From the NCBI RefSeq assembly GCF_000515235.1, contig NZ_KI911558.1:873762-937761 (forward strand): a stretch of 64,000 nt of DNA, written 5' to 3'. A model generated the notes under the pieces. That model searched no databases, was not told where the DNA came from, and worked only from the letters and a program-made list of their open reading frames with translations. Within the stretch, counting starts at the first letter, position 1. The number at the start of each line of letters is the position of its first letter. The stretch is from Synechococcus sp. CC9616 (GTDB lineage: Bacteria; Cyanobacteriota; Cyanobacteriia; PCC-6307; Cyanobiaceae). This document shows positions 1 through 64,000 of the stretch, piece by piece. The position numbers were made by a program, and so were the translations under genes.

Positions 1-280
1 CATGTATCTCTCACATCAGAGGAGGGGGGTAGACCCCTCGCAATTACAGGGTTTCTCACTAGTTGTGGGGACTAACGATGCCCTATTCTCAAGTGGAAAT
101 AATAATGAGAATCAAATAGTGGCCAGAAATCACAGCTGTCGCACTTATCCACACATCTACATCACATCACCTGTTTGATGTTTTTTATTAACTGAACTCA
201 TGACTTACTTCCTGTATTGAGGTGGATTCCACTGCTTGAGGAAGGTGGAGAACTTCATTGTGTGATTAGAGAACCAATCC
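1..280. other. A+T-rich leader without a recognised gene
   Basis: No convincing coding region lies here. The stretch is more A+T-rich than the window average and ends at the stop side of the minus-strand TPR gene. A short inverted repeat (GAGGGGGGT near base 23 and ACCCCTC near base 33) could form a small hairpin. No U-tract supports a terminator, so nothing firmer is called. Confidence 0.4.
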
Positions 281-703
281 CTAACACTGGTTCTTCACCC
301 ATTCAGCAGGTTCTTTCAATCCAAAATCTGCTGCTTTTCTCCAATCACGACAGGCACCTTCAAGGTCATATACCAATTCTCTGGCAACACCACGACTGAG
401 ATAGGCAACGGCATCCTTCGGATTAATCTCTATTGCCTTACTCCAATCATCAATTGCTCCTTGATAATCTCCTAATTCAATCTTAGCACCACCACGATTG
501 TTGTAGGCATCAGCATCCTGAGGATTAATCTCTATTGCCTTGTTGAAATCATCAATTGCTCCTTGATAATTGCCTGCCTCGTATTTCTCTACTCCTTGAT
601 TGAAATACTGAGTTGCTAATGGGTTTGCATTTGCAGTGATCAACGGCGATCCAACTGCAAGCACGGACAGTGCCGCAGCAATGGCAATAGTCCGGCGTGA
701 CAT
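281..703 (-). CDS. Exported TPR-repeat protein
   Basis: A 140-residue protein. Residues 1-26 form a clear signal peptide with a basic start, a hydrophobic core and an ANA cleavage-like site. Three tetratricopeptide repeats follow at about residues 30-63, 64-97 and 98-131, each built on a Y..G.Y.GAI.D..KAIEINP pattern; the third is degenerate. TPRs are protein-binding scaffolds, so a lumenal or periplasmic assembly or adaptor role is likely, but no partner can be named. A Cys near residue 118 and a C-terminal Cys may pair outside the cytoplasm. The gene sits alone in an A+T-rich stretch, convergent with nothing and well spaced from the downstream-lying CobW gene. Fold assignment is secure; function is unknown. 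Confidence 0.85.
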   Translation of the reverse strand: MSRRTIAIAAALSVLAVGSPLITANANPLATQYFNQGVEKYEAGNYQGAIDDFNKAIEINPQDADAYNNRGGAKIELGDYQGAIDDWSKAIEINPKDAVAYLSRGVARELVYDLEGACRDWRKAADFGLKEPAEWVKNQC

Positions 704-975
704 TGGTTTGGTTTGAACTAACTCTATAAAGGCAGCCAGAACGCACCATCAAGGCAATTAGGAATATCTGAGGGAGAAACCAGTCAGATCTCATCTATCA
801 CTAATCAGGAAACTTGGGTTGGTAGTTCTTCTTCGCCAATTCCTTCTCCCTTACACACTTCCACTAGTAATCATTCACACGCTTATTGAGAATCAGGGCG
901 AGTGGGTAGTTGATACTCACTCCCCTGTTATATCAACATCTCTCATCAGATCTGATGCGTTAGATGTGCCTTTAA
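704..975. other. Intergenic region with no supported gene
   Basis: This 272-base stretch separates the TPR gene from the end of the CobW-like gene. A short plus-strand frame at 819-1019 runs into the CobW coding region and shows no family resemblance, so it is not called. The interval presumably holds the TPR gene promoter near 710-780 on the minus strand, but no sharp -10/-35 pair was seen. Confidence 0.35.
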
Positions 976-2061
976 CTAACTCGCAGTTACCGTCACTAGT
1001 CTTTGAAGCTGAAGACTGACCGCATCGGCAGCGTTGGCCTGGAAGGACAACACCACCAGATCAACACCACATCCGGCAGCAGGAGACCAGACCTGCCCCG
1101 GTGCTGCTTCAAACCAGCTGTCCAGCCGGGGACCCACCATCTGAACCTGCAGCGGCAACGACTTACCCGGTAACCAGACCCGGCCTTTCAGCCGCACAAT
1201 CTGCAGTTCGCGAGCCAGCTCGGGAAGACTGGTTTCCAGGAGGGCTCGATCCCAGGCCCCTTCTAGACGCACCGTGCCACCGACAATCTCCACATGGGAG
1301 TGGTCGTGATGGTCGTGGCTGTGGTCGCGGTCGTGGTCGTGGTCAGAGTGATGGCTGTTCTCCTGGTGATGGCTGTGATCGAGACCCAGAACCACCGCAG
1401 GATCAACACGACCGTCCTGGATCGGAAGCAAAGGAGTTCCTTGACGAACCTTGGAACGAAGACCATCAAGAACGCGATGCATCCCGTCGTCTGAAAGGCA
1501 ATCAGCCCGGCTGATCAGCACAAGATCGGCAGCATCCAGTTGGTCCTTGAACAAATCATCAACCGCTGTGAGGTGATCAAGGCTGGGATCGTCGCGACGC
1601 TGCTGCTCGAGAGCGTCTGGATCGCCAACGGGACTTCCTTCTGCGAGTGCGGCACCATCGGTGAGAGTCACCACGCCATTGACGTGAACCCGGCTGCGAA
1701 TCGCCGGCCAGTTGAGGGCCTGAAGCAACGGCTCCGGCAATGCCAGACCGCTCGTTTCAACAACAATGCCGTCCAACTGGTCAGCGCGTTCCAGCAGGCT
1801 CTCGATGGTGGGCAGGAAATCGTCCTGCACAGTGCAGCAAAGGCAGCCGTTGTTGAGCTCAACGAGACGACCCTCCAGCTCCTCTTCAGGACAGAAGCCG
1901 CAGCTGCGAATCAGATCGCCATCGAGGCCGACACTGCCGAATTCATTCACCATCACGGCCAACCGCTTGCCGCTGTTCACCAGCAAATGACGCAACACAG
2001 TGGTTTTGCCAGACCCGAGAAATCCAGTGATCACCGTCACCGGCAGGCGTTTTGACATCAC
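976..2061 (-). CDS. CobW/COG0523 family GTP-binding metallochaperone
   Basis: A 361-residue G3E-family GTPase. Walker A is GFLGSGKT at residues 13-20; the family-defining CxCC metal site is C73-L-C75-C76; the guanine-specificity region reads SRAD near residue 184 instead of NKxD, a common COG0523 variant. A strongly His/Asp-rich segment at about 229-256 likely binds or stores divalent metal. The CobW C-terminal domain occupies about 257-350. Family members insert or traffic Zn or Co; the sequence does not tell which. The start may be either of two adjacent Met codons. The His-rich segment is encoded by a simple GTG/ATG-like repeat tract (about 1290-1380). Its neighbour is an exported pentapeptide protein with no obvious metal link, so context does not fix the substrate. 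Confidence 0.88.
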   Translation of the reverse strand: MMSKRLPVTVITGFLGSGKTTVLRHLLVNSGKRLAVMVNEFGSVGLDGDLIRSCGFCPEEELEGRLVELNNGCLCCTVQDDFLPTIESLLERADQLDGIVVETSGLALPEPLLQALNWPAIRSRVHVNGVVTLTDGAALAEGSPVGDPDALEQQRRDDPSLDHLTAVDDLFKDQLDAADLVLISRADCLSDDGMHRVLDGLRSKVRQGTPLLPIQDGRVDPAVVLGLDHSHHQENSHHSDHDHDRDHSHDHHDHSHVEIVGGTVRLEGAWDRALLETSLPELARELQIVRLKGRVWLPGKSLPLQVQMVGPRLDSWFEAAPGQVWSPAAGCGVDLVVLSFQANAADAVSLQLQRLVTVTAS

Positions 2062-2067
2062 TCGTGT

Positions 2068-2589
2068 TCAGGGACGACAGCCCAGGCTCTCACGGGTAGC
2101 CATGCCGGTGTGGGGGTTCACGCCGTTGGCGCGGGAGCAAAGCGCCCTTTGTTGGGGCAAATCAAGCACCGCATTCGTGAAGTCGGCACCATCGATCTGG
2201 GACTCGGTAAAGCGGCTCTGCATCAACATGGCGTTGGTGAACATCGCCCCCCTCAAATCGGCCCCGTCGAAACGGCTGGCGAAGCCCACGACATCGGAGA
2301 GATCGGCATCGCGCAGATCTGCGCCCTGGAGTTGAGAGGTGTTGATCACCGCGCCCCGCAGGTCACTGCCGCTGAGATCAACATCTCTGAGATCGGCCTT
2401 GAGAAACTCCTTTTCTTTCAGGTCGAGGCCATGCATGTCGGAAGTGATCTCCTGAACAGCAAACTGCCCACGCAGTTCAGGCGCCGTGATCGCTGCAGCC
2501 GAGAGGGGAATCATCAGCTGGATCGCCAAGGCACAGACCATGGCCAGTGCCAGAGATCCCAAACGTGTCAGGGAAGGCATCAGCTCCAA
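2068..2589 (-). CDS. Exported pentapeptide-repeat protein
   Basis: A 173-residue protein with a signal peptide at about 1-33 (hydrophobic core followed by AAA). About eight A(D/N)LxX pentapeptide units follow at residues 58-145, which should form a short right-handed beta helix. The last 25 residues hold two conserved-looking Cys in a C...G.NP.TG..TR.SL.C arrangement, as seen in small thylakoid-lumen pentapeptide proteins of cyanobacteria and chloroplasts. The role of such proteins is not established. It ends seven bases before the CobW gene begins on the same strand, so the two may share a transcript. Confidence 0.85.
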   Translation of the reverse strand: MELMPSLTRLGSLALAMVCALAIQLMIPLSAAAITAPELRGQFAVQEITSDMHGLDLKEKEFLKADLRDVDLSGSDLRGAVINTSQLQGADLRDADLSDVVGFASRFDGADLRGAMFTNAMLMQSRFTESQIDGADFTNAVLDLPQQRALCSRANGVNPHTGMATRESLGCRP

Positions 2590-2648
2590 AAACTCCAGCC
2601 GGTAATTTGTGCGCTCACGTTATGGCAGTTGCCAGTGGAGCGAGGCCC

Positions 2649-3266
2649 ATGGCCATGACCCTGCGGGTGGTCGTGCCACCCCACCCGTTGATCGGCCACT
2701 GGCTCTCGATGCTCAGACATCGGGAAACACCAGCCCCGGTTTACGGCACAGCGATGCAGGAACTGGGTCGCTGGCTCACCTATGAGGCCCTGCGCGATTG
2801 GCTGCCGCATCGACGCGAGTCCATACCAACCGACTCTGGACCCACCGAGGGAACGGTCTGCGAAGCGGGCGTTCCGCTTCTGGCCATGCCGTTGCTGCCT
2901 GCCGGACTTGAGATCTGGCATGGGGCCCGCAGCGTGCTGCCCAATGCAGCCCTCTGTCTCAATGGCGTTCCGGATGGCATCGAAGCCAATGCGGGGCTGA
3001 TTCTGTTCGTCGACCAGATCACTGATGGCAAAAGGCTTTTAGAGCTTCTGCATCAGTTACAGCAGCAAGGCGTGAACGGACCTCGAATGCGAGTGATCGC
3101 GGCTCTCTCAGCGAATGCCGGTTTGAAATGTCTGGGAGAAGCCATCCCGGAACTCACCATCTACACCGCCTGCATTGATCCCGATCTCCGCGACAACGGT
3201 CTGATCAGTCCTGGCATTGGTGACCCGATGCAACGACTGAATCTCAGATCACCGGCCCGTGCCTAG
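2649..3266 (+). CDS. upp: Uracil phosphoribosyltransferase-like protein (divergent)
   Basis: About 205 residues from the ATG at 2649; another ATG lies two codons on. It matches UPRT in its N-terminal helix (QELGRWLTYEALRDW, about 37-51), in the GVPLLAMPLLPAGLEIWHGA segment (about 74-93) and in the uracil-binding end (IYTACID, then GLISPGIGD, about 171-192). UPRT makes UMP from uracil and PRPP. The usual PRPP loop (DPMLATGGS) is replaced by FVDQITDGKRL at about 120-130, so catalysis is doubtful. Cyanobacterial genomes often annotate this family as upp; a regulatory or non-canonical role is possible. It is divergent from the pentapeptide gene. Confidence 0.7.
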   Translation: MAMTLRVVVPPHPLIGHWLSMLRHRETPAPVYGTAMQELGRWLTYEALRDWLPHRRESIPTDSGPTEGTVCEAGVPLLAMPLLPAGLEIWHGARSVLPNAALCLNGVPDGIEANAGLILFVDQITDGKRLLELLHQLQQQGVNGPRMRVIAALSANAGLKCLGEAIPELTIYTACIDPDLRDNGLISPGIGDPMQRLNLRSPARA

Positions 3267-3280
3267 CATGGATTTCGACG

Positions 3281-3598
3281 ATGAACGTCGAGACGACAAC
3301 AGCCATGGGTCAGCATCACGAAGCCGCTCCAGCCACCCTGGTCACTTTGATCACAGGAGCCGTCCTCGGCGCGGGGGGACTTGCCTGGTGGTTGCTGAAT
3401 GAAGCCGATCGCCGCCGGCGACTTGGACATCAGCAGGCCATGCTCTACGCCCCGCGAATGCAGGATGGATCGGAAGTGTTTGATCCGGTGAGCAACGGCC
3501 GCAATCGGAGCCAGGCCCTGGAAGAACGGGTCGAACGCCTGAATGCAGCGATTGCCGATGTTCGTCGACAGCTCGAGGGACTGGGAAAGAGCGACTGA
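3281..3598 (+). CDS. Small single-pass membrane protein, conserved hypothetical type
   Basis: A 105-residue protein with one membrane segment at about residues 19-40 ([20 protein letters not shown]), followed by a charged RRRR stretch and a C-terminal amphipathic/coiled-coil helix (about 78-102). The positive-inside pattern places the C-terminus in the cytoplasm. A second Met lies at residue 9 and could be the true start. It begins 14 bases after the UPRT-like gene and is followed 43 bases later by ilvD, so it is probably in the same transcription unit. No function is recognised. Confidence 0.65.
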
Positions 3599-3641
3599 GC
3601 GATCGGTAGGTTGTCCTGATCCGTCCGAGGCCGTTCACACC

Positions 3642-5315
3642 ATGCTTCGCTCCGACGCTGTCACCAAGGGCATCCAGCGGTCTCCGAACAGAGCCATGCT
3701 GCGGGCCGTCGGCTTCGGCGACGAGGACTTCGGCAAGCCGATCATTGGCATCGCCAACGGTTTCAGCACCATCACCCCATGCAATGTGGGACTCGATGAT
3801 CTGGCCCGACGCGCCGAAGAGTCGGCACGTCACGCCGGTGGCATGCCGCAGATGTTCGGCACCATCACCGTCAGCGACGGCATTTCGATGGGAACTGAAG
3901 GGATGAAGTATTCCCTCGTCAGTCGCGAAGTGATTGCCGACGCCATCGAAACCGCCTGCAACGGACAAAGCATGGATGGCGTGCTCGCCGTGGGCGGCTG
4001 CGACAAGAACATGCCAGGGGCCATGATTGCCATGGCTCGGATGAACATTCCCTCCGTCTTTGTTTACGGCGGCACGATCAAGCCAGGCAAACTCGGGGGG
4101 TGTGACCTCACGGTGGTGAGCGCCTTCGAGGCCGTCGGACAGCTGACCAGCGGCAAGATCGATGAGGCGCAGCTGACCGCGGTTGAGAAAAATGCCTGCC
4201 CTGGCGCTGGCAGTTGCGGCGGCATGTTCACCGCCAACACGATGAGTGCCGCCATCGAAACGATGGGATTGAGCCTTCCCTTCAGCTCCACGATGGCGGC
4301 GGAAGATGAGGAGAAAGCCGACAGTGCCGCGCGGTCAGCCGAGGTGCTTGTAGACGCGGTGAACGCCAACATCCGTCCCCTCGACCTGCTGACCAAAGAA
4401 GCCTTCGAGAACGCCATCAGCGTAATCATGGCGGTGGGCGGCTCCACCAATGCTGTGCTGCATCTGCTGGCGATCGCCCGCACGGCGGGGGTGGATCTGA
4501 CCATTGATGATTTCGAACGCATTCGTCAGCGCGTGCCGGTGATCTGCGATCTCAAGCCCAGCGGCCGCTACGTCACGGTGGATCTCCACAACGCCGGGGG
4601 CATTCCTCAGGTGATGAAACTGTTGCTGGATGCAGGACTTCTGCATGGAGATTGCCGCACGGTTGAAGGGAAAAGCCTGAAGGAGTTGCTTGCGGCCGTG
4701 CCATCCGAGCCGCCGGCGGGGCAAGACGTGATCCGTCCGCTCAGCAACCCGCTTTATAAGAAGGGCCATCTGGCCATCCTCAAGGGCAACCTTGCCAGGG
4801 AGGGCAGTGTGGCCAAGATCAGCGGCGTTAAAACGCCGGTGCTCACGGGCCCGGCTCGGGTGTTTGAAAGCGAGGAGGATTGCCTGGCCGCCATCCTCGA
4901 GAAGCAGATCAAGGCCGGGGACGTGGTGGTCGTTCGATACGAGGGCCCGGTCGGCGGTCCCGGCATGCGCGAAATGCTGGCTCCCACCTCTGCGATTGTT
5001 GGTCAGGGTCTTGGCGACAAGGTGGCTCTGATCACCGATGGACGCTTCAGCGGCGGCACCTATGGCCTCGTTGTGGGGCATGTGGCCCCCGAGGCAGCTG
5101 TGGGCGGAACGATCGGCCTGGTGCAGGAAGGCGACAGCATCACCGTCGATGCCGATCAGCTGCTGCTGCAGTTGAACGTGGATGATGCCGAACTGGAGCG
5201 CAGGCGGGCCACCTGGAGCAAGCCGATCCCCCGCTACCGCACCGGAATTCTGGGTAAGTACGCCCGTTTGGTGTCAACGTCCAGCCGAGGCGCGACAACA
5301 GATCACGCCGATTAA
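3642..5315 (+). CDS. ilvD: Dihydroxy-acid dehydratase
   Basis: A 557-residue IlvD/Edd-family enzyme for the third step of valine and isoleucine synthesis: it dehydrates 2,3-dihydroxy acids to 2-oxo acids. The three Fe-S ligand positions are visible: C47 in TPCNVG, C120 in GGCDKNMPG and C192 in [10 protein letters not shown]. The C-terminal [10 protein letters not shown] and [11 protein letters not shown] motifs are intact. The start is set at the ATG at 3642 because the conserved N-terminus ([13 protein letters not shown]) begins there; the frame is open further upstream but without similarity, and that part overlaps the small membrane-protein gene. Length matches the family. Confidence 0.97.
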
Positions 5316-5683
5316 TCAACTGCCGGTTGCACCATCGATCGCAGCCTTCGGCCCAGCGCTTCCAGCGTTGCAGCATCCTGCGGTGCACTGCAACGCTGGC
5401 CTGATTCGGCATCCATCCACACCGGGTGGCGGCCATGCCACAACATCGGTCGCTCGGGTTGATCCAACCAGCTGAGCATCAGGTTGACTTCATCGCCACT
5501 GCGATAGATCTCCAGCTCGATATCGCGGTCTGGATGACGTTGGCCATCACCGTCACGACATTCGATGCGCACATTCAAGTCATCCACCACCACTGGCACT
5601 GAGGGATCGATCGGCACCACGGCATGGCTCCAGGGCTTCAGGCATACGTCGGCTGCCTTGGCGATCAGCACCAGCAAATCCAT
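5312..5683 (-). CDS. Conserved hypothetical protein
   Basis: A 123-residue acidic soluble protein, with no signal peptide or membrane segment. It has alternating beta-type stretches ([27 protein letters not shown]) and a C-terminal helix. It does not resemble any family I recognise. It converges with ilvD with a 4-base overlap and starts only five bases after the CIA30-domain gene ends, so co-transcription with that gene is likely. Confidence 0.65.
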
Positions 5684-5687
5684 GGGT

Positions 5688-6272
5688 TCAAGGCAGCGCG
5701 CGAATCGAACGGATCAGCAACCGAATGGCTCCAGGGCGAAAGCCTGGATTCAGCTCTCCGGCATCGCCGAACTTGGAATGCAACACCTGAATCCGGGTGA
5801 TGCCACCGCGATCAAACCGCAGCGGCAAGCCCACGGGCTTGGCCCGCACGGTGGGGCGCAGATCCGCAAACGGCACCAACACCTGGGTTGTTCCGCTGGT
5901 GTTCGTGGGGACGTCGATCACCCAACGCAAACCACCCGGAATCAATTCGGTGAGCCCCAACGCTCCATCCCGGCAACCGAGGGCGATCTTGAGGGTGCGG
6001 CCCTCGCCGTCCACATCGATCCGCAGCGCCGAGTACGGCGACAAATCCAGCGGTGGCTGCAAGCGCGGGGAACGGCAGCTAACAAAGCCGCCGCCACGCT
6101 CGATCAGCTCACCTTCAAGGAGCAAACCGTCCTCGACAACACGGCAACCGGCACGGGAATTGCCGCCCATGATCGTGTCGTTGAGGCTGGCCCAGTCAGC
6201 GAACTGCTGACCCTGTACAAGCACCTGGTCTGCGGCGGGCGGCTGCATTCTGATCAGCGAGAGACAAGCCAT
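5688..6272 (-). CDS. CIA30-domain (NDUFAF1-like) protein
   Basis: A 194-residue protein consisting of nearly one CIA30 domain: W..LND.IMGG.S near residues 27-39, then G.L..GGGFVSCRS (about 55-68), and the C-terminal jelly-roll strands ending LLIRSIRAL. Mitochondrial CIA30 proteins help assemble respiratory complex I, and the related fold is carbohydrate-binding. Cyanobacterial homologues may serve NDH-1 assembly or be NAD-binding-like paralogues; this is inference. The Cys in the FVSCRS strand is typical of the family. It shares strand and close spacing with the following 123-residue gene. Confidence 0.8.
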   Translation of the reverse strand: MACLSLIRMQPPAADQVLVQGQQFADWASLNDTIMGGNSRAGCRVVEDGLLLEGELIERGGGFVSCRSPRLQPPLDLSPYSALRIDVDGEGRTLKIALGCRDGALGLTELIPGGLRWVIDVPTNTSGTTQVLVPFADLRPTVRAKPVGLPLRFDRGGITRIQVLHSKFGDAGELNPGFRPGAIRLLIRSIRALP

Positions 6273-6320
6273 GCCTAGCAGGCTTCAACAGAGGATCAGA
6301 GTGTCTGCCCCTTCAGTCCA

Positions 6321-6659
6321 TCAGCTCAGGTGATGGAGAATCGCCGGCGGAATGAACCAGTACGACACCAGCTGCCAGTCGCGTCCCAAGAGGTAGGAAC
6401 GGTAAAAATCCCTGACATCAAGCCAGGAATTTCGGTAATGACTGGGGTAGATCGTGGTGCTCAGAAGCGAAAAGATAACGACATGCAGGAAGTTGGCTCC
6501 GGGATGGTGTCCGAGCTGAACATGATCATGGAGATGGTCATGCAGCTCAGTGCACTCACCGATTCCAGGGATCCAGTTTTCTAGAAATTCGACAAATGGA
6601 TCCGGCTGGTCAGTGGTGTCGATCGGACCAGGGGACATGGCCGACGGAACTCCTGCCAT
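6321..6659 (-). CDS. Small hypothetical protein downstream of ghaB
   Basis: A 112-residue frame starting 16 bases after the HypB-like gene ends on the same strand. It has a His-rich patch (LHDHLHDHVQLGHHPG, about 39-54) and a hydrophobic stretch at about 57-70, then a Trp/Tyr-rich tail. The His patch beside a nickel module might point to metal binding, but an opposing frame of 84 codons occupies part of the same DNA, so coding status is uncertain. No family is recognised. Confidence 0.4.
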   Translation of the reverse strand: MAGVPSAMSPGPIDTTDQPDPFVEFLENWIPGIGECTELHDHLHDHVQLGHHPGANFLHVVIFSLLSTTIYPSHYRNSWLDVRDFYRSYLLGRDWQLVSYWFIPPAILHHLS

Positions 6660-6675
6660 TCACCACCACCGCAAA

Positions 6676-7386
6676 TCAGCAGAGGGATCTTATGTGAGAC
6701 TCCGCCGCGACTCGACGCCGGCTCAGGGTCTCCTCCAGCCAGTGATGCCAGGCGCTGAAGCCCTCTCCCGAGCTCGCTGACAGTTCAAAAATCACAGCAT
6801 CCGGATTGACGCTGAGGATGTTGTCGCGAATGGTTTGAACATCCACTGGCAGATGGGGCAGCAGATCTGTTTTGGTGATGATCACCACATCAGCCCGACG
6901 GAACATCACCGGGTACTTCAAGGGCTTGTCCTCACCTTCGGTGACGCTCAGCAGGGCGACCCCGAGATGTTCTCCCACAGCAAATTCCGCCGGGCAGACC
7001 AGATTGCCGACGTTCTCGATCCAGAGCAGATCCAACGTGGACGGGTCGAGCCTCTGCTCCAACAGCCGCAGACCGCCCTGCACCATGGCGGCATCGAGAT
7101 GGCAAGCCCTGCCGGTGGTGATCGGAACAACGGGAATGCCCACAGCCTCCAAGCGCTGGGCATCCAGCTGGGTGGTCATGTCCCCCTCAAGCACCGCCAT
7201 CCGCAGCGTGCGGGACAACTGCGGCAGTGATCGCTCCAGCAGGGCCGTCTTCCCCGCCCCTGGACTGCTCATCACGTTCAACGACAGCAACCGCCAGGAA
7301 TCGAAATCCTCGCGGTTGTGATCAGCCTTGTGCTGGTTGGCGGCCAGAAGATTGATCTCCAGGTTGTCGCCGATGGGCATGTGCAT
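6676..7386 (-). CDS. ghaB: HypB-like nickel-insertion GTPase, probable GhaB
   Basis: A 236-residue SIMIBI GTPase of the HypB type. Walker A is SSPGAGKT at 40-47, the dimer-interface metal site contains C95-H96 and C131 (ENVGNLVCPAEF), and TKTD gives guanine specificity. It lacks the N-terminal CxxCGC nickel motif and long His tract of many hydrogenase HypBs. Such proteins load Ni into apo-enzymes using GTP. No hydrogenase gene is in the window; the gene follows an arginase-family enzyme and a HypA homologue, the arrangement described for Synechocystis sll1077-1079, where the HypA/HypB pair (GhaA/GhaB) activates guanidine hydrolase. The role is therefore assigned by context. The gap to the HypA gene is 15 bases. 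Confidence 0.85.
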   Translation of the reverse strand: MHMPIGDNLEINLLAANQHKADHNREDFDSWRLLSLNVMSSPGAGKTALLERSLPQLSRTLRMAVLEGDMTTQLDAQRLEAVGIPVVPITTGRACHLDAAMVQGGLRLLEQRLDPSTLDLLWIENVGNLVCPAEFAVGEHLGVALLSVTEGEDKPLKYPVMFRRADVVIITKTDLLPHLPVDVQTIRDNILSVNPDAVIFELSASSGEGFSAWHHWLEETLSRRRVAAESHIRSLC

Positions 7387-7401
7387 GGCTATAGAAAGGC
7401 G

Positions 7402-7758
7402 TCAGATGGGTGCCGATTCGATCCGGCGGATCCTGAGTTCCCTGCCGCTGAGGATGTCCTCAAGCGGTGCAGAACAACATGGAGAGCGGTACTGCTGCAT
7501 CACCGTTGGGGTGTAGGTCGAGTCGCAGCAGGGACAGCGACCAACCAGGGGAATGCTGTTGATCTTGAGGCTGGACCGCTCAAGCCAGGTCCCGCCAACG
7601 GCGGCCGCATAGGTGGTGACCAGCGCATCGGGTTCCACGCAGGTGAATTCACCGACATCGAGATGCACTGTCCTGACCTCCTGTGGAGCGGATGACTGGG
7701 AATCCCTCCATTCCGCCAACGAGAGCAGCAGGCAACGGGTCATGTCGACTTCATGCAT
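7402..7758 (-). CDS. ghaA: HypA-like nickel metallochaperone, probable GhaA
   Basis: A 118-residue HypA/HybF-family protein. The N-terminal MHE Ni-binding motif is intact (M1-H2-E3). A zinc ribbon is formed by C75, C77/C78 and the C94-C95 pair. HypA proteins deliver nickel together with HypB. It starts five bases after the guanidine hydrolase gene ends and is followed by the HypB-like gene, so the three are almost certainly one operon. The family also serves hydrogenase and urease in other bacteria, but neither is encoded here. Confidence 0.87.
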   Translation of the reverse strand: MHEVDMTRCLLLSLAEWRDSQSSAPQEVRTVHLDVGEFTCVEPDALVTTYAAAVGGTWLERSSLKINSIPLVGRCPCCDSTYTPTVMQQYRSPCCSAPLEDILSGRELRIRRIESAPI

Positions 7759-7763
7759 GGCCG

Positions 7764-8954
7764 TCAGCGCCAGGCCTGATCAACCTGCATGTTGCAGGTT
7801 GGATCGAGCCAACTCGGCGCCTGGCGGCGGGGGAGCTGACCGCTCACCACCAGATGAGCCATGGTGTCGCAGATCACCCGGGTCGCCATCAGCGAGGTCA
7901 TGTCGCTGATGTCGTAGGGAGGTGAGACCTCCACGAGTTCAAGGCCACAGACAGGCACCTGGCGAACAATCAGTTCAAGCAGCTTGAGAGCTTCCCTGGG
8001 CAGCAGACCACCTGGCTCCGGCCAGCCTGTGCCAGGAACGAAGCCGGCATCGATGCAGTCGATGTCGAAGGAGATGTAGACGCAGTCGGTGCCATCGGTG
8101 GCCCGCTCAATCGCAAACTGTGCAGCCGCTTCGAGCCCCATCTCGGTGATGTCAGTCACCGTGAGCACATTGGTGCCTCGCTCACGGCAGACCTTCACGC
8201 CCTCACGGGGCACCTGCCAGCCGCCGATGCCCAGCTGCACGAGATTCGCCGCGGGGGCGTTGGCCATGTTGGTGGCATGGAACCAGGGACAGGTATGCAT
8301 CCGCTCATCCAGATCGGTCTCCTGGGTGTCGACATGCCGATCGAAATGGATGATGCCGACCTTGCGATCGCCGAGATGCCTGCAGACCCCCCGCACCGTT
8401 GGGAAGCCGATCGAATGATCTCCTCCCAGGATGATCGGGAAGGCCCCGCTGGCAAACACGTGGGCCACCCCTTTGGAAATCTGATCGAAACTCTTTTCAT
8501 TGTTGGCGGGAATCGTGAAGATGTCTCCGACATCGCAGAGGCGAATCTGCTCGCGCAGATCAACGCCCATCTCGTAGTTGTACGGGGTGTACAGCGCTGA
8601 AATGCGGCGGATTCCCTGGGGACCAAAACGCGTACCAGGTCGATAGGTGGTGCCGCTGTCGTGGGGAACGCCCAGCACGGCAACGTCATAGTTGCCGACC
8701 TGATTCACATCCTCCAGATAGGGAGCCTTCATGAAGGTGTTGATGCCGGCGTAGTGAGGAAGTTCACCCCGCGAGAAGGTGGAAATCCGGCGATCCACGA
8801 TGCTTGCCGCAGCATCCAGGCCCAAGTCACGGGCCCGATCCACCTCCGTTTGCCAACCGGTCAGCGGCAGCTGACGTTCCTTTTCAAGAGCCTGCATCCC
8901 CTCACTGGGATGTTGGCGCTGAAAACCAGCCGTGTCGTCTGAGGACGCAGTCAT
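7764..8954 (-). CDS. gdmH: Probable Ni-dependent guanidine hydrolase (ureohydrolase family)
   Basis: A 396-residue arginase/agmatinase-fold enzyme. Metal ligands are visible in GGDHS (H180), DRHVD (D205, H207, D209) and SFDID (D297, D299); E342 sits in the LELVEVSP segment. It is far longer than ordinary agmatinase (about 300-320) because of an N-terminal extension of about 80 residues, and it has DRHVD where agmatinases have DAHxD. Both traits fit the Synechocystis Sll1077 type, shown to be a Ni2+-dependent guanidine hydrolase (guanidine to urea and ammonia) that needs HypA/HypB-like helpers. The helpers follow directly. The older label agmatinase (speB) is the main alternative. Two hairpins precede the gene. 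Confidence 0.85.
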   Translation of the reverse strand: MTASSDDTAGFQRQHPSEGMQALEKERQLPLTGWQTEVDRARDLGLDAAASIVDRRISTFSRGELPHYAGINTFMKAPYLEDVNQVGNYDVAVLGVPHDSGTTYRPGTRFGPQGIRRISALYTPYNYEMGVDLREQIRLCDVGDIFTIPANNEKSFDQISKGVAHVFASGAFPIILGGDHSIGFPTVRGVCRHLGDRKVGIIHFDRHVDTQETDLDERMHTCPWFHATNMANAPAANLVQLGIGGWQVPREGVKVCRERGTNVLTVTDITEMGLEAAAQFAIERATDGTDCVYISFDIDCIDAGFVPGTGWPEPGGLLPREALKLLELIVRQVPVCGLELVEVSPPYDISDMTSLMATRVICDTMAHLVVSGQLPRRQAPSWLDPTCNMQVDQAWR

Positions 8955-8975
8955 GGAATCAAGTGAAGAGGCAGC

Positions 8976-9023
8976 GGAAGCGATGCGCTTCCTGATTCCA
9001 CCCCTACAACGTCGCAGGGGTGG
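8976..9023 (-). promoter_or_regulatory. Two perfect tandem hairpins in the gdmH 5' leader
   Basis: On the transcript strand, an 8-bp stem CCACCCCT/AGGGGTGG with a 10-base loop (9023-8998) is followed by a 7-bp stem GGAAGCG/CGCTTCC with a 3-base loop (8992-8976), then 21 bases to the gdmH ATG. They fill most of the 79-base gap after pgl. Possible roles are attenuation or translation control of gdmH, or a 3' end for pgl. They do not match the loop rules of known guanidine riboswitches that I could test by eye. Confidence 0.5.
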
Positions 9024-9033
9024 CGCGCAGCTC

Positions 9034-9747
9034 TCAGGGAGCAGGAGCGGCGTTCTGATCCGCCAAAATCACAACCTCAGAGGCCGGCTGCACCAACTTG
9101 GCGGGGGTGCGCTCAGGCGATTCATCTGGGTCGATCAGACGCTTCAGAGCGTCCTGCTTGCCAGCCCCACTCACCAGAAAAATCACCTGGCGCGAGGCAC
9201 TGAGCACCGGTGCGGTGAGGGTGATCCGATCCAGACCCTTGCCGCGACCGACCGTCGACCAGCGGTCGCTGACGGTGGGGGCTTCCGTGCCGGGGAAAAG
9301 CGACGCGGTGTGCCCGTCATCCCCAAGCCCCAGGAGCATCACATCGAAGATGGGCGGCTCCCCGGGACAGAGGCGGGACACCAGAGCCCCGAAAGCCTCA
9401 GCACTGGCATCCGCATTGGCCAACTCCACCGTCGGCACGGCATGAAACGTTGCGCGCGACCCTGGTTCCTCCGCCAGAAGGGTTTTGCGAAGCATGCGGG
9501 CATTGCTGGATTCATCATCGGCAGCAACCCAGCGCTCATCACCGAGGAACACATCCACACGATCCCAGGGGAGCCGTTCCTGCCCGAGCATCGTGTAGGC
9601 CCGGGCGGGGGTCGTTCCGCCGGACAGTGCGATTTGACAGCGATCACGCTGATCGAGAGCAAGGCTGATCTGGGCAGCGATCAACTCGGAGGCCCGGCGA
9701 GCGAGGTCCTGAGGATCGCTCGCCCGCTCGATGCGATAAGTGGCCAT
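9034..9747 (-). CDS. pgl: 6-phosphogluconolactonase
   Basis: A 237-residue DevB-family (SOL/NagB-like fold) lactonase that hydrolyses 6-phosphogluconolactone in the oxidative pentose phosphate pathway. Family motifs include ALSGGTTPA (about 43-51), VFLGDERWV (about 65-73) and GLGDDGHTASLFPG (about 139-152). Length is normal. It begins 11 bases after gnd ends on the same strand, so two consecutive enzymes of the pathway are co-transcribed. Confidence 0.96.
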   Translation of the reverse strand: MATYRIERASDPQDLARRASELIAAQISLALDQRDRCQIALSGGTTPARAYTMLGQERLPWDRVDVFLGDERWVAADDESSNARMLRKTLLAEEPGSRATFHAVPTVELANADASAEAFGALVSRLCPGEPPIFDVMLLGLGDDGHTASLFPGTEAPTVSDRWSTVGRGKGLDRITLTAPVLSASRQVIFLVSGAGKQDALKRLIDPDESPERTPAKLVQPASEVVILADQNAAPAP

Positions 9748-9758
9748 GTCTGATCAGC

Positions 9759-11177
9759 TCAGGACAGCCATTCGGTATGGAAGGTGCCTTCCTTGTCGAC
9801 ACGCTTGTAGGTGTGGGAGCCAAAGCAATCACGCATTGCCTGAACGAGGTTCTGAGGCAGGCGCCCGGTGCGGTAGCTGTTGATGTAATCCAGCGTGCTG
9901 CTGAAGCAGGGCACCGGAATGCCGCTCTCAGCGGCACCAGCCACCACCTTGGCCAGTCCGGGAAGACGCCGGTTCACCTGTTCAGCGAACCAAGGATCCA
10001 GCATCAGATTGGGGAGCTGCGGATCCTTGTTGAAGGCGTCCTGAATGCGCTTGAGAAGCCTGGCTCTGATAATGCAGCCGCCCTTCCAGATCTGAGCGAT
10101 CGACGGCATGTGAAGGTCGTAGTCCAGATCGTTCGAGGCGATCCGCAACAGCTCCATGCCCTGGGCATAACTGGCGACGCAGCTGAGCACCGTGGCATCC
10201 ATCAGCGGGGACATCGCATCGGCGGGAGTTCCGAGATCGAAGTCCTTGATCGCCGGTCCCTTGAGAACGTCCTCGGCCTTGACGCGCTGCTCCTTCATCG
10301 AGCTCATCACCCGCCCATTCAGGGAGGCGTAAATCGTGGGCACCGATGCACCCATCTGCAGAGCTGTCACGACAGTCCAGAGGCCCGTTCCCTTCTGACC
10401 GGCCTGATCCATGATTTTCTCGACGAGATCCTGCCCGTCCTGGGGATCCTTGGTGCGAAGGCAAACCTCGGTGATCTCCACCAGATAGGAGGAGAGCTCC
10501 TCCGTGGCGTTCCACTGGCCCAGAACGTCGGCCATCTGATCGCCGTTCATCCCTTTGACCCGCTTCATCAGGTCGTAACCCTCAGCAAGGATCTGTTCGA
10601 TGCCGTACTCGATCCCGTTGTGGACGGTCTTCACAAGATGACCGGATCCACCGGGACCGATGTAGGTGACGCAGGGTCCATCCTCGACCTGTGCGGCCAT
10701 CTTGTTGACGAGACTCTCGATCGCGTCGTACGAGGCCTTGGTTCCACCCGGCATCATACTCGGCCCTTCCAGAGCGCCTTTGGCACCACCTGACACACCC
10801 ATACCGATGAACCCGAAGCTCTTGCTTTCGAGCTGCTTCACACGACGTTCGGTGTCGTGATAATCGGAATTACCGCCATCAATCAACAGATCTCCTTCCT
10901 CGAGATGTGGAGAGATCTGATCAACGACTGCATCCACCGCCGGACCAGCCTTCACCATCATCAGGATGCGGCGAGGACGCTCCAACTTGCCGACGAAGTC
11001 CTCTAGATCCGAGGCACCTTGAATGTTTTTGCCCTGACCGCGACCGTTCAGGAATTCTTCGGTTTTGGCATAGGTACGGTTGTAAACAACGCTGGAAAAA
11101 CCATTGCGTTCGGCGTTAAGGACGAGGTTCTCGCCCATCACACCGAGACCGATCAGACCGAAGTGAGACTTGGACAT
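9759..11177 (-). CDS. gnd: 6-phosphogluconate dehydrogenase, decarboxylating
   Basis: A 472-residue enzyme that converts 6-phosphogluconate to ribulose 5-phosphate with NADP+ reduction. The N-terminal Rossmann motif is GLIGLGVMGENL, and the substrate motif GVSGGAKGALEGPSMMPGG and the HNGIEYG signature are all intact. The start is the ATG at 11177, where the family N-terminus begins; an in-frame extension of seven codons to 11198 lacks similarity. A perfect palindrome lies just upstream. In cyanobacteria this step supplies NADPH in the dark. Downstream pgl is in the same unit. Confidence 0.97.
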   Translation of the reverse strand: MSKSHFGLIGLGVMGENLVLNAERNGFSSVVYNRTYAKTEEFLNGRGQGKNIQGASDLEDFVGKLERPRRILMMVKAGPAVDAVVDQISPHLEEGDLLIDGGNSDYHDTERRVKQLESKSFGFIGMGVSGGAKGALEGPSMMPGGTKASYDAIESLVNKMAAQVEDGPCVTYIGPGGSGHLVKTVHNGIEYGIEQILAEGYDLMKRVKGMNGDQMADVLGQWNATEELSSYLVEITEVCLRTKDPQDGQDLVEKIMDQAGQKGTGLWTVVTALQMGASVPTIYASLNGRVMSSMKEQRVKAEDVLKGPAIKDFDLGTPADAMSPLMDATVLSCVASYAQGMELLRIASNDLDYDLHMPSIAQIWKGGCIIRARLLKRIQDAFNKDPQLPNLMLDPWFAEQVNRRLPGLAKVVAGAAESGIPVPCFSSTLDYINSYRTGRLPQNLVQAMRDCFGSHTYKRVDKEGTFHTEWLS

Positions 11178-11197
11178 GGTCGTAGGGACCACTGACA

Positions 11198-11209
11198 ACT
11201 GACGTCAGT
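11198..11209. promoter_or_regulatory. Perfect 12-bp palindrome upstream of gnd
   Basis: ACTGACGTCAGT is a perfect inverted repeat centred about 26 bases before the gnd ATG, within the 148-base gap to glgC. Its position suits an operator for a dimeric regulator controlling the oxidative pentose phosphate genes. Only the sequence is observed; no regulator is identified. The core TGACGTC recurs next to the devB start. Confidence 0.35.
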
Positions 11210-11325
11210 GTGAGCACGACATTCGGATCCGGCCGCAAATCAAACGACATGTGTCAGGAATGATGCATCGACACGTCGTTTGTTTTGAGAGGAACCCTTT
11301 ATCCCGTGTCCTGGATGACAGTGGA

Positions 11326-12621
11326 TCAGATCACCATTCCATCTGGAATCGTTGCATTCTTCACGACAACAACAATGCCGTTGCGGATATAAAAGCCCTG
11401 ATCAGCACGATCAGCCTCTTCAACATGATCCTTATTGACGATGGTGACGTTGTTACCAATTCGGGTGTTCTTATCAAGAATGGCACCCTTCACAGTTGTT
11501 CCCTGACCCACACCAACAGCAATCCCGCCACGCTCACGAAGCATGGCTCGCTCATCGCTGGATTCGAAGAAATCCGCACCCATCACGAGGGTGTCCTGCA
11601 GCACCACATCGCTCTCAACACGGCTACGAACACCCAACACGCAGTGATGAATACTGCATGACTTCAAAATTGAGCCCTCACCAATGATTGAGTTGGTGAT
11701 CTGGGCATCCACCAGTTTGCTGGGGGGCAGATAACGAGGACGGGTGTAAATGGGGAATTTTTCGTCGTAGAAACTGAACGGAGGCTTCGGCTGCTGGGTC
11801 AACGCCAGGTTGGCCTCATAGAAAGCACCGATGGTGCCGATGTCCTCCCAGTAATCATCGAACACATAACTCTGAAGCTTGTCTCCACGAGCCAGTGATT
11901 CAGGAATCACTTCCTTACCGAAATCCTTGTGGGAAAGCTTCGTGTCCAGCAGGTCAAACAGGGTTTCTCGACTGAACACATAAATGCCCATGGAAGCCAG
12001 ATAGGGCCTCTCCTTGGCTGAGTCAGCACTCAGGCCGAACCGCGATGTATCCACAGCCATCTCGAGCAGGGAATCGCCCTTGGGCTTTTCACGGAATTCA
12101 AGAATCTTGCCGTTTTCGTCGGTGCGCATGAGACCAAAGGCCTCAGCCTGTTTGTGATCGACTGGCAGGGCCGCAACCGTTAAATCTGCACCCGTGCTTC
12201 GGTGATGCTCGATGAACAGACTGTAGTCCATCCGGTAGAGCTGGTCGCCGGAGAGGATCAGATATTCATCAACATCCCATTCCTGAAACAGCCATTGATA
12301 TTTACGAACGGCATCAGCGGTGCCTTCAAACCATGAAGGACTGTCTGGAGTCTGCTGAGCAGCCAACACCTCAACGAAGCCCTGCCCAAACGATGCGCTG
12401 AGGTTGAAGGTCTGGCTGAGGTGACGATTCAGTGACGCACTGTTGAATTGCGTCATCACGTACATCTTGTTGATGTTCGAGTTGATGCAATTGCTGATCG
12501 GAATATCAATCAGACGATATTTACCCGCCACAGGCACGGCCGGTTTGGCTCGCATCTTGGTAAGCGGGTAGAGCCTCGTGCCGGCTCCGCCGCCGAGAAT
12601 GATGGCCAGGACCCGCTTCAT
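11326..12621 (-). CDS. glgC: Glucose-1-phosphate adenylyltransferase (ADP-glucose pyrophosphorylase)
   Basis: A 431-residue enzyme that makes ADP-glucose, the committed step of glycogen synthesis. The nucleotide motif [13 protein letters not shown] (about 8-20), [14 protein letters not shown], the [10 protein letters not shown]-type catalytic segment (here [11 protein letters not shown]) and the C-terminal left-handed beta-helix repeats ([17 protein letters not shown]) are all present. The start is placed at the ATG at 12621 because the family begins [12 protein letters not shown]; 18 upstream codons lack similarity. In cyanobacteria it is activated by 3-phosphoglycerate and inhibited by phosphate. 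The gene stands between gnd and hemA, all on the minus strand. Confidence 0.97.
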
Positions 12622-12746
12622 GCCGCTACCCGTATCGGCGTTGCCGCAAGAACTTACCGGACTTTTCCCTCTCACCAGCGGAATCCGACAAGATCCGACG
12701 AGATTGGTGGGTATCAGTTCGGGACTGGGTCCAGACCAGCTTGTTC

Positions 12747-14054
12747 TCAGCTATCAACCTGCGGCTCCAGGTCAAACAAACGCTCCACGGTGCGCAGGGA
12801 GTGCTGACGCTCCTGACGGCTCTGGGGAGAACGCAACTGGGTCACAGGGGTGTGCAGGATCTTGTTGATGATGCCCTTGCTGAGGGCTTCCACAACCTTG
12901 CGCTCCCGGGCAGAGAAATCGGGCCCCATCCGACTCAGGGCCTTTTGAAGTTCCTCGCCGCGGATCGTTTCCATCGATGCCCGCAATCGGTTGATGGTCG
13001 GCACGGCCTCCAGGCTGTCCCACCACTCCAGGAACTGCTGAGCCTCCCTCTGCAGCAGCTGCTCCGCCTCGCGGGCGATCGCTTGCCTGGCCTCCTGGTT
13101 GCGGGCCACCACCTCCTGAAGGTCATCCACATCGTGGGATTCGACTCCGGCAACATCGGCGGCATCCGCGGCAATGTTCCTGGGAACACCGATGTCAATC
13201 AACCGCAATCGACTGCGGCGGTTGAGTGGTTGCAGGCGAGCAGCATCGATGATCGGGTCCTCAGCTGCCGTGCTGGTGAAGACCAGTGAGCAGGTGCTGA
13301 GGTACTGATCCAGGTCCGTGATCGGGCGAGACTGGATTGGCAGGTCGGGGAAGTCCTTCGAGAGCAGCTCGGCGCGCTCGACCGTGCGATTGAGCAGAAC
13401 CACCCCCGCGGCACCTTTGGCCTGCAGGTGTTGTAGGAGCAGGCGGCTCATCCGCCCAGCGCCCACCACTGCGATTTGTTCGGTTTCCAGGGTGACGAGC
13501 TGGTCAAGTCCGCGCGACTGACCGAGCTTCAGCTGAGCCAGCTCAACAGCCGCCGAGCTGATCGAAACGGCACCCGTTCCGAGATTGGTTTCACTGCGCA
13601 CCCGCTTACCGGTGCTGACGGCCTGGGTGAGCAGGCGGTTGAGGATAGGGCCAAGAGACTTGTGCTCCTGCCCCAACCGCATCATCTTCTTCACCTGGGA
13701 CAGGATCTGACCCTCTCCCAGGACAAGGCTGTCGAGACCGGATGCAACGCGCATCAGATGGTCGACAGCGTCCTCATGGTGATAACTAAATAGATGTGGA
13801 GAGAGATCCCCGGTGGCGAGGCCTGAGTGTCCACTCAGGAATTCACTCACCGCGGACACCCCAAGCTCGGGGTTGCGAACCAGGGTGTAGATCTCCAGAC
13901 GGTTGCAGGTGCTCAGGATCGAGGCCTCAATCACCTGCTCGTTGCCCTTCAGGGACTGGAGGGAAGTCTCCATGGTCTGCTCAGGAATGCTGAGCCGTTC
14001 CCGGATCTCCACCGGTGCCGTTCGATGACTGAGGCCGACGACGGCAATGTGCAT
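12747..14054 (-). CDS. hemA: Glutamyl-tRNA reductase
   Basis: A 435-residue enzyme that reduces glutamyl-tRNA(Glu) to glutamate-1-semialdehyde, the first committed step of heme, chlorophyll and bilin synthesis. The N-terminal [10 protein letters not shown] motif, the catalytic C50 in STCNRLE, the [11 protein letters not shown] signature (about 107-117) and the NADP-binding [10 protein letters not shown] segment are clear. A C-terminal dimerisation helix domain is complete. Length is normal. The gene follows the FBP/SBPase gene with a 31-base gap on the same strand. Confidence 0.97.
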
Positions 14055-14085
14055 GGAGACGTTCCTCTCAACCAGAAATCAACGA

Positions 14086-15090
14086 TCAGCTCAGAGCGAT
14101 GCTTTGAGCGCCGTCCTTGATGTGCACGGTGTTGGTGAAGCGGCAGGTGTTGTCCAGGTTGCTGATCACCAGGCTGCTGGTGCGGGTGCAGTCCTTTTCG
14201 AACTTAACTCCATTGAACAGCAGGCCATCAGTGATGCCGCTGCCAGCGAAACAAACATGCTCGCCGCAGGCCAGCTCCTCTGCTTCGTAGACCTTGTCCG
14301 GATCGGCGATGCCCATCTCAGCGAGACGCGCCAGGTTGCCCTCTTTGGTCATGTCAGCCCATTCGGAAGTCTGAGCAATCGCAGGGTCGTAAACCAGTTG
14401 ACCCTGGAAATGGCCACCTAGAGCGCGCATGGCAGCGGCGGAAATCACACCTTCGGGGGCAGCACCAATACCCATCAGGCAGTGGGTGCCCGTGCCAGCG
14501 AAACCGCAGGCGATGGCGGCCTGTACGTCGCCGTCTGAGATGGGCTGGATGCGAGCGCCGGTGGCACGGATCTCAGCGATCAGATCCTTGTGACGAGCAC
14601 GATCCATCACCACGATGTTCAGCTCGTCGACGGGGAGACCCAGGCACTCGCTGAGGATCTTGATGTTTTCAGTGGCCGACTTGCGGATGTCCACCTTGCC
14701 CTTGGCAGCCGGAGGAGCAGCCAGCTTCTTCATGTAGAAGTCGGGGGCGTTGAACAGACCACCGCGATCAGAGGCTGCGAGAACAGCCATCGAGCCACGC
14801 TGGTTGAAGGCGCAAAGGTTGGTGCCTTCGCAAGGGTCAACAGCGAAATCCACGCCAGGGCCAGTGCCGGTGCCGACCTCTTCTCCGATGTAAAGCATCG
14901 GGGCTTCATCACGTTCCCCCTCACCAATCACGATGCGGCCCTGCATCTGGATCTGATTCATGCGCTTGCGCATGGCATCAACGGCCAACGCATCCGCTTC
15001 ATCCTTCAGGCCTTTGCCGGAGAGCGAGGCGGAAGCGATGGCGGCCTGCTCGACGATCTCGAGAATTTCCTGAATGAGGGTCTGATCCAC
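14086..15090 (-). CDS. glpX: Class II fructose-1,6-/sedoheptulose-1,7-bisphosphatase
   Basis: A 334-residue GlpX-family phosphatase. In cyanobacteria this bifunctional form dephosphorylates both FBP and SBP in the Calvin cycle. Visible motifs are [19 protein letters not shown] (about 55-73), [12 protein letters not shown] (about 82-93), and the metal/substrate region [13 protein letters not shown]. Length fits the family. It is divergent from the rpe-like gene at 15279; the intergenic region likely holds both promoters. Confidence 0.95.
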
Positions 15091-15278
15091 GGGACTCCGG
15101 TGATGGGGTGAAGGGGGGGTGCGTGTCGAGAATGCGGGTAAGGACAGCCTTCAGGAAGGTCAGTTTCCCCTTGCCGCAAGGGATCTCGGCGACGAAGCGC
15201 GGCTCACTGTATCAGTGCAGCCAGGAGGGCCTGCCTGCCCATCGACTTCTATAAACTTTCGCCAGTTATTTGTAGTCA

Positions 15279-16013
15279 ATGTCGACTCAACATCGCCCTG
15301 TTCAGATTATTCCTTCGGTTCTCCCTGCGGACTGGGCAGCGATGGGAAAGTGCGTCAAAGATCTTGAAGATGCGGGGGTTGACCGAATTCAATTTGACGT
15401 GATGGACGGAAATTTCGTACCGAATCTGACCTTTGGTCCGGAGCTGATCTCGGCATGCCGCCGCTATTGCAATGTGCCTTTTGAAACACAGTTAATGGTC
15501 AGTCAATACAACTGCGAAACCATGCTTGATCAATACGTTGAAGCCACTAAAGGGCCCAACGGTGAGCCCGGAGTGGTGATCGCTCACGTTGAAGCCAATA
15601 ACCATCTCCACCGGGTTCTCGGCCGAATCAGGCAGCTCGGGGGAAGCCCTTCAGTGGCGATGAACCCCCATACACCGATGGACATGGTGAAAAACGTGCT
15701 CGACATGGTCGACCATGTTTTGGTGATGACGGTCAATCCCGGATTTGGTGGCCAGGCTTATATCCCAACGATGCTTGACAAGATCTCCGAATTGCGTTCC
15801 ACCATCCTTGAACGAAATCTTGATATAGATATTGAGGTTGATGGTGGAATCAAGGCGAACTGGACTCTTTCTCAGTGCTGTGCAGCAGGAGCCAACTGTT
15901 TTATTGCCGGAAGCGGGATGTTTGCTTATCCAAGCCTCAAGGAAGGTTGTGATGACCTGCGACGTGTCGCTTTAGCAGCCCAAGCCGGTGAGGTCTTACC
16001 AACTCCGGCATGA
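15279..16013 (+). CDS. Ribulose-phosphate 3-epimerase-like paralogue lacking metal histidines
   Basis: A 244-residue TIM barrel clearly related to ribulose-phosphate 3-epimerase: FDVMDGNFVPN (39-49), [11 protein letters not shown] (149-159) and [10 protein letters not shown] (186-195). Two of the four metal ligands of the family are changed: the first-strand His is Q38 and the second-strand His is Q71, while D40 and D188 remain. The codons read CAA and CAG, so these are real Gln residues. There is also an insertion of about seven residues near 88-97. The DNA is less G+C-rich than the flanks. It lies 49 bases ahead of the canonical rpe on the same strand. Function may be a different sugar-phosphate reaction or a regulatory role; epimerase activity by the usual metal mechanism is doubtful. 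Confidence 0.85.
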   Translation: MSTQHRPVQIIPSVLPADWAAMGKCVKDLEDAGVDRIQFDVMDGNFVPNLTFGPELISACRRYCNVPFETQLMVSQYNCETMLDQYVEATKGPNGEPGVVIAHVEANNHLHRVLGRIRQLGGSPSVAMNPHTPMDMVKNVLDMVDHVLVMTVNPGFGGQAYIPTMLDKISELRSTILERNLDIDIEVDGGIKANWTLSQCCAAGANCFIAGSGMFAYPSLKEGCDDLRRVALAAQAGEVLPTPA

Positions 16014-16062
16014 AGGCCTGTAATGGATGTAACTTTGCCCTGTACAAAATTTGGGCACCGGA

Positions 16063-16746
16063 ATGGGCGCGAAGCCTCTTGTCATCTCTCCATCAATTCT
16101 GTCTGCCGACTTCTCCCGCCTTGGCGATGAGGTGAAAGCCGTTGACCAGGCGGGAGCTGACTGGATCCATGTGGATGTCATGGATGGACGCTTCGTCCCG
16201 AACATCACGATCGGCCCCCTGATCGTGGAAGCCCTTCGCCCGGTGACCCAGAAACCTCTGGACGTTCACCTGATGATCGTGGAACCAGAGAACTACGTTC
16301 CGGACTTCGCCAAAGCCGGCGCCGACATTATTTCGGTGCAGGTTGAAGCTTGTCCCCACCTGCACCGGAACCTTGCCCAAATCAAGGATCTAGGCAAGAA
16401 GGCCGGCGCAGTGCTGAACCCTGGCACTCCCCTCGACACCCTCGAGTACTGCCTGGAGCTGTGTGATCTGGTGCTGATCATGAGCGTGAACCCCGGCTTC
16501 GGGGGCCAGAGCTTCATTGAAAATCAGGTTCAAAAAATTCGCGATCTGCGCCGCATGTGCGACGAGCGCGGACTTGACCCCTGGATTGAAGTCGATGGCG
16601 GCATCAAAGCGGGGAACGCCTGGAAGGTGATCGAAGCTGGTGCCAACGCCATCGTGTCCGGTTCCGGGGTGTTCAATCAGCCCGACTACGCCGAAGCCAT
16701 CAAGGGCATCCGCGCCAGCAGCAGCAAGCAGGCTGTTCTTGTCTGA
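16063..16746 (+). CDS. rpe: Ribulose-phosphate 3-epimerase
   Basis: A 227-residue Calvin cycle/pentose phosphate enzyme interconverting ribulose 5-phosphate and xylulose 5-phosphate. All metal ligands are present: H36 and D38 in IHVDVMDG, H69 in DVHLM and D178 in EVDGGI. The start is the ATG at 16063; a TTG four codons earlier is also possible. A strong rho-independent terminator follows. Compared with the neighbouring paralogue it shares the barrel layout but keeps both histidines. Confidence 0.96.
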
Positions 16747-16782
16747 CCCTGAAATCGCGGTTGAATCTCTCCCCAAAGCGAT

Positions 16783-16811
16783 GCCCCGGCCAACAGGCTG
16801 GGGCTTTTTTT
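16783..16811 (+). terminator. Rho-independent terminator after rpe
   Basis: GCCCCGGCC and GGCTGGGGC pair into a 9-bp stem (one G-U pair) around a 4-base AACA loop, followed by seven T. It lies 36 bases after the rpe stop and would end the two-gene rpe unit. Confidence 0.9.
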
Positions 16812-17036
16812 GAAATCCAGAGGTTCAACGTTCAACAAGCTGACGAGCGATCAGGTTCCAGAGCGTCGTCGTCTGGGCTGGAGCTTTCATATCGAGCCCA
16901 ATAGTTCCAACGGTTATGGAACCTTGATTTCGTCTCATCTTCGAGCAAGCCTTAAGAGCGGTTTCGGCTCACTGATCAACAACGTCAAAAGAAAGATCAA
17001 TCCAGACAAATCACGATTGGATTCAAAACAGCACAA
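16812..17036. other. Intergenic region between rpe terminator and ccsA
   Basis: A plus-strand frame (16810-17061) runs through here but starts inside the terminator and shows no family resemblance, so it is not called a gene. The stretch is moderately A+T-rich. It is the 3' side of ccsA and contains no hairpin I would call a terminator for that gene. Confidence 0.35.
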
Positions 17037-17957
17037 TCAACCCCCAAAAAACCAGCCATAGCTGTGCAAACCAATGCCAAGCAGATTCACGCCGATGTAG
17101 CAAACAGCGATCACCACAAGACCAACCACGGCAACAAGGGCGGGGCGTCGGCCCTGCCAACCGCGGCTGAGGCGGGGATGGAGATAGGCGGCGTAAACCA
17201 GCCAACAAATCAGCGCCCAGGTTTCCTTCGGATCCCAACTCCAGTAACTCCCCCAGGCTTCATTGGCCCACACCGCGCCGCTGATGATGCCGACGGTGAG
17301 CAGCAGAAACCCGACGGTGATCGTGCGATAGCTGAGGCTATCGAGTTGCTCATTCGTCGTCAGCTCAACTGAACGGAGTTGCACCACTCCGCTGTCCGCC
17401 ACAGCAGCGGCCTGGCGGAATCCACCACTACCGATCGAACTACTGCGTAATTCCAGGGCTTCGCCGCGGTCGGTGATCAACACCGCAAACGACAGCAGAG
17501 ATCCCACCAGCAAAGCTGCGTAGCTGACCATGATCACGCTCACGTGCATCACCAGCCAGCTCGAGCGCAGGGCCGGCACCAATGGCGCCGACGACTGAAG
17601 CTGATCTGGCAAAGCGAAGCTGGCAAAAGCAACACAACCCAGTCCCATTGGCGTTGCTGCCGCCGGAACGATCGGTGATGGCCAGCTGCGCTCAACCAAA
17701 AGCTGGGTCAATGTGCAGGCCCAGGCCAGGAAACAGAGCGACTCGTAGAGATTGCTGATCGGGAAATGGCCGGACTGCCACCAGCGCAACACAAGCTGGG
17801 CCGTGAGCAGGAGATTCGCAATCGCGACCAGCATCCGCACGCTCGTTGAAGAGGTCTGGCTTGAGGCGGCCCAGAAGGACACCGGCAGCGCCAGCAGCAG
17901 CAGAACAAAGGCCGCGAACCCGAGGGTGGTAACCGCGTCGAATGGAGCAGCGAGCAA
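17037..17957 (-). CDS. ccsA: Cytochrome c biogenesis protein CcsA (heme handling, System II)
   Basis: A 306-residue polytopic thylakoid membrane protein of the CcsA/CcmC/CcmF heme-handling family. The tryptophan-rich WWD-type motif [19 protein letters not shown] lies at about 228-246, flanked by hydrophobic segments with conserved His residues (about 152 and 257). With Ccs1 (CcsB) it moves heme to the lumen and attaches it to apocytochromes such as c6 and f. Some eight membrane segments can be seen. It lies just after the Lpt permease gene (38-base gap) on the same strand. Confidence 0.93.
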
Positions 17958-17995
17958 ACGATGGATACCTGCTGACGTAATTCTGCCGGGCTAGC

Positions 17996-19159
17996 TCAAC
18001 GGCTGGCCTGACGCAGTAACAGTCCTCCAGCGCCAAGGGAGATCAGAACCGGCAGCCAGGCTGCTGCCAGAGGGGGAATCGTTCCTTTCACCCCAAGTGA
18101 ACTGAAACTGAAACTGATCACGTAGTAGACGACGATGATGCCCAGCGTCAGAACAAACGCGAAGCTGCGACTGGTTCGATAGCTCGGTTGTGCACCGAGC
18201 GTCGCACCAAACAAACCGAAGACGATGCATGCCATCGGGAACGTGAATTTTTCCTGGATCCGCACACGAATCTTGCGGGCATCCTTGTTGTTGCCGGACT
18301 CCACATACAAACGCTCCGCCTGCTTGGCCTCTGCCACGGTCATGTTGACGGCGTCCTTCTGAATCCTGGCCAGGCGCAAGGGTCCAGCCCCAAGCGGATA
18401 CACATAGCGGTCAAAGTCAGCCTGGGAGGAACTACCAGTGCTGTTCAGAGTCAGGATCTGGCCGTCAAGAAAATCCCAAGAAGCCTGCTCCTGATTCCAG
18501 ATGGCCTTCTTCGCCACCAGCATCTGGGTGAACCCGACCCGCGAAAAATCCAGAACTGTCACGTCCTGCATCTCGCCGTCTCTGAAGCGTCGGGCGAAGA
18601 ACAGCTGGGTCAGTCCCCGCTCTGAAGAGGCGTCATCAACCGCACCCGTTCGCGGTCCGAAGCGTGGATAAATAATGTCCTGTCCCTTTTCAGTCGCCAG
18701 GGAGCGACCGAGCGCCCGTTGCAGGGTGACCTCTGCAAACCTGTTGCTGCCAGGCACCACCACGTCGTTGAGCACGAAGGTGAGGCCCGTCATCAGCACA
18801 GCCACCACCATGGCTGGAGCGATCATCCGCGCCGTCGTCACCCCAAGGCTTCTGAGGGCAGTGAGTTCGCTGTTGGCTGAGAGGCGCGTGTAAACAAAGA
18901 GCGACGCCATCAGCGTTCCCATCGGAACGGAAAACGCCAGCCATCGCGGCGTGCTGAACAGAAGAACCTGGGCAGCAATGGTGATCGGCAGGTTCTTGTC
19001 CACCATCTGGCGCACAAGCTCGAACATCACACCGCCTGTCAACAGCAGCAGGGTGAACAAGGCCACGAAGAACAACAGCGGCCCGAGAAGCTCGATCAAC
19101 AACCATCGGTCCAGCAGGCTGAATCGCCGCCATGGCCCCCGACGCAACAACTGATTCAC
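17996..19159 (-). CDS. LptF/LptG-family permease (YjgP/YjgQ)
   Basis: A 387-residue LPS-exporter permease subunit. Three N-terminal membrane helices (about 20-120), a beta-jellyroll periplasmic domain (about 130-270) and three C-terminal helices (about 305-385) match YjgP/YjgQ. With LptB it extracts LPS from the inner membrane. Only one permease gene is present here; cyanobacteria often encode a single one that may act as a homodimer. Its ATG overlaps the lptB stop (ATGA), and lptB overlaps the LptA-like gene the same way, so three genes are translationally coupled. Confidence 0.92.
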   Translation of the reverse strand: MNQLLRRGPWRRFSLLDRWLLIELLGPLLFFVALFTLLLLTGGVMFELVRQMVDKNLPITIAAQVLLFSTPRWLAFSVPMGTLMASLFVYTRLSANSELTALRSLGVTTARMIAPAMVVAVLMTGLTFVLNDVVVPGSNRFAEVTLQRALGRSLATEKGQDIIYPRFGPRTGAVDDASSERGLTQLFFARRFRDGEMQDVTVLDFSRVGFTQMLVAKKAIWNQEQASWDFLDGQILTLNSTGSSSQADFDRYVYPLGAGPLRLARIQKDAVNMTVAEAKQAERLYVESGNNKDARKIRVRIQEKFTFPMACIVFGLFGATLGAQPSYRTSRSFAFVLTLGIIVVYYVISFSFSSLGVKGTIPPLAAAWLPVLISLGAGGLLLRQASR

Positions 19160-19884
19160 AGCTGAAAGTCCTCCCCCAGGTAGTAACGGCGCACCTGTGG
19201 ATCGGCGGCTACCTGATCCGACCGACCCGACGCCAGGATCGCCCCGTCGTTGAGGATGTAAGCCCGGTTCGTGATGGCCAGCGTTTCACGCACGTTGTGA
19301 TCGGTGATCAGGATCCCCATGCCACGACCACGCAGGGATTGGATCAGCGACTGCAGATCCGCCACGGCCAAAGGGTCGACACCAGCGAAGGGTTCATCCA
19401 GCAGGAGATAACTGGGACCATCCACACCAACAGCTAAAGCGCGGGCCACCTCACAGCGACGGCGTTCCCCACCGGAGAGTTGAAATCCACGGCGATCAAT
19501 AAACGCCGTGAGGTGAAAGTCTTCAATCAACTGATCCCGACGATCCCGGCGCTGTGCAGGCGTCAGATCGGTTTGTTCAAGAGCCACGGCCAGGTTCTGA
19601 CGAACCGTGAGCTGGCGAAACACGCTTGGTTCCTGCGGGAGGTAGCCGATCCCCAGCCGGGCTCGATGGGGCATGGACAATGTCGCCACCTCCCTTCCGT
19701 CCAGCTTGATCTGGCCGTGATCCGGTCGTAACTGTCCGATCACAAGATTGAACGTGGTTGTCTTGCCTGCCCCATTTGGACCAAGCAGGCCAACAACCTC
19801 CCCTGGAGAGAGAGTCAGGGAAACACTTTTCACCAGTTGCCTCCCACCAAGACTGATGGAGACCTGTTCCAGGGAAAGGCTCAT
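19156..19884 (-). CDS. lptB: LPS export ABC transporter ATP-binding protein
   Basis: A 242-residue ABC ATPase. Walker A is GPNGAGKTT (about 35-43), the signature is LSGGERRRCEVARAL (about 137-151), and Walker B is LLLDEPFAGVDP. This matches LptB, the motor of LPS transport from inner to outer membrane. Downstream is the LptF/G permease and upstream the LptA-like bridge protein, each overlapping by four bases. Confidence 0.95.
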   Translation of the reverse strand: MSLSLEQVSISLGGRQLVKSVSLTLSPGEVVGLLGPNGAGKTTTFNLVIGQLRPDHGQIKLDGREVATLSMPHRARLGIGYLPQEPSVFRQLTVRQNLAVALEQTDLTPAQRRDRRDQLIEDFHLTAFIDRRGFQLSGGERRRCEVARALAVGVDGPSYLLLDEPFAGVDPLAVADLQSLIQSLRGRGMGILITDHNVRETLAITNRAYILNDGAILASGRSDQVAADPQVRRYYLGEDFQL

Positions 19885-20306
19885 GGAAGCAGCTGTTCCG
19901 GCTTCGATTCAGACGACTTGAGCGTCCAGCGACTGAAGACCTGATCACCTTCCAGGGGCGTTGCGATGGCGCGTTCCTCATCCAGCAAATAGGTGACGCG
20001 GTCAGCTCTCAGCAGATTGCCGTCCTTCTGAACCACATCAACATCGCCACTCAGAACGATCCTGGATTCCTTGGTGAAGTACTGCGCCTGACGACTGGTG
20101 GCCACCACACCACGCTGATCATGAACCAGTCGCACGTTGCCGCTTGCCGTGATCACGCCTGTAACACTGTCGGCGGCCTGCTGATCGGATTCGATCGTGA
20201 TCAATCCTTGATCCGCCGGTTCCTCCGAAGCGGCAAGGCTTGGACCAACCAGCAGTGCAGCGCTGACGGTGAACAGACAGGTGAGGGCACGGATTCTGCT
20301 CAGCAC
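19881..20306 (-). CDS. LptA/OstA-like periplasmic protein
   Basis: About 141 residues from a GTG at 20306; a signal peptide (RIRALTCLFTVSAALLVGPSLAA) is followed by an OstA/LptA beta-jellyroll (ESDQQAADSVTGVITASGNV and VVQKDGNLLRADRVTYLL). LptA-type proteins bridge the periplasm and carry LPS. The frame is open to 20393, but that would overlap the DUF309 gene and lacks signal-peptide form, so the internal GTG is preferred (another GTG is at 20318). It is coupled to lptB by an ATGA overlap. Confidence 0.85.
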   Translation of the reverse strand: MLSRIRALTCLFTVSAALLVGPSLAASEEPADQGLITIESDQQAADSVTGVITASGNVRLVHDQRGVVATSRQAQYFTKESRIVLSGDVDVVQKDGNLLRADRVTYLLDEERAIATPLEGDQVFSRWTLKSSESKPEQLLP

Positions 20307-20359
20307 GGACGCAACCACGGAGGCGAAGTACTCCAGATTCCAGGGACCATACCCCTCTC

Positions 20360-20716
20360 TCAACGCAGACGTTGCAGTTGAGGGACAGTGCATGACTCGG
20401 GGTCAGCATCCTGCTGAAGCCGTTGCAGGCGTTGTTCGACGACGCCGCACAGAGCCTCAAGATCGAGGCCCAAATCAGGCGTTCCAGGCCTCCTCAGGCG
20501 ACCCAGGGCTTCGCCGAAGAGAATCGTTGCGCCACGCCGGTTGCCCCTCTGCAAATGCAACTGCGCCACAGCGACCTGAAGGATTCCCTGAAGTGAACGG
20601 CGCTCCGGATCGGCTGTTTCATGCCAGAGCTCCTCGAAGACATCGTGGGCGGCATACCACTCCTGGGTGTTGAAGAGATCAACCGCCTGACCGAAGCGCG
20701 GATCCGCCTCAGGCAT
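20360..20716 (-). CDS. DUF309 family protein
   Basis: A 118-residue all-helical protein with the DUF309 signature NTQEWYAAHDVFEELWHE (about 15-32) followed by QGILQVAVAQLHLQRGN (about 43-59). The His/Glu arrangement in the first helix pair resembles a metal or ligand pocket, but no activity is known for the family. It shares one base with the typA stop, so it is probably part of the typA transcript. Confidence 0.88.
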   Translation of the reverse strand: MPEADPRFGQAVDLFNTQEWYAAHDVFEELWHETADPERRSLQGILQVAVAQLHLQRGNRRGATILFGEALGRLRRPGTPDLGLDLEALCGVVEQRLQRLQQDADPESCTVPQLQRLR

Positions 20717-22524
20717 CAGCGCTTGGCCTTGGCCGGCTTTTTGCCGGGAAGCTTGCGCAGGCGGATCGACTCAGGCGTGACCTCGAGCATCTCATCGGGT
20801 CCGATGTACTCCAGGGCCCGCTCCAGGGTCATCTGAATCGGTGACTGCAGCGTGTCCAGTTCATCGGCACCGGCAGAGCGCATGTTGGTGAGCTGCTTCG
20901 TCTTGCAGACGTTGATCTCCAGATCCTGAGGGCGGTTGTATTCACCGATGATCATCCCCTTGTAAACCTTGGTGCCGGGGCTGATGAAGAACTGACCTCG
21001 ATCCTCGGCGTTCTTGAGGGCATAGAAGGTTGCTGTGCCCTCCTCGAAGGCGATCAGAACGCCGTTGCGACGGGTGTCGAAGTCACCGGTCATCGGGCGA
21101 TATTCAAAGAAGGAGTGGCTCATGATTCCTTCGCCGCGGGTGGCCCGGATGAATTCACCCCGGAAACCGATCAGGCCGCGGGAGGGAACGATGAACTCCA
21201 GCTGGGTGCGCCCGTCGGCTGTGGTTTCCATGTTCTGCATTTCGCCCTTGCGGGTGCCCAGTTTCTCGATGCAACTGCCGACCGCTGCTTCTGGAACATC
21301 CATCACCAGCGTTTCCACAGGCTCACAGGGGGTGCCATCGATGGTGCGGAAGATCACCTGAGGCTGAGAGACCTGAAACTCATACCCTTCGCGGCGCATG
21401 GTCTCGATCAGGATGCCCAGATGCAGTTCACCGCGACCACTCACTGAGAAGCGGTCCGGTGAATCCGTGTCTTCGACACGCAGGGCGACATTGGTCATCA
21501 ACTCACGCTGCAAGCGATCACGCACCTGACGGCTGGTGACGAACTTGCCTTCCTTGCCTGCAAACGGGGAGTCGTTGACGACGAACGTCATCTGAAGGGT
21601 GGGTTCATCCACCTTGATCAGGGGAAGTGCCGTGGGTTCATCCGGGCAGGCAATCGTTTCCCCGATGTTGACGTCATCAAAACCAGCCATGGCCACAAGG
21701 TCCCCGGCGAAGGCCTCGCTGATCTCGATGCGCTGCAGACCTTCAAAACCGAGCAGTTTGCTGATCCGGCCCCTCTTGATGGAACCGTCGTCCTTGATCA
21801 GAGAGGCACGCTGGCCCTGCTTGATCACGCCGTTGTGCACCCGCCCAATGATGATCCGGCCAAGGAAGTCCGAGTAATCGAGGGTGGTGATCTGAAGCTG
21901 CAACGGCTTTTCGGCATCACCAACCGGGGGCGGTACGTGGCGCAGAATCGCGTCAAACAGCGGTCGCATGTTGTCGCTGTCGGTCTTCATGTCGGGCTTG
22001 GCGAATCCACCAAGGCCGCTACCGAAGAGATAAGGAAAATCGCACTGATCATCATCAGCACCGAGCTCGATGAACAGATCCAGCACCTTGTCCACGGCTG
22101 TCTCCGGATCAACGCGAGCGCGGTCGATCTTGTTGACGAAAACGATCGGGCGAAGTCCCTGCTCAAGAGCCTTTTTGAGCACAAAACGGGTTTGGGGCAT
22201 CGGCCCCTCATTGGCGTCCACGATCAGCAGACAGCCGTCCACCATGCCCAGGACCCGCTCCACCTCACCGCCGAAATCGGCGTGGCCTGGGGTATCAACA
22301 ATGTTGATGCGGGTGTCGTTGTAAGTGACCGCCGTGTTCTTCGACAGGATGGTGATGCCCCGCTCACGCTCCAGGTCGTTGGAGTCCATCACGCAGGTGG
22401 GGACCGCTTCGTTATCGCGGAAGATCCCCGATTGCGTCAGCAACGCGTCGACCAGGGTCGTCTTGCCGTGGTCGACGTGGGCGATGATCGCGATATTGCG
22501 AATCGCCTTTTGCTGGGCGCTCAT
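20716..22524 (-). CDS. typA: Translational GTPase TypA/BipA
   Basis: A 602-residue ribosome-associated GTPase of the EF-G class. G1 is AHVDHGKTT (about 15-23), G3 [12 protein letters not shown]4 NKIDR, then domain II, the EF-G-like domain III/V and the BipA-specific C-terminal domain (about 490-600). It acts in ribosome assembly and stress translation. Length matches the family; the DUF309 gene overlaps its stop by one base. Confidence 0.97.
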
Positions 22525-22582
22525 ACGGGCAGACCATCAGGAATTGTGAAGAACGCCCAAAGGCGCAGTGCGAAAGGATATC

Positions 22583-25099
22583 TCAAAATGAGATTCGACT
22601 GGTTCGTTCCGGACCCTTTACGCGCAGGCTGCCGCGGGTCACACCCAGTTGGTGATGAACCCGCTCCTGTCTCCAAACCTCCTGTGATCGCAGGCGTCCG
22701 TCCAAGGCGTCGGCGTAAAGATGCAACCGTCGTTGTGTCTCATCAGCCGTCTCATCCAGCAGTTCGACCCTCAGATGGCGGACACCGGCCCGCAGCAGGG
22801 CTGGAAGTCCCTCCACTCCGGTTTGAGCGGTGCCGTTGAACAACGTGTTACGGCATCCGAGGTCTGCACGCAGGGGATGCTCAACACCGCTGCGGTCACG
22901 CAGGGACACCGAATGACTTTCACAGGGCCTGCCGCAGTCGGTGTGGTCGTGTCCATCAGAAAGGAAAGCGCAGAACAGGCAGTGCTCCATATGAAACAGA
23001 GGCATGTGCTGGTGAAGCGTCACTTCAAGCAGCGCGGGATCTACCGCCGCGGCCAGGTCGAGCAACTGCTGCAGATTGAGGTCGTAACTCGCGGTCAGTC
23101 GCAGTAATCCCCAGTGATGGCGGTACCACTGCAGGGAGAGTGGATTCGCCGTGTTCAGGGAGAAATCACCAACGCAGGGAGCCAACGGCGTTAGTGCCTC
23201 CAGCTGATCGGGATTGCGCACGAGATAACCATCGGGCCGCGCCCGGATCAATGGCTCGAGTGTCCAGCGTTCGTTGGGCCGCGTGATCCGGGCACCTGCC
23301 AGCCAGATCCCGCCAGGCCATTGATCACGGCCAAGGGCCACCGCCTCCCGAAGCTCACGGGGCTGCTCGAGATCCACAACGACCGATTCGATCGGCACAG
23401 CTCTGCGCGGCAATGCGATCAGAGCCTTCAGCTGATCCAGGCTTCTGGCCAGCACAACCAGCCCTGGAGAGGTCTTCAGCGGCTCGGCAGGCTGGGGCAA
23501 CAGCGCCTGGATGATCCCTTTCCAATCGGGAGCTGACGCTGGGGATTCCGTCGTGGCTGGATCTGAATGGTGCGTCGCACCCTCAAGCCTCTGCAGCAGG
23601 TCCCGCCGCATCCTGTTGAGCTCCGCCACCGGAAGAAACATCTGATCCTCCAGATCCACATCCAGAGAACCAAGACACCAGCCACTGCCTCCAAGGCGCC
23701 CCAGCTGGGTCGCCAGACGATCGCGATCGAGGGGCCTTTGTGATGCGGCCTGCAACGGGATCTCGCTGTGAACCTGGATTGCAAAGTCCGGGCAGGAAAG
23801 CTGCAGTAACTGACCAGGCCGTCCGCTCACAACAAGATTGAGCTGCTGATCGACCATGGGCGTCAGCCGTCTCGCGGCCTGCTGCCACTGGTGGTCCCAT
23901 TCCGGGTCGTTGGTCAGCCAGACGGATGCACCGGCTGGAATTCCACTGGTCTTGATCCGGCCGGGGCCAAGCCGCAGCCGCAGGCGCTCACCACCAAGTT
24001 TCTCCACAACCATGATCCGGCCACCGACCTCCTCGGGTGGCTGCAGTGGATCGTCGGACATGCGCTCCAACACAAGCCCCTGACCTGGACGGAGGAGATC
24101 GCGACTGCGGATCTGAAGCCAGCCTGCTCGATCGGTCTGCAGGAGCTGTCCCACCAGGGGACCGCGCTTCTTGCTCCAGCGACCATGCACGAGAGATCGA
24201 TGGTTGATGCCCTCCAACCAGCCAGTCGACAAGCCGCGGGAAAAGGCAAGCTCCAGCTGGCGACCGGTGTCATCGGGGCAGGCTTCCGAGCTGGCATCCA
24301 ACCGTTTGCGGTAGGCATCGGTGACCGCAGCGACATAACGGGCATCCTTCAACCGGCCCTCGATTTTGAGACTGGCAATCCCGATACGTTGCAGTTGGGG
24401 CAGCAGCTCCCAGGCGGCCAGATCCTGTGGCGAAAGCAGATAGCGCTGATCGTCAAGGGAGCGGGCAACCCCATCAACGATCAGTTCATAGGGAAGCCGA
24501 CAGGCCTGGGCACACTCTCCCCGGTTGGCACTGCGCTGACCCAGCGATTCACTGGTGAGGCACTGCCCGGAGTAGGCGACACAGAGGGCGCCATGCACGA
24601 ACACCTCGAGAGGCATTGCCAGATGGCGTTGGTGCAACTGCTGTTGCAACCGCTCCAGATCCTGCAGCGCCAGTTCGCGTGCGAGGACGACGCGCTGACA
24701 CCCCAGTGCCGCGGCCTGGGCCACACCTGCGGCACTGGTGATCGACATCTGGGTCGACCCGTGCAGTGAAAGAGACGGCACCAAAGTCCTGGCCAGGCTG
24801 CAGAGTCCAACGTCCTGAACAATCAAGGCATCCACCCCGGCCCGTTCAGCGGCGATCAACAGATCGGCGGCCCGCTCCAGCTCATCGCTGAACACCAGGA
24901 CATTGAAGGTCAGAAAACCGCGAACCTCTCGGCTGTGGAGCCAATCCATCAGCTCGGGCAGATCCTCGATCCGGAAATTTTCAGCCCGCTGACGGGCGTT
25001 GAAGGTCTGAACCCCGAAATAGACCGCATCCGCCCCGGCTGCAACAGCAGCACGCATCGCCTGCCAATCGCCGGCGGGAGCCAGCAGCTCCGGACGCAT
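22583..25099 (-). CDS. U32 family peptidase / RlhA-like protein
   Basis: An 838-residue protein with an N-terminal U32 barrel (LAPAGDWQAMRAAVAAGADAVYFG, start shown in part, about 5-20) and the core U32 Cys-rich region around CVAYSGQCLTSESLGQRSAN (about 173-192) with further Cys near 197 and 201. A long central beta-rich domain (DUF3656-like, about 390-500) and a second U32-like C-terminal part with four more Cys (about 685-715) follow. The E. coli relative RlhA is needed for 23S rRNA C2501 hydroxylation; the Cys set fits an Fe-S cluster. Historic label is collagenase. Its ATG shares one base with the stop of the VanY-type gene. Confidence 0.88.
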   Translation of the reverse strand: MRPELLAPAGDWQAMRAAVAAGADAVYFGVQTFNARQRAENFRIEDLPELMDWLHSREVRGFLTFNVLVFSDELERAADLLIAAERAGVDALIVQDVGLCSLARTLVPSLSLHGSTQMSITSAAGVAQAAALGCQRVVLARELALQDLERLQQQLHQRHLAMPLEVFVHGALCVAYSGQCLTSESLGQRSANRGECAQACRLPYELIVDGVARSLDDQRYLLSPQDLAAWELLPQLQRIGIASLKIEGRLKDARYVAAVTDAYRKRLDASSEACPDDTGRQLELAFSRGLSTGWLEGINHRSLVHGRWSKKRGPLVGQLLQTDRAGWLQIRSRDLLRPGQGLVLERMSDDPLQPPEEVGGRIMVVEKLGGERLRLRLGPGRIKTSGIPAGASVWLTNDPEWDHQWQQAARRLTPMVDQQLNLVVSGRPGQLLQLSCPDFAIQVHSEIPLQAASQRPLDRDRLATQLGRLGGSGWCLGSLDVDLEDQMFLPVAELNRMRRDLLQRLEGATHHSDPATTESPASAPDWKGIIQALLPQPAEPLKTSPGLVVLARSLDQLKALIALPRRAVPIESVVVDLEQPRELREAVALGRDQWPGGIWLAGARITRPNERWTLEPLIRARPDGYLVRNPDQLEALTPLAPCVGDFSLNTANPLSLQWYRHHWGLLRLTASYDLNLQQLLDLAAAVDPALLEVTLHQHMPLFHMEHCLFCAFLSDGHDHTDCGRPCESHSVSLRDRSGVEHPLRADLGCRNTLFNGTAQTGVEGLPALLRAGVRHLRVELLDETADETQRRLHLYADALDGRLRSQEVWRQERVHHQLGVTRGSLRVKGPERTSRISF

Positions 25100-25899
25100 C
25101 AGGAGGATCGCTGAGCGAGACGACGGGCCGGCTCAAACAGACGCAGGGCGGCTGCCGTCCCCTCGTAGCGCCAGTGCCAGGGTTCGTGATTCACCCCCTG
25201 AGAATTTCCGACTGGAAAGGAAAGGATGAAGTGGTAGCGGGGGGCGTGATCCTGCAACCAGCGGAAGGCCCTGGTTTGCTCAAAATCCGGGGAAAGATAG
25301 GTCTCAGGAGCCTCTCCATCACCGAGGTCAACGGCATAGCCCGTGCTGTGTTCCGAGTAGCCGGGCGGCGCTGACACCCTCGCCCGTTCTTCAGCCGTTT
25401 GATTGCGTTCCGATGCCACATCAAAAAAGATTTCTTCCTGAAGATTGATGGAGCGGTAACCACTCAGAAGCCTCAGGTCGACGCCATCAGAAGCCGCCGC
25501 CTGTCGCATGGCCTCAAAGGCATCGGCTGCATCGGCATGCAGTTCGATTCCCGGTTGAACGACGATCAAGGACGATCCCGTGGCTTCTGAATAAGGAAAG
25601 TGTCCGAGTAGGCGGCCATCGGCATCCGGTCTTTCCCGGAACCCCTCAATCTCTTCCAGCTCAGGAGGATTGAGTCGTGCCAACAGCTGAGGGCCGAACA
25701 ACACAGCTCCCACACTTCCGCCACAGACGACAACGCAGGCGAGAAACAGCCCGAATCCTGCACCCGAACGGCGTGGTGCCGGCGTGGACCGGCGGGCAAC
25801 AGGGATGTCGTCCCTGATGGAGCGGCGAGCAGAGGCTGCCCTGACCACGGGGCTGATGCGTGTTGTTTCGATCGTAAGGGCGGGTGCCAGTGGGGCCAT
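25099..25899 (-). CDS. VanY-type D-alanyl-D-alanine carboxypeptidase (M15B)
   Basis: About 266 residues from the ATG at 25899. One membrane anchor lies near residues 48-72 (LFLACVVVCGGSVGAVLFG), then the M15 domain: SGYRS, YSEHSTGYAVDLGD (zinc His and Asp) and HEPWHWRY (catalytic Glu and third zinc ligand). It trims the terminal D-Ala of peptidoglycan stem peptides in the periplasm. The frame is open to 26019, but that would overlap chlP on the other strand; the ATG at 25899 leaves a 55-base divergent promoter gap. Confidence 0.88.
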   Translation of the reverse strand: MAPLAPALTIETTRISPVVRAASARRSIRDDIPVARRSTPAPRRSGAGFGLFLACVVVCGGSVGAVLFGPQLLARLNPPELEEIEGFRERPDADGRLLGHFPYSEATGSSLIVVQPGIELHADAADAFEAMRQAAASDGVDLRLLSGYRSINLQEEIFFDVASERNQTAEERARVSAPPGYSEHSTGYAVDLGDGEAPETYLSPDFEQTRAFRWLQDHAPRYHFILSFPVGNSQGVNHEPWHWRYEGTAAALRLFEPARRLAQRSS

Positions 25900-25954
25900 G
25901 CAATTCAGGACCGCAGTGGTAGTTTCAAAAAACAGTCCAGCGGAGATGGCTGAG

Positions 25955-27325
25955 ATGTTGCGTGTTGCAGTGATCGGCGGTGGTCCGAGTGGATCCTGTG
26001 CAGCCGAGGTGCTCGCCAAAGCTGGGATTCAAACCTGGTTGTTTGAACGCAAGCTGGATAACGCCAAGCCATGTGGAGGAGCGATTCCGCTCTGCATGGT
26101 CGAAGAATTCGACCTGCCGGACGAGATCATCGACCGCAAGGTCCGCAACATGAAGATGATCTCCCCCTCCAACCGCGAGGTGGACATTCGTCTGGATCCG
26201 CTCGGCTACGACGACAACGCCTTCATCGGCATGTGTCGCCGCGAAGTGTTCGACGCCTTTCTGCGCAACCGGGCCGCCGATCTCGGCACAACACTTGTGA
26301 ATGGCCTTGTTCAGAAGATCGACACCGGCGTGAACCGTCAGGGGCCTTACACCCTGCATTACGCCGATTACAGCGGCGGTGGTCCCACCGGGGAACAGAA
26401 AACTCTCGATGTGGATCTGATCATCGGAGCCGACGGTGCCAACTCCCGTGTCGCCAAGGCCATGGATGCGGGCGATTACAACGTCGCCATCGCCTTCCAG
26501 GAACGAATCAAGCTCCCCGCAGAGGAGATGACCTACTACGAAGATCTGGCTGAGATGTATGTCGGCACCGACGTCTCTCCTGACTTCTACGCCTGGGTCT
26601 TTCCCAAGTACGACCATGTCGCTGTCGGGACCGGCACAATGCAGCAGAACCAGAGCCTGATCAAAGGTCTGCAGAAGGGAATTCGGGAAAGGGCCAACAA
26701 ACGCCTGTTCAAAGGAGAAGTGATCAAGGTTGAGGCTCACCCCATCCCAGAACATCCGCGTCCACGGCGTGTCGTTGGCCGGATGGCCCTCGTTGGCGAT
26801 GCCGCTGGCTATGTCACCAAGAGTTCCGGGGAGGGGATCTACTTCGCAGCCAAGAGCGGCCGCATGTGCGCCGAAGCCATCGTGGAGATCTCAAAGAATG
26901 GCTCCCTGATCCCCACCGAGAAACAGATCAAATCCACGTATCTCAAGCGCTGGGATCGCAAGTACGGTGCGACCTACGCAGTGCTCGACATTCTCCAGAG
27001 AATTTTCTACCGCAACGATGCGGCCAGGGAAGCCTTCGTCGAAATGTGCGACGACAAGGACGTACAGAGACTGACCTTCGACAGCTACCTCTACAAACGG
27101 GTGGTGATGATGAATCCCTGGCAGCAGATCAAACTGACCCTGCGAACCCTGGGAAGCCTGCTCAGGGGCGAAGCCCTGGCACCGTCGAACTACAGCCCTG
27201 TGCCATCAGCGGTGGGGCGTTCCGATGGAGATTTCCTGGCAGATGAAGCTGCCCAGGCCGTCAAGGCCCAGGCAAAAGGAAAGACAACAGCCGACGAAGG
27301 AAAGACAACAGCCGACGTCAGTTAG
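25955..27325 (+). CDS. chlP: Geranylgeranyl reductase
   Basis: A 456-residue flavoprotein that reduces geranylgeranyl groups to phytyl for chlorophyll and tocopherol. The FAD-binding GGGPSGSCAAEVLAKAG (about 8-24), the CGGAIPLCMV motif (about 40-49) and GDAAGYVTKSSGEGI are diagnostic. The start is the ATG at 25955; one three codons upstream is also possible. The extreme C-terminus carries two copies of GKTTAD from a 21-bp tandem DNA repeat, which looks like a recent tail extension. Confidence 0.96.
   Translation: MLRVAVIGGGPSGSCAAEVLAKAGIQTWLFERKLDNAKPCGGAIPLCMVEEFDLPDEIIDRKVRNMKMISPSNREVDIRLDPLGYDDNAFIGMCRREVFDAFLRNRAADLGTTLVNGLVQKIDTGVNRQGPYTLHYADYSGGGPTGEQKTLDVDLIIGADGANSRVAKAMDAGDYNVAIAFQERIKLPAEEMTYYEDLAEMYVGTDVSPDFYAWVFPKYDHVAVGTGTMQQNQSLIKGLQKGIRERANKRLFKGEVIKVEAHPIPEHPRPRRVVGRMALVGDAAGYVTKSSGEGIYFAAKSGRMCAEAIVEISKNGSLIPTEKQIKSTYLKRWDRKYGATYAVLDILQRIFYRNDAAREAFVEMCDDKDVQRLTFDSYLYKRVVMMNPWQQIKLTLRTLGSLLRGEALAPSNYSPVPSAVGRSDGDFLADEAAQAVKAQAKGKTTADEGKTTADVS
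27276..27317 (+). repeat. Two tandem 21-bp repeats at the chlP 3' end
   Basis: Two perfect 21-base copies (27276-27296 and 27297-27317) encode a doubled GKTTAD peptide at the protein end. The in-frame duplication keeps chlP intact and is typical of slippage. Confidence 0.85.
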
Positions 27326-27367
27326 ATCGCGACCACTGATCAGGTCGCGATCACTGGATCGCGATCA
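27325..27367. terminator. Inverted repeat between convergent chlP and an 86-codon gene
   Basis: Perfect 10-base arms GATCGCGACC (27325-27334) and GGTCGCGATC (27343-27352) enclose an 8-base loop that itself contains TGATCA. A third related GGATCGCGATC copy follows at 27357-27367. The site lies between two convergent genes, so a bidirectional terminator is likely, although there is no U-tract on either strand. Confidence 0.55.
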
Positions 27368-27625
27368 TTGCTGGCGTTGCTCGATCGCCTTGCCAACGCC
27401 TTCCTTGATGCGTTCGACGCCTTCCTGCAACGTCTTGCCGGGGGCCGTCTCTTTTTTGGTGGTCGACCAGACGTTGACGGCATAGATGGCCGCCCCCGCG
27501 ACGATCAGCGCTGCCAGAACCAGTCCGATGCCGTTACCTCCCTGGCGAATCACCACGGGCTGCTGCTGAACAGGCTGCTGTTGTTGGTTCGACTCGTCGG
27601 CCATAACTGTGTTGGTTGATGCCAT
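27365..27625 (-). CDS. Small Gln-rich single-pass membrane protein
   Basis: An 86-residue protein: a Gln-rich N-terminal tail (about 13-27), one membrane helix (IGLVLAALIVAGAAIYAVNVW, in part, about 33-53) and a Lys/Glu-rich cytoplasmic-type amphipathic helix. A second Met at residue 8 is an alternative start. Function unknown. It precedes no obvious operon partner; glyS lies 49 bases upstream on the same strand. Confidence 0.65.
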   Translation of the reverse strand: MASTNTVMADESNQQQQPVQQQPVVIRQGGNGIGLVLAALIVAGAAIYAVNVWSTTKKETAPGKTLQEGVERIKEGVGKAIEQRQQ

Positions 27626-27674
27626 CTTTCGTTAGCGGTCGGCAGCTCATTTGCCAACGGATCTGATCGGACGC

Positions 27675-29837
27675 TCAGGCCTGAATCAGCTCGAACTGAG
27701 CCAGAACCGAGGCCTGGTTGCGCAGAACCGCCAACAGATTCAGCCGATTCCGACGTAACGCCACGTCCTCGGCCATCACCATCACGCTCTGGTCTCCGTC
27801 GAAAAAGGCCTCGAGCGCTGGAGTGGCCTGAACGAGGGCATCAGCCAGGGCGGCGTAGGAGCGTGAGACCGCCAGCGGCTGCAAGCGCTGAACCACATCG
27901 GCCATGCCTTGCTCACTGGGAGATTCGAACAAAGCCGAATCGACCACACCTTCAGCGGCAAGCTGATCGTCGCCAAGGTCCCCTTTCTCCGCCAATCGCG
28001 ATGCCCGCTGCACCACAGCCTGGACCGCTGTCAGGCGCCCATCGTCCCGAAGGGCCTGGAGACGTTTGATCCGGTCCTGCACATCGATCGGGTCCCCGAG
28101 CAGGCGTTGATCGGCCACAGCCGCCCCAGCAACCGCCTGGACCAGATCAGGGGAATGCCCGTCCTCTTCAAGCTGAGAGACGATCCGCTGACGCAGCAGC
28201 AGGGACAGATCTTTTCGCAGCGCATCGGGGTTGACGTCAAAGGCCGGGAAAAGCTCAGACCAGCTGGCGGCGGCCTGTTGCAACAAGGCCAGAAGATCCA
28301 GTCGCCAGCCTCTCTCCCAGAGGATCAGCAGCACACCGTTGCCGGCGCGACGCAGGGCATAGGGGTCGGAAGAACCACTGGGTCGTTCTCCTTTGGCATA
28401 GATGCTCAGCAGCAATTCCAGGCGCTCCGCGAGAGCCACCACGGCGCCCGCGTCCGTACCGGGGAGGGCATCACCCGCCCCTCTGGGCAGATAGTGCTCC
28501 ACAACCGCCAGGGACACCGCACGGGATTCCCCCTCCTCCAGAAGATATTTACCGCCCATCAATCCCTGCAGCTCAGGGAATTCACCCACCATCTGACTGA
28601 CCAGATCGTGCTTGCACAGATGTGCGGCACGCAACGCAGCAGCAGCGGATTCCTCAGGGAGATTCAGCGTGATCAGGAGTTGCTCGGCGAGCCTTTCAAT
28701 CCGTTCACTTCTGTCCCGCAAGCTGCCAAGGCCTTCGGCGAAGGTGACCCGCGCAAGTGCTTCACGACGTTCCTCACTGGGCTGACGCCGATCCACCGCC
28801 AGAAAGAATTCTGCATCCGCCAGACGGGCCCCCAGCACGCGTTCATTTCCTCGGGTGATCTGATCAGCGGATGTCGACAGTCCATTGCCCACCAACAGGA
28901 ACTCAGGGCGCAGCACCGCATCGGCCCTGAGCCTGAGCGGATCCGGCTCCACGGATGGCACATCCAGGGGGACATAGCGCTGATGGGCCTGCATCACGGT
29001 GCTGATCACCTCCGGCGGGAGCTGGAGAAAACGATCCGCGATGCGGCCACGCAGGACCTGGGGATCCTCAACAAGATCAACAAGCTCCTCAAACAAGGAC
29101 TCTGGGCAGTTGGGGATGCCCTGAATCGCAGCGGCCTCGCTGTCGATGGCCGCGCGGATCGCCGTGGCGCGCTGATGACGATCGACCACAACACCAGCGG
29201 ACTTGAGGACGCTGCTGTACTGATCAGCATCCGCAACATTGAGAGGCGTCCCGCCGTAGAGACGGTGTCCCCGGGTGAAACGGTCGCTGCGAATCGCAGG
29301 ATCTCCATCCGGCAAGTCCACGGGAATCAGATCACTGCCCTGCAAGGCCAGCAGCCAGCGGATCGGTCTGCTGAACCGTTGTGTTCCCGAGCCCCAACGC
29401 ATGAAGCGTCTGCCCTGCAACGCACTGATCCAACGCGGGATCAGCTCCTGAAGCAGGGAACGACTGGTCTGCCCCGGCGTCATCACCGTGGCGAACACGC
29501 AGGGCCCCTTCGGCGTCTCACGCACCTCCAATGCGGTTGGATCGACGCCACAGCGCTTGGCGAAACCAACGGCCGCCGGGCCTGGCTGCCCATCCTTAAA
29601 CGCCTGCGCCAGTGGAGGGCCCTTGCGCTCTTCCGTGAGGTCAGCCTGGCGTTCCTGCAGCGACTCAACCTGCACGACAAGACGTCTTGGTGTGCCCGTG
29701 ACCACAAGGCTGCTGTGGTCGAGACGGCTGTCCTTGAGATCGCGGAGGACAAGATCCTCCAGTTGCGACAAAGCCAGACGGGCGAAATCTGCCGGCAGTT
29801 CCTCGGTTCCAATCTCAAGAAGAAAGGTTGAAGTCAC
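27675..29837 (-). CDS. glyS: Glycyl-tRNA synthetase, beta subunit
   Basis: A 720-residue beta subunit of the tetrameric bacterial glycyl-tRNA synthetase. The family N-terminus TFLLEIGTEELPA begins just after a GTG at 29837, which is taken as the start; the frame stays open 81 codons further, where it would overlap sir. The internal tRNA-binding repeats and the DALR-like anticodon domain at the C-terminus (RRNRLNLLAVLRNQ) are complete. The alpha subunit is not in the window. It is divergent from sir with a 73-base gap. Confidence 0.95.
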   Translation of the reverse strand: MTSTFLLEIGTEELPADFARLALSQLEDLVLRDLKDSRLDHSSLVVTGTPRRLVVQVESLQERQADLTEERKGPPLAQAFKDGQPGPAAVGFAKRCGVDPTALEVRETPKGPCVFATVMTPGQTSRSLLQELIPRWISALQGRRFMRWGSGTQRFSRPIRWLLALQGSDLIPVDLPDGDPAIRSDRFTRGHRLYGGTPLNVADADQYSSVLKSAGVVVDRHQRATAIRAAIDSEAAAIQGIPNCPESLFEELVDLVEDPQVLRGRIADRFLQLPPEVISTVMQAHQRYVPLDVPSVEPDPLRLRADAVLRPEFLLVGNGLSTSADQITRGNERVLGARLADAEFFLAVDRRQPSEERREALARVTFAEGLGSLRDRSERIERLAEQLLITLNLPEESAAAALRAAHLCKHDLVSQMVGEFPELQGLMGGKYLLEEGESRAVSLAVVEHYLPRGAGDALPGTDAGAVVALAERLELLLSIYAKGERPSGSSDPYALRRAGNGVLLILWERGWRLDLLALLQQAAASWSELFPAFDVNPDALRKDLSLLLRQRIVSQLEEDGHSPDLVQAVAGAAVADQRLLGDPIDVQDRIKRLQALRDDGRLTAVQAVVQRASRLAEKGDLGDDQLAAEGVVDSALFESPSEQGMADVVQRLQPLAVSRSYAALADALVQATPALEAFFDGDQSVMVMAEDVALRRNRLNLLAVLRNQASVLAQFELIQA

Positions 29838-29910
29838 GCCATCAACAGAGCCGTTGGCAACTGTATTGGAAGCCGCTTGGCTAGTTTCAAAAGACACAAC
29901 GACCGTTTCC

Positions 29911-31722
29911 GTGAGCACCGGACAGATTGAAGTCACTGCTATCGGCAAGGCTTCCTCTGTGGTGGACCTTGATGGTCCATCGCCGGCGACCGAATCCATC
30001 GAAACCGCCCTGTCCAAAGCCGAACGACGCAAGTTGTTGAGCGGGCACCTGAGGGAACCCCTGCTGACGGAGCTGAGCAACGATGAAATCCGTTTCAGTG
30101 AAGATGCCGTTCAACTGCTGAAGTTCCACGGCAGTTATCAGCAGAACCACCGCGAGCTGCGCAAGACCGACAAGGTGCGCTGCTGGCAGATGATGCTGCG
30201 TCTGCGCAATCCAGGCGGTCGCGTTCCAGCCCAGCTGTTCATGGCACTGGATGATCTCTCCAACGAGATCGGCGACGGAACGCTTCGAACAACAACGCGC
30301 CAGGCGTTTCAGATGCACGGCATCCCGAAGGCCCATCTCAAACATGTGATCGGGACGATTGTCGAAAACCTGGGGTCGACCCTGGCCGCCTGTGGAGACA
30401 TCAATCGCAATGTGATGGCCCCTCCGGCACCGTTTGAAAAGGGTGGCTATCCCGTGGCGCGTCAGTTGGCCGATGAAATTGCCGACCTGCTCAGTCCCGA
30501 GGCGGCGGAAGGGTCCTATCTCGATCTCTGGGTGGATGGCGATCTCAGCTATCGCTTCAAACCAACACGACCCGTGCGCAAAGCCCGCCTGCGGCAAAAC
30601 GATCAGGGTGTGTTCTCCAACAGCACTGCTGAACCTCTTTACGGAGACACCTACCTTCCACGCAAATTCAAGGTGGCCGTCACGGTGCCGGGGGACAACT
30701 CCGTTGACCTGTTGACCCAGGACATCGGCCTGGTGGTGTTCACGGATCCCTCCGGCGACCTGCGCGGATGCAACGTCTACGTCGGCGGTGGCATGGGACG
30801 CACCCACAACCAGGAGGACACTTTCGCCCGCCTCGCCGAACCACTGGGATACGTCGAAGCGGCAGAGCTGTTCGATCTTCTCCAGGCGATCATGGCGGTG
30901 CAGCGCGACTTCGGCGATCGGGAAGTGCGGAAGCACGCGAGGCTCAAGTACCTGATCCACAAGCAGGGCATGGCCTGGTTCAAGCAGACGCTCAAATCGG
31001 ATTATTTCAAGGGAAAACTCAAGGGATTGCGCAACGAGCCCAAGGCCAAGTTGATGGACTACCTCGGCTGGCATCGCCAACGGGCCGGGCACTGGTTCGT
31101 GGGTCTCCCTTTGACCTGCGGACGTCTCCAGGGGGAGATGAAGGCAGGACTCCGTCGCATCGTCGAGACGTATCAACTTGAAATTCGTCTGACAGCCAAT
31201 CAGGACCTGCTGCTCTGCAACATCGGCACAGCCCAGCGCGCCGGCATCCGTGAGGAACTTGCCTCCATCGGCTTCGAGGTTCCCGATGCACCAGCCCCCC
31301 TGGCAAGGCACGCCATCGCCTGTCCGGCGTTACCAACCTGTGGATTGGCGATCACGGAAGCGGAACGCGTTCTCCCCTCCGTGCTGGGCCGCCTCGAGCA
31401 ACAGCTTGAACGCTTGGACATCGACAAGTCAGTCCTGATCAGGATGACGGGCTGCCCCAACGGCTGTGCCCGGCCGTATATGGCCGAAATTGGCCTGGTT
31501 GGCAGCGGCGTTAATCAGTATCAGCTCTGGCTCGGTGGCACCCCCAACCTTCAACGTCTGGCGCAACCGTTCCTCCAGCGCATGCCCCTCGACGATCTCG
31601 AGAAAACGCTTGAACCGCTGCTGATCAGCTGGAAGCAGGCCGGCGGCCGCCGCAGCCTCGGCGACCATGTGCACAAGCTTGGGGATCAGGCGGTGTCCGA
31701 ACTGCTGGGAGCACCGGCGTAA
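29911..31722 (+). CDS. sir: Ferredoxin-sulfite reductase
   Basis: A 603-residue siroheme/4Fe-4S enzyme that reduces sulfite to sulfide with ferredoxin. The start is the GTG at 29911 (VSTGQIEV). The cluster ligands appear as ACPALPTCGLA (about 469-479) and MTGCPNGCARPY (about 512-523), which is the sulfite- rather than the nitrite-reductase pattern. The N-terminal HGSYQQNHRE and GRTHNQEDTFARLAE motifs are intact. The 3' end overlaps the convergent VanX-like gene by 37 bases. Confidence 0.95.
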   Translation: MSTGQIEVTAIGKASSVVDLDGPSPATESIETALSKAERRKLLSGHLREPLLTELSNDEIRFSEDAVQLLKFHGSYQQNHRELRKTDKVRCWQMMLRLRNPGGRVPAQLFMALDDLSNEIGDGTLRTTTRQAFQMHGIPKAHLKHVIGTIVENLGSTLAACGDINRNVMAPPAPFEKGGYPVARQLADEIADLLSPEAAEGSYLDLWVDGDLSYRFKPTRPVRKARLRQNDQGVFSNSTAEPLYGDTYLPRKFKVAVTVPGDNSVDLLTQDIGLVVFTDPSGDLRGCNVYVGGGMGRTHNQEDTFARLAEPLGYVEAAELFDLLQAIMAVQRDFGDREVRKHARLKYLIHKQGMAWFKQTLKSDYFKGKLKGLRNEPKAKLMDYLGWHRQRAGHWFVGLPLTCGRLQGEMKAGLRRIVETYQLEIRLTANQDLLLCNIGTAQRAGIREELASIGFEVPDAPAPLARHAIACPALPTCGLAITEAERVLPSVLGRLEQQLERLDIDKSVLIRMTGCPNGCARPYMAEIGLVGSGVNQYQLWLGGTPNLQRLAQPFLQRMPLDDLEKTLEPLLISWKQAGGRRSLGDHVHKLGDQAVSELLGAPA

Positions 31723-32447
31723 AACGCCCGTTCAGCTCCGCTCCGCCAGGCCCAGAGCTGATCGCCATGGCTGAAGTGCCACCACTCATTGGGGTGTTGT
31801 TCAAATCCTGCTGCGAACATCACCTGTTGAAGCAGCTCCCTGCGTTGGTGCCAGACAGCCTGCTCCGACTCGGGCCTTTGCTTTGCTGCATCGCCGTAGT
31901 GATCGGGATGGGAGATCTCACCAATCGCGTCAATCGCACCACCCATGTCGAGAGGTTGGTCGGGATTGCAGCTGGCCAGGGTCAGATCCACCGCAGCACC
32001 GGTGCTGTGGGGTGGGGGCATGGTCGGATCTGAACTGGGGGGAGCCCAGAATCGCCCCACGTCGTCCACCACGGCCTCCACCGCTGCCGCCTGAGCAGGA
32101 TCCCCCTGGTTCAGACCACGACGCTCACACTCCTCGCCAATGGCGTAGGCGACCATGTAGCGCTGAACCGCGATCGGCCGCCAGGCATCAAAAATCGCCA
32201 GCTGCAGGTCGGGTTGTTGTTGCTGAAGCAGCTGCTGAGCCATCAGAAGCCGCTTGATGACGCCGCTGCGCAGCCGGAAGGGGTCGGACCCCGGTCCATA
32301 GGGAGCACCAGCTTCGACATAGGGGTGGGGCTGCAGCCTCAGCAAGGGAGGAGGCAGTGGTTGCAGTGGCTCCCGACAGTCCACGATCGGCCGGTCGTTC
32401 CAGGGTCTCACTGACAGGAGGCAACGACCCGATCTTTCCACATCCAC
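31686..32447 (-). CDS. VanX/DdpX-like D-Ala-D-Ala dipeptidase (M15D)
   Basis: A 253-residue M15D peptidase starting with GTG at 32447. Catalytic and zinc motifs are IFDAWRP (about 84-90), HSTGAAVDL (about 146-154) and EWWHFSHG (about 221-228). The family hydrolyses free D-Ala-D-Ala, used for cell-wall recycling or nutrition rather than resistance when vanHA are absent, as here. There is no signal peptide, so it acts in the cytoplasm. It converges with sir and overlaps it. Confidence 0.88.
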   Translation of the reverse strand: MDVERSGRCLLSVRPWNDRPIVDCREPLQPLPPPLLRLQPHPYVEAGAPYGPGSDPFRLRSGVIKRLLMAQQLLQQQQPDLQLAIFDAWRPIAVQRYMVAYAIGEECERRGLNQGDPAQAAAVEAVVDDVGRFWAPPSSDPTMPPPHSTGAAVDLTLASCNPDQPLDMGGAIDAIGEISHPDHYGDAAKQRPESEQAVWHQRRELLQQVMFAAGFEQHPNEWWHFSHGDQLWAWRSGAERAFYAGAPSSSDTA

Positions 32448-32478
32448 GCCGTGGACGGCCCCGATCGTTGAACCAGGT

Positions 32479-35004
32479 TCAATTCAGTGGCGCGGCACCA
32501 CTGAGCCGTTGCTGCTGGAGATCGAGCAGGCGAGCCAGCAACGGGTGATCATCCAGCCCGGGATCCTGTTTCAGGATCCACTGAGCACCGGCCCGTGCGT
32601 CCTCCAGCACGGCAGCATCATCAGCCAGGCTGGCCAGGGCCAGATCAGGCAGCCCCGATTGGCGGGTCCCCAGAACCTGTCCGGGCCCCCGCAGCCGCAG
32701 ATCCATCTCGGCGATTTCGAAGCCATCGGTGGATCGCACCAGTACATCGAGGCGTTGTCGGGCCTGCGCATTGGAACTGCCGTTGATCAGAACGCAGTGG
32801 GACGCAGCGGCCCCACGGCCAACCCGACCTCTCAGCTGATGGAGCTGTGCCAACCCGAAGCGATCGGCATGGTCGATCACCATCACGCTCGCTTCCGGTA
32901 CATCCACACCCACTTCAACCACCGTGGTGGCCACCAGAACCTGGCTGCTGCCACTTGCGAAGTCCCTCAGCACCGTCTGCTTTTCAGCACTGCTGAGTCG
33001 GCCATGGAGCAGTCCGACCTTCAGGTCTGGAAACACCTCAGAGACCAGTTCGGCATGGACATCGACGGCGGATCGCAGCTCGAGCTTTTCGGATTCCTCC
33101 ACCAGGGGCAACACGACATAGGCGCGCTGCCCCTTGTTCACTTCAGAGCGGATCAACTCAAAGGCCTTCTCGCGGCGAGCTGACCCGAGCATGGTGGTGC
33201 GGATCGGGGTCCGACCTGGCGGAAGCTCATCGATCTGACTGACGTCCAGATCGCCATGCACTGACAACGCCAGCGTCCTGGGGATGGGTGTCGCCGTCAT
33301 CGTCAGCAGATGGGGCTGGAGCCCCTTGTTCAGCAGCCGGTCCCGTTGATGCACCCCGAAGCGATGCTGTTCGTCGACCACCACCAGCCCCAGACGGGAA
33401 AACACCACGGGGTCCTCAAGCAGGGCATGGGTGCCAACGAGAACCTTGAGAGATCCATTCGCGAGATCATCGAGGAGCTGTCGTCGTCGCGGCCGAGGTG
33501 TTGAACCGGTCAACAGATCAACGGTGACGTTCAGCTGGGGCAGCCAGTGACAGAGATTGCGGTAGTGCTGCTCCGCCAGAACCTCGGTCGGAGCCATCAG
33601 GGCCCCCTGCCAGCCAGCCTCGATCGTGCTGAGCAGGGCGGCGATGGCCACCACCGTCTTGCCGGATCCCACATCCCCCTGCACCAGGCGTGCCATCGGC
33701 TCAGGCCGCTGCAAATCAGCCGTGATCTCCGCCGAAACCCGTCGCTGAGCGTCCGTGAAATCGAACGGCAGCAGTGCCAGAAAGCGACCGACAAGACCGT
33801 CTCTCATGGCGGAAAGATCGAGCTGGGGTGCCGGCCTGGAACGGAGTTCTTCGCGGCGGCGCAGCAGACCGAGTTGCAGCAGCAGAAATTCATCGAACAC
33901 AAGCCGACGACGCGCCTGGTCCAGTTCCTCACGATCCTTGGGGCAATGCAGAGCCCGCAGAGCCTCTCCAAGGGGGAGGAGTTGATGGCTGGTCCGCTCC
34001 TGATCCGTGAGCGGATCTGGCGCTGTCTTTGCCATGGGCAAGACCTGCTCGATCAAGGCACGGAAACGATCGGCGCCCACGCCTTCCGTGAGGGGATAGA
34101 CGGCCAGGAGTCGTCCGATGCTGCGGGACTTCACCGGTGCATCGGAGCTCTCCAGCACCTCGATCAACGGATCCTGGAAGGTGAGTCCATAACCACCGTC
34201 CTTCACCAGTCCGCTCACGGCCACGGTGGCACCATTCGGATAAAGCCGCTGCTGACCCTTCAGATAGGCCTGAGAGCTGAAGCGTTTACCAGCCAGAAAG
34301 CGACTGACCCGAAGCCGCCCAGTTGGATCCTGAAGATGAAGCTCCAAGATCGCCAGGTTGGGATTGCGGGGGCTGACGAAGCCACTGCAGCGTCGGACCG
34401 TCGCCACGATCGTTGCGGTTTCTCCGGCAACGAGCGCCTCGATGCGGCGGCGGGCGGAATAATCGACGTGATCCCGCGGGTAGTGACGCAGCAGATCCTG
34501 AACCACAAACAGGCCGATGGAGGCCAGACGGGCGGCGAACTTCGGTCCGACGCCATGCACGGACGTGAGGGGACTGGTTAGGGATAGGGAGCGCTGGGCC
34601 GATGGTGAGGCCGACGCTGGAGCCTGGATCCGCAGCCGGGGTGGTGCCATCGGGGCAGAGGTTTCCAGCCGACAACGCAGCTCGTGCAACCACTGGCGCG
34701 TGTCGGTGACGAGGCGGCGACGGGCCGGAGCTGCAAGGGAGGAGTAGCCCGCGTACTGATCACAGAGGGTCTGGAGTCGTTCCCGACTGCCGACGGGTAG
34801 AGGCACTGCCGGCACTTCACTCAGCTGCTGCTGAAGAAACTGATGAAAACGCTGCTGACGGCCCTGCATATCCGGGCAGTCGCGCTCCATTTCGACCCTG
34901 AGAGCCTGTTGCAGGGGCCGCATCCAGGCCAACAGCGCTTGGAGTTGGACACCGGTTAGTCCCCGGTCAGCGGGTGTGGGTTGGGACCGGTCGGGCTCTG
35001 CCAA
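32479..35004 (-). CDS. recG: ATP-dependent DNA helicase RecG
   Basis: An 841-residue helicase for branch migration at stalled forks. An N-terminal wedge/OB domain (HGVGPKFAARLASIGLFVVQDLL, shown in part near 150) precedes the SF2 motifs: GDVGSGKT (motif I), DEQHRFGV (DExH), TMTATPIPRTLAL (III), and the C-terminal RGRVGRG (VI). The first codon at 35004 is TTG and overlaps the upstream gene by 49 bases; an ATG at 34923 is an alternative. A cyanobacterial N-terminal extension makes the protein longer than the E. coli form. Confidence 0.94.
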   Translation of the reverse strand: MAEPDRSQPTPADRGLTGVQLQALLAWMRPLQQALRVEMERDCPDMQGRQQRFHQFLQQQLSEVPAVPLPVGSRERLQTLCDQYAGYSSLAAPARRRLVTDTRQWLHELRCRLETSAPMAPPRLRIQAPASASPSAQRSLSLTSPLTSVHGVGPKFAARLASIGLFVVQDLLRHYPRDHVDYSARRRIEALVAGETATIVATVRRCSGFVSPRNPNLAILELHLQDPTGRLRVSRFLAGKRFSSQAYLKGQQRLYPNGATVAVSGLVKDGGYGLTFQDPLIEVLESSDAPVKSRSIGRLLAVYPLTEGVGADRFRALIEQVLPMAKTAPDPLTDQERTSHQLLPLGEALRALHCPKDREELDQARRRLVFDEFLLLQLGLLRRREELRSRPAPQLDLSAMRDGLVGRFLALLPFDFTDAQRRVSAEITADLQRPEPMARLVQGDVGSGKTVVAIAALLSTIEAGWQGALMAPTEVLAEQHYRNLCHWLPQLNVTVDLLTGSTPRPRRRQLLDDLANGSLKVLVGTHALLEDPVVFSRLGLVVVDEQHRFGVHQRDRLLNKGLQPHLLTMTATPIPRTLALSVHGDLDVSQIDELPPGRTPIRTTMLGSARREKAFELIRSEVNKGQRAYVVLPLVEESEKLELRSAVDVHAELVSEVFPDLKVGLLHGRLSSAEKQTVLRDFASGSSQVLVATTVVEVGVDVPEASVMVIDHADRFGLAQLHQLRGRVGRGAAASHCVLINGSSNAQARQRLDVLVRSTDGFEIAEMDLRLRGPGQVLGTRQSGLPDLALASLADDAAVLEDARAGAQWILKQDPGLDDHPLLARLLDLQQQRLSGAAPLN

Positions 35005-36134
35005 TGGGAACGGGCCTCAAGATCAAGAGATCGGCGTTGCCAATGCCGTTGCTGACGCACCATTGTGAGCAGATCACGGTGATGGGCGTGAAGGCGGCGG
35101 CGACAGCGCCTTAGGCGGTGACTATCAAATTCGAGTTCGCTTGTCCTCAGAAGCAGGCAGAGAACATCGACTCCCTGCTCCACCTCACCCATGGCCATCG
35201 GCAATCGCAGTCGCAGCAGATTCGTGGCCGTGGACTGGGTTTCAACCTGCCCTCGCAGCACTGCTTCCAGCAGATTCACCGGCAGTAGAGTTCCTGCCAG
35301 ACCGCAGCGCAGCATCTGCACATTCACGGCATGGGAGAGGTTGCGCAGACGTCTGGACAGGGCCTGATCCAGACCATCCATCCACTGGAGCAGCGCATCA
35401 GGCATCTCCGGCAGCAGACCATGGTCTCCGACTTGGTGGTTGCCTCCGCTGAACTCGGCGATTTCCTCCTCGAGGCTGGTGGTGGAATGCTCAAGGGCAT
35501 CGCCGGCGAGCTGGAACAGAGAGCGCAGAACATCCACCTCTGAGCCTGCTTCGCTGTTCTCCGACTGGGACAGTTGCTGGTCGAATGGTGTCTGAGCGGA
35601 GGGTGTCTGAGCAGAGGGTGGCTGAACCGAGGGTGGTGGCAGAGCGGAGTAGGCCTGCGGCTCGTTCACAGGCAAATTGAAACTGAGATGAACCGATCCG
35701 GAGGGTTCCTGGGGCAGCTCCTCAGGCGCGGGGGCCGGCGTGACACTTGATTGCTGCTGCTGCTCAGCCAGCCCACGCAACATGTCTCGACTCAACCGCG
35801 CCTGACGCCTCCGGACCTCCTCCTCCATCTGCATCATCAGATGCATCAGCTGCTCGACGGTGAGAAGAACGGAACAGCGCTGGATCAGCCCGTCGACGGC
35901 AGCATGGAAACGATGGCGTGATGATTCCGGCAGGGCCGAGAAACGACCTGGATCCACATCACTGATCAGACGAAAAAGCGCCTGGCGCGTGCTGTCCCGC
36001 AGCTCGTCCCGCAGGATCTGAAGGTAAAGCGCTTGATCCCGATAGACCTCCACCGAACGCTTACGGCACAGGCGTTGGAGCCGTGCCAGCTGTTCGGAGG
36101 GGTCATGGCCGGATCGGCCCTTTGCTTCGGGCAC
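34956..36134 (-). CDS. Conserved hypothetical helical protein
   Basis: A 392-residue soluble protein. Residues about 10-125 are helical and Arg/Leu-rich; about 130-185 is a low-complexity Pro/Gln/Ser linker containing repeated PPSAQTPSAQTP units; about 190-390 is helical again, ending Arg/His-rich. No enzymatic motif was found. The two helical blocks around a disordered linker suggest a scaffold or partner-binding protein. It sits between tsf (five bases away) and recG (overlapping) on the same strand, so it shares expression with translation and repair genes; this is not evidence of a shared role. Confidence 0.7.
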   Translation of the reverse strand: MPEAKGRSGHDPSEQLARLQRLCRKRSVEVYRDQALYLQILRDELRDSTRQALFRLISDVDPGRFSALPESSRHRFHAAVDGLIQRCSVLLTVEQLMHLMMQMEEEVRRRQARLSRDMLRGLAEQQQQSSVTPAPAPEELPQEPSGSVHLSFNLPVNEPQAYSALPPPSVQPPSAQTPSAQTPFDQQLSQSENSEAGSEVDVLRSLFQLAGDALEHSTTSLEEEIAEFSGGNHQVGDHGLLPEMPDALLQWMDGLDQALSRRLRNLSHAVNVQMLRCGLAGTLLPVNLLEAVLRGQVETQSTATNLLRLRLPMAMGEVEQGVDVLCLLLRTSELEFDSHRLRRCRRRLHAHHRDLLTMVRQQRHWQRRSLDLEARSHWQSPTGPNPHPLTGD

Positions 36135-36139
36135 CGAGT

Positions 36140-36799
36140 TCAGCCGGCGTTCTGCATCGAGGCCACCTCGGCGGCGAAGTCGGCCTCCTCCACCTCGATG
36201 CCTTCCCCAAGGGTGTAGCGGGTGAAGCGCCGCACCTGAACGTTTTCGCCGATCTTGCCGGCTGCCTGCTTCACCAATTCCGCCACAGTGATTGCGCTGT
36301 CCTTGATGAACGGCTGCTCCAGCAAAACAAGTTCCTTTAGACGCTTGCCGATACGCCCCTCGACAATCTTCTCCTTCATCTTGTCCGGCTTGCCCTCCAG
36401 ATCGTCCCGTCCCATTTCGATGGTCTTCTCCCGATCGACAATCTCCTGTGGGATCTGATCGGTTGAGACGTATTCCACGTTGGGACAGGCAGCCACCTGC
36501 ATGGCCACATCACGAACCAACTCCTGGAAAAGATCGCCACGGGCGACGAAGTCGGTTTCGCAGTTCACCTCAAGCAGCACGCCAACACGTGCTCCGGTGT
36601 GGATGTAACTGCCAACGGCACCTTCGGCCGCCGTCCGCCCCGATTTTTTCTCGGCGCTGGCGATCCCTTTCTGACGAAGCCACTCAATGGCCTTGGTGGC
36701 ATCCCCATCAGTCGCCGCAAGGGCCTTCTTGCAGTCCATCATTCCCGCGCCGGTCTTGTCGCGCAGGTCTTTGACAAGCTTGGCGGTTACGGCAGCCAT
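36140..36799 (-). CDS. tsf: Elongation factor Ts
   Basis: A 219-residue nucleotide exchange factor for EF-Tu. The N-terminal [19 protein letters not shown] motif (about 9-27), the core [11 protein letters not shown] (about 79-89) and the C-terminal GE.I.V.E.DFA tail are typical. The length matches the short cyanobacterial type, which lacks the second dimerisation lobe of some bacteria. It follows rpsB on the same strand, the standard rpsB-tsf order. Confidence 0.97.
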
Positions 36800-36885
36800 C
36801 GAACGTCGTAAAAAAGGGTGGAAGGAGAAGAGCCGCCGGCCCGCAGGGGCAGATCGGCGGCGTGAACTTAGCGGTTCAGTGGGAC

Positions 36886-37605
36886 TCAGCCCTCAGCGTC
36901 ATCGCCGCCGCGCTGGTCTTGATGTCCGTGTCGGCCTTCGTTAATCGCATCTGCCAGGCGGCCCAGCACCAGCTGAACGGAGCGCACAGCGTCGTCGTTG
37001 CAGGGAATCGGCACTTCACAGAGGTCCGGATCGCAATTGGTGTCGAGCATCGACACCAGCGGGATATCGAGCTTGCGGGCCTCGAGCACAGCATTGGATT
37101 CACGGCGCTGGTCCACCAGAACCACAACATCCGGCAAACGACGCATCGTTTTCAAACCGCCCAGATATTTCTGAAGCCGCTCCAGTTCACGACGCAACAC
37201 CGCACCTTCCTTCTTGGGGCGCATGGCGATGGCACCACTGGATTCCATCCTTTCCAGATCCTTCAGGCGATCGATCCGGGCCTTCATCGTGGTCCAGTTG
37301 GTGAGCATGCCGCCCAGCCAGCGTTGGTTCACGAAAGCCGCGCCACAACGGGCCGCCTCGAGGGCCACCACCTCGGAGGCCTGCTTCTTGGTGCCAACAA
37401 ACAGAAAGCGCTTGCCGCTGCGAGCTGCGGAGCGCGTCCACTTGTACGCGTTGTTCATGCAGACGGCGGTCTGAACGAGGTCGATGATGTGGACCCCGTT
37501 GCGCGCGCAATAGATGTAGCGCGACATCTTGGGGTTCCAACGACGGGTCTGGTGCCCAAAGTGGGCACCCGCCTCCATCATTTCGGAGAGGGTGACAACA
37601 GCCAT
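36886..37605 (-). CDS. rpsB: 30S ribosomal protein S2
   Basis: A 239-residue S2 protein. The start is the ATG at 37605 where [19 protein letters not shown] begins; nine upstream codons to 37632 are not conserved. Family motifs [23 protein letters not shown] and [10 protein letters not shown] are intact. It heads the rpsB-tsf unit. Confidence 0.97.
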
Positions 37606-37732
37606 GGTTTGAGGTTTCGGGTTCGCCTCCACCTGCCAGGGACGGATCTAGGCAGCGCCTTAGGGCGTTCTCCGAGATCACATTCACCCGAAACGTGCAG
37701 GTGTGCGGGGTTGAAAGTACCCGTCGACACTA

Positions 37733-38677
37733 TCAAATCAAGGGGCATGGGACCCCGGCAGCACTGGCTTCGCGGAAGAGAGCACGAACGCCGATGCGAT
37801 TCAGGGGCAGCCGCAACAGCTCCATGGCGGTGCCTGAATAGCCCCGACGAATCAACCAGCGCAACAACGGGCGGAGGCTGCGCTCATTGAGCAGACCACC
37901 AAGGGTCAGAAGCTCCCAGAGGATGCGATGGAGCCAGGTGTACTGAATGATGAAACGCACCCGACGTGTCGGGTGCTTGCGGTAGAAAACCAGACCCATG
38001 CGGGCACGCTCACCTTCCACCTCAATCAAGCGGGGAATCTGGTCGAGGCTGAGGGCAGGATGCCAGTGATAGCCGACGGCCTCGGGACACTGGATCAGCC
38101 TGACGTCCATGCGACGCAGCCTCTCGCCAAGTTCCAGATCCTCCCAGCCATACAGCTGAAAGCCTTGATCAAACAGGCCTGATGCCTCAAGAACGCCTCG
38201 GTCGATCGCCACATTGCCGGTGGCGAAATAGGCCCATGAGAGATCACGCAGCTTGTGACGCTCCGTGGTGGGGTGATCGAAATTCGCCGTATTCACAACG
38301 GCGCCGTAGGTAAACGCCAGACGATTGCCTGTTGTGTCCCAGTGACGCTGAAGGGCCTTGGCGTGGCAAGCGAGAAAAGACGCTGTGACCACCAAATCGC
38401 TGTCGATGAAGACAATGACATCGCCCCTGGCATGGCTCACACCGCGATTGCGTCCGGCCGCAGGCCCCCCATGCTCCTGTTCGATCAGTCGCACATGGGA
38501 AAAGCGAGCCTGTTCCTGACGCAACCAAGCAGGAGTGCCGTCGGTGGATCCGTCATCCACCAGCACCACCTCGTACTGATCGAGGGCACCGCTGAGATGC
38601 TGATGCTCGAGAGCATCAAGGCACTTTTCAAGGATCGGCCTGCGGTTGTAAGTCGGTATCACGACACTGACAAACAT
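37733..38677 (-). CDS. Family 2 glycosyltransferase
   Basis: A 314-residue GT-A protein. The N-terminus VSVVIPTYNRR, the donor-site VLVDDGSTDGT (about 38-48) and FIDSDLVV (about 91-98, the metal-binding DxD position) identify GT2. The acceptor side has the ATGNVAIDR and YGWEDLELGERL motifs (about 165-190) found in the galactosyltransferase-like C-terminal region. The sugar and acceptor cannot be told. It lies downstream of the small basic gene and the DevBCA-type exporter on the same strand, separated by about 100 bases and a hairpin. Confidence 0.88.
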   Translation of the reverse strand: MFVSVVIPTYNRRPILEKCLDALEHQHLSGALDQYEVVLVDDGSTDGTPAWLRQEQARFSHVRLIEQEHGGPAAGRNRGVSHARGDVIVFIDSDLVVTASFLACHAKALQRHWDTTGNRLAFTYGAVVNTANFDHPTTERHKLRDLSWAYFATGNVAIDRGVLEASGLFDQGFQLYGWEDLELGERLRRMDVRLIQCPEAVGYHWHPALSLDQIPRLIEVEGERARMGLVFYRKHPTRRVRFIIQYTWLHRILWELLTLGGLLNERSLRPLLRWLIRRGYSGTAMELLRLPLNRIGVRALFREASAAGVPCPLI

Positions 38678-38726
38678 CCCGCTGACCTCCCTTCAATCCG
38701 AATGCTCAAGCCTACGGACAGCAGAA

Positions 38727-38748
38727 AGGGGGGACATGCCCCCCTCCG
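38727..38748 (-). terminator. Hairpin downstream of the 51-residue basic gene
   Basis: AGGGGGG and CCCCCCT can pair around a short CATGT/ACATG loop in the 98-base gap before the glycosyltransferase gene. On the minus strand the stem is followed by TTT only, so termination is likely but weak. Confidence 0.5.
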
Positions 38749-38775
38749 AACCAAGCCATCGGAACAACGAGATAA

Positions 38776-38931
38776 TCAGTCAGCAGCACCGCCGTTGTTG
38801 GCCGTACCGGTGACGCCATTACCAGCACCTTCACCGCGGCCGTCGTTGCGGAGTTTGCGCTTCTTGAACTTGCGGGCGTAAGCGCGATTCCGCTCTTGCT
38901 TCTCCTTTTTGAGATTTCTCCGCTTGGCCAT
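38776..38931 (-). CDS. 51-residue Lys/Arg-rich small protein
   Basis: Starts MAKRRNLKKEKQERNR at 38931 and ends with a Gly/Asn-rich tail before TGA at 38776. About half of the first 28 residues are Lys or Arg, so RNA, ribosome or DNA binding is plausible. Codon use is orderly, the ATG is clear, and a hairpin follows the stop. It lies 31 bases after devA on the same strand. No family is recognised; it resembles small ribosome-associated proteins in composition only. Confidence 0.6.
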   Translation of the reverse strand: MAKRRNLKKEKQERNRAYARKFKKRKLRNDGRGEGAGNGVTGTANNGGAAD

Positions 38932-38962
38932 GCGTTGTCAGATACAAGACACTTTTTTCACT

Positions 38963-39649
38963 TTACTCAACAGCTGGCTGGAGGAGGCCATCCTCCATAC
39001 GCAGAAGGCGGTCGGCCACATCAAGGATGCGCGGGTCGTGGGTGACCATCAGAACAGCACTGGATTGCTCACGGGCCAGCTGATGCAGCAGCTCAACCAC
39101 AGCCCGGCCGCTGACGCTGTCCAGAGACGCTGTTGGTTCATCGGCGAGCAGAAGCTTCGGCTCAGGGGCCAAGGCGCGAGCGATAGCAACGCGCTGCCTC
39201 TGACCTCCTGAGAGCTGGTCGATGCGTTTGCTCTCGTGACCTTCCAATCCCACAGCCCGTAACCAATATCGGGCCCTGTCCCGGCGGGCACGGAAGGAGG
39301 TGTTGGGGAGCAGATCAGCACCCATCTGAACGTTCTCCTCGGCCGTGAGGCACTTGAGAAGGTTGTGTCCCTGAAAGATCATCCCGATGTGGCGCCGGAG
39401 CTGCTGACGACGACTGCGACCGGCACCATTGAGCTGTTCACCGAGAACGGTGACTGAACCTTCTTCCACCTGCCGAAGCGCACCGATCAGGGTCAGAAGA
39501 GTTGTTTTGCCGCAACCCGATGGACCCGTAAGCGTGACCACCTCGCCCGCTGCGATGGTGAGTGAAATGTTTCGAAGCACTTCACGGCGCATCGAACCAC
39601 GCCCGTAGGCATGAATGAGGGAATTGATATTGACAGCATCAGCAGCCAT
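38963..39649 (-). CDS. devA: DevA-type ABC exporter ATPase
   Basis: About 228 residues from the ATG at 39649, whose A is shared with the devC stop (TAATG). Walker A is GPSGCGKTT, the signature LSGGQRQRVAIARAL and Walker B LLLADEPTASLD. The open frame extends to 39715 inside devC but without similarity. DevA is the ATPase of the DevBCA exporter of cyanobacteria, first known for heterocyst glycolipid export in Anabaena; unicellular members export other compounds. The three genes form one unit with the order devB-devC-devA. Confidence 0.92.
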   Translation of the reverse strand: MAADAVNINSLIHAYGRGSMRREVLRNISLTIAAGEVVTLTGPSGCGKTTLLTLIGALRQVEEGSVTVLGEQLNGAGRSRRQQLRRHIGMIFQGHNLLKCLTAEENVQMGADLLPNTSFRARRDRARYWLRAVGLEGHESKRIDQLSGGQRQRVAIARALAPEPKLLLADEPTASLDSVSGRAVVELLHQLAREQSSAVLMVTHDPRILDVADRLLRMEDGLLQPAVE

Positions 39650-40821
39650 TAAAAAATCTCCGCGGGATCGGCATCCGCCAACTTGCGCATCGCCAAAACA
39701 GATGAAACCAAACACATCGAGAAAATCATCACAAGAACTGTGAGAGCCCGATTGAAATCCATGAGGACTGGCAGACGCGTGGCATCACGGACCAACCAAT
39801 AGAGTCCTTCACCAGCAAGGTATGCAGGGATATAACCCATCACAGCCAGGTAGAAACCTTCGCGAACCACAACGGCCAACAGATGGGTTAAGCGATAACC
39901 CATCGCCATCAGAGTGGCGTACTCAGGCAAATGATCAGTAACATCGGAATAGAGAACTTGATAAACAATCACGCATCCAACGATAAAACCCATCGCTGCT
40001 CCCAAGGTAAAAATAAAGCCAATTGATGTACCTCTTTTCCAGTGATTCTGCTCGAAATCAACAAATTGCTGTTTGGTGAGTACACGAACATCGTCTGGTA
40101 GGACTTGCTCAAGCGACTGAAGAACCTGATTCGGATCGGCATCAGGCTGGAGGCGGATCAAGCCAACTTCAATTGAACCTGGAGATTTATTGGGCAGAAG
40201 ATCCAAATAGGTTTCTGTTCCCGCCACAAGATTGCCATCCGCTCCGAAACTCGTTCCGATACGAACGAGGCCCGCAACCCGGACGCGGTTGCCATTGATC
40301 TCCGTCTGCACCGGCCGACCTTCGCGATACCATTGAGCAACCGGCCCGAATTCAGGACGAGACAGTTCGTCAAACAAAACGCGACCTTTGAGCTTGAGGG
40401 CCTCGGCCTGGTCATTAAAATCGGGTTCCAAAAACACTGGATCGTCGGGGTTGTACCCAAGAGCCATAAGCGAACGGGTTCCACGGGTCTCTGGATTGCG
40501 CCAGAGCATGAGTCCCCAGTGAACAGGAGAAATGCGCTCCACCCTCGGATCGGCAAGGGTCTGAATCAGCCGTCTGCGTGGAAACCCTTCCATCTGAACA
40601 GAGTTGACTGAACTGGGGCTGATCAAAACGAGATCAGCATCAAAGAGTCGGTGAACTGTGACGCTGGCTTCAAAGAGTCCGTCCCGGAATCCAAATTGCA
40701 TAAACATCAGGATTCCAGCAAAGCTGATACCAGCAAGAGCAATCAGCAATCGAACAGGTTGCCTGGTGAGCATCAACCAAGACAGCGGAATCTGCCGAAA
40801 ACGAAACAACCAAGACATCAC
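39649..40821 (-). CDS. devC: DevC-type ABC exporter permease
   Basis: A 390-residue FtsX-like permease with four membrane helices: one near 20-40, and three at about 270-380 around a large periplasmic domain (about 50-255). This topology matches DevC/MacB-type permeases that push substrates via a membrane-fusion protein and TolC. It shares a base with the devB stop and overlaps the devA start, so translation is coupled. Confidence 0.92.
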   Translation of the reverse strand: MMSWLFRFRQIPLSWLMLTRQPVRLLIALAGISFAGILMFMQFGFRDGLFEASVTVHRLFDADLVLISPSSVNSVQMEGFPRRRLIQTLADPRVERISPVHWGLMLWRNPETRGTRSLMALGYNPDDPVFLEPDFNDQAEALKLKGRVLFDELSRPEFGPVAQWYREGRPVQTEINGNRVRVAGLVRIGTSFGADGNLVAGTETYLDLLPNKSPGSIEVGLIRLQPDADPNQVLQSLEQVLPDDVRVLTKQQFVDFEQNHWKRGTSIGFIFTLGAAMGFIVGCVIVYQVLYSDVTDHLPEYATLMAMGYRLTHLLAVVVREGFYLAVMGYIPAYLAGEGLYWLVRDATRLPVLMDFNRALTVLVMIFSMCLVSSVLAMRKLADADPAEIF

Positions 40822-41723
40822 TAAGGGGTAAAACGGGCCACGACTTTCAAGCCAGAAAGTTGACTCACTCGACTCGCATCAGCAGAGTCCAACGAAACCA
40901 GCACTTCGACAATTCTCGCATCAGCATCAGCGGTTGGATCTGTGGACAACACCTCACGCTGTTGCACAAGGGGGCTGATCAGAATGACCTTCCCTTGAAG
41001 ATCGCCATCAAAGCCACCATTTTCACTAACCATAGTAACAATCTGACCCTCTTTTAATTTACTAATATCTGATTCATACACTTCGATTCGTGCCTGCATG
41101 TTGTTGCTGTCACCAACCTCCATCACTCCGTCATTGGTTGGCCGCTCCCCAACACGGGCATGGATGCTTAGAACCAGTCCATCGATGGGTGAACGAAGAA
41201 TGGTCTTGGCCAGCTCCACCTTCAATCCCTGGCGCTGTGCCAATGTCTCAAGACGATCAGACTTCAATCGAATCAAAATAATGCGTTCATCCTCAACTTT
41301 TTCAAGGGACAACGCTCCAGCGGAACTGGGGTTGGCATAACGCGCTAGTTCCTGCTCCTGAAGAGTGATCTGTGCATCGAGACTGACCAAGCGCGCATCA
41401 ATTTCTTCGATATCAGCCAATACACCTTGGCGGTTATCAAACTCTGCAAGGACTTGATCCTTTGTGATTAGATCACCCTCAATCACAAACAGCTTGGAGA
41501 TGCGGGGTGCTCCCAGAACCCCCACCGTTGGTGCCGCCAGCCGCAAGACATCACCTTGTGGTTCAAGGGTGCCAAGTGCTGCGACCGACTCTGACAAAAG
41601 GGGGGCGGCACGTTCACTGGCATCAGACTGAGAGGTCTCTGCCGTTTGACGAAACTGCCAAAATCCAAGGCCGGCTGCTGCCAAACCGATGCAAGCCAAT
41701 CCAACAAGAAGACGAGGACGCAT
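40821..41723 (-). CDS. devB: DevB-type membrane-fusion protein (HlyD family)
   Basis: About 300 residues. One N-terminal membrane helix (LLVGLACIGLAAAGLGFW, about 5-22) leads into a biotinyl-lipoyl-like half (GTLEPQGDVLRLAAP, about 53-67), a helical hairpin (about 100-165) with Gln/Glu-rich coiled coil, and the C-terminal beta-barrel/MP domain. It links the DevC permease to an outer-membrane channel. The start is the ATG at 41723; a TTG one codon earlier is possible. An interrupted palindrome around GACGTC overlaps the start. Confidence 0.92.
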   Translation of the reverse strand: MRPRLLVGLACIGLAAAGLGFWQFRQTAETSQSDASERAAPLLSESVAALGTLEPQGDVLRLAAPTVGVLGAPRISKLFVIEGDLITKDQVLAEFDNRQGVLADIEEIDARLVSLDAQITLQEQELARYANPSSAGALSLEKVEDERIILIRLKSDRLETLAQRQGLKVELAKTILRSPIDGLVLSIHARVGERPTNDGVMEVGDSNNMQARIEVYESDISKLKEGQIVTMVSENGGFDGDLQGKVILISPLVQQREVLSTDPTADADARIVEVLVSLDSADASRVSQLSGLKVVARFTP

Positions 41724-41745
41724 CAAATCAGACGTCAGGTTTGAT
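41722..41745. promoter_or_regulatory. Interrupted palindrome overlapping the devB start
   Basis: Six-base outer arms ATCAAA/TTTGAT flank a central GACGTC; the bases between do not pair. The central core matches that of the palindrome upstream of gnd. Location over the start codon would fit an operator or translation-initiation element, but the match is imperfect. Confidence 0.25.
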
Positions 41746-41981
41746 CACAGGCCGGATCGAGGGTTCGACTCAAAATGGTCAACTCTCAATTAATAACACC
41801 ATAGAGGCACTAACGAGGTTTGGAGTGAACAGGACGCCTTTAATCCAATTGAGACATGACCGGGAATAGCACTGGCGAAGCAAAACTGATGTCGACTAGC
41901 TTGAGACCAGCAAGACACATTTGAATTCGACTGATATGCGTGTCTTCGATCACACACTTAAGCGTGCATTTATCAATTAAT
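41746..41981. other. A+T-rich intergenic region upstream of devB
   Basis: A 236-base gap between the acyltransferase stop and the exporter start, all on the minus strand. It probably holds the devBCA promoter. A short frame (41840-42067) overlaps the acyltransferase end and has no support. No clear terminator was found after the acyltransferase gene, so read-through into devBCA is possible. Confidence 0.35.
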
Positions 41982-42917
41982 TTAAGACCCCATTGAAGCT
42001 GTCGCCGCAGCCAACCGAGAGGCAAGCATTTCGAGCGTAAAGAGTGCATTTTTTGAATCATTTTCAATGCATTCTAAAAACTGACGCCGACTTAGAATCA
42101 TCACTTCCAAATCCGTTGAAGCAATCACATTTGCCGATCGTGGAACGTTCAAGAGCAACGACAGCTCTCCAAACAAATCGCCCTTCTTAAGAGAAGCAAC
42201 GACCTGATCTTCAAGAGAACCATTATCATTTGAGACTGTAACTTTAGCATTACCATTTACAATAAAATACGCACAATCTCCCGGAGCACCTTGCTCAAGA
42301 ATAACCTCACCTTCATCGAAATACTCACGCAGATATGGTTCCATAAAACCAACTATTTTCTGCCTTGCTACAAAATCAATAAAGCTGCCACGGATATCTT
42401 CCATGCAGATCATCATTGGTTGTATCGCAAGATTATAGTGGGACGATTGAGTGACATCACCGATACTTTCAAAACCTATTCTCGCCATCAAACGCTTCAA
42501 CGCAGGATTAAAAGGAGCTACGCAATGAGTGATGCCATTTCGATGGGCCCAGTAATATGTCAGCATCATCATGCCATTTAATATTTTTAAATTACCGCGG
42601 GTGTCTGGATCCACTGCCAGCTGACTCAGCGAAGCAGTGATCGCACCAGCAGGCAGCAGGGGACGGAAGTCAAAATAATCATCCGCTGGGAACCCGATCG
42701 TCGCATCATCGCGATTCAGCCGTGCAGTGCCGACAACATTGTCACCACTGAGGGCCACCATCAAGACTGATGTTTCACAGCAATCGAAGCGATCAATCAA
42801 GCAACGGTCTGGTCTGGGCTCAAAGCGAGCATCAGCTTCAACAAACACTTTATGGCGCAACCTTAAGCACGCATTTCTCTCTGCTGGAGTTTCAGCAAGC
42901 TTAATCGTGATGCTCAT
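41982..42917 (-). CDS. GNAT/FeeM-like acyltransferase fused to a cyclic-nucleotide-binding domain
   Basis: A 311-residue two-domain protein. Residues 1-175 resemble the autoinducer/N-acyl amino acid synthase branch of GNAT enzymes: RHKVFVEADARF near 21-32, DRF, then VVGTARLNRD (61-70) and a helix-strand set ending MMICMED. Residues about 190-300 form a Crp-type cyclic-nucleotide-binding domain with an intact phosphate-binding cassette (F249-G250-E251 and R260-S261-A262). The acyl donor and acceptor are unknown. Its ATG overlaps the upstream methyltransferase stop as ATGA. The block is visibly A+T-rich, suggesting transfer. A fused acyltransferase and cNMP sensor exists in mycobacterial Pat, but with the domains in the opposite order. 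Confidence 0.82.
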   Translation of the reverse strand: MSITIKLAETPAERNACLRLRHKVFVEADARFEPRPDRCLIDRFDCCETSVLMVALSGDNVVGTARLNRDDATIGFPADDYFDFRPLLPAGAITASLSQLAVDPDTRGNLKILNGMMMLTYYWAHRNGITHCVAPFNPALKRLMARIGFESIGDVTQSSHYNLAIQPMMICMEDIRGSFIDFVARQKIVGFMEPYLREYFDEGEVILEQGAPGDCAYFIVNGNAKVTVSNDNGSLEDQVVASLKKGDLFGELSLLLNVPRSANVIASTDLEVMILSRRQFLECIENDSKNALFTLEMLASRLAAATASMGS

Positions 42918-43822
42918 GAGAGATTATTCTGAGATTCTTGCTTCGAAGCGTTCACAACATATTCACCTTTATGAAAACGTTTACGCCTGAGATTAGGCAT
43001 TAACTGAGACGCAATCTGCCCATCATTGGCACTCTCATCCATGCGAAGTCCATGTTTTTCAAGAACTAAGGAAATAGAACTTTGCGGACAAAACCATGCG
43101 AGTGATTCACTTTTTGCTCGCAGGTAAAGCCTTAAAATCAATCCACAATCATTTTGTGGTGACTGCAAGGGTTCGAGGGAGGTGAATACAAATCGGCAAT
43201 CGCCAACAGCCGATTCACGAATAGAAACGAGAAGATTACTCACATCATTCTCACTTAAATACATCAGAACCCCTTCGCAGACAAAGACAGAGCTCAGACC
43301 CGAATCAAAATTTGAATTGGACGACAAAGCCTCACTCAGACTCTGCTGAGAAAAATCAACAGCACTAAAATGAAGATTAGGGCGCTCAATGACTTGAGGG
43401 TCAAGGGCATTCTGTTTATCTTTACTCGTGGCAGGATGATCAATCTCTAAAAACTCAACCTCCTTAAACTCCTTTGACAACATGTATGCAAGCATGTCAA
43501 ATCCAGCTCCCAAAATAATAACTTGCTTGACACCAGAAGCAATTGCCTGTCGAACAGAGTACTCAATATATGTCTTCCTAAGTACATAGTGAAATGACAT
43601 CCCTGGTAGTGTTAGACGTTCGAACAATTTCAACAGCAGCCTTACAGCAGGATTGCGCAACTGCCTTAGTAGTTTTCGACCATCGGACGAGGACTCTAGA
43701 ATAATCTCGCTACTCTCAAGCAACTGAACTGGAACATGTTCCCGGTCTGGAGAGTAGCGACCGCTATAGACAATTCCTTGTGCAACTGTGTACGCCGTGG
43801 AGCTGGCCTCATCAGTTTTCAT
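42914..43822 (-). CDS. LCMT-family class I methyltransferase
   Basis: A 302-residue SAM-dependent methyltransferase of the leucine carboxyl methyltransferase (Ppm1/TIGR00027-like) family. SAM motif I is VIILGAGFDMLAYML (about 100-114); EIDHPATSKDKQ (about 126-137) and VCEGVLMYLSEN (about 184-195) are family hallmarks. Members methylate carboxyl or hydroxyl groups on peptides and polyketides. Its stop overlaps the acyltransferase start (ATGA), so the two are translationally coupled and probably act in one pathway, for instance acylation and methylation of the same product. A ribosome-site-like AAAGG lies about eight bases before the ATG. Confidence 0.88.
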   Translation of the reverse strand: MKTDEASSTAYTVAQGIVYSGRYSPDREHVPVQLLESSEIILESSSDGRKLLRQLRNPAVRLLLKLFERLTLPGMSFHYVLRKTYIEYSVRQAIASGVKQVIILGAGFDMLAYMLSKEFKEVEFLEIDHPATSKDKQNALDPQVIERPNLHFSAVDFSQQSLSEALSSNSNFDSGLSSVFVCEGVLMYLSENDVSNLLVSIRESAVGDCRFVFTSLEPLQSPQNDCGLILRLYLRAKSESLAWFCPQSSISLVLEKHGLRMDESANDGQIASQLMPNLRRKRFHKGEYVVNASKQESQNNLS

Positions 43823-44024
43823 GAAATTTACCCTTTAGTATTAATTTAACAAACCAGACTGGCCAAATCAAATCAATTCAGATTTACCTAAGGTTTAGAT
43901 GGGAACGACATTAAAATTTTGTGGCCCGCTCAAGTCCCCGGAAGGCACCTGTGAATTATCTCAAGGCTTAGGCAGTAGCGTTGAATCTTTTTGATCTGAT
44001 TGACACGTGAATAGCAAAATCTCA
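43823..44024. promoter_or_regulatory. A+T-rich promoter region of the methyltransferase-acyltransferase pair
   Basis: A 202-base gap. On the minus strand TTAAATTAATACTAAAGG leads to the methyltransferase ATG; TAATACT resembles a -10 box and AAAGG a ribosome site. They are very close together, so at most one works as read. No operator-like palindrome was found. Confidence 0.35.
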
Positions 44025-45101
44025 TCATTGCAATGCTTGAAAAGCGAAGTAAAAACCAAAAAATACTTTCCCAGACAAATAATGAACAAGTGTCACGCCA
44101 ACAAGATTTTTTGTGCGATTATAAATGTATCCAAATAGCAGCCCACTCAAAAATGTTGCAACGATGGGCATAAAACCGAGCGGGTAGTGCAATACGGCAA
44201 AAATAGCCGAAGCCAAGACCACTGAAAGCGTCGATCGCATAGAATTCTGAATAACATTAAAAAGGGAGCTTTGAATCGCTCCACGTACAAAAAATTCTTG
44301 CAAATAACAATGGATCAAATAAATGTAGCTTAGAGGTGACGCAAGATTCATATAGCCAACAACATCGCCAACTGATATTTGAGTAAAATTTTTCAGGCTT
44401 TGAATCAAAACAAAAAGACCAATGATCAAAGCAGCACTGCCAAAAATACCGTCCTGTATGCTTCGATTTAAATTCGAGAGTGTCACCCCAAAATTAGACA
44501 ACGGCTGCCGAGTAGATGCAATAAAAATTAGTGGTGGTGGTATAACAAATAGGATAAACAACCAGCTCCACAAAGAATCTGTCGGATATTGAATGGATGC
44601 CATAAACGACAGAAAAAACATTCCAATACTGATTCCAGAAAGGCAGAGAACGATCGTGGCTGAAGCAGTTATCGCTTGCTTCAACAAGCCAATTAATTCA
44701 TGATTTGTTGTTTCAAGTTTTTTTGCTGTATCCACCGCAGAGTTAATCAGTAGATGTTCGTACAATTCAGGAAATGTCTTGATTTTATCGATCGGGAAGA
44801 CCAGAATTGAAGTTTTGCAACCAGCCTCTACATTCATCGAAGCTGGTCTCCTCAGCAACGATTGGCCGCCAACCAAATCACCAACCTTTGTTAATGTAGC
44901 GACAACAAATTCGTCATTCTCTGACTGGTCAAAAACTCGCAAGTTTCCATCAATCAAGACAGCTATAAAATCATGAACTTCCCCTTTTTGAATAAAGACC
45001 TCAGGATCGTCATATGCATGCTCGGACGATATTGTCATAAGGCTCGCAACCTGTGCCTCACTCAGCCCTTCAAATAGAATTGAGTGACTGATGTCATTCA
45101 T
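44025..45101 (-). CDS. Cyclic-nucleotide-like domain fused to a CPBP-family membrane protein
   Basis: A 358-residue protein. Residues about 10-125 form a Crp-type beta-roll, but the phosphate-binding cassette is degenerate (GGQSLLRRPASMNV at about 78-91 lacks the expected Glu and Arg). Residues about 145-358 contain about seven membrane helices of the CPBP (Rce1-like) protease family. Its motifs are also altered: EExxxR reads Q268-E269-FFV-R273, FxxxH is F301...H305, and the last motif keeps H340 without the expected Asn. The CAA codon for Q268 was checked. It may be a pseudo-protease, an immunity-type or a sensor protein. The DNA is strongly A+T-rich. Confidence 0.8.
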   Translation of the reverse strand: MNDISHSILFEGLSEAQVASLMTISSEHAYDDPEVFIQKGEVHDFIAVLIDGNLRVFDQSENDEFVVATLTKVGDLVGGQSLLRRPASMNVEAGCKTSILVFPIDKIKTFPELYEHLLINSAVDTAKKLETTNHELIGLLKQAITASATIVLCLSGISIGMFFLSFMASIQYPTDSLWSWLFILFVIPPPLIFIASTRQPLSNFGVTLSNLNRSIQDGIFGSAALIIGLFVLIQSLKNFTQISVGDVVGYMNLASPLSYIYLIHCYLQEFFVRGAIQSSLFNVIQNSMRSTLSVVLASAIFAVLHYPLGFMPIVATFLSGLLFGYIYNRTKNLVGVTLVHYLSGKVFFGFYFAFQALQ

Positions 45102-45152
45102 CGGAGATGGAAATTGGTCAAACTATGCCGCTAACCTAACAAGATTTAGGCT

Positions 45153-45896
45153 TCAGGCAATGGATGGGTCTGGATGCGATGGTTCGTCAAACAACAATTC
45201 GGTGATGTAACGCTCAGCCCATTTGACATTGAATGCTTTCTCAAGCACACGTCGAGTTTTATCGTTTCTTTTCTGCTGGATGCAGTAATTCAGTTGACCT
45301 TGATATCGCTTTAGCGTTTCCAATGAATTTGCTTGTTCACCTTCCGCCTGAACAACGGCAGAAGACAGCACGTCGAGATAATCCTTCACCAGACATTGAA
45401 AGAAGCGCTCCTCGTCAGCACCGTCCGGCCGAATGAAACACACATGGGGGGAGAAGATCGTCCCCCACCCTGGTAACGCCCTCTCCTGACGAAAGCGGGG
45501 ACGGTTCAATCCTGACAGGGACGACGCGAGCATGTCGGGAAGGGCCTCGCCGACTGGTGAAAGATCGACAATTGCTGCAGAGATACCTGCCGGTCCAGCG
45601 ACCACATCTGCCCCGAAGATGGGGAGATCGAAGCGAGGGTCTGGAAACCAGACGCAGTGAAGAATCTGCAGACCGACACCCAGCCTGGCAATCTCCAGGT
45701 GCAACTTGCGTAGACCGCGGCATCGACGAAGTTCATTCCGTATGAACAGCTGTTCGCCATCGAGCAGACCGCTGATGGATTCAAGTTCTGGATCCACCGC
45801 CAGCGGCTGTAGATCGGGGAGGTTCCTCCAGCTGGTTCGGATGCAGTCCGCCAGGGAGTGAACCAGCGGATGCAGTCCCTCGGATCCGTCCGTCAT
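45153..45896 (-). CDS. pcyA: Phycocyanobilin:ferredoxin oxidoreductase
   Basis: About 247 residues of the ferredoxin-dependent bilin reductase family, converting biliverdin IXalpha to phycocyanobilin for phycobiliproteins and phytochromes. The [21 protein letters not shown] region (given in part) contains the conserved catalytic Asp (IFGADVV), and [15 protein letters not shown] marks the N-terminus. The start is the ATG at 45896; an in-frame start 14 codons earlier (45938) is not supported by the family length of about 240-250. It is divergent from the M16 peptidase gene. Confidence 0.94.
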
Positions 45897-45944
45897 CGGG
45901 GGCTGTCGTCCGTCGGGCACAGAATGGAACTTTGACACGCAGTT

Positions 45945-47204
45945 CTGAACTCCCTGCCCGCCAGTCCTCAGCTAGAACACTGGACCCTGCCCAATGGCGT
46001 TCGCATCGTTGAAGCGGAGATGCCGGATGCACCGCTGACGTGTCTTGATCTCTGGTGTCAGGCGGGAAGCAGTGCGGAACAGTGCCAGGAGGAAGGGATG
46101 GCCCACTTCCTTGAGCACATGGTGTTCAAAGGAAGCCAGGAGCTGCCGGCAGGGGCCTTTGACCGCCAGATCGAAGCGCTTGGCGGCAGCAGCAATGCCG
46201 CCACCGGATTCGATGACGTGCACTTTCACGTGATGATCCCGCCGGAGCAGGCGCCACGTGCTCTTCAGCTGCTGCTGGAGTTGGTGCTGCATCCCGCTCT
46301 GACCACCGACGATTTCGGACTCGAACGCGAGGTGGTCCTTGAGGAGATCGCCCAGTACGCCGATCAGCCCGATGAACGGGTGATTCAGAACTTGCTTTCG
46401 AGAGGATGTCCAGACCATGCCTATGGACGACCAATCCTTGGTGCAGCAGACCAGCTGCTGGCGATGACGCCGGAGGCCATGAAGAGCTTCCACCGCCGTC
46501 GCTATCGGGGCCATCACTGCTGCCTGGCCGTTGCAGGACCGATCCAGGCGTCACTTCGGCGAAGCATCGTGGAGTCTGCACTCGCGGATCTGCCAGCAAC
46601 CGGCGAGATCACGACCACAACAGCTCTCAACCATCGCAGCGGACGTCATGAGATCAGGGTTCCAAGACTGGAATCCGCCCGATACCTGATGCTCTGGCCG
46701 ATGGCTGCGGCCAAACAGCTCTCCATGGTGATGGGGGCTGACCTCCTCACCAGCCTGCTGGGGGAGGGGCGACGCAGCCGGATGGTGGAAAGGCTCCGCG
46801 AGCAACTGAAGATTGCCGAAACCGTCGACATGGACCTGACGGCTCTGGAGCAAGGAAGCCTCGTGACGCTTGAGGTGTGTTGTATGGAGAACCAGTTACC
46901 TGCTGTGGAGGAGGCCGTGAACGAGCAGCTGCGCAGGCTGGAAAGCGATCCCGTTGAGCCCTGGGAACTGGAAAGAGCTCTTCGATTGGTGGGCAACAGC
47001 CTCAGGTTCGCTCTGGAGTCCACTGGGCAGGTGGCGGCAATGGCCGCCAGTCAGACCTTGTGGGGACGCCAGCAGTCGTTGTTGAAGCCCTTGCAGCAAC
47101 TTGAGCGCTGGACGGCGGACGAGCTGCGGCGAGAGATGTTTCCCAGGCTTCAGCCGGAGAAAGCCTGCACCCTGATCGCCCGACCCGGAAGCAAGCAGGA
47201 ATGA
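45945..47204 (+). CDS. M16 zinc protease, catalytic subunit
   Basis: About 419 residues if started at the CTG at 45945; the first ATG is 46020. Homology to M16 peptidases begins upstream of that ATG ([14 protein letters not shown]), so the ATG would delete the first strand. No ATG, GTG or TTG is available in the open frame from 45936, so a CTG (45945 or 45954) or other rare start is inferred. The inverted zinc motif HxxEH is HFLEH with a distal Glu (EREVVLEEI). It is coupled to the next gene by an ATGA overlap. Related pairs work as heterodimers with one active and one inactive subunit. Confidence 0.85.
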
Positions 47205-48463
47205 CGGCACCGAAGCTGCTGCTGGAACCATTGCGCACCCCTGATGTGATGGCAGCCAAGCTCTGGCTTCCGGGTGGAAGCAGCCAGGACCCACCTGGTC
47301 AGCGGGGAGCGCACCAGCTGCTGGGATCGGTGATGAGCAGGGGCTGTGGTCCGCTCGACCATCTCGACCTGGCGGATCTGGTGGAGGGTCGCGGTGCCGG
47401 GCTGCGCTGTGAGGCCCACGAGGACGGACTGTTGATCAGTCTCCGCTGCACCAGCGGTGATGCCGCTGATCTGATGCCCCTGCTGGCCTGGATGGTGATC
47501 GATCCTCACCTCAAGCCGGATCAGGTGATGTTGGAGCGAAGCCTCAGCCTGCAGGCACTACAGCGGCAGCGAGAGGACCCCTTTCAAATCGCCTTCGATG
47601 GATGGCGACAGCTCGTGTATGGCGACCACGGCTACGGCCACGACCCCCTCGGTCTGGCGGATGATCTGGCCGGCCTCGATTCAGCACAGCTGAGGCCTCT
47701 CAGCCAGTGGGTAAGAACCACGCCAGCCACGCTCGCCATCGCTGGTGTCTGGCCAACTGAACTGGAGCAGAACATCGACAGCTGGCCGGGCTTTCGCGAC
47801 TGGCCCCTTCAGGACGACCAACCAGCGTCGCGCCTGTCTGGCACATCCCAAACATCCCAGCCAAATGGGTCCAGCGGGGTTACGGTCTGCAGCCAGCCGG
47901 CTGAAACGGAGCAGGTTGTCGTGATGCTCGGCCAGGCATCACTGCCCCATGGACATCCCGACGACCTGGCACTGCGACTTCTGAGATGCCATCTGGGGAT
48001 GGGCATGTCCAGCCTGTTGTTCCGACGCCTCAGAGAGGAGCACGGTGTGGCGTACGACGTCGGTCTCCATCACCCAAACCGGCGTGGCGAAAGCCCGTTC
48101 GTGATGCATGCCTCAACAGGGGCCGATCGGGCCGACCTCACGCTCGAACTGCTGACGGAGAGCTGGTGGGAACTGGGTTCATCAGCGTTGAGCGACGACG
48201 ATCTCGACCTGGCGCGTTCCAAGTTCAGAGGCCAGATGGCCCATGCGCGACAAACGAGTGCACAACGGGCCGAACGGCGTGTCGTGCTTCATGGTCTCGG
48301 ATTGCCGGACGAACATGATCAACAGTGCCTGGAAAGGCTGGGGGATCTCAGCTTGGCGGATCTTCAACGGGTGGCTGCAACCCATCTCACAGAGCCGCGC
48401 CTCAGCCTTTGCGGGCCCGCATCAACACTGGCCGAGCTTGATCAGCACTGGCGAAGCCCTTAA
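47201..48463 (+). CDS. M16 peptidase-like partner, HxxEH motif lost
   Basis: A 420-residue M16-fold protein that overlaps the active subunit by four bases. The position of the HxxEH motif reads HQLLG, so no zinc is bound; the C-terminal GMGMSSLLFRRLREEHGVAYDV segment (given in part) keeps the Arg-Tyr substrate-binding pattern. This is the catalytically dead, substrate-gating half of a two-subunit processing peptidase, as in other bacterial M16 pairs. Its 3' end overlaps sipA by four bases. Confidence 0.88.
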   Translation: MTAPKLLLEPLRTPDVMAAKLWLPGGSSQDPPGQRGAHQLLGSVMSRGCGPLDHLDLADLVEGRGAGLRCEAHEDGLLISLRCTSGDAADLMPLLAWMVIDPHLKPDQVMLERSLSLQALQRQREDPFQIAFDGWRQLVYGDHGYGHDPLGLADDLAGLDSAQLRPLSQWVRTTPATLAIAGVWPTELEQNIDSWPGFRDWPLQDDQPASRLSGTSQTSQPNGSSGVTVCSQPAETEQVVVMLGQASLPHGHPDDLALRLLRCHLGMGMSSLLFRRLREEHGVAYDVGLHHPNRRGESPFVMHASTGADRADLTLELLTESWWELGSSALSDDDLDLARSKFRGQMAHARQTSAQRAERRVVLHGLGLPDEHDQQCLERLGDLSLADLQRVAATHLTEPRLSLCGPASTLAELDQHWRSP

Positions 48464-48684
48464 ACGGAGTCGGCCTGAACCACTGGCCCGAGACGATTAA
48501 CAGCGATCAGAAAGGTTCCGCGTCTGAATCGAATCGCCACCACATCCATGGGATGAAGGGCGACGACCTCGCCAATCTCACCCGGACTGATCAGGTCCGG
48601 CGGACGCAGCATTGGCATCGGATCCGCCGTCTTCAGATATGCCTGCGGCTCAATCAGTCGCAGCTTGTCGCCAATTGCCGCCAT
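48460..48684 (-). CDS. sipA: SipA/DUF3148 small regulator
   Basis: About 74 residues from the ATG at 48684, where GDKLRLIEPQAYLKTADPMP begins. The LKTADPMPMLRPPDL motif and SH3-like VVAIRFRRGTFLI strand match SipA/DUF3148. In Synechococcus elongatus SipA binds the sensor kinase NblS (high-light and nutrient-stress signalling). The frame is open to 48771 but lacks similarity there and would overlap bioY. The gene is divergent from bioY. Confidence 0.86.
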   Translation of the reverse strand: MAAIGDKLRLIEPQAYLKTADPMPMLRPPDLISPGEIGEVVALHPMDVVAIRFRRGTFLIAVNRLGPVVQADSV

Positions 48685-48740
48685 GGAACCTTTGCAGAGA
48701 ATGCATTCTCGAGCAGGATGGTGCCAGCTGAACAAGACCG

Positions 48741-49307
48741 GTGCGGGCTCTCGCCACCTGGAGCGGTGCACTGGCTGGGTTGCTGCTGATCCTGATCGGA
48801 GGCCTGCTGCCTGCCGCCATCATGGTGCCCCTGCCTCCCCATCTCATTTCGCTGCCAGCCACCTGGCAGGTCCCTGCGCTGTTGCTCTGCGCCCTGGTCT
48901 GCGGCCCTCGGGCAGGTGTGATTGCTTCGGTGGCCTATCTCAGCCTTGGGCTGATGGACCTTCAGGTTTTTCATGGAGGCGGAGGCGTCAACTACCTGGC
49001 GGACCCAGGATTTGGCTATCTAGCAGGATTCGTTCCTGCGGCTTGGCTGACGGGTCGTCTCAGTCAACAACCCGGCATGGGAGATCTCCCTGCCCAGACC
49101 GGTGCTGCCCTCGCCGGACTGCTCAGCCTGCAAATCTGCGGATTGCTGAATCTCGGCGTCGGGCAACTCTTCGGTCGGTGGAGCATGCCTCTTCACCAAC
49201 TCGTCATGCAGTACTCGCTGGGGCCTTTGCCAGCCCAGGTGCTGCTCTGCATCACGATTGGACTGCTGGCTGTCCTGATCCGTCGTCTCCTGCTAATCGA
49301 AGGATGA
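48741..49307 (+). CDS. bioY: Biotin transporter S component BioY
   Basis: A 188-residue integral membrane protein starting with GTG. Six membrane helices and the substrate region QVFHGGGGVNYLADPGFGYLAGF (shown in part, about 74-93) match BioY. The family takes up biotin, alone or with an ECF module; no EcfAT genes are nearby. Its stop overlaps lspA as ATGA, so expression is coupled. Confidence 0.88.
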   Translation: MRALATWSGALAGLLLILIGGLLPAAIMVPLPPHLISLPATWQVPALLLCALVCGPRAGVIASVAYLSLGLMDLQVFHGGGGVNYLADPGFGYLAGFVPAAWLTGRLSQQPGMGDLPAQTGAALAGLLSLQICGLLNLGVGQLFGRWSMPLHQLVMQYSLGPLPAQVLLCITIGLLAVLIRRLLLIEG

Positions 49308-49783
49308 GCGATCGATCGTTGGGACGTCTCGGGGTGCTCTCCCTGGCAGCGATTGTTGTTCTCGTGGACCAGCTCAGCAAACACTGGATGGCCTCAGCAC
49401 TGGCCGATGGAGGCACGATCAAGGCTGTCCCGGGTCTTCTGGATTTCAGGCTGGTGTTCAACACCGGCGCCGCCTTCAGCCTGCTGACGGGATCAACCCT
49501 GCTGCTCGGTCTTCTGAGCCTGATGGTGGCGGTTGTTGTCGTGGCTTGGCTGTGGAGACAGCGGCGCCTGACCCTGTGGCAGGGAATGGCTGTGGCCTTT
49601 CTGCTTGGCGGCACCATCGGAAACGGCCTGGACCGCTGGCGGTTGGGGTACGTCGTCGACTTTCTTGCCCTCGTTCCGATCGACTTTCCGGTTTTCAATG
49701 CAGCCGACATCGCCATCAACCTGGCGGTTCTGTGTTTTGGCCTCGATTTACTGAGCACAAGGGAGAACCCGCGCCGTGGCTGA
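49304..49783 (+). CDS. lspA: Lipoprotein signal peptidase II
   Basis: A 159-residue aspartic membrane peptidase that cleaves prolipoprotein signal peptides. Four helices are visible and both catalytic motifs are intact: GNGLDRWRLGYVVDF (about 105-119) and FNAADIAIN (about 130-138). VLVDQLSKHWM at about 19-29 is the N-terminal signature. The start is the ATG at 49304 overlapping bioY; an upstream extension of the frame is not homologous. The next gene's GTG overlaps its end by eight bases. Confidence 0.93.
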   Translation: MSDRSLGRLGVLSLAAIVVLVDQLSKHWMASALADGGTIKAVPGLLDFRLVFNTGAAFSLLTGSTLLLGLLSLMVAVVVVAWLWRQRRLTLWQGMAVAFLLGGTIGNGLDRWRLGYVVDFLALVPIDFPVFNAADIAINLAVLCFGLDLLSTRENPRRG

Positions 49784-51944
49784 CCCTGCAGCGGCTGATC
49801 GTCGATCCGAGGCCAAGGTGCCGCTGCTGGTCATCCATCAGCTGGACCATGACGACCGAAGCATCTCCCTGCATGGCGAGGGCTACAGGCTGGGGCGCGA
49901 CGAGCAGCTGGAGATACCGCTCGTGCATCGCGCCATCAGTCGCTTGCATGCCGTGCTGCAGCAGCGCGGTCGTAGATGGATGCTGATCGATCAAGGGTCA
50001 ACCAATGGGCTCTGGTGGCGTGGTCGACGGGTCCAGGAGCTTGAGCTGCAGGACGGGGATCGGATCGCACTGGCGCCCGCGTCTGAGCCCGGAGCACCCA
50101 GCCTCGAATTCCTGCATCCACGCCAGCGGCGATCCAGGCGGCTGGCGATCGCCACGGGCGGCCTGCTGGCGACCGCTCTCACCGCAGGCGGAATCCTGCT
50201 TTTGCTGGCGAATGTGAGCGTGCCGGTCCGGGGACGCCTGGCCACCGTGCAGGGCCCGATCGCGATCTACGACCGGAAGAATCAACCGATCAAATCCGTC
50301 GACTCACAACGCCATCGTGAACTCGCGACGCTCAATGATTTTTCTCCGAGCCTGATCAACGCCCTGCTGGCCAGCGAGGACAACCGCTTCTGGTGGCATC
50401 CAGGAATCGACGCCATCGGCACCCTGCGTGCCCTGTTCACCAACATCTCCGGCGGCGAGGTTCTCGAGGGAGGCAGCACCCTCACCCAGCAGCTGGCCAG
50501 AAGCCTGTACCCCGACCTGGTTGGTCAGGGCGACACGCTCGAACGCAAGTGGCGCGAGCTGCTGGTGGCTCTGCAGCTCGAGAGCCGCTTCAGCAAATCG
50601 GAGTTGCTGCTGAGCTACCTCAACCGGGTTTACCTCGGCGTGGGATTTGGTTTCGAGGATGCAGCCCGCTTCTATTTCGACACCTCCGCCGCCGAGCTCA
50701 ATGTGGAACAGTCGGCACTCCTGGTTGGCCTGCTTCCGTCCCCCAACGGCCACGATCCCTGCCGATTCCCCCAGCGGGCCCTGGAAGCCCGCAATCTTGT
50801 GCTCAACAAGATGGCGGATGAAGGACGACTCAGCCTCGATCAAGCCCGCCAGGCCCGCAGAAGCCCGATCCAACTCGAAGCCAAGGCCTGCAGCAGGGTG
50901 AGCCGGGGAAGCGCACCCTTTTACAGCGACCAGGTCCGACGGGACCTCAAGGAACTGGTGGGGCCAGAGGTGGCCAAGGAAGGCAATTTCCTGATTGAGA
51001 CCTACCTCGATCCGGTGCTGCAGGCGGTGGTGGAACGACAGCTGCGGGACCTGCTCAAATCCAGTTCAGGACTTGGTGTGACAGAGGGAGCTGCGGTGGT
51101 TCTCGACAGCCGCAACGGTGGAGTTCTGGCCATCAGCGGTGGACGGGACTACCGCTTCAGCCAGTTCAACAGGGCAACCATGGCCCTGCGCCAGCCCGGG
51201 AGCACCTTCAAGTTGATGGTTTACCTGGCAGCCCTTGAGCGTGGGATCAAGCCAGCGGCCCCGCTGAACTGCGAACGGCTGGAATGGGGTGGTCAGCGCT
51301 TCGAGAGCGACTGTCAGGGACAGCTCAGTTTGCTCAGTGCCTTTGCCTTCAGCAACAACACGGCGGCCCTGCGCCTGGCCCAGCGCGTCGGTCTGGAACA
51401 GGTGGTCCGTCAGGCCAGAGCCCTCGGCATCACCACGCCGCTGGACCCCGTGCCTGGACTGGCCCTCGGTCAGAGCGAAGTGCGACTGATTGAGCTCACC
51501 AGCGCCTACGCAGCTGTCGCCAACAACGGGCTGTGGCATCCCCCCACCACGATCCGACGGCTGGTGGACGCGGAAACCTGCAACCAAGACAAGGCCAGCA
51601 ACTGCCGCAGCCTGACGGCGACAGGCAGCAACAGCCTCAACGCGGCCCGGCGCGCGATCAAGCCGGAAACCGCCAAAACGATGCAGTCCCTGATGCGCAC
51701 CGTGGTGCGCAGCGGAACAGGGCGAGGGGCGTTTCTAGGGGGGCAGGAAGGTGGCAAGACAGGCACCACCAACGATGGACGTGACCTGCTGTTCATCGGA
51801 TACGAACCCTCCCGTCACTGGGTGATGGGCATCTGGCTCGGCAACGACGACAACAGCGCCACAGCTAGTTCAAGCGCCCTGGCGGCTGCTCTCTGGGGCG
51901 ACATCATTCGCGCAGCGGGTCGCGGCAGCGTCGAAGCCTCTTGA
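49776..51944 (+). CDS. FHA-domain class A penicillin-binding protein
   Basis: A 722-residue bifunctional peptidoglycan synthase with GTG start. Residues about 30-105 form a cytoplasmic FHA domain (R38-L-G-R41, S55-R-L-H58, N77-G78). A membrane helix (about 123-145) leads to the GT51 domain (catalytic E201 in ASEDNRFWWHPG; EGGSTLTQQLARSLY at 231-245) and then the transpeptidase: S476-T-F-K479, S526-N-N528 and KTGTTNDG. FHA binds phosphothreonine, so a Ser/Thr kinase may control the enzyme; no kinase is in the window. It is coupled to the DUF697 GTPase gene (overlap four bases). Confidence 0.93.
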   Translation: MADPAAADRRSEAKVPLLVIHQLDHDDRSISLHGEGYRLGRDEQLEIPLVHRAISRLHAVLQQRGRRWMLIDQGSTNGLWWRGRRVQELELQDGDRIALAPASEPGAPSLEFLHPRQRRSRRLAIATGGLLATALTAGGILLLLANVSVPVRGRLATVQGPIAIYDRKNQPIKSVDSQRHRELATLNDFSPSLINALLASEDNRFWWHPGIDAIGTLRALFTNISGGEVLEGGSTLTQQLARSLYPDLVGQGDTLERKWRELLVALQLESRFSKSELLLSYLNRVYLGVGFGFEDAARFYFDTSAAELNVEQSALLVGLLPSPNGHDPCRFPQRALEARNLVLNKMADEGRLSLDQARQARRSPIQLEAKACSRVSRGSAPFYSDQVRRDLKELVGPEVAKEGNFLIETYLDPVLQAVVERQLRDLLKSSSGLGVTEGAAVVLDSRNGGVLAISGGRDYRFSQFNRATMALRQPGSTFKLMVYLAALERGIKPAAPLNCERLEWGGQRFESDCQGQLSLLSAFAFSNNTAALRLAQRVGLEQVVRQARALGITTPLDPVPGLALGQSEVRLIELTSAYAAVANNGLWHPPTTIRRLVDAETCNQDKASNCRSLTATGSNSLNAARRAIKPETAKTMQSLMRTVVRSGTGRGAFLGGQEGGKTGTTNDGRDLLFIGYEPSRHWVMGIWLGNDDNSATASSSALAAALWGDIIRAAGRGSVEAS

Positions 51945-53539
51945 AACCACGCACCCGGCTGCTGATTGGCCTCGCAGGCGCTCTCCTGGCCTTGGTGGTG
52001 CTCGGAGCTGTCCTGCAGGCCATCCGAACCCTGCTCTGGGATCTCAGCTATTTCCTGCCGACCTGGCTGCTGACCCCTGTGCTGCTGCTTGGCCTCGCCC
52101 TGATCGCAGTGTTCGTTTACCAGGTGGGTTGGCCCTGGTGGCGCAGCTGGAAACGGCAACGCAGCCAGCAACGGAGCTCCGTCAGCAGCGAGGTGGAGCA
52201 ACCCAAGGATCGCCGTCAGGCCGCCAGTCGCAGTCTTGAGAACATCGATCAGCTGCTGGAGCGACTCTCCGATGAGGTGAGCCGGGAGGGTCTCCGCCAG
52301 GAGCGGGAGAAGGTTGAGGAGGAACTCACCCGCGGTGACCTGGTGGTGGTGGTCTTCGGCACGGGATCGAGCGGCAAAACCTCCCTCATCCGGGCCTTGC
52401 TGAAAGAGATGGTGGGCGAGACGGGCGCTGCCATGGGAACCACCCGCAGCAGTCAGAGCTATCGCCTCCGCCTGCAGGGACTGAACCGCAGCCTCCAGTT
52501 GGTCGACACCCCCGGAATTCTGGAAGCGGGCCGCGAAGGGCTGAGCCGCGAGGAGGCTGCTCGTCGGCGTGCCATCCGGGCGGATCTGCTGGTGGTGCTG
52601 GTGGATGGCGACCTACGCGCCTCGGAACTCAGCGTGATCCGGTCGATCGCCGATCTCGGCAAACGGCTTCTGCTGGTTCTGAACAAGAAGGATCTGCGCG
52701 GCGTGGACGAGGAACGCCGTCTGCTCAATCTGCTGCGTTCGCGCTGCAACGGGCTGATCTCAGAGGACGACGTGGTGGCCTGCAGCGCAGCCCCCCAGTC
52801 GGTCCCCCGGCCGGGAATGAAGCCCTTTCAACCGGAACCTGATGTGGGTGATCTGTTGCAACGGCTGGCGATCGTTCTCCATTCGGAGGGCGAGGAGCTG
52901 ATCGCCGACAACATCCTGTTGCAATGCCGCCACCTCGATGAACGAGGCAGAGATCTGCTCAATCAGCAACGTCGCATCGAGGCTCAGGCCTGCATCGACC
53001 GCTATTCCTGGATCGGCGCTGGCGTTGTGGCCGCCAATCCCCTTCCCGGTGTCGACCTGCTTGGCACTGCTGCAGTCAACGCCCAGATGGTGCTCGAGTT
53101 GGCGGGTGTCTACGGCATCGAGCTGTCGAAGCAGCGGGCACGGGAACTGGCCGTGTCCCTGGGCCGGACCCTGGCGGGTCTGGGACTGCTGAAAGGTGCC
53201 ATGAGCGTGATCGGCACGGCACTCAGCCTCAGTCTTCCGACTCTTCTCGTCGGCAGGGCGATTCAGGCGGTGACCGCCGCCTGGCTCACCCGCGTGGCCG
53301 GCAGAAGTTTCGTCCTCTTCTTCGAGCAGGACCAGGACTGGGGCGATGGCGGCATGCGTGATGTGGTTCAAAAGCAGTTCGATCTGAACCGTCGAGATGC
53401 CTCCCTCAAACGCTTTCTGGAGATGGCGATGCGTCAGGTAGTGGAACCGCTTCAGCGACCGAAGGAGCGTCAGCTACCGCCTCGGCCAGGGCCTCGGGAG
53501 GGGGAGGACGCATGGGGCCACGGGCATCGAGGATCGTGA
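51941..53539 (+). CDS. Membrane-associated GTPase with DUF697 domain
   Basis: A 532-residue protein starting with TTG that overlaps the PBP stop. Two N-terminal membrane helices (about 7-25 and 38-60) precede an Era/TrmE-like G domain: GTGSSGKTS (about 141-149), DTPGILE (G3) and NKKD (G4). The C-terminal half is DUF697, with Gly-rich hydrophobic segments (about 370-470) that can insert in membranes. Family function is unsettled; roles in envelope or division are suggested by other DUF697 proteins, and the link to a PBP fits this. The 3' end overlaps the minus-strand 72-residue gene by 134 bases. Confidence 0.88.
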   Translation: MKPRTRLLIGLAGALLALVVLGAVLQAIRTLLWDLSYFLPTWLLTPVLLLGLALIAVFVYQVGWPWWRSWKRQRSQQRSSVSSEVEQPKDRRQAASRSLENIDQLLERLSDEVSREGLRQEREKVEEELTRGDLVVVVFGTGSSGKTSLIRALLKEMVGETGAAMGTTRSSQSYRLRLQGLNRSLQLVDTPGILEAGREGLSREEAARRRAIRADLLVVLVDGDLRASELSVIRSIADLGKRLLLVLNKKDLRGVDEERRLLNLLRSRCNGLISEDDVVACSAAPQSVPRPGMKPFQPEPDVGDLLQRLAIVLHSEGEELIADNILLQCRHLDERGRDLLNQQRRIEAQACIDRYSWIGAGVVAANPLPGVDLLGTAAVNAQMVLELAGVYGIELSKQRARELAVSLGRTLAGLGLLKGAMSVIGTALSLSLPTLLVGRAIQAVTAAWLTRVAGRSFVLFFEQDQDWGDGGMRDVVQKQFDLNRRDASLKRFLEMAMRQVVEPLQRPKERQLPPRPGPREGEDAWGHGHRGS

Positions 53540-53624
53540 TCAGCAGGAGATAAACCACACCGATCAGGATCGAAATCACGCCTGTGACGATGGCAATCCA
53601 CCGGGGGCGCTGCGAACCGCTCAT
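53406..53624 (-). CDS. Small membrane protein downstream of the PLP decarboxylase
   Basis: A 72-residue protein with one membrane helix (IVTGVISILIGVVYLLLIT, about 12-30) and a Pro/Ala/Glu-rich tail. Its ATG overlaps the PLP decarboxylase stop as ATGA, which supports translation. It overlaps the GTPase gene on the opposite strand by 134 bases. Function unknown. Confidence 0.62.
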   Translation of the reverse strand: MSGSQRPRWIAIVTGVISILIGVVYLLLITILDARGPMRPPPPEALAEAVADAPSVAEAVPLPDASPSPESV

Positions 53625-55099
53625 CGTTCCACCGAGCTGTTGATCAGATCGGAGAGCCTGGCGAGATGCTCCTCACTGGTATGTGGGTTGCCGAACACCG
53701 CCTTGAGACAGTGGCCACGCTCGTAGTGGGGTCGCGAGAGCATGAAACCCTGCTGCAACAAGGTTCGTCGGGTTGTCTCGCACCAGAGATCGCTGTCCGC
53801 CCCCTGCAGGTCGCTCGGGCGCACGGCCAGGAGATGCAGGTTCCCGCTGAGAACGTCGAACTGTTCAGCATTCAGCCGCCGACAGACGCTGTTGCGGCGG
53901 TCGAGGGCGGCCTGCAATAGCTGCTGAATCCCGGATTCACCAAGCTGGCGCAGGCCTAGCCAGAGCTTGAGGATTTCAGCGGGCCGTGTGCCCTGAAGAC
54001 CGGCCTCACCGCCATGGTGATCTCCAACAGCCGTGTCCATGTAAGGCAGCCCCGTGGCAAACGTGCCCTTCAGCAAGGAGAGGTCGCTCAGCAGCAACAG
54101 GGACGACGCCTTGGTGATGCCCAGCAACTTCTGTGGATTGAGAGTGATGGAGTCGGCCAGCCCGATGCCATCCATCAAGGGAGCTGTTGTCCCCGCAAGA
54201 GCAAAAACACCACCGATGGCGGCATCAACATGCAGCCAAACGTTGTGCCGTCTGCAGACAGCCGCCATGGCCACGAGCGGATCCACAGCTCCGCGCACGG
54301 TTGTTCCGGCCGTGGCCACAACCGCGATGCAGGGACGGCCTGCCTGCTCAAGCCCCCGCAGTGCCTGCTCCAGCAACGCGGGCGGCATGCAGCCTGCGTC
54401 GTCAACGGGCAGCTGCTGCAGCCCATCGGCGGGAAGTCCCATCACCCGCGTGGATTTCAGCAGCGACACGTGGGCATCAGCACTGCAGATCACCACGCCC
54501 TGCTGTCGGTCCTGTTCAGGCAAGCGATCACGGGCCACCAGGAGACCCATCAGGTTGCTGAGGGTGCCTCCAGAGGCCAGCACACCACCTCCCGAATCGG
54601 GAAGTCCAAGCCGCAACGCGAACCAGCGGCAGAGCTGCCGCTCGAGATCACTGAGCCCCGGGGAGAGTTCCTCGGCCAGCAGGTTGTTGTTCAGCCCAGC
54701 ACAGATCAGCTCAGCCGCGATCGATGCCGTCAGCGGGGGTGGATCGAGATGGGCCAGGGCACCGGGATGGGACGGCTGAAAGGCCCCCTCCATCACCAGT
54801 TGCAGATCAGACAGCAACTGCCGGCTGTCAGCGCCGATCAGGCCAGGCGCAATGTCAGGCTGCCGCCGCACCAATGGCAGGGGCGAGCGCCCGGAGGCCT
54901 CCGCAAGCCAGTGACAAAGCAGATCACTTGCCTGATGCAGAAAATCCTGAAGCCCAGGATCGAATGCCTCCGGGGAGGCGAACGGATCCAGCTCATGGGA
55001 TAGGGGCAGCAGCGGCGAACCGGAGTGCAACGGCCTGGGCTGGAGTGACCCAATCCTTGCGTCCCGTGGGACCGCACGTTCGGGTGGAACCCTGTTCAC
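53621..55099 (-). CDS. PLP-dependent group II decarboxylase
   Basis: A 492-residue enzyme of the glutamate/diaminobutyrate/aromatic amino acid decarboxylase family. SGGTLSNLMGL (about 176-186), HVDAAIGG (about 287-294, PLP Asp) and the Schiff-base lysine in LNPQKLLG are visible. The substrate is not decided by the sequence; Asp or Glu and aromatic amino acids are candidates. The usual NPHK is NPQK. Downstream 72-residue membrane protein is coupled to it. It is divergent from tadA. Confidence 0.88.
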   Translation of the reverse strand: MNRVPPERAVPRDARIGSLQPRPLHSGSPLLPLSHELDPFASPEAFDPGLQDFLHQASDLLCHWLAEASGRSPLPLVRRQPDIAPGLIGADSRQLLSDLQLVMEGAFQPSHPGALAHLDPPPLTASIAAELICAGLNNNLLAEELSPGLSDLERQLCRWFALRLGLPDSGGGVLASGGTLSNLMGLLVARDRLPEQDRQQGVVICSADAHVSLLKSTRVMGLPADGLQQLPVDDAGCMPPALLEQALRGLEQAGRPCIAVVATAGTTVRGAVDPLVAMAAVCRRHNVWLHVDAAIGGVFALAGTTAPLMDGIGLADSITLNPQKLLGITKASSLLLLSDLSLLKGTFATGLPYMDTAVGDHHGGEAGLQGTRPAEILKLWLGLRQLGESGIQQLLQAALDRRNSVCRRLNAEQFDVLSGNLHLLAVRPSDLQGADSDLWCETTRRTLLQQGFMLSRPHYERGHCLKAVFGNPHTSEEHLARLSDLINSSVER

Positions 55100-55134
55100 G
55101 TGTGAAATGGAACGGGAGGTGTTGGCATAAGGCG

Positions 55135-55605
55135 ATGAACGGATCTGAGCAGAAGCGCTGGATGCAGATCCTCCTGGAAAGGGCCAGAGAGGTGGGTCAG
55201 ACCGGTGAGATTCCAGTCAGCGCCTTGATTCTGGACGCTGAGGGGCGATGCATCGGCCATGGCCGCAACCGCCGCCAACAGCATCAGGACCCTCTGGGAC
55301 ATGCCGAACTGGTGGCCCTGCGTCAGGCATCCGTGCTGCAGGGGGACTGGCGTTTCAACAGTTGCACCCTGATGGTCACGCTTGAGCCATGTCCCATGTG
55401 TGCCGGAGCACTGGTTCAGGCCCGGATGGGAACGGTGATCTTTGCGGCCCATGACCTCAAACGAGGAGCCCTTGGCGGAACAATCGATCTTTCGTCCCAT
55501 CGCAGTGCACACCACCGAATGACGGTGATCGGCGGTGTTCTGGAGGAGGAGGCGCGACGGCTGCTGGAGGACTGGTTCAGGCAGCGGCGGCAAGGGAGCC
55601 GCTGA
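55135..55605 (+). CDS. tadA: tRNA-specific adenosine deaminase
   Basis: A 156-residue zinc deaminase that turns A34 to inosine in tRNA-Arg(ACG). H56-A-E58 (GHAELVAL) and the PCPMC pair C86/C89 form the zinc and catalytic site. The start is the ATG at 55135; the frame continues far upstream through the opposite-strand decarboxylase gene without similarity. The 3' end overlaps the aminotransferase gene by 29 bases, convergent. Confidence 0.94.
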   Translation: MNGSEQKRWMQILLERAREVGQTGEIPVSALILDAEGRCIGHGRNRRQQHQDPLGHAELVALRQASVLQGDWRFNSCTLMVTLEPCPMCAGALVQARMGTVIFAAHDLKRGALGGTIDLSSHRSAHHRMTVIGGVLEEEARRLLEDWFRQRRQGSR

Positions 55606-56758
55606 AGCGTGGCAGCTCTGTTTCGAACAGATTCAAAAGACGGTCGACATTCTCCGGTGTGGAGTTGTAGCCCATCAGGCCGATTCTCCAGATCTTGCCG
55701 GCCAGCACGCCAAGTCCTCCACCCACTTCGATGCCGTGCTGATTGAGCAGGTGCAGGCTGAAAGCCTTGCCATCCACTCCTTCAGGAATCCGCACGGTCG
55801 TGAGGGTTGGCAGACGGCGATCTTCTGGAACCAGCATTGACAACCCAAGGTTTTCAAGACCTGTCCAAAGCGCCTCGGCATTGCGCCGATGCCTCGCCCA
55901 GGCATTCTCCAGACCTTCCTCGGCCAGAAGACGCAGAGCTTCACGCATACCGAAGTTCATATTCACCGGGGCTGTGTGGTGATACACGCGATCACTTCCC
56001 CAATACTTGTTCAAGAGGGACACGTCCAGGTACCAGTTGGGGACCTTGTCCTTGCGGGCACTCATCTTTTCCTCGGCCCGGGGCCCCATGGTGAAAGGCC
56101 CAAGACCGGGAGGACAACTAAGACCTTTCTGGCTGCAGCTGTAGGCCAGATCCACCTTCCAGTCATCGATGTACAGGGGCACGCCCCCCAGTGACGTGAC
56201 GGTGTCCAGGAGGAGCAGGCAATCGTGCTTACGGCAGAGATCACCCACGCCCTCCATCGGCTGGCAGACGCCGGTCGATGTTTCTGCATGCACCAGTGCC
56301 AGCATGGTGGGGCGATGCTCGATCAGTGCCGCCTCCAGTTCATCGAGGCTGAACCATTCTCCCCAGGGCTTCTCAATGGTTCTGACATCGGCGCGGTAGC
56401 GACCGGCCATGTCGGCGAGGCGCAGACCGAAGTATCCCTTGATCGCCACGAGAACCTTGTCACCGGGTTCGATTGTGTTGGCGAGGGTGGCTTCCATCGC
56501 GGCACTGCCAGTGCCGCTCATGGGAAGAGTGAGGCGGTTGTCGGTCTGCCAGGCGTAGCGGAGAAGCTCCTGCACCTCACTCATCAGGTCCACATAAAGC
56601 GGATCCAGGTGGCCGATCGGCGTGCGGGCCAGGGCTTCCAGCACGGTTGGGTGGGCATTGGATGGGCCAGGGCCCAGCAACAGCCTGTCTGGTGTAGCGA
56701 TCGGCGCCAGGGCCTCCCGGTGACGGTTGTCGACTGAGAAGGAAGCGTTCGTCACCAA
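55577..56758 (-). CDS. Alanine/serine-glyoxylate aminotransferase (class V)
   Basis: A 393-residue PLP enzyme. LLGPGPSNAHPTVLEAL near 27-43, the SGTGSAAMEA segment (about 80-89), DTVTSLGGVPLYIDDW (about 186-201) and the PLP lysine in CSQKGLSCPPGLG (about 208-220) match the SPT/AGT family. In cyanobacteria it removes photorespiratory glyoxylate to glycine, with alanine or serine as donor. Substrate choice is not visible. It is converging with tadA. Confidence 0.93.
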   Translation of the reverse strand: MVTNASFSVDNRHREALAPIATPDRLLLGPGPSNAHPTVLEALARTPIGHLDPLYVDLMSEVQELLRYAWQTDNRLTLPMSGTGSAAMEATLANTIEPGDKVLVAIKGYFGLRLADMAGRYRADVRTIEKPWGEWFSLDELEAALIEHRPTMLALVHAETSTGVCQPMEGVGDLCRKHDCLLLLDTVTSLGGVPLYIDDWKVDLAYSCSQKGLSCPPGLGPFTMGPRAEEKMSARKDKVPNWYLDVSLLNKYWGSDRVYHHTAPVNMNFGMREALRLLAEEGLENAWARHRRNAEALWTGLENLGLSMLVPEDRRLPTLTTVRIPEGVDGKAFSLHLLNQHGIEVGGGLGVLAGKIWRIGLMGYNSTPENVDRLLNLFETELPRFSGSLAAAA

Positions 56759-56857
56759 GACCCGGAACGAGACATCTGGCCGATGAGCCTACGCAGTCGC
56801 AACGCCATCGGAGAAGTTCGTGGCCCCTTTGAAACGCTCTGATTCAGCGGATCGGCT

Positions 56858-57382
56858 TCAACGCTGCCGAACGTTGGTCTCAGCCAGACCGCGAACCATG
56901 TGATCAAACGGCTGCCGAACAGGGGCAAGACGATCGGACCCTATGCCACCGGACTGCAATCGCTCGATTACAACCTCTCCGAGCAGCGCAATGCTGCGAA
57001 CGGTTGGGCCGGTCGGCACTCCAAGGCTCTTGTATGTGTCATCCAAACCGTTCAGGACCCGCTCGTTGAGGATCGTGCTGTCACCCGCGATCAGGGCGTA
57101 ACTCGCATACCGCAGGAAATAGTCCATGTCCCGCAAACAAGCCGCCAGCCTGCGGGTTGTGTAGGCGTTACCGCCCGGCAGAAGAAGCTCGGGTTCATCC
57201 TGAAAAAGGCGCTGACTGGCCTCACGGACGATTTCAGCAGCTTCTCGGTTGATCAGTTCGACCGCCGCAATGCGGACAACGGATTCGTCGAGGTAGGTCT
57301 CGATGCTGTCGAGTGCCTGCCGGTCGAGGTATCGGCCAAGCTGGTCATATCGACCGATCAGCCCGGTGATGGCATCACGCAT
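56858..57382 (-). CDS. apcF: Allophycocyanin beta-18 subunit
   Basis: A 174-residue phycobiliprotein of the phycobilisome core. The start is the ATG at 57382 (MRDAITGLIGRYD); 17 upstream codons to 57433 do not match the family. The chromophore Cys is C82 (AACLRDMDY) and the methylated-Asn position is N72 (GGNAYTTRR). QDEPELLLPGG and the C-terminal half separate it from ApcB. ApcF sits next to the terminal emitter and helps pass energy to photosystem II. It lies alone, upstream of glnA and divergent from it. Confidence 0.9.
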   Translation of the reverse strand: MRDAITGLIGRYDQLGRYLDRQALDSIETYLDESVVRIAAVELINREAAEIVREASQRLFQDEPELLLPGGNAYTTRRLAACLRDMDYFLRYASYALIAGDSTILNERVLNGLDDTYKSLGVPTGPTVRSIALLGEVVIERLQSGGIGSDRLAPVRQPFDHMVRGLAETNVRQR

Positions 57383-57609
57383 TCGCTGGGGTCTCCAGAC
57401 ACTCCCTTCGCGGAAGGTAACACCGCTGAACAAGCGAAAAGCCTCAGTGCGGCTGAGATTCAGCGAAGTTGACAGAAACGGTTACGGATGAAACTGGAAC
57501 GGATCGAACCAGGTGGATGACGGACTGGAAGGGTGCCTAGTGATACAAAGTGGACGCATCGGGATCTTTACGGTCCCGTTAAACACGCCCCATCGGCGAA
57601 AGCTTTTCC
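57383..57609. promoter_or_regulatory. Divergent apcF/glnA promoter region
   Basis: A 227-base gap between the two starts. Cyanobacterial glnA is normally driven by NtcA (GTA-N8-TAC). No full box was found; only a relaxed GT-N10-AC (near 57574, GTCCCG...CAC) is present. The region is unremarkable otherwise. Confidence 0.4.
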
Positions 57610-59031
57610 ATGTCCAAAACACCTCAGGACGTCCTTCGTCAGATCAAGGACGATGGCATCGAGTTCGTTGACCTGAAATTTGCCGATCTCCACGGCAAAT
57701 GGCAGCACCTGACAGTGTGCACGGACATGATCGAGGAGGAGTCCTTCACTGAAGGACTTGCTTTTGACGGCTCTTCGATCAGGGGCTGGAAGGCCATCAA
57801 CGCCTCGGACATGGCGATGATCCCCGACCCTGCCTCAGCATGGGTCGACCCCTTCTACCGCCACAAAACCCTGAGCATGATCTGCTCGATCGGGGAACCA
57901 CGCAGCGGCGAGCCCTATGACCGCTGCCCCCGCTCCCTGGCGCAGCGCGCTCTCGACTATCTGAACTCCACCGGACTGGCCGACACCGCCTTCTTCGGAC
58001 CGGAGCCTGAATTCTTCCTGTTCGACGACGTTCGTTACAACTCCAGTGAGGGAGGCTCTTTCTACAGCGTCGACACGATCGAAGCCCCCTGGAACACGGG
58101 CCGCATCGAAGAGGGAGGAAACCTCGCCTACAAGATTCAGCTGAAGGAGGGCTATTTCCCCGTCGCCCCGAACGACACCGCCCAGGACATCCGCTCGGAG
58201 ATGCTCAGCACCATGGGCGCCCTGGGAGTCCCCATCGAGAAGCACCACCATGAGGTGGCCGGTGCCGGACAACACGAACTCGGCATGAAGTTCGCTCAGC
58301 TGATCGAGGCTGCGGACAACGTCATGACGTACAAGTACGTCGTGCGCAATGTCGCCAAGAAATACGGAAAAACGGCCACATTCATGCCAAAGCCGGTCTT
58401 CAACGACAACGGCACCGGCATGCACGTTCACCAGAGTCTCTGGAAGGGTGGCCAGCCACTGTTCTTCGGAGAGGGCACCTACGCCAACCTGTCACAGACA
58501 GCTCGTTGGTACATCGGCGGCATCCTGCGCCATGCTCCCGCCTTCCTGGCTTTCACCAACCCAACCACCAACAGCTACAAGCGATTGGTGCCGGGATTCG
58601 AAGCTCCTGTGAATCTGGTTTATTCCGAGGGCAACCGCTCCGCTGCTGTCCGGATTCCACTGACTGGACCAAGCCCCAAGGCCAAACGTCTGGAGTTCCG
58701 CTCAGGCGATGCCCTCGCCAACCCCTACCTGGCCTTCAGCGCGATGATGATGGCCGGCATCGACGGCATCAAGAACCAGATGGATCCGGGAGATGGATTC
58801 GACAAGGATCTGTTCGAACTCCCCGCTGAGGAGCTGAAATCCATCTCCACAGTTCCACCATCTCTCAATGGTGCTCTTGAAGCTCTCGATCAGGACCGTC
58901 AGTTCCTGACTGAGGGCGGTGTGTTCAGCGATGACTTCATCGACAACTGGATCGACCTGAAATACGAAGAGGTTCAGCAGCTGCGCCAGCGCCCCCATCC
59001 CCACGAATTCACGATGTATTACGACGCTTGA
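57610..59031 (+). CDS. glnA: Glutamine synthetase type I
   Basis: A 473-residue enzyme assimilating ammonia to glutamine. The beta-Grasp N-terminus ([15 protein letters not shown], about 21-35), the DGSS loop, [24 protein letters not shown] and NRSAAVRIP (about 345-353) are intact. At the adenylylation loop the family Tyr (NLYDLP) is F402 (DLFELP), so AMP modification cannot occur; cyanobacterial GS is instead controlled by small inactivating proteins. A strong terminator follows. Confidence 0.98.
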
Positions 59032-59065
59032 TCACGTCAAAATCGCACCGTTTCTGATCGAACAG

Positions 59066-59097
59066 GCCCGCTTTCCCTCCGGAGAGCGGGCTTTTTT
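59066..59097 (+). terminator. Rho-independent terminator after glnA
   Basis: A 13-base arm GCCCGCTTTCC pairs with GGAGAGCGGGC (one G-U pair) around a CTCC loop and is followed by six T. It lies 35 bases past the glnA stop. Confidence 0.92.
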
Positions 59098-59126
59098 GGT
59101 GAAATAGACCCTGGTTTCAATCGGCC

Positions 59127-60197
59127 ATGGCGAATTCCCTGGGCAAGCTCGCGTATCAGACCCTTCAGCAGGGAAGGAGCATTGCCGGACTCGCTCACAA
59201 GGAGCTCAGCACCAAAGTGATGGAGCTGGTGGCGCCTGAAACCGTCCCCAAAACCGAAAAGGTCTCAGCCGGCATGATGAATGCCCTGAGGCAGTCGATG
59301 GCTTCGCTGCAGGAGCGGGACTGGGCGGACGCCGAGCAGGGTGTTTACCCCACGGAGTTGCTGTTTGAAGCTCCCTGGATCGACTGGGCCAGTCGTTATC
59401 CGCTGGTGTGGCTTGATTTGCCATCCACCTGGGATCGACGTCGCGAGCGCAATGTCCATGACCTCCCCGATGCAACCGATCCGGAGCTTTACCCGGACTA
59501 TTACCTCCAGAACTTCCACCACCAGACCGACGGCTATCTGAGCGACCACTCAGCGGCGCTGTACGACCTGCAGGTGGAGATCCTGTTCAACGGTTCAGCC
59601 GATGCCATGCGCAGGCGTGTCCTGGCGCCTCTGAAACGGGGACTGCGCCATTTCTCCGATCGATCACCCTCCTCCCTGCGCATCCTGGATGTGGCAACCG
59701 GAACGGGACGCACGCTGCAGCAGGTTCGTCGTGCGTTGCCCCATGCGGAGCTGATCGGCCTTGATCTCTCCGCGGCGTATCTGCGCCAGGCCAATCGTTG
59801 GCTCAACAACGGCAATGAAACGCTTGCTCAACTCTTGCGGGGCAACGCCGAAACCCTGCCGTTCGCAGACGGAGGCCTTCAGGGAGTGACCTGCGTCTTC
59901 CTGCTGCATGAATTGCCTGCCAAGGCGCGTCAGAACGTCCTCAACGAGTGCTATCGGGTCCTAGAGCCAGGCGGGGTGATGGTTCTTGCCGATTCCGTTC
60001 AGCTCGCCGATTCCCCCCAGTTCGACACAGCTCTGGATAATTTCCGCCGTGTGTTCCATGAGCCCTACTACCGGGATTACATCGGCGATGACATCGACAC
60101 CAGGCTGCGAGATGCCGGCTTCGATGCGGTTCAAGCCGAATCCCATTTCATGACTCGCATCTGGACGGCCAGAAAGCCGCTTCCACAAGAGCTCTGA
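59127..60197 (+). CDS. Class I SAM-dependent methyltransferase (cyanobacterial)
   Basis: A 356-residue protein with a helical N-terminal domain (about 1-175, containing PELYPDYYLQNFHHQTDGYLS shown in part at 115-134) and a Rossmann methyltransferase domain: RILDVATGTGRTLQQVRR (about 188-205), LIGLDLS, GNAETLPFADG and FLLHELP. The N-terminal domain is typical of a conserved cyanobacterial group of unknown substrate; similar methyltransferases act on quinones or sterol-like substrates. The gene follows the glnA terminator on the same strand. Confidence 0.9.
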   Translation: MANSLGKLAYQTLQQGRSIAGLAHKELSTKVMELVAPETVPKTEKVSAGMMNALRQSMASLQERDWADAEQGVYPTELLFEAPWIDWASRYPLVWLDLPSTWDRRRERNVHDLPDATDPELYPDYYLQNFHHQTDGYLSDHSAALYDLQVEILFNGSADAMRRRVLAPLKRGLRHFSDRSPSSLRILDVATGTGRTLQQVRRALPHAELIGLDLSAAYLRQANRWLNNGNETLAQLLRGNAETLPFADGGLQGVTCVFLLHELPAKARQNVLNECYRVLEPGGVMVLADSVQLADSPQFDTALDNFRRVFHEPYYRDYIGDDIDTRLRDAGFDAVQAESHFMTRIWTARKPLPQEL

Positions 60198-60271
60198 ACG
60201 GGATTCCCTGACAGCACGGCTTGCACCCTTCCCCTGGCGCCATAGGGTGAGCGCGTTCCAAGAAGGGCTTC

Positions 60272-60571
60272 ATGACCAATCCCTTCCGGGTTCGGTGGCT
60301 GCAGGGTTGGCTCTTCCAGATCGTTTTCATGGAAGGCCACGTCCAGGTTGAAGCTCATGGTTTCGGCATTTGCCTGAGAACAGCTGTTCTTCCAGGTGAA
60401 AGTCCTCGATCAGCAGCAGATCGTCTTGTGCTTGCCGAAGATCGACGTCGACGTGCTCTCCACCACGCATGGCTGCGTGGACAGGGTCTTCCCCGGGCTC
60501 CCGAGCGCGCCTATCCACCTCTGAGCGAAGCCAGCTCCGAGCGGCCAGTCTCCCTTGTTGTTGTGGAGTAA
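60272..60571 (+). CDS. Small hypothetical protein
   Basis: A 99-residue frame 74 bases after the methyltransferase. The N-terminal half is aromatic and beta-type (WLQGWLFQIVFMEGHVQVEA), the rest Arg/Ala-rich helix, ending VSLVVVE. No signal or membrane segment. Opposing short frames overlap it, and the ribosome site is weak, so coding is plausible but uncertain. Confidence 0.45.
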   Translation: MTNPFRVRWLQGWLFQIVFMEGHVQVEAHGFGICLRTAVLPGESPRSAADRLVLAEDRRRRALHHAWLRGQGLPRAPERAYPPLSEASSERPVSLVVVE

Positions 60572-60591
60572 GGCTTCCAGGTTGCAGGGTT

Positions 60592-60867
60592 TCAGAGCCT
60601 GGCTAACCACCAGGCCAAACCGAACCCTGCTCCTCCCCAACGCAACAGTTTCCACAATCGAGCTCCTTTGACATCGGGGAGGTCCCAACCCTTGGGTTCC
60701 ATCTCAAGCAACCTTCTTCCGGTTGCACGGCGTTGTTTCCAACGTCTCTCAGCAACGGTGGAACCGCTCTTCCCACTCTGACTTTGGCGTTGCCCTTGTT
60801 GGATCAGATGGGAAACACCATGCAGCCACTTGAGAGGACGACCAGCTCGATTGCTTTGTCGATTCAT
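60592..60867 (-). CDS. Small basic protein with C-terminal membrane segment
   Basis: About 91 residues from the ATG at 60867. The N-terminal two thirds are Arg/Gln/Ser-rich and basic; the last 20 residues (LLRWGGAGFGLAWWLARL) form one hydrophobic segment. The frame is open to 60933, but that would overlap the plus-strand gene at 60918. No family recognised. Confidence 0.6.
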   Translation of the reverse strand: MNRQSNRAGRPLKWLHGVSHLIQQGQRQSQSGKSGSTVAERRWKQRRATGRRLLEMEPKGWDLPDVKGARLWKLLRWGGAGFGLAWWLARL

Positions 60868-60917
60868 CCCTGCAGCGGACCGCTGAACTGAAACTAGAAG
60901 TGTTTCGAACCGATGGA

Positions 60918-61172
60918 ATGACTGCACGTCCAACAGAGTGGCCGGAAGAGTCCCAGGGACTCTCCAGGGACCTGCATCAGAGCCTTCGCATCGGGGACCG
61001 GCAGTGGCATCAGCTGAAAAGCAACCGTGATCGCAGGGCAGCGGAACTCCTGGCAGCGGCCCTGACCCAACTGATCAGCAATGGCGCTGGCACAGAAGTG
61101 GAACAGCTGACCCGTCAGGCGCTCGGCTGGATCGGTGGCGACCTCAAGGATCCTGGCTGCCCGCGCCACTGA
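60918..61172 (+). CDS. Conserved small helical protein (marine cyanobacterial type)
   Basis: An 84-residue frame from the ATG at 60918. It is almost entirely helical (SLRIGDRQWHQLKSNRDRRA and ELLAAALTQLISNG), with a final WIGGDLKDPGCP segment. Its 3' end overlaps the RsbW-like gene by 29 bases, convergent. I recognise it only as a small cyanobacterial hypothetical; no function is proposed. Confidence 0.62.
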   Translation: MTARPTEWPEESQGLSRDLHQSLRIGDRQWHQLKSNRDRRAAELLAAALTQLISNGAGTEVEQLTRQALGWIGGDLKDPGCPRH

Positions 61173-61581
61173 TCGGACGGCGACAGGCCAGCTGCAGCCG
61201 GTTGCCGCGACGGCTCCAGCGCACATCGTCGAAGCACTGATGAATCAGAAACAAACCACGACCACTGAGAGCATCCATCTGCTCCGGTAGCGCTGGTTGG
61301 CGTGCTTCATGAGGGAGGCCAGAGCCTTCATCCTGAACCTGCCAGACCAACCAGTTCGGCGTGAGGATGCGACGCACCCGCAACCGCTTCTCTGGGTCTT
61401 CACTATTGCCATGCCGCACTGCATTCACCAGGGCTTCATGCAGGCCGAGCTGAACCCGCTGACAGGTGGTCAGGCAGCCAACAGGCTCGATCAGAATCTC
61501 CAGCAGAGGAGAGAGCTGCAGGGTGGAGGGAAGGATGAAATCTGCCCAACGGAATCTGGCGATCTGGGGGACAGAAACCAT
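61144..61581 (-). CDS. RsbW/SpoIIAB-like histidine-kinase-type ATPase
   Basis: A 145-residue GHKL domain. The N box is GLHEALVNAVRHGN (about 46-59), G1 is VQDEGSGLP (about 87-95) and G2 is GRGLFLIHQCFDD (about 113-125). Such proteins are anti-sigma or anti-anti-sigma regulators with serine kinase activity and usually pair with STAS and PP2C proteins. None is adjacent, so the partner is elsewhere. It lies between two small genes and the GUN4-domain gene on the minus strand. Confidence 0.88.
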   Translation of the reverse strand: MVSVPQIARFRWADFILPSTLQLSPLLEILIEPVGCLTTCQRVQLGLHEALVNAVRHGNSEDPEKRLRVRRILTPNWLVWQVQDEGSGLPHEARQPALPEQMDALSGRGLFLIHQCFDDVRWSRRGNRLQLACRRPISGAGSQDP

Positions 61582-61643
61582 CCGGTGCCACCGGGACCTT
61601 TCTCGAACTTAACGGGTCTGTTGGATCTGCACAGACGCCGTGA

Positions 61644-62372
61644 TCATCTGGGTTCCGACCGACGCGCCACCAGAGCAGGGTGCTGGAGCAAGGCATCCAT
61701 CAAACGCACGCCACGCAATTGATTCACGAGGGGCATGTGTCCCTCCGGAGCTTTGATGGACCAGGTGAAGGCCCTTGGGTAGCGGGTCCAAACGCCATTC
61801 TCTTTCCAGCCGATGCGAGGCCAGAGCTGCTCATATCGGCCATCCAGAGCTTCAAGCAATCGGGCCTGAATCGTGAAACCGAATCGTCCTTGCGAGTAGG
61901 CACACCAGAGACGATCCATGCTGGTCAGATCCAGCCCTGCCATGGCAGGAACCTCGCTGAAGTACACATATCCACGCTGCTCAGCCTGAGCACCGGCTAG
62001 CTGCCTGAGCACGGCACTGGTGAACCGATCGGCGGCTTCATAGTTCTCTTGCAGGAGATCACGCTGCAGTGGGGCGTAATCAATGCCGACGGAAGACTCG
62101 GTGATGAACCAACCATCGGGCCAGGCCGCAAGCAGTTCCGACAGCTCTCCGGGAGTGTGGCGCTGCAGCACCTGAAGAACCCAGCCGACAGACCAGTCAT
62201 CCCCCTGGCGATCGAAACGTTCCAGCAGCGATCCGCCTAGAGATGCCAAATCAACAGCACGCTTCTCCACCGTGGAAATCAAACCGCGACGCTGCCGCGC
62301 AGTGCCGCTGGCGAACCGGTCCAGGAGCTGCTCGGTGCTGAGAACGGTGGAGGGTGAGGAACCGGAGAGCAT
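61644..62372 (-). CDS. GUN4-domain protein
   Basis: About 242 residues from the ATG at 62372. An N-terminal helical bundle (about 1-85) precedes a GUN4 domain: LQRDLLQENYEAADRFTSAVL (shown in part, about 113-132), then FSEVPAMAGLDLTSMDRLW, FGFTIQARLLEAL and the YPRAFTWSIKAPEGHMP core. GUN4 binds porphyrins and stimulates Mg-chelatase at the entry to chlorophyll. The frame extends to 62585 through the start of mnmH on the other strand; the ATG at 62372 fits the family length (about 230-240). It is divergent from mnmH with a 40-base gap. Confidence 0.92.
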   Translation of the reverse strand: MLSGSSPSTVLSTEQLLDRFASGTARQRRGLISTVEKRAVDLASLGGSLLERFDRQGDDWSVGWVLQVLQRHTPGELSELLAAWPDGWFITESSVGIDYAPLQRDLLQENYEAADRFTSAVLRQLAGAQAEQRGYVYFSEVPAMAGLDLTSMDRLWCAYSQGRFGFTIQARLLEALDGRYEQLWPRIGWKENGVWTRYPRAFTWSIKAPEGHMPLVNQLRGVRLMDALLQHPALVARRSEPR

Positions 62373-62412
62373 GAATCGCAACCGGCCCTGACTGGCACGG
62401 CGTTCGCCCACT

Positions 62413-63456
62413 ATGTCAGGCATGGGAGACGAGATCCGCCGACCAATCGAGCAGCTGCGGGAACTGCCCGGGGTGGTGCTCGATGTGAGGAGCCCCATGG
62501 AATATGCCAAGGGGCACTGGCCTGGCTCGATCAATCTTCCATTGTTCAGTGATGCTGAGCGTGCGGAGGTGGGCACCACCTTCAAAAAGAAAGGGCGCGA
62601 AAGCGCCGTTCATCTCGGTCTGGCCCTCACCGGACCGAAATTGAGCAGCCTGGCATCGGCGTTGGAGGAGCACCGCAACAGCGGTCCTCCAAGGATCTAC
62701 TGCTGGCGCGGCGGCATGCGCTCAGCCAGCATCGCCTGGCTGGCCCAGCTTCTGGATCTCGAGCCGGTGATTCTCGAGGGTGGATACAAGGCCTATCGCC
62801 GCTGGGTCCTCGAACAGTTCGACCTGGACTGGCCCTTGAGACTGCTCGGCGGCAGAACCGGCACCGGCAAGACCGATCTGCTCCTGGCGCTGCGGGATCG
62901 AGGCATCGCCGTCGTGGACCTCGAAGGACTCGCCAACCACCGTGGCAGCAGTTTCGGAGGACTGGGACAACCGCCTCAGCCGAGCACGGAGCACTACGAG
63001 AACCTGCTGGCGGAAGCGCTTCATCAGCTGCGGCGGCGGGGTGCCCAAACCATCTGGCTTGAGGCAGAAAGCGTGCAGGTGGGCTGCTGCCGCATACCGG
63101 CGAGCCTGTTCCGCCAGATGAAACGTGCTCCCGTCTTTGAAATTCGCCGAAGGCTGGAGGAACGGGTGCAACAACTTGTCGAGGTGTACGGACAGCAGGG
63201 CGGAGAAGCACTGGCCGCCGCAACCCAGAGAATCAGCCGACGACTTGGGCCCCAGCGAACCGATCAGGCCCTCAGGGCGATCGCCGAGGAGGACTGGGCC
63301 ACAGCCTGCCGGGCAACCCTCGATTACTACGACCGCTGTTACGACCGAGAGCTGGAACGCGCGCCGGAGCGCCAGAACCTGGACGTCAGCGGACTCAGCG
63401 CCGAACAGGCGGCGGACCGGATGATCAGCAGCCGATTCTCGGAACTCTGTGATTAA
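62413..63456 (+). CDS. mnmH: tRNA 2-selenouridine synthase (SelU/MnmH)
   Basis: A 347-residue two-domain enzyme that replaces S with Se (via geranyl-2-thiouridine) at tRNA U34. The N-terminal rhodanese domain has the catalytic C97 in YCWRGGMRS; a P-loop domain follows with Walker A GGRTGTGKT (146-154). Selenide is supplied by SelD, which is not in the window. Two Met codons are available at the start. It is divergent from the GUN4 gene. Confidence 0.93.
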   Translation: MSGMGDEIRRPIEQLRELPGVVLDVRSPMEYAKGHWPGSINLPLFSDAERAEVGTTFKKKGRESAVHLGLALTGPKLSSLASALEEHRNSGPPRIYCWRGGMRSASIAWLAQLLDLEPVILEGGYKAYRRWVLEQFDLDWPLRLLGGRTGTGKTDLLLALRDRGIAVVDLEGLANHRGSSFGGLGQPPQPSTEHYENLLAEALHQLRRRGAQTIWLEAESVQVGCCRIPASLFRQMKRAPVFEIRRRLEERVQQLVEVYGQQGGEALAAATQRISRRLGPQRTDQALRAIAEEDWATACRATLDYYDRCYDRELERAPERQNLDVSGLSAEQAADRMISSRFSELCD

Positions 63457-63480
63457 GATCCCGCTTCTTGCACGAGGCTG

Positions 63481-63876
63481 ATGAGCGATTCATCCAGCGC
63501 TGCCTCCATCCAGTTCTTCCGGGGCATCGATGAGCCTGTGGTTCCGGACATTCGACTCACCCGCAGCCGGGACGGACGGACCGGCCAGGCCACATTCGTG
63601 TTCGAGAAGCCCCAGGCCCTCGCTCCCGAAACATTCGGAGACATCGGCGGCATGTGGATGGTGGATGAAGAGGGAGAAATGGTGACCCGTGAGGTGAACG
63701 GCAAGTTCGTGAACGGCGTGCCCAGCGCCCTCGAGGCCACTTACACGTGGAAGACCGAAGACGATTTCGAGCGGTTTATGCGCTTCGCCCAGCGCTATGC
63801 CGCCGCTAACGGTCTTGGCTACTCCCAGAACCAAAATCAGGATCAGACTGGCGAGACCTCTGACGCCGACGGTTGA
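63481..63876 (+). CDS. psb28: Photosystem II assembly factor Psb28
   Basis: A 131-residue protein. The core [20 protein letters not shown] (about 10-29), [15 protein letters not shown] (about 52-66) and the C-terminal F.RYA helix are Psb28-typical. It transiently binds the RC47 complex during photosystem II assembly and is not in the finished dimer. A Gln/Asn/Asp-rich tail follows residue 115. A TTG-started gene overlaps its stop. Confidence 0.95.
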
Positions 63877-64000
63877 CCCTGCCGAACTGGCTCTCGCTGG
63901 CAGCACTTGCTGCTGCCACAGCTCTGCTCTGGAGCCTGCGCCAGGTCGTCTTGTTGATGTTCGCCGGTGTGGTCCTGGCGATGGCCATCTGCACGCTCGT
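63873..64000 (+). CDS. AI-2E family permease, N-terminal fragment
   Basis: A TTG at 63873 overlaps the psb28 stop and opens a frame that runs to the end of the window. The visible part is Leu/Ala/Val-rich with two membrane helices ([18 protein letters not shown] and [14 protein letters not shown]), as at the start of AI-2E/PerM-family permeases. The call is tentative because only about 42 residues are seen. Confidence 0.5.

What the first reader, a model, noticed from the sequence alone, without database searches (positions are those of the whole stretch)
41982..42917. GNAT/FeeM-like acyltransferase with a C-terminal cyclic-nucleotide domain
Seen: a GNAT-type domain at 1-175 followed by a Crp-type domain whose phosphate-binding cassette keeps Glu251 and Arg260. 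Known: mycobacterial Pat joins a cNMP domain and a GNAT, but in the opposite order and acting on lysines. Inference: acyl transfer here is switched by cAMP or cGMP, linking signalling to synthesis of a small product.
Basis: partly seen in the sequence, partly recalled or inferred. Interest (0 to 1): 0.6.

Follow-up and report, generated by a model that had tools for sequence, protein, structure and literature searches.

The report
Cyclic-nucleotide-gated acyltransferase on mobile cassette
A marine cyanobacterium carries a gene, shared with one Prochlorococcus cell as part of a small mobile two-gene unit, that joins a fatty-acyl-transferring enzyme domain to a well-preserved sensor for cyclic nucleotides such as cAMP; the idea has a precedent (the cAMP-activated enzyme NasP), but an expected catalytic residue is missing and the setting is new.

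Summary
The 311-aa ORF, on the MINUS strand at 41982-42917, has an N-terminal FeeM-type GNAT (Pfam FeeM, 8e-28; closest solved fold FeeM 2G0B, Z 18) and a C-terminal cyclic-nucleotide-binding domain (6e-22) with an intact phosphate-binding cassette (E251, R260). [quoted passage not shown] It is untested here, and two findings weigh on it. The catalytic Glu95 of FeeM is Ser96. A near-identical copy (92% aa) sits in a Prochlorococcus single-cell genome whose genus almost wholly lacks class III cyclases, although the window's own genome has two. The same GNAT-then-cNMP order with an intact cassette occurs in 10 further, distant proteins from several phyla. Here the gene is coupled (ATGA) to an LCM-type carboxyl methyltransferase. 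The two ORFs alone form an 1854-bp unit shared at 89.5% DNA identity by two unrelated loci, and both hosts have empty sites in relatives. [quoted passage not shown] New variant of a known kind.

The parts
41982..42917 (-). GNAT (FeeM-type) + cNMP-binding protein, 311 aa
   Evidence: ORF; Pfam FeeM and cNMP_binding; AlphaFold model and fold matches
42411..42872 (-). FeeM/GNAT domain, residues 16-169
   Evidence: PF21926 E 8.1e-28; 2G0B Z 18.1 over 168 residues
42630..42632 (-). Ser96, at the position of FeeM catalytic Glu95
   Evidence: FeeM AEVVQFA against ASLSQLA; catalytic Glu from PMC4897644
42057..42326 (-). cyclic-nucleotide-binding domain, residues 198-287
   Evidence: PF00027 E 5.8e-22; CRP/PKA/PKG folds
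42132..42173 (-). phosphate-binding cassette FGELSLLLNVPRSA (residues 249-262) with E251 and R260
   Evidence: Glu and Arg kept in 12 of 12 two-domain proteins
42914..43822 (-). LCM-type SAM-dependent methyltransferase, 302 aa, overlapping the acyltransferase start by ATGA
   Evidence: PF04072 E 3.3e-30; TIGR00027 103 bits, cut-off 93.55; junction
41976..43829 (-). 1854-bp two-gene unit shared with Prochlorococcus L098 at 89.5% nucleotide identity
44025..45101 (-). degenerate cNMP domain + CPBP/Rce1-like membrane protein, 358 aa; lies in the same insert but absent from L098
   Evidence: PF00027 and PF02517; cassette reads GGQSLLRRPASMNV, no Glu or Arg
41727..45152 (.). insertion between pcyA and devB, low G+C
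   Evidence: pcyA-devB adjacent in all 29 genus relatives examined; genes in the insert GC 0.40-0.45, window 0.589

Best explanation
It is a FeeM-type N-acyltransferase fused to a C-terminal cyclic-nucleotide sensor, carried with a translationally coupled LCM-type methyltransferase as a mobile two-gene unit. Most likely mechanism: cAMP (cGMP less likely) binds the C-terminal domain and changes the activity of the N-terminal GNAT, which moves an acyl group, probably from acyl-ACP, to the amine of an amino acid or similar small molecule; the methyltransferase then caps the carboxylate, giving something like an N-acyl amino-acid methyl ester. Shown: both domains and folds, intact cassette, coupling to the methyltransferase, mobility, purifying selection, cyclases in the window's genome. 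Inferred: ligand, direction of control, substrates, methyl-ester product.
For: FeeM PF21926 8e-28 and cNMP 6e-22. FeeM 2G0B is the top structural match for the GNAT half, cAMP-bound CRPs for the sensor half. Cassette Glu and Arg kept in 12 of 12 GNAT-cNMP proteins although ten of them are only 20-28% identical to this one overall. No glutamate at position 253 of the kind that marks nucleoside-binding trypanosome PKA (PMC10959531). Two CHASE2 class III cyclases in the genome. The ORFs overlap by ATGA here and by 1 nt in L098, with dN/dS 0.15 and 0.18. NasP is reported to be directly activated by cAMP (PMC4897644). LCM family members methylate carboxylates (own knowledge: PP2A leucine carboxyl methyltransferase, TcmP).
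Against: FeeM Glu95, whose counterpart is essential in the relative Nas354 (PMC4897644), is Ser96 here. The second host's genus lacks class III cyclases in 60 of 61 genomes and that host has no Crp-type receptor beyond NtcA. No LCM-FeeM pairing was found elsewhere. The GNAT sits on a long branch apart from other two-domain proteins. Substrates cannot be told from sequence.
Confidence: 0.45

Rival explanations
1. [quoted passage not shown] With Glu95 replaced by Ser it is a different acyltransferase or a degenerate one, and the cNMP domain works on a partner or on another reaction.
For: Ser96 in place of FeeM Glu95 in this protein and in its 92% copy; the other two-domain relatives also lack Glu there. 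Nas354 E103A lost activity (PMC4897644).
Against: dN/dS over the GNAT half is 0.10, lower than over the cNMP half at 0.25. R21, D42, D45 and R66 are kept in most relatives. Many GNATs need no such base (own knowledge).
Confidence: 0.25
2. It is a cAMP-regulated protein lysine acyltransferase like mycobacterial Pat, with the domains in the opposite order.
For: Same two domain types; the cNMP half matches Pat (NF058543 E 5.6e-8; 4orf Z 15.6 over residues 179-294).
Against: The Pat match covers the cNMP domain only, at 32 bits against a cut-off of 460. The GNAT half matches FeeM far better than Acetyltransf_1 (8e-28 against 0.007). Coupling to a carboxyl methyltransferase does not suggest protein substrates.
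Confidence: 0.12
3. The cNMP domain senses something other than the cell's own class III cyclase product, or is locked, so that in Prochlorococcus the enzyme is permanently on or off.
For: L098's genome and 60 of 61 of its genus have no class III cyclase. Literature: most Prochlorococcus lack class III cyclases and cAMP receptors (PMC4284465).
Against: The cassette is fully canonical. Most divergence from L098 may predate the transfer, so the Prochlorococcus copy need not have been tested by selection there. Other cyclase classes were not tested. The window's genome has cyclases.
Confidence: 0.18

Closest known systems
NasP (Clardy & Brady 2007, J Bacteriol 189:6487, PMC1951892)
   Same: N-acyl amino acid synthase reported to be directly activated by cAMP; acylates phenylalanine (PMC5643525).
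   Different: Paper and sequence not held, so domain order, identity and active site could not be compared. From an uncultured beta-proteobacterium; described as an antibiotic biosynthetic enzyme.
[quoted passage not shown]
   Same: Same GNAT fold (Z 18.1) and Pfam family
   Different: The FeeM chain is about 190 residues, without a cNMP domain; its catalytic Glu95 is Ser96 here; about 15% identity
Nas343/Nas354 (PMC4897644)
   Same: FeeM-type domain at the N-terminus and a nucleotide-second-messenger domain at the C-terminus
   Different: Their sensor is PilZ (c-di-GMP), not cNMP; they keep the catalytic Glu (E103)
Mycobacterial Pat (4orf)
   Same: cNMP domain and GNAT in one chain; cAMP-regulated
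   Different: Opposite order, different GNAT subfamily, acts on protein lysines
GNAT-cNMP proteins of about 370-430 aa in Omnitrophota, Sericytochromatia/Tanganyikabacteria, Pseudomonadota and Leptospiraceae (L048, L049, L050, L065, L099, L100, L106, L117, L121, L122)
   Same: Same domain order; same intact cassette Glu/Arg; FeeM-type GNAT without Glu95
   Different: 20-28% identity; longer linker between the domains; no LCM partner seen; no function known to me

Membership tests
FeeM Pfam family PF21926 | profile score over the gathering cut-off | tested here: met
   97.6 bits against cut-off 27
FeeM Pfam family PF21926 | GNAT fold like FeeM | tested here: met
   2G0B Z 18.1, 3.0 A, 168 residues
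[quoted passage not shown]
   Ser96 (role of Glu)
[quoted passage not shown]
   needs an assay
NasP-like cAMP-activated synthase | FeeM-type domain and cNMP domain in one chain | tested here: inconclusive
   both domains present here, but the NasP sequence and paper are not held, so its make-up and order could not be compared
NasP-like cAMP-activated synthase | activity raised by cAMP | not testable with these tools
   needs an assay; cassette intact
Cyclic-nucleotide-binding domain PF00027 | profile over cut-off and cassette Glu + Arg | tested here: met
   77.9 bits against 27.5; E251, R260
CRP/FNR regulators | HTH after the cNMP domain | tested here: not met
   no HTH hit; chain ends at residue 311
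Mycobacterial Pat NF058543 | score over equivalog cut-off | tested here: not met
   32 bits against 460
OlsB ornithine N-acyltransferases NF052554 | score over equivalog cut-off | tested here: not met
   25 bits against 350; OlsB-type rows form a separate starred group
TIGR00027 / LCM methyltransferases (partner gene) | score over cut-off | tested here: met
   103.3 bits against 93.55; LCM 105.8 against 22.3

The most novel reading that the evidence does not exclude
A precise two-gene mobile module that brings a cyclic-nucleotide-gated lipid-amide synthase and a methyl-capping enzyme to marine picocyanobacteria, including a Prochlorococcus lineage that makes no class III cyclic nucleotide itself, so that the cell's lipid-amide output would depend on cyclic nucleotide from outside (neighbours, phage, host debris).
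Probability: 0.08. Interest if true: 0.75.

Novelty: new variant of a known kind. Interest (0 to 1): 0.42.

Why it matters
[quoted passage not shown] Here the same principle appears as an architecture found in several phyla whose sensor site is conserved while the rest diverges, and as a mobile unit with a methyltransferase in marine picocyanobacteria, whose chemical signals are little known. [quoted passage not shown]

Tried and rejected
Viral origin: no relative of the GNAT half, the full-length alignment or the methyltransferase in viral contigs. Plasmid matches H1 and H2 looked like two-domain hits but are lone cNMP proteins. Conserved LCM-FeeM pairing in other cyanobacteria: only two remote LCM relatives, neither beside a FeeM gene. 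Integration repeat at the tRNA-Cys in L098: no repeat of 10 nt or more of the tRNA end at the other junction. Single origin of the fusion: the tree neither shows nor excludes it, long branches. An alignment with L047 was too diverse to search with. NasP paper not held. Rhodobacteraceae hits to the GNAT half are OlsB-type, not the same thing.

Full report
Observation. Its 311 residues hold a FeeM-type GNAT domain (PF21926, E 8.1e-28, residues 16-169) and a cyclic-nucleotide-binding domain (PF00027, E 5.8e-22, residues 198-287). Residues 251 and 260 are Glu and Arg in FGELSLLLNVPRSANV, a textbook phosphate-binding cassette. An AlphaFold model (mean pLDDT 74.9) matches FeeM 2G0B (Z 18.1 over 168 residues) with its N-terminal half and cAMP-bound CRPs (MtbCRP 3i54, Z 17.5) with its C-terminal half. 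There is no DNA-binding domain.

Active site. In FeeM the catalytic Glu95 lies in AEVVQFA; a profile alignment places ASLSQLA of this protein there, so Glu95 becomes Ser96 (residue numbering worked out from the chain shown there). The role of that Glu was shown by mutation in the relative Nas354 (PMC4897644). Other two-domain relatives also lack Glu there, whereas OlsB-type proteins keep it. [quoted passage not shown] R21, D42, D45 and R66, kept in most relatives, argue that the site is still an acyltransferase site, but this is inference.

Sensor. The cassette Glu and Arg are present in all twelve GNAT-cNMP proteins collected (this one, its close copy, and ten of 20-28% identity from Omnitrophota, Sericytochromatia/Tanganyikabacteria, Pseudomonadota and Leptospiraceae). 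Arg is followed by Ser or Thr (Ser here). There is no Glu at the position that gives nucleoside binding in trypanosome PKA (PMC10959531). Ligand binding is therefore likely; cAMP is favoured over cGMP only by general knowledge (E. coli CRP also has Arg-Ser).

Neighbourhood and mobility. The gene overlaps by ATGA the end of an LCM-type methyltransferase (42914-43822; PF04072 and TIGR00027 above cut-offs). Both, plus a degenerate-cNMP/CPBP membrane protein (44025-45101), form an insert whose genes have G+C 0.40-0.45 in a window of 0.589. In all 29 relatives of the genus examined pcyA and devB are adjacent; only here do three genes lie between. Of 400 sampled genomes of the family only this one carries the gene. 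The one close copy is in an uncultured Prochlorococcus single-cell genome (L098): the two ORFs match at 89.5% over 1854 bp, beginning and ending within a few bases of the ORFs, at a different locus in a low-G+C genome (contig mostly 0.25-0.35). Relatives of that genome show an empty site, and the insert (about 5045-8175 of L098) ends about 14 bp from the 3' end of a tRNA-Cys. dN/dS is 0.15 for the acyltransferase and 0.18 for the methyltransferase, so both genes have been under purifying selection for most of the time since they diverged, though not necessarily in both present hosts.

Signalling context. The window's genome encodes two CHASE2-class III cyclases, a Crp-type regulator and a cNMP-MscS channel; one cyclase, the channel and the regulator are clustered at C1:1846338-1850351. 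The Prochlorococcus host and 60 of 61 genomes of its genus have no class III cyclase, and its only other cNMP-type protein is recognisable as NtcA by sequence (my reading of the sequence). This agrees with the literature on picocyanobacteria (PMC4284465). Hence the switch has a plausible ligand in the window's organism but not an obvious one in the other host.

Mechanism. The best-supported account is a cAMP-gated acyltransferase acting on a small amine, whose product is then carboxyl-methylated. NasP, reported as directly activated by cAMP (cited in PMC4897644; original not held), is the precedent. [quoted passage not shown] The acyl donor, acceptor, direction of control and methyl-ester step are inferred. 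Rivals are a changed or lost catalytic activity (Ser96), a Pat-like protein acyltransferase, and a sensor with another ligand.

Novelty. The control principle is known (NasP; Nas343/354 with PilZ). What is new here is the intact sensor across distant GNAT-cNMP proteins, the missing catalytic Glu, the coupled methyltransferase, and the mobile two-gene unit in marine picocyanobacteria. I file it as a new variant of a known kind.

Noticed in passing
window 44025-45101 (-): cNMP domain whose cassette has lost Glu and Arg (GGQSLLRRPASMNV) fused to a CPBP/Rce1-like membrane protein whose EExxxR motif reads QEFFVR; perhaps a degenerate sensor-protease.
   Followed up: partly
L048, L049 (and L065 of genome G049): In Sericytochromatia-like genomes GNAT-cNMP genes lie beside motA- and motB-like genes (confirmed by Pfam for L048); a possible link between acylation and motility.
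   Followed up: partly
L121:2122-4155: In a Leptospiraceae MAG the GNAT-cNMP gene follows slr1658- and slr1659-superfamily regulators.
   Followed up: partly
L171:3-2166: In another cyanobacterium an LCM/TIGR00027 methyltransferase sits next to a cNMP-bearing family 2B encapsulin shell gene.
   Followed up: partly
window genome G000:C1:1846338-1850351 (L031, L037, L034): CHASE2-cyclase, cNMP-MscS channel and Crp-type regulator clustered: a cyclic-nucleotide locus in a marine Synechococcus-like genome.
   Followed up: partly
L098:5045-8175: Insert beside tRNA-Cys also carries a DUF1353 gene; relatives such as L141 and L144 match only a short stretch around the tRNA end there, so the site may be an integration hot spot.
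   Followed up: partly
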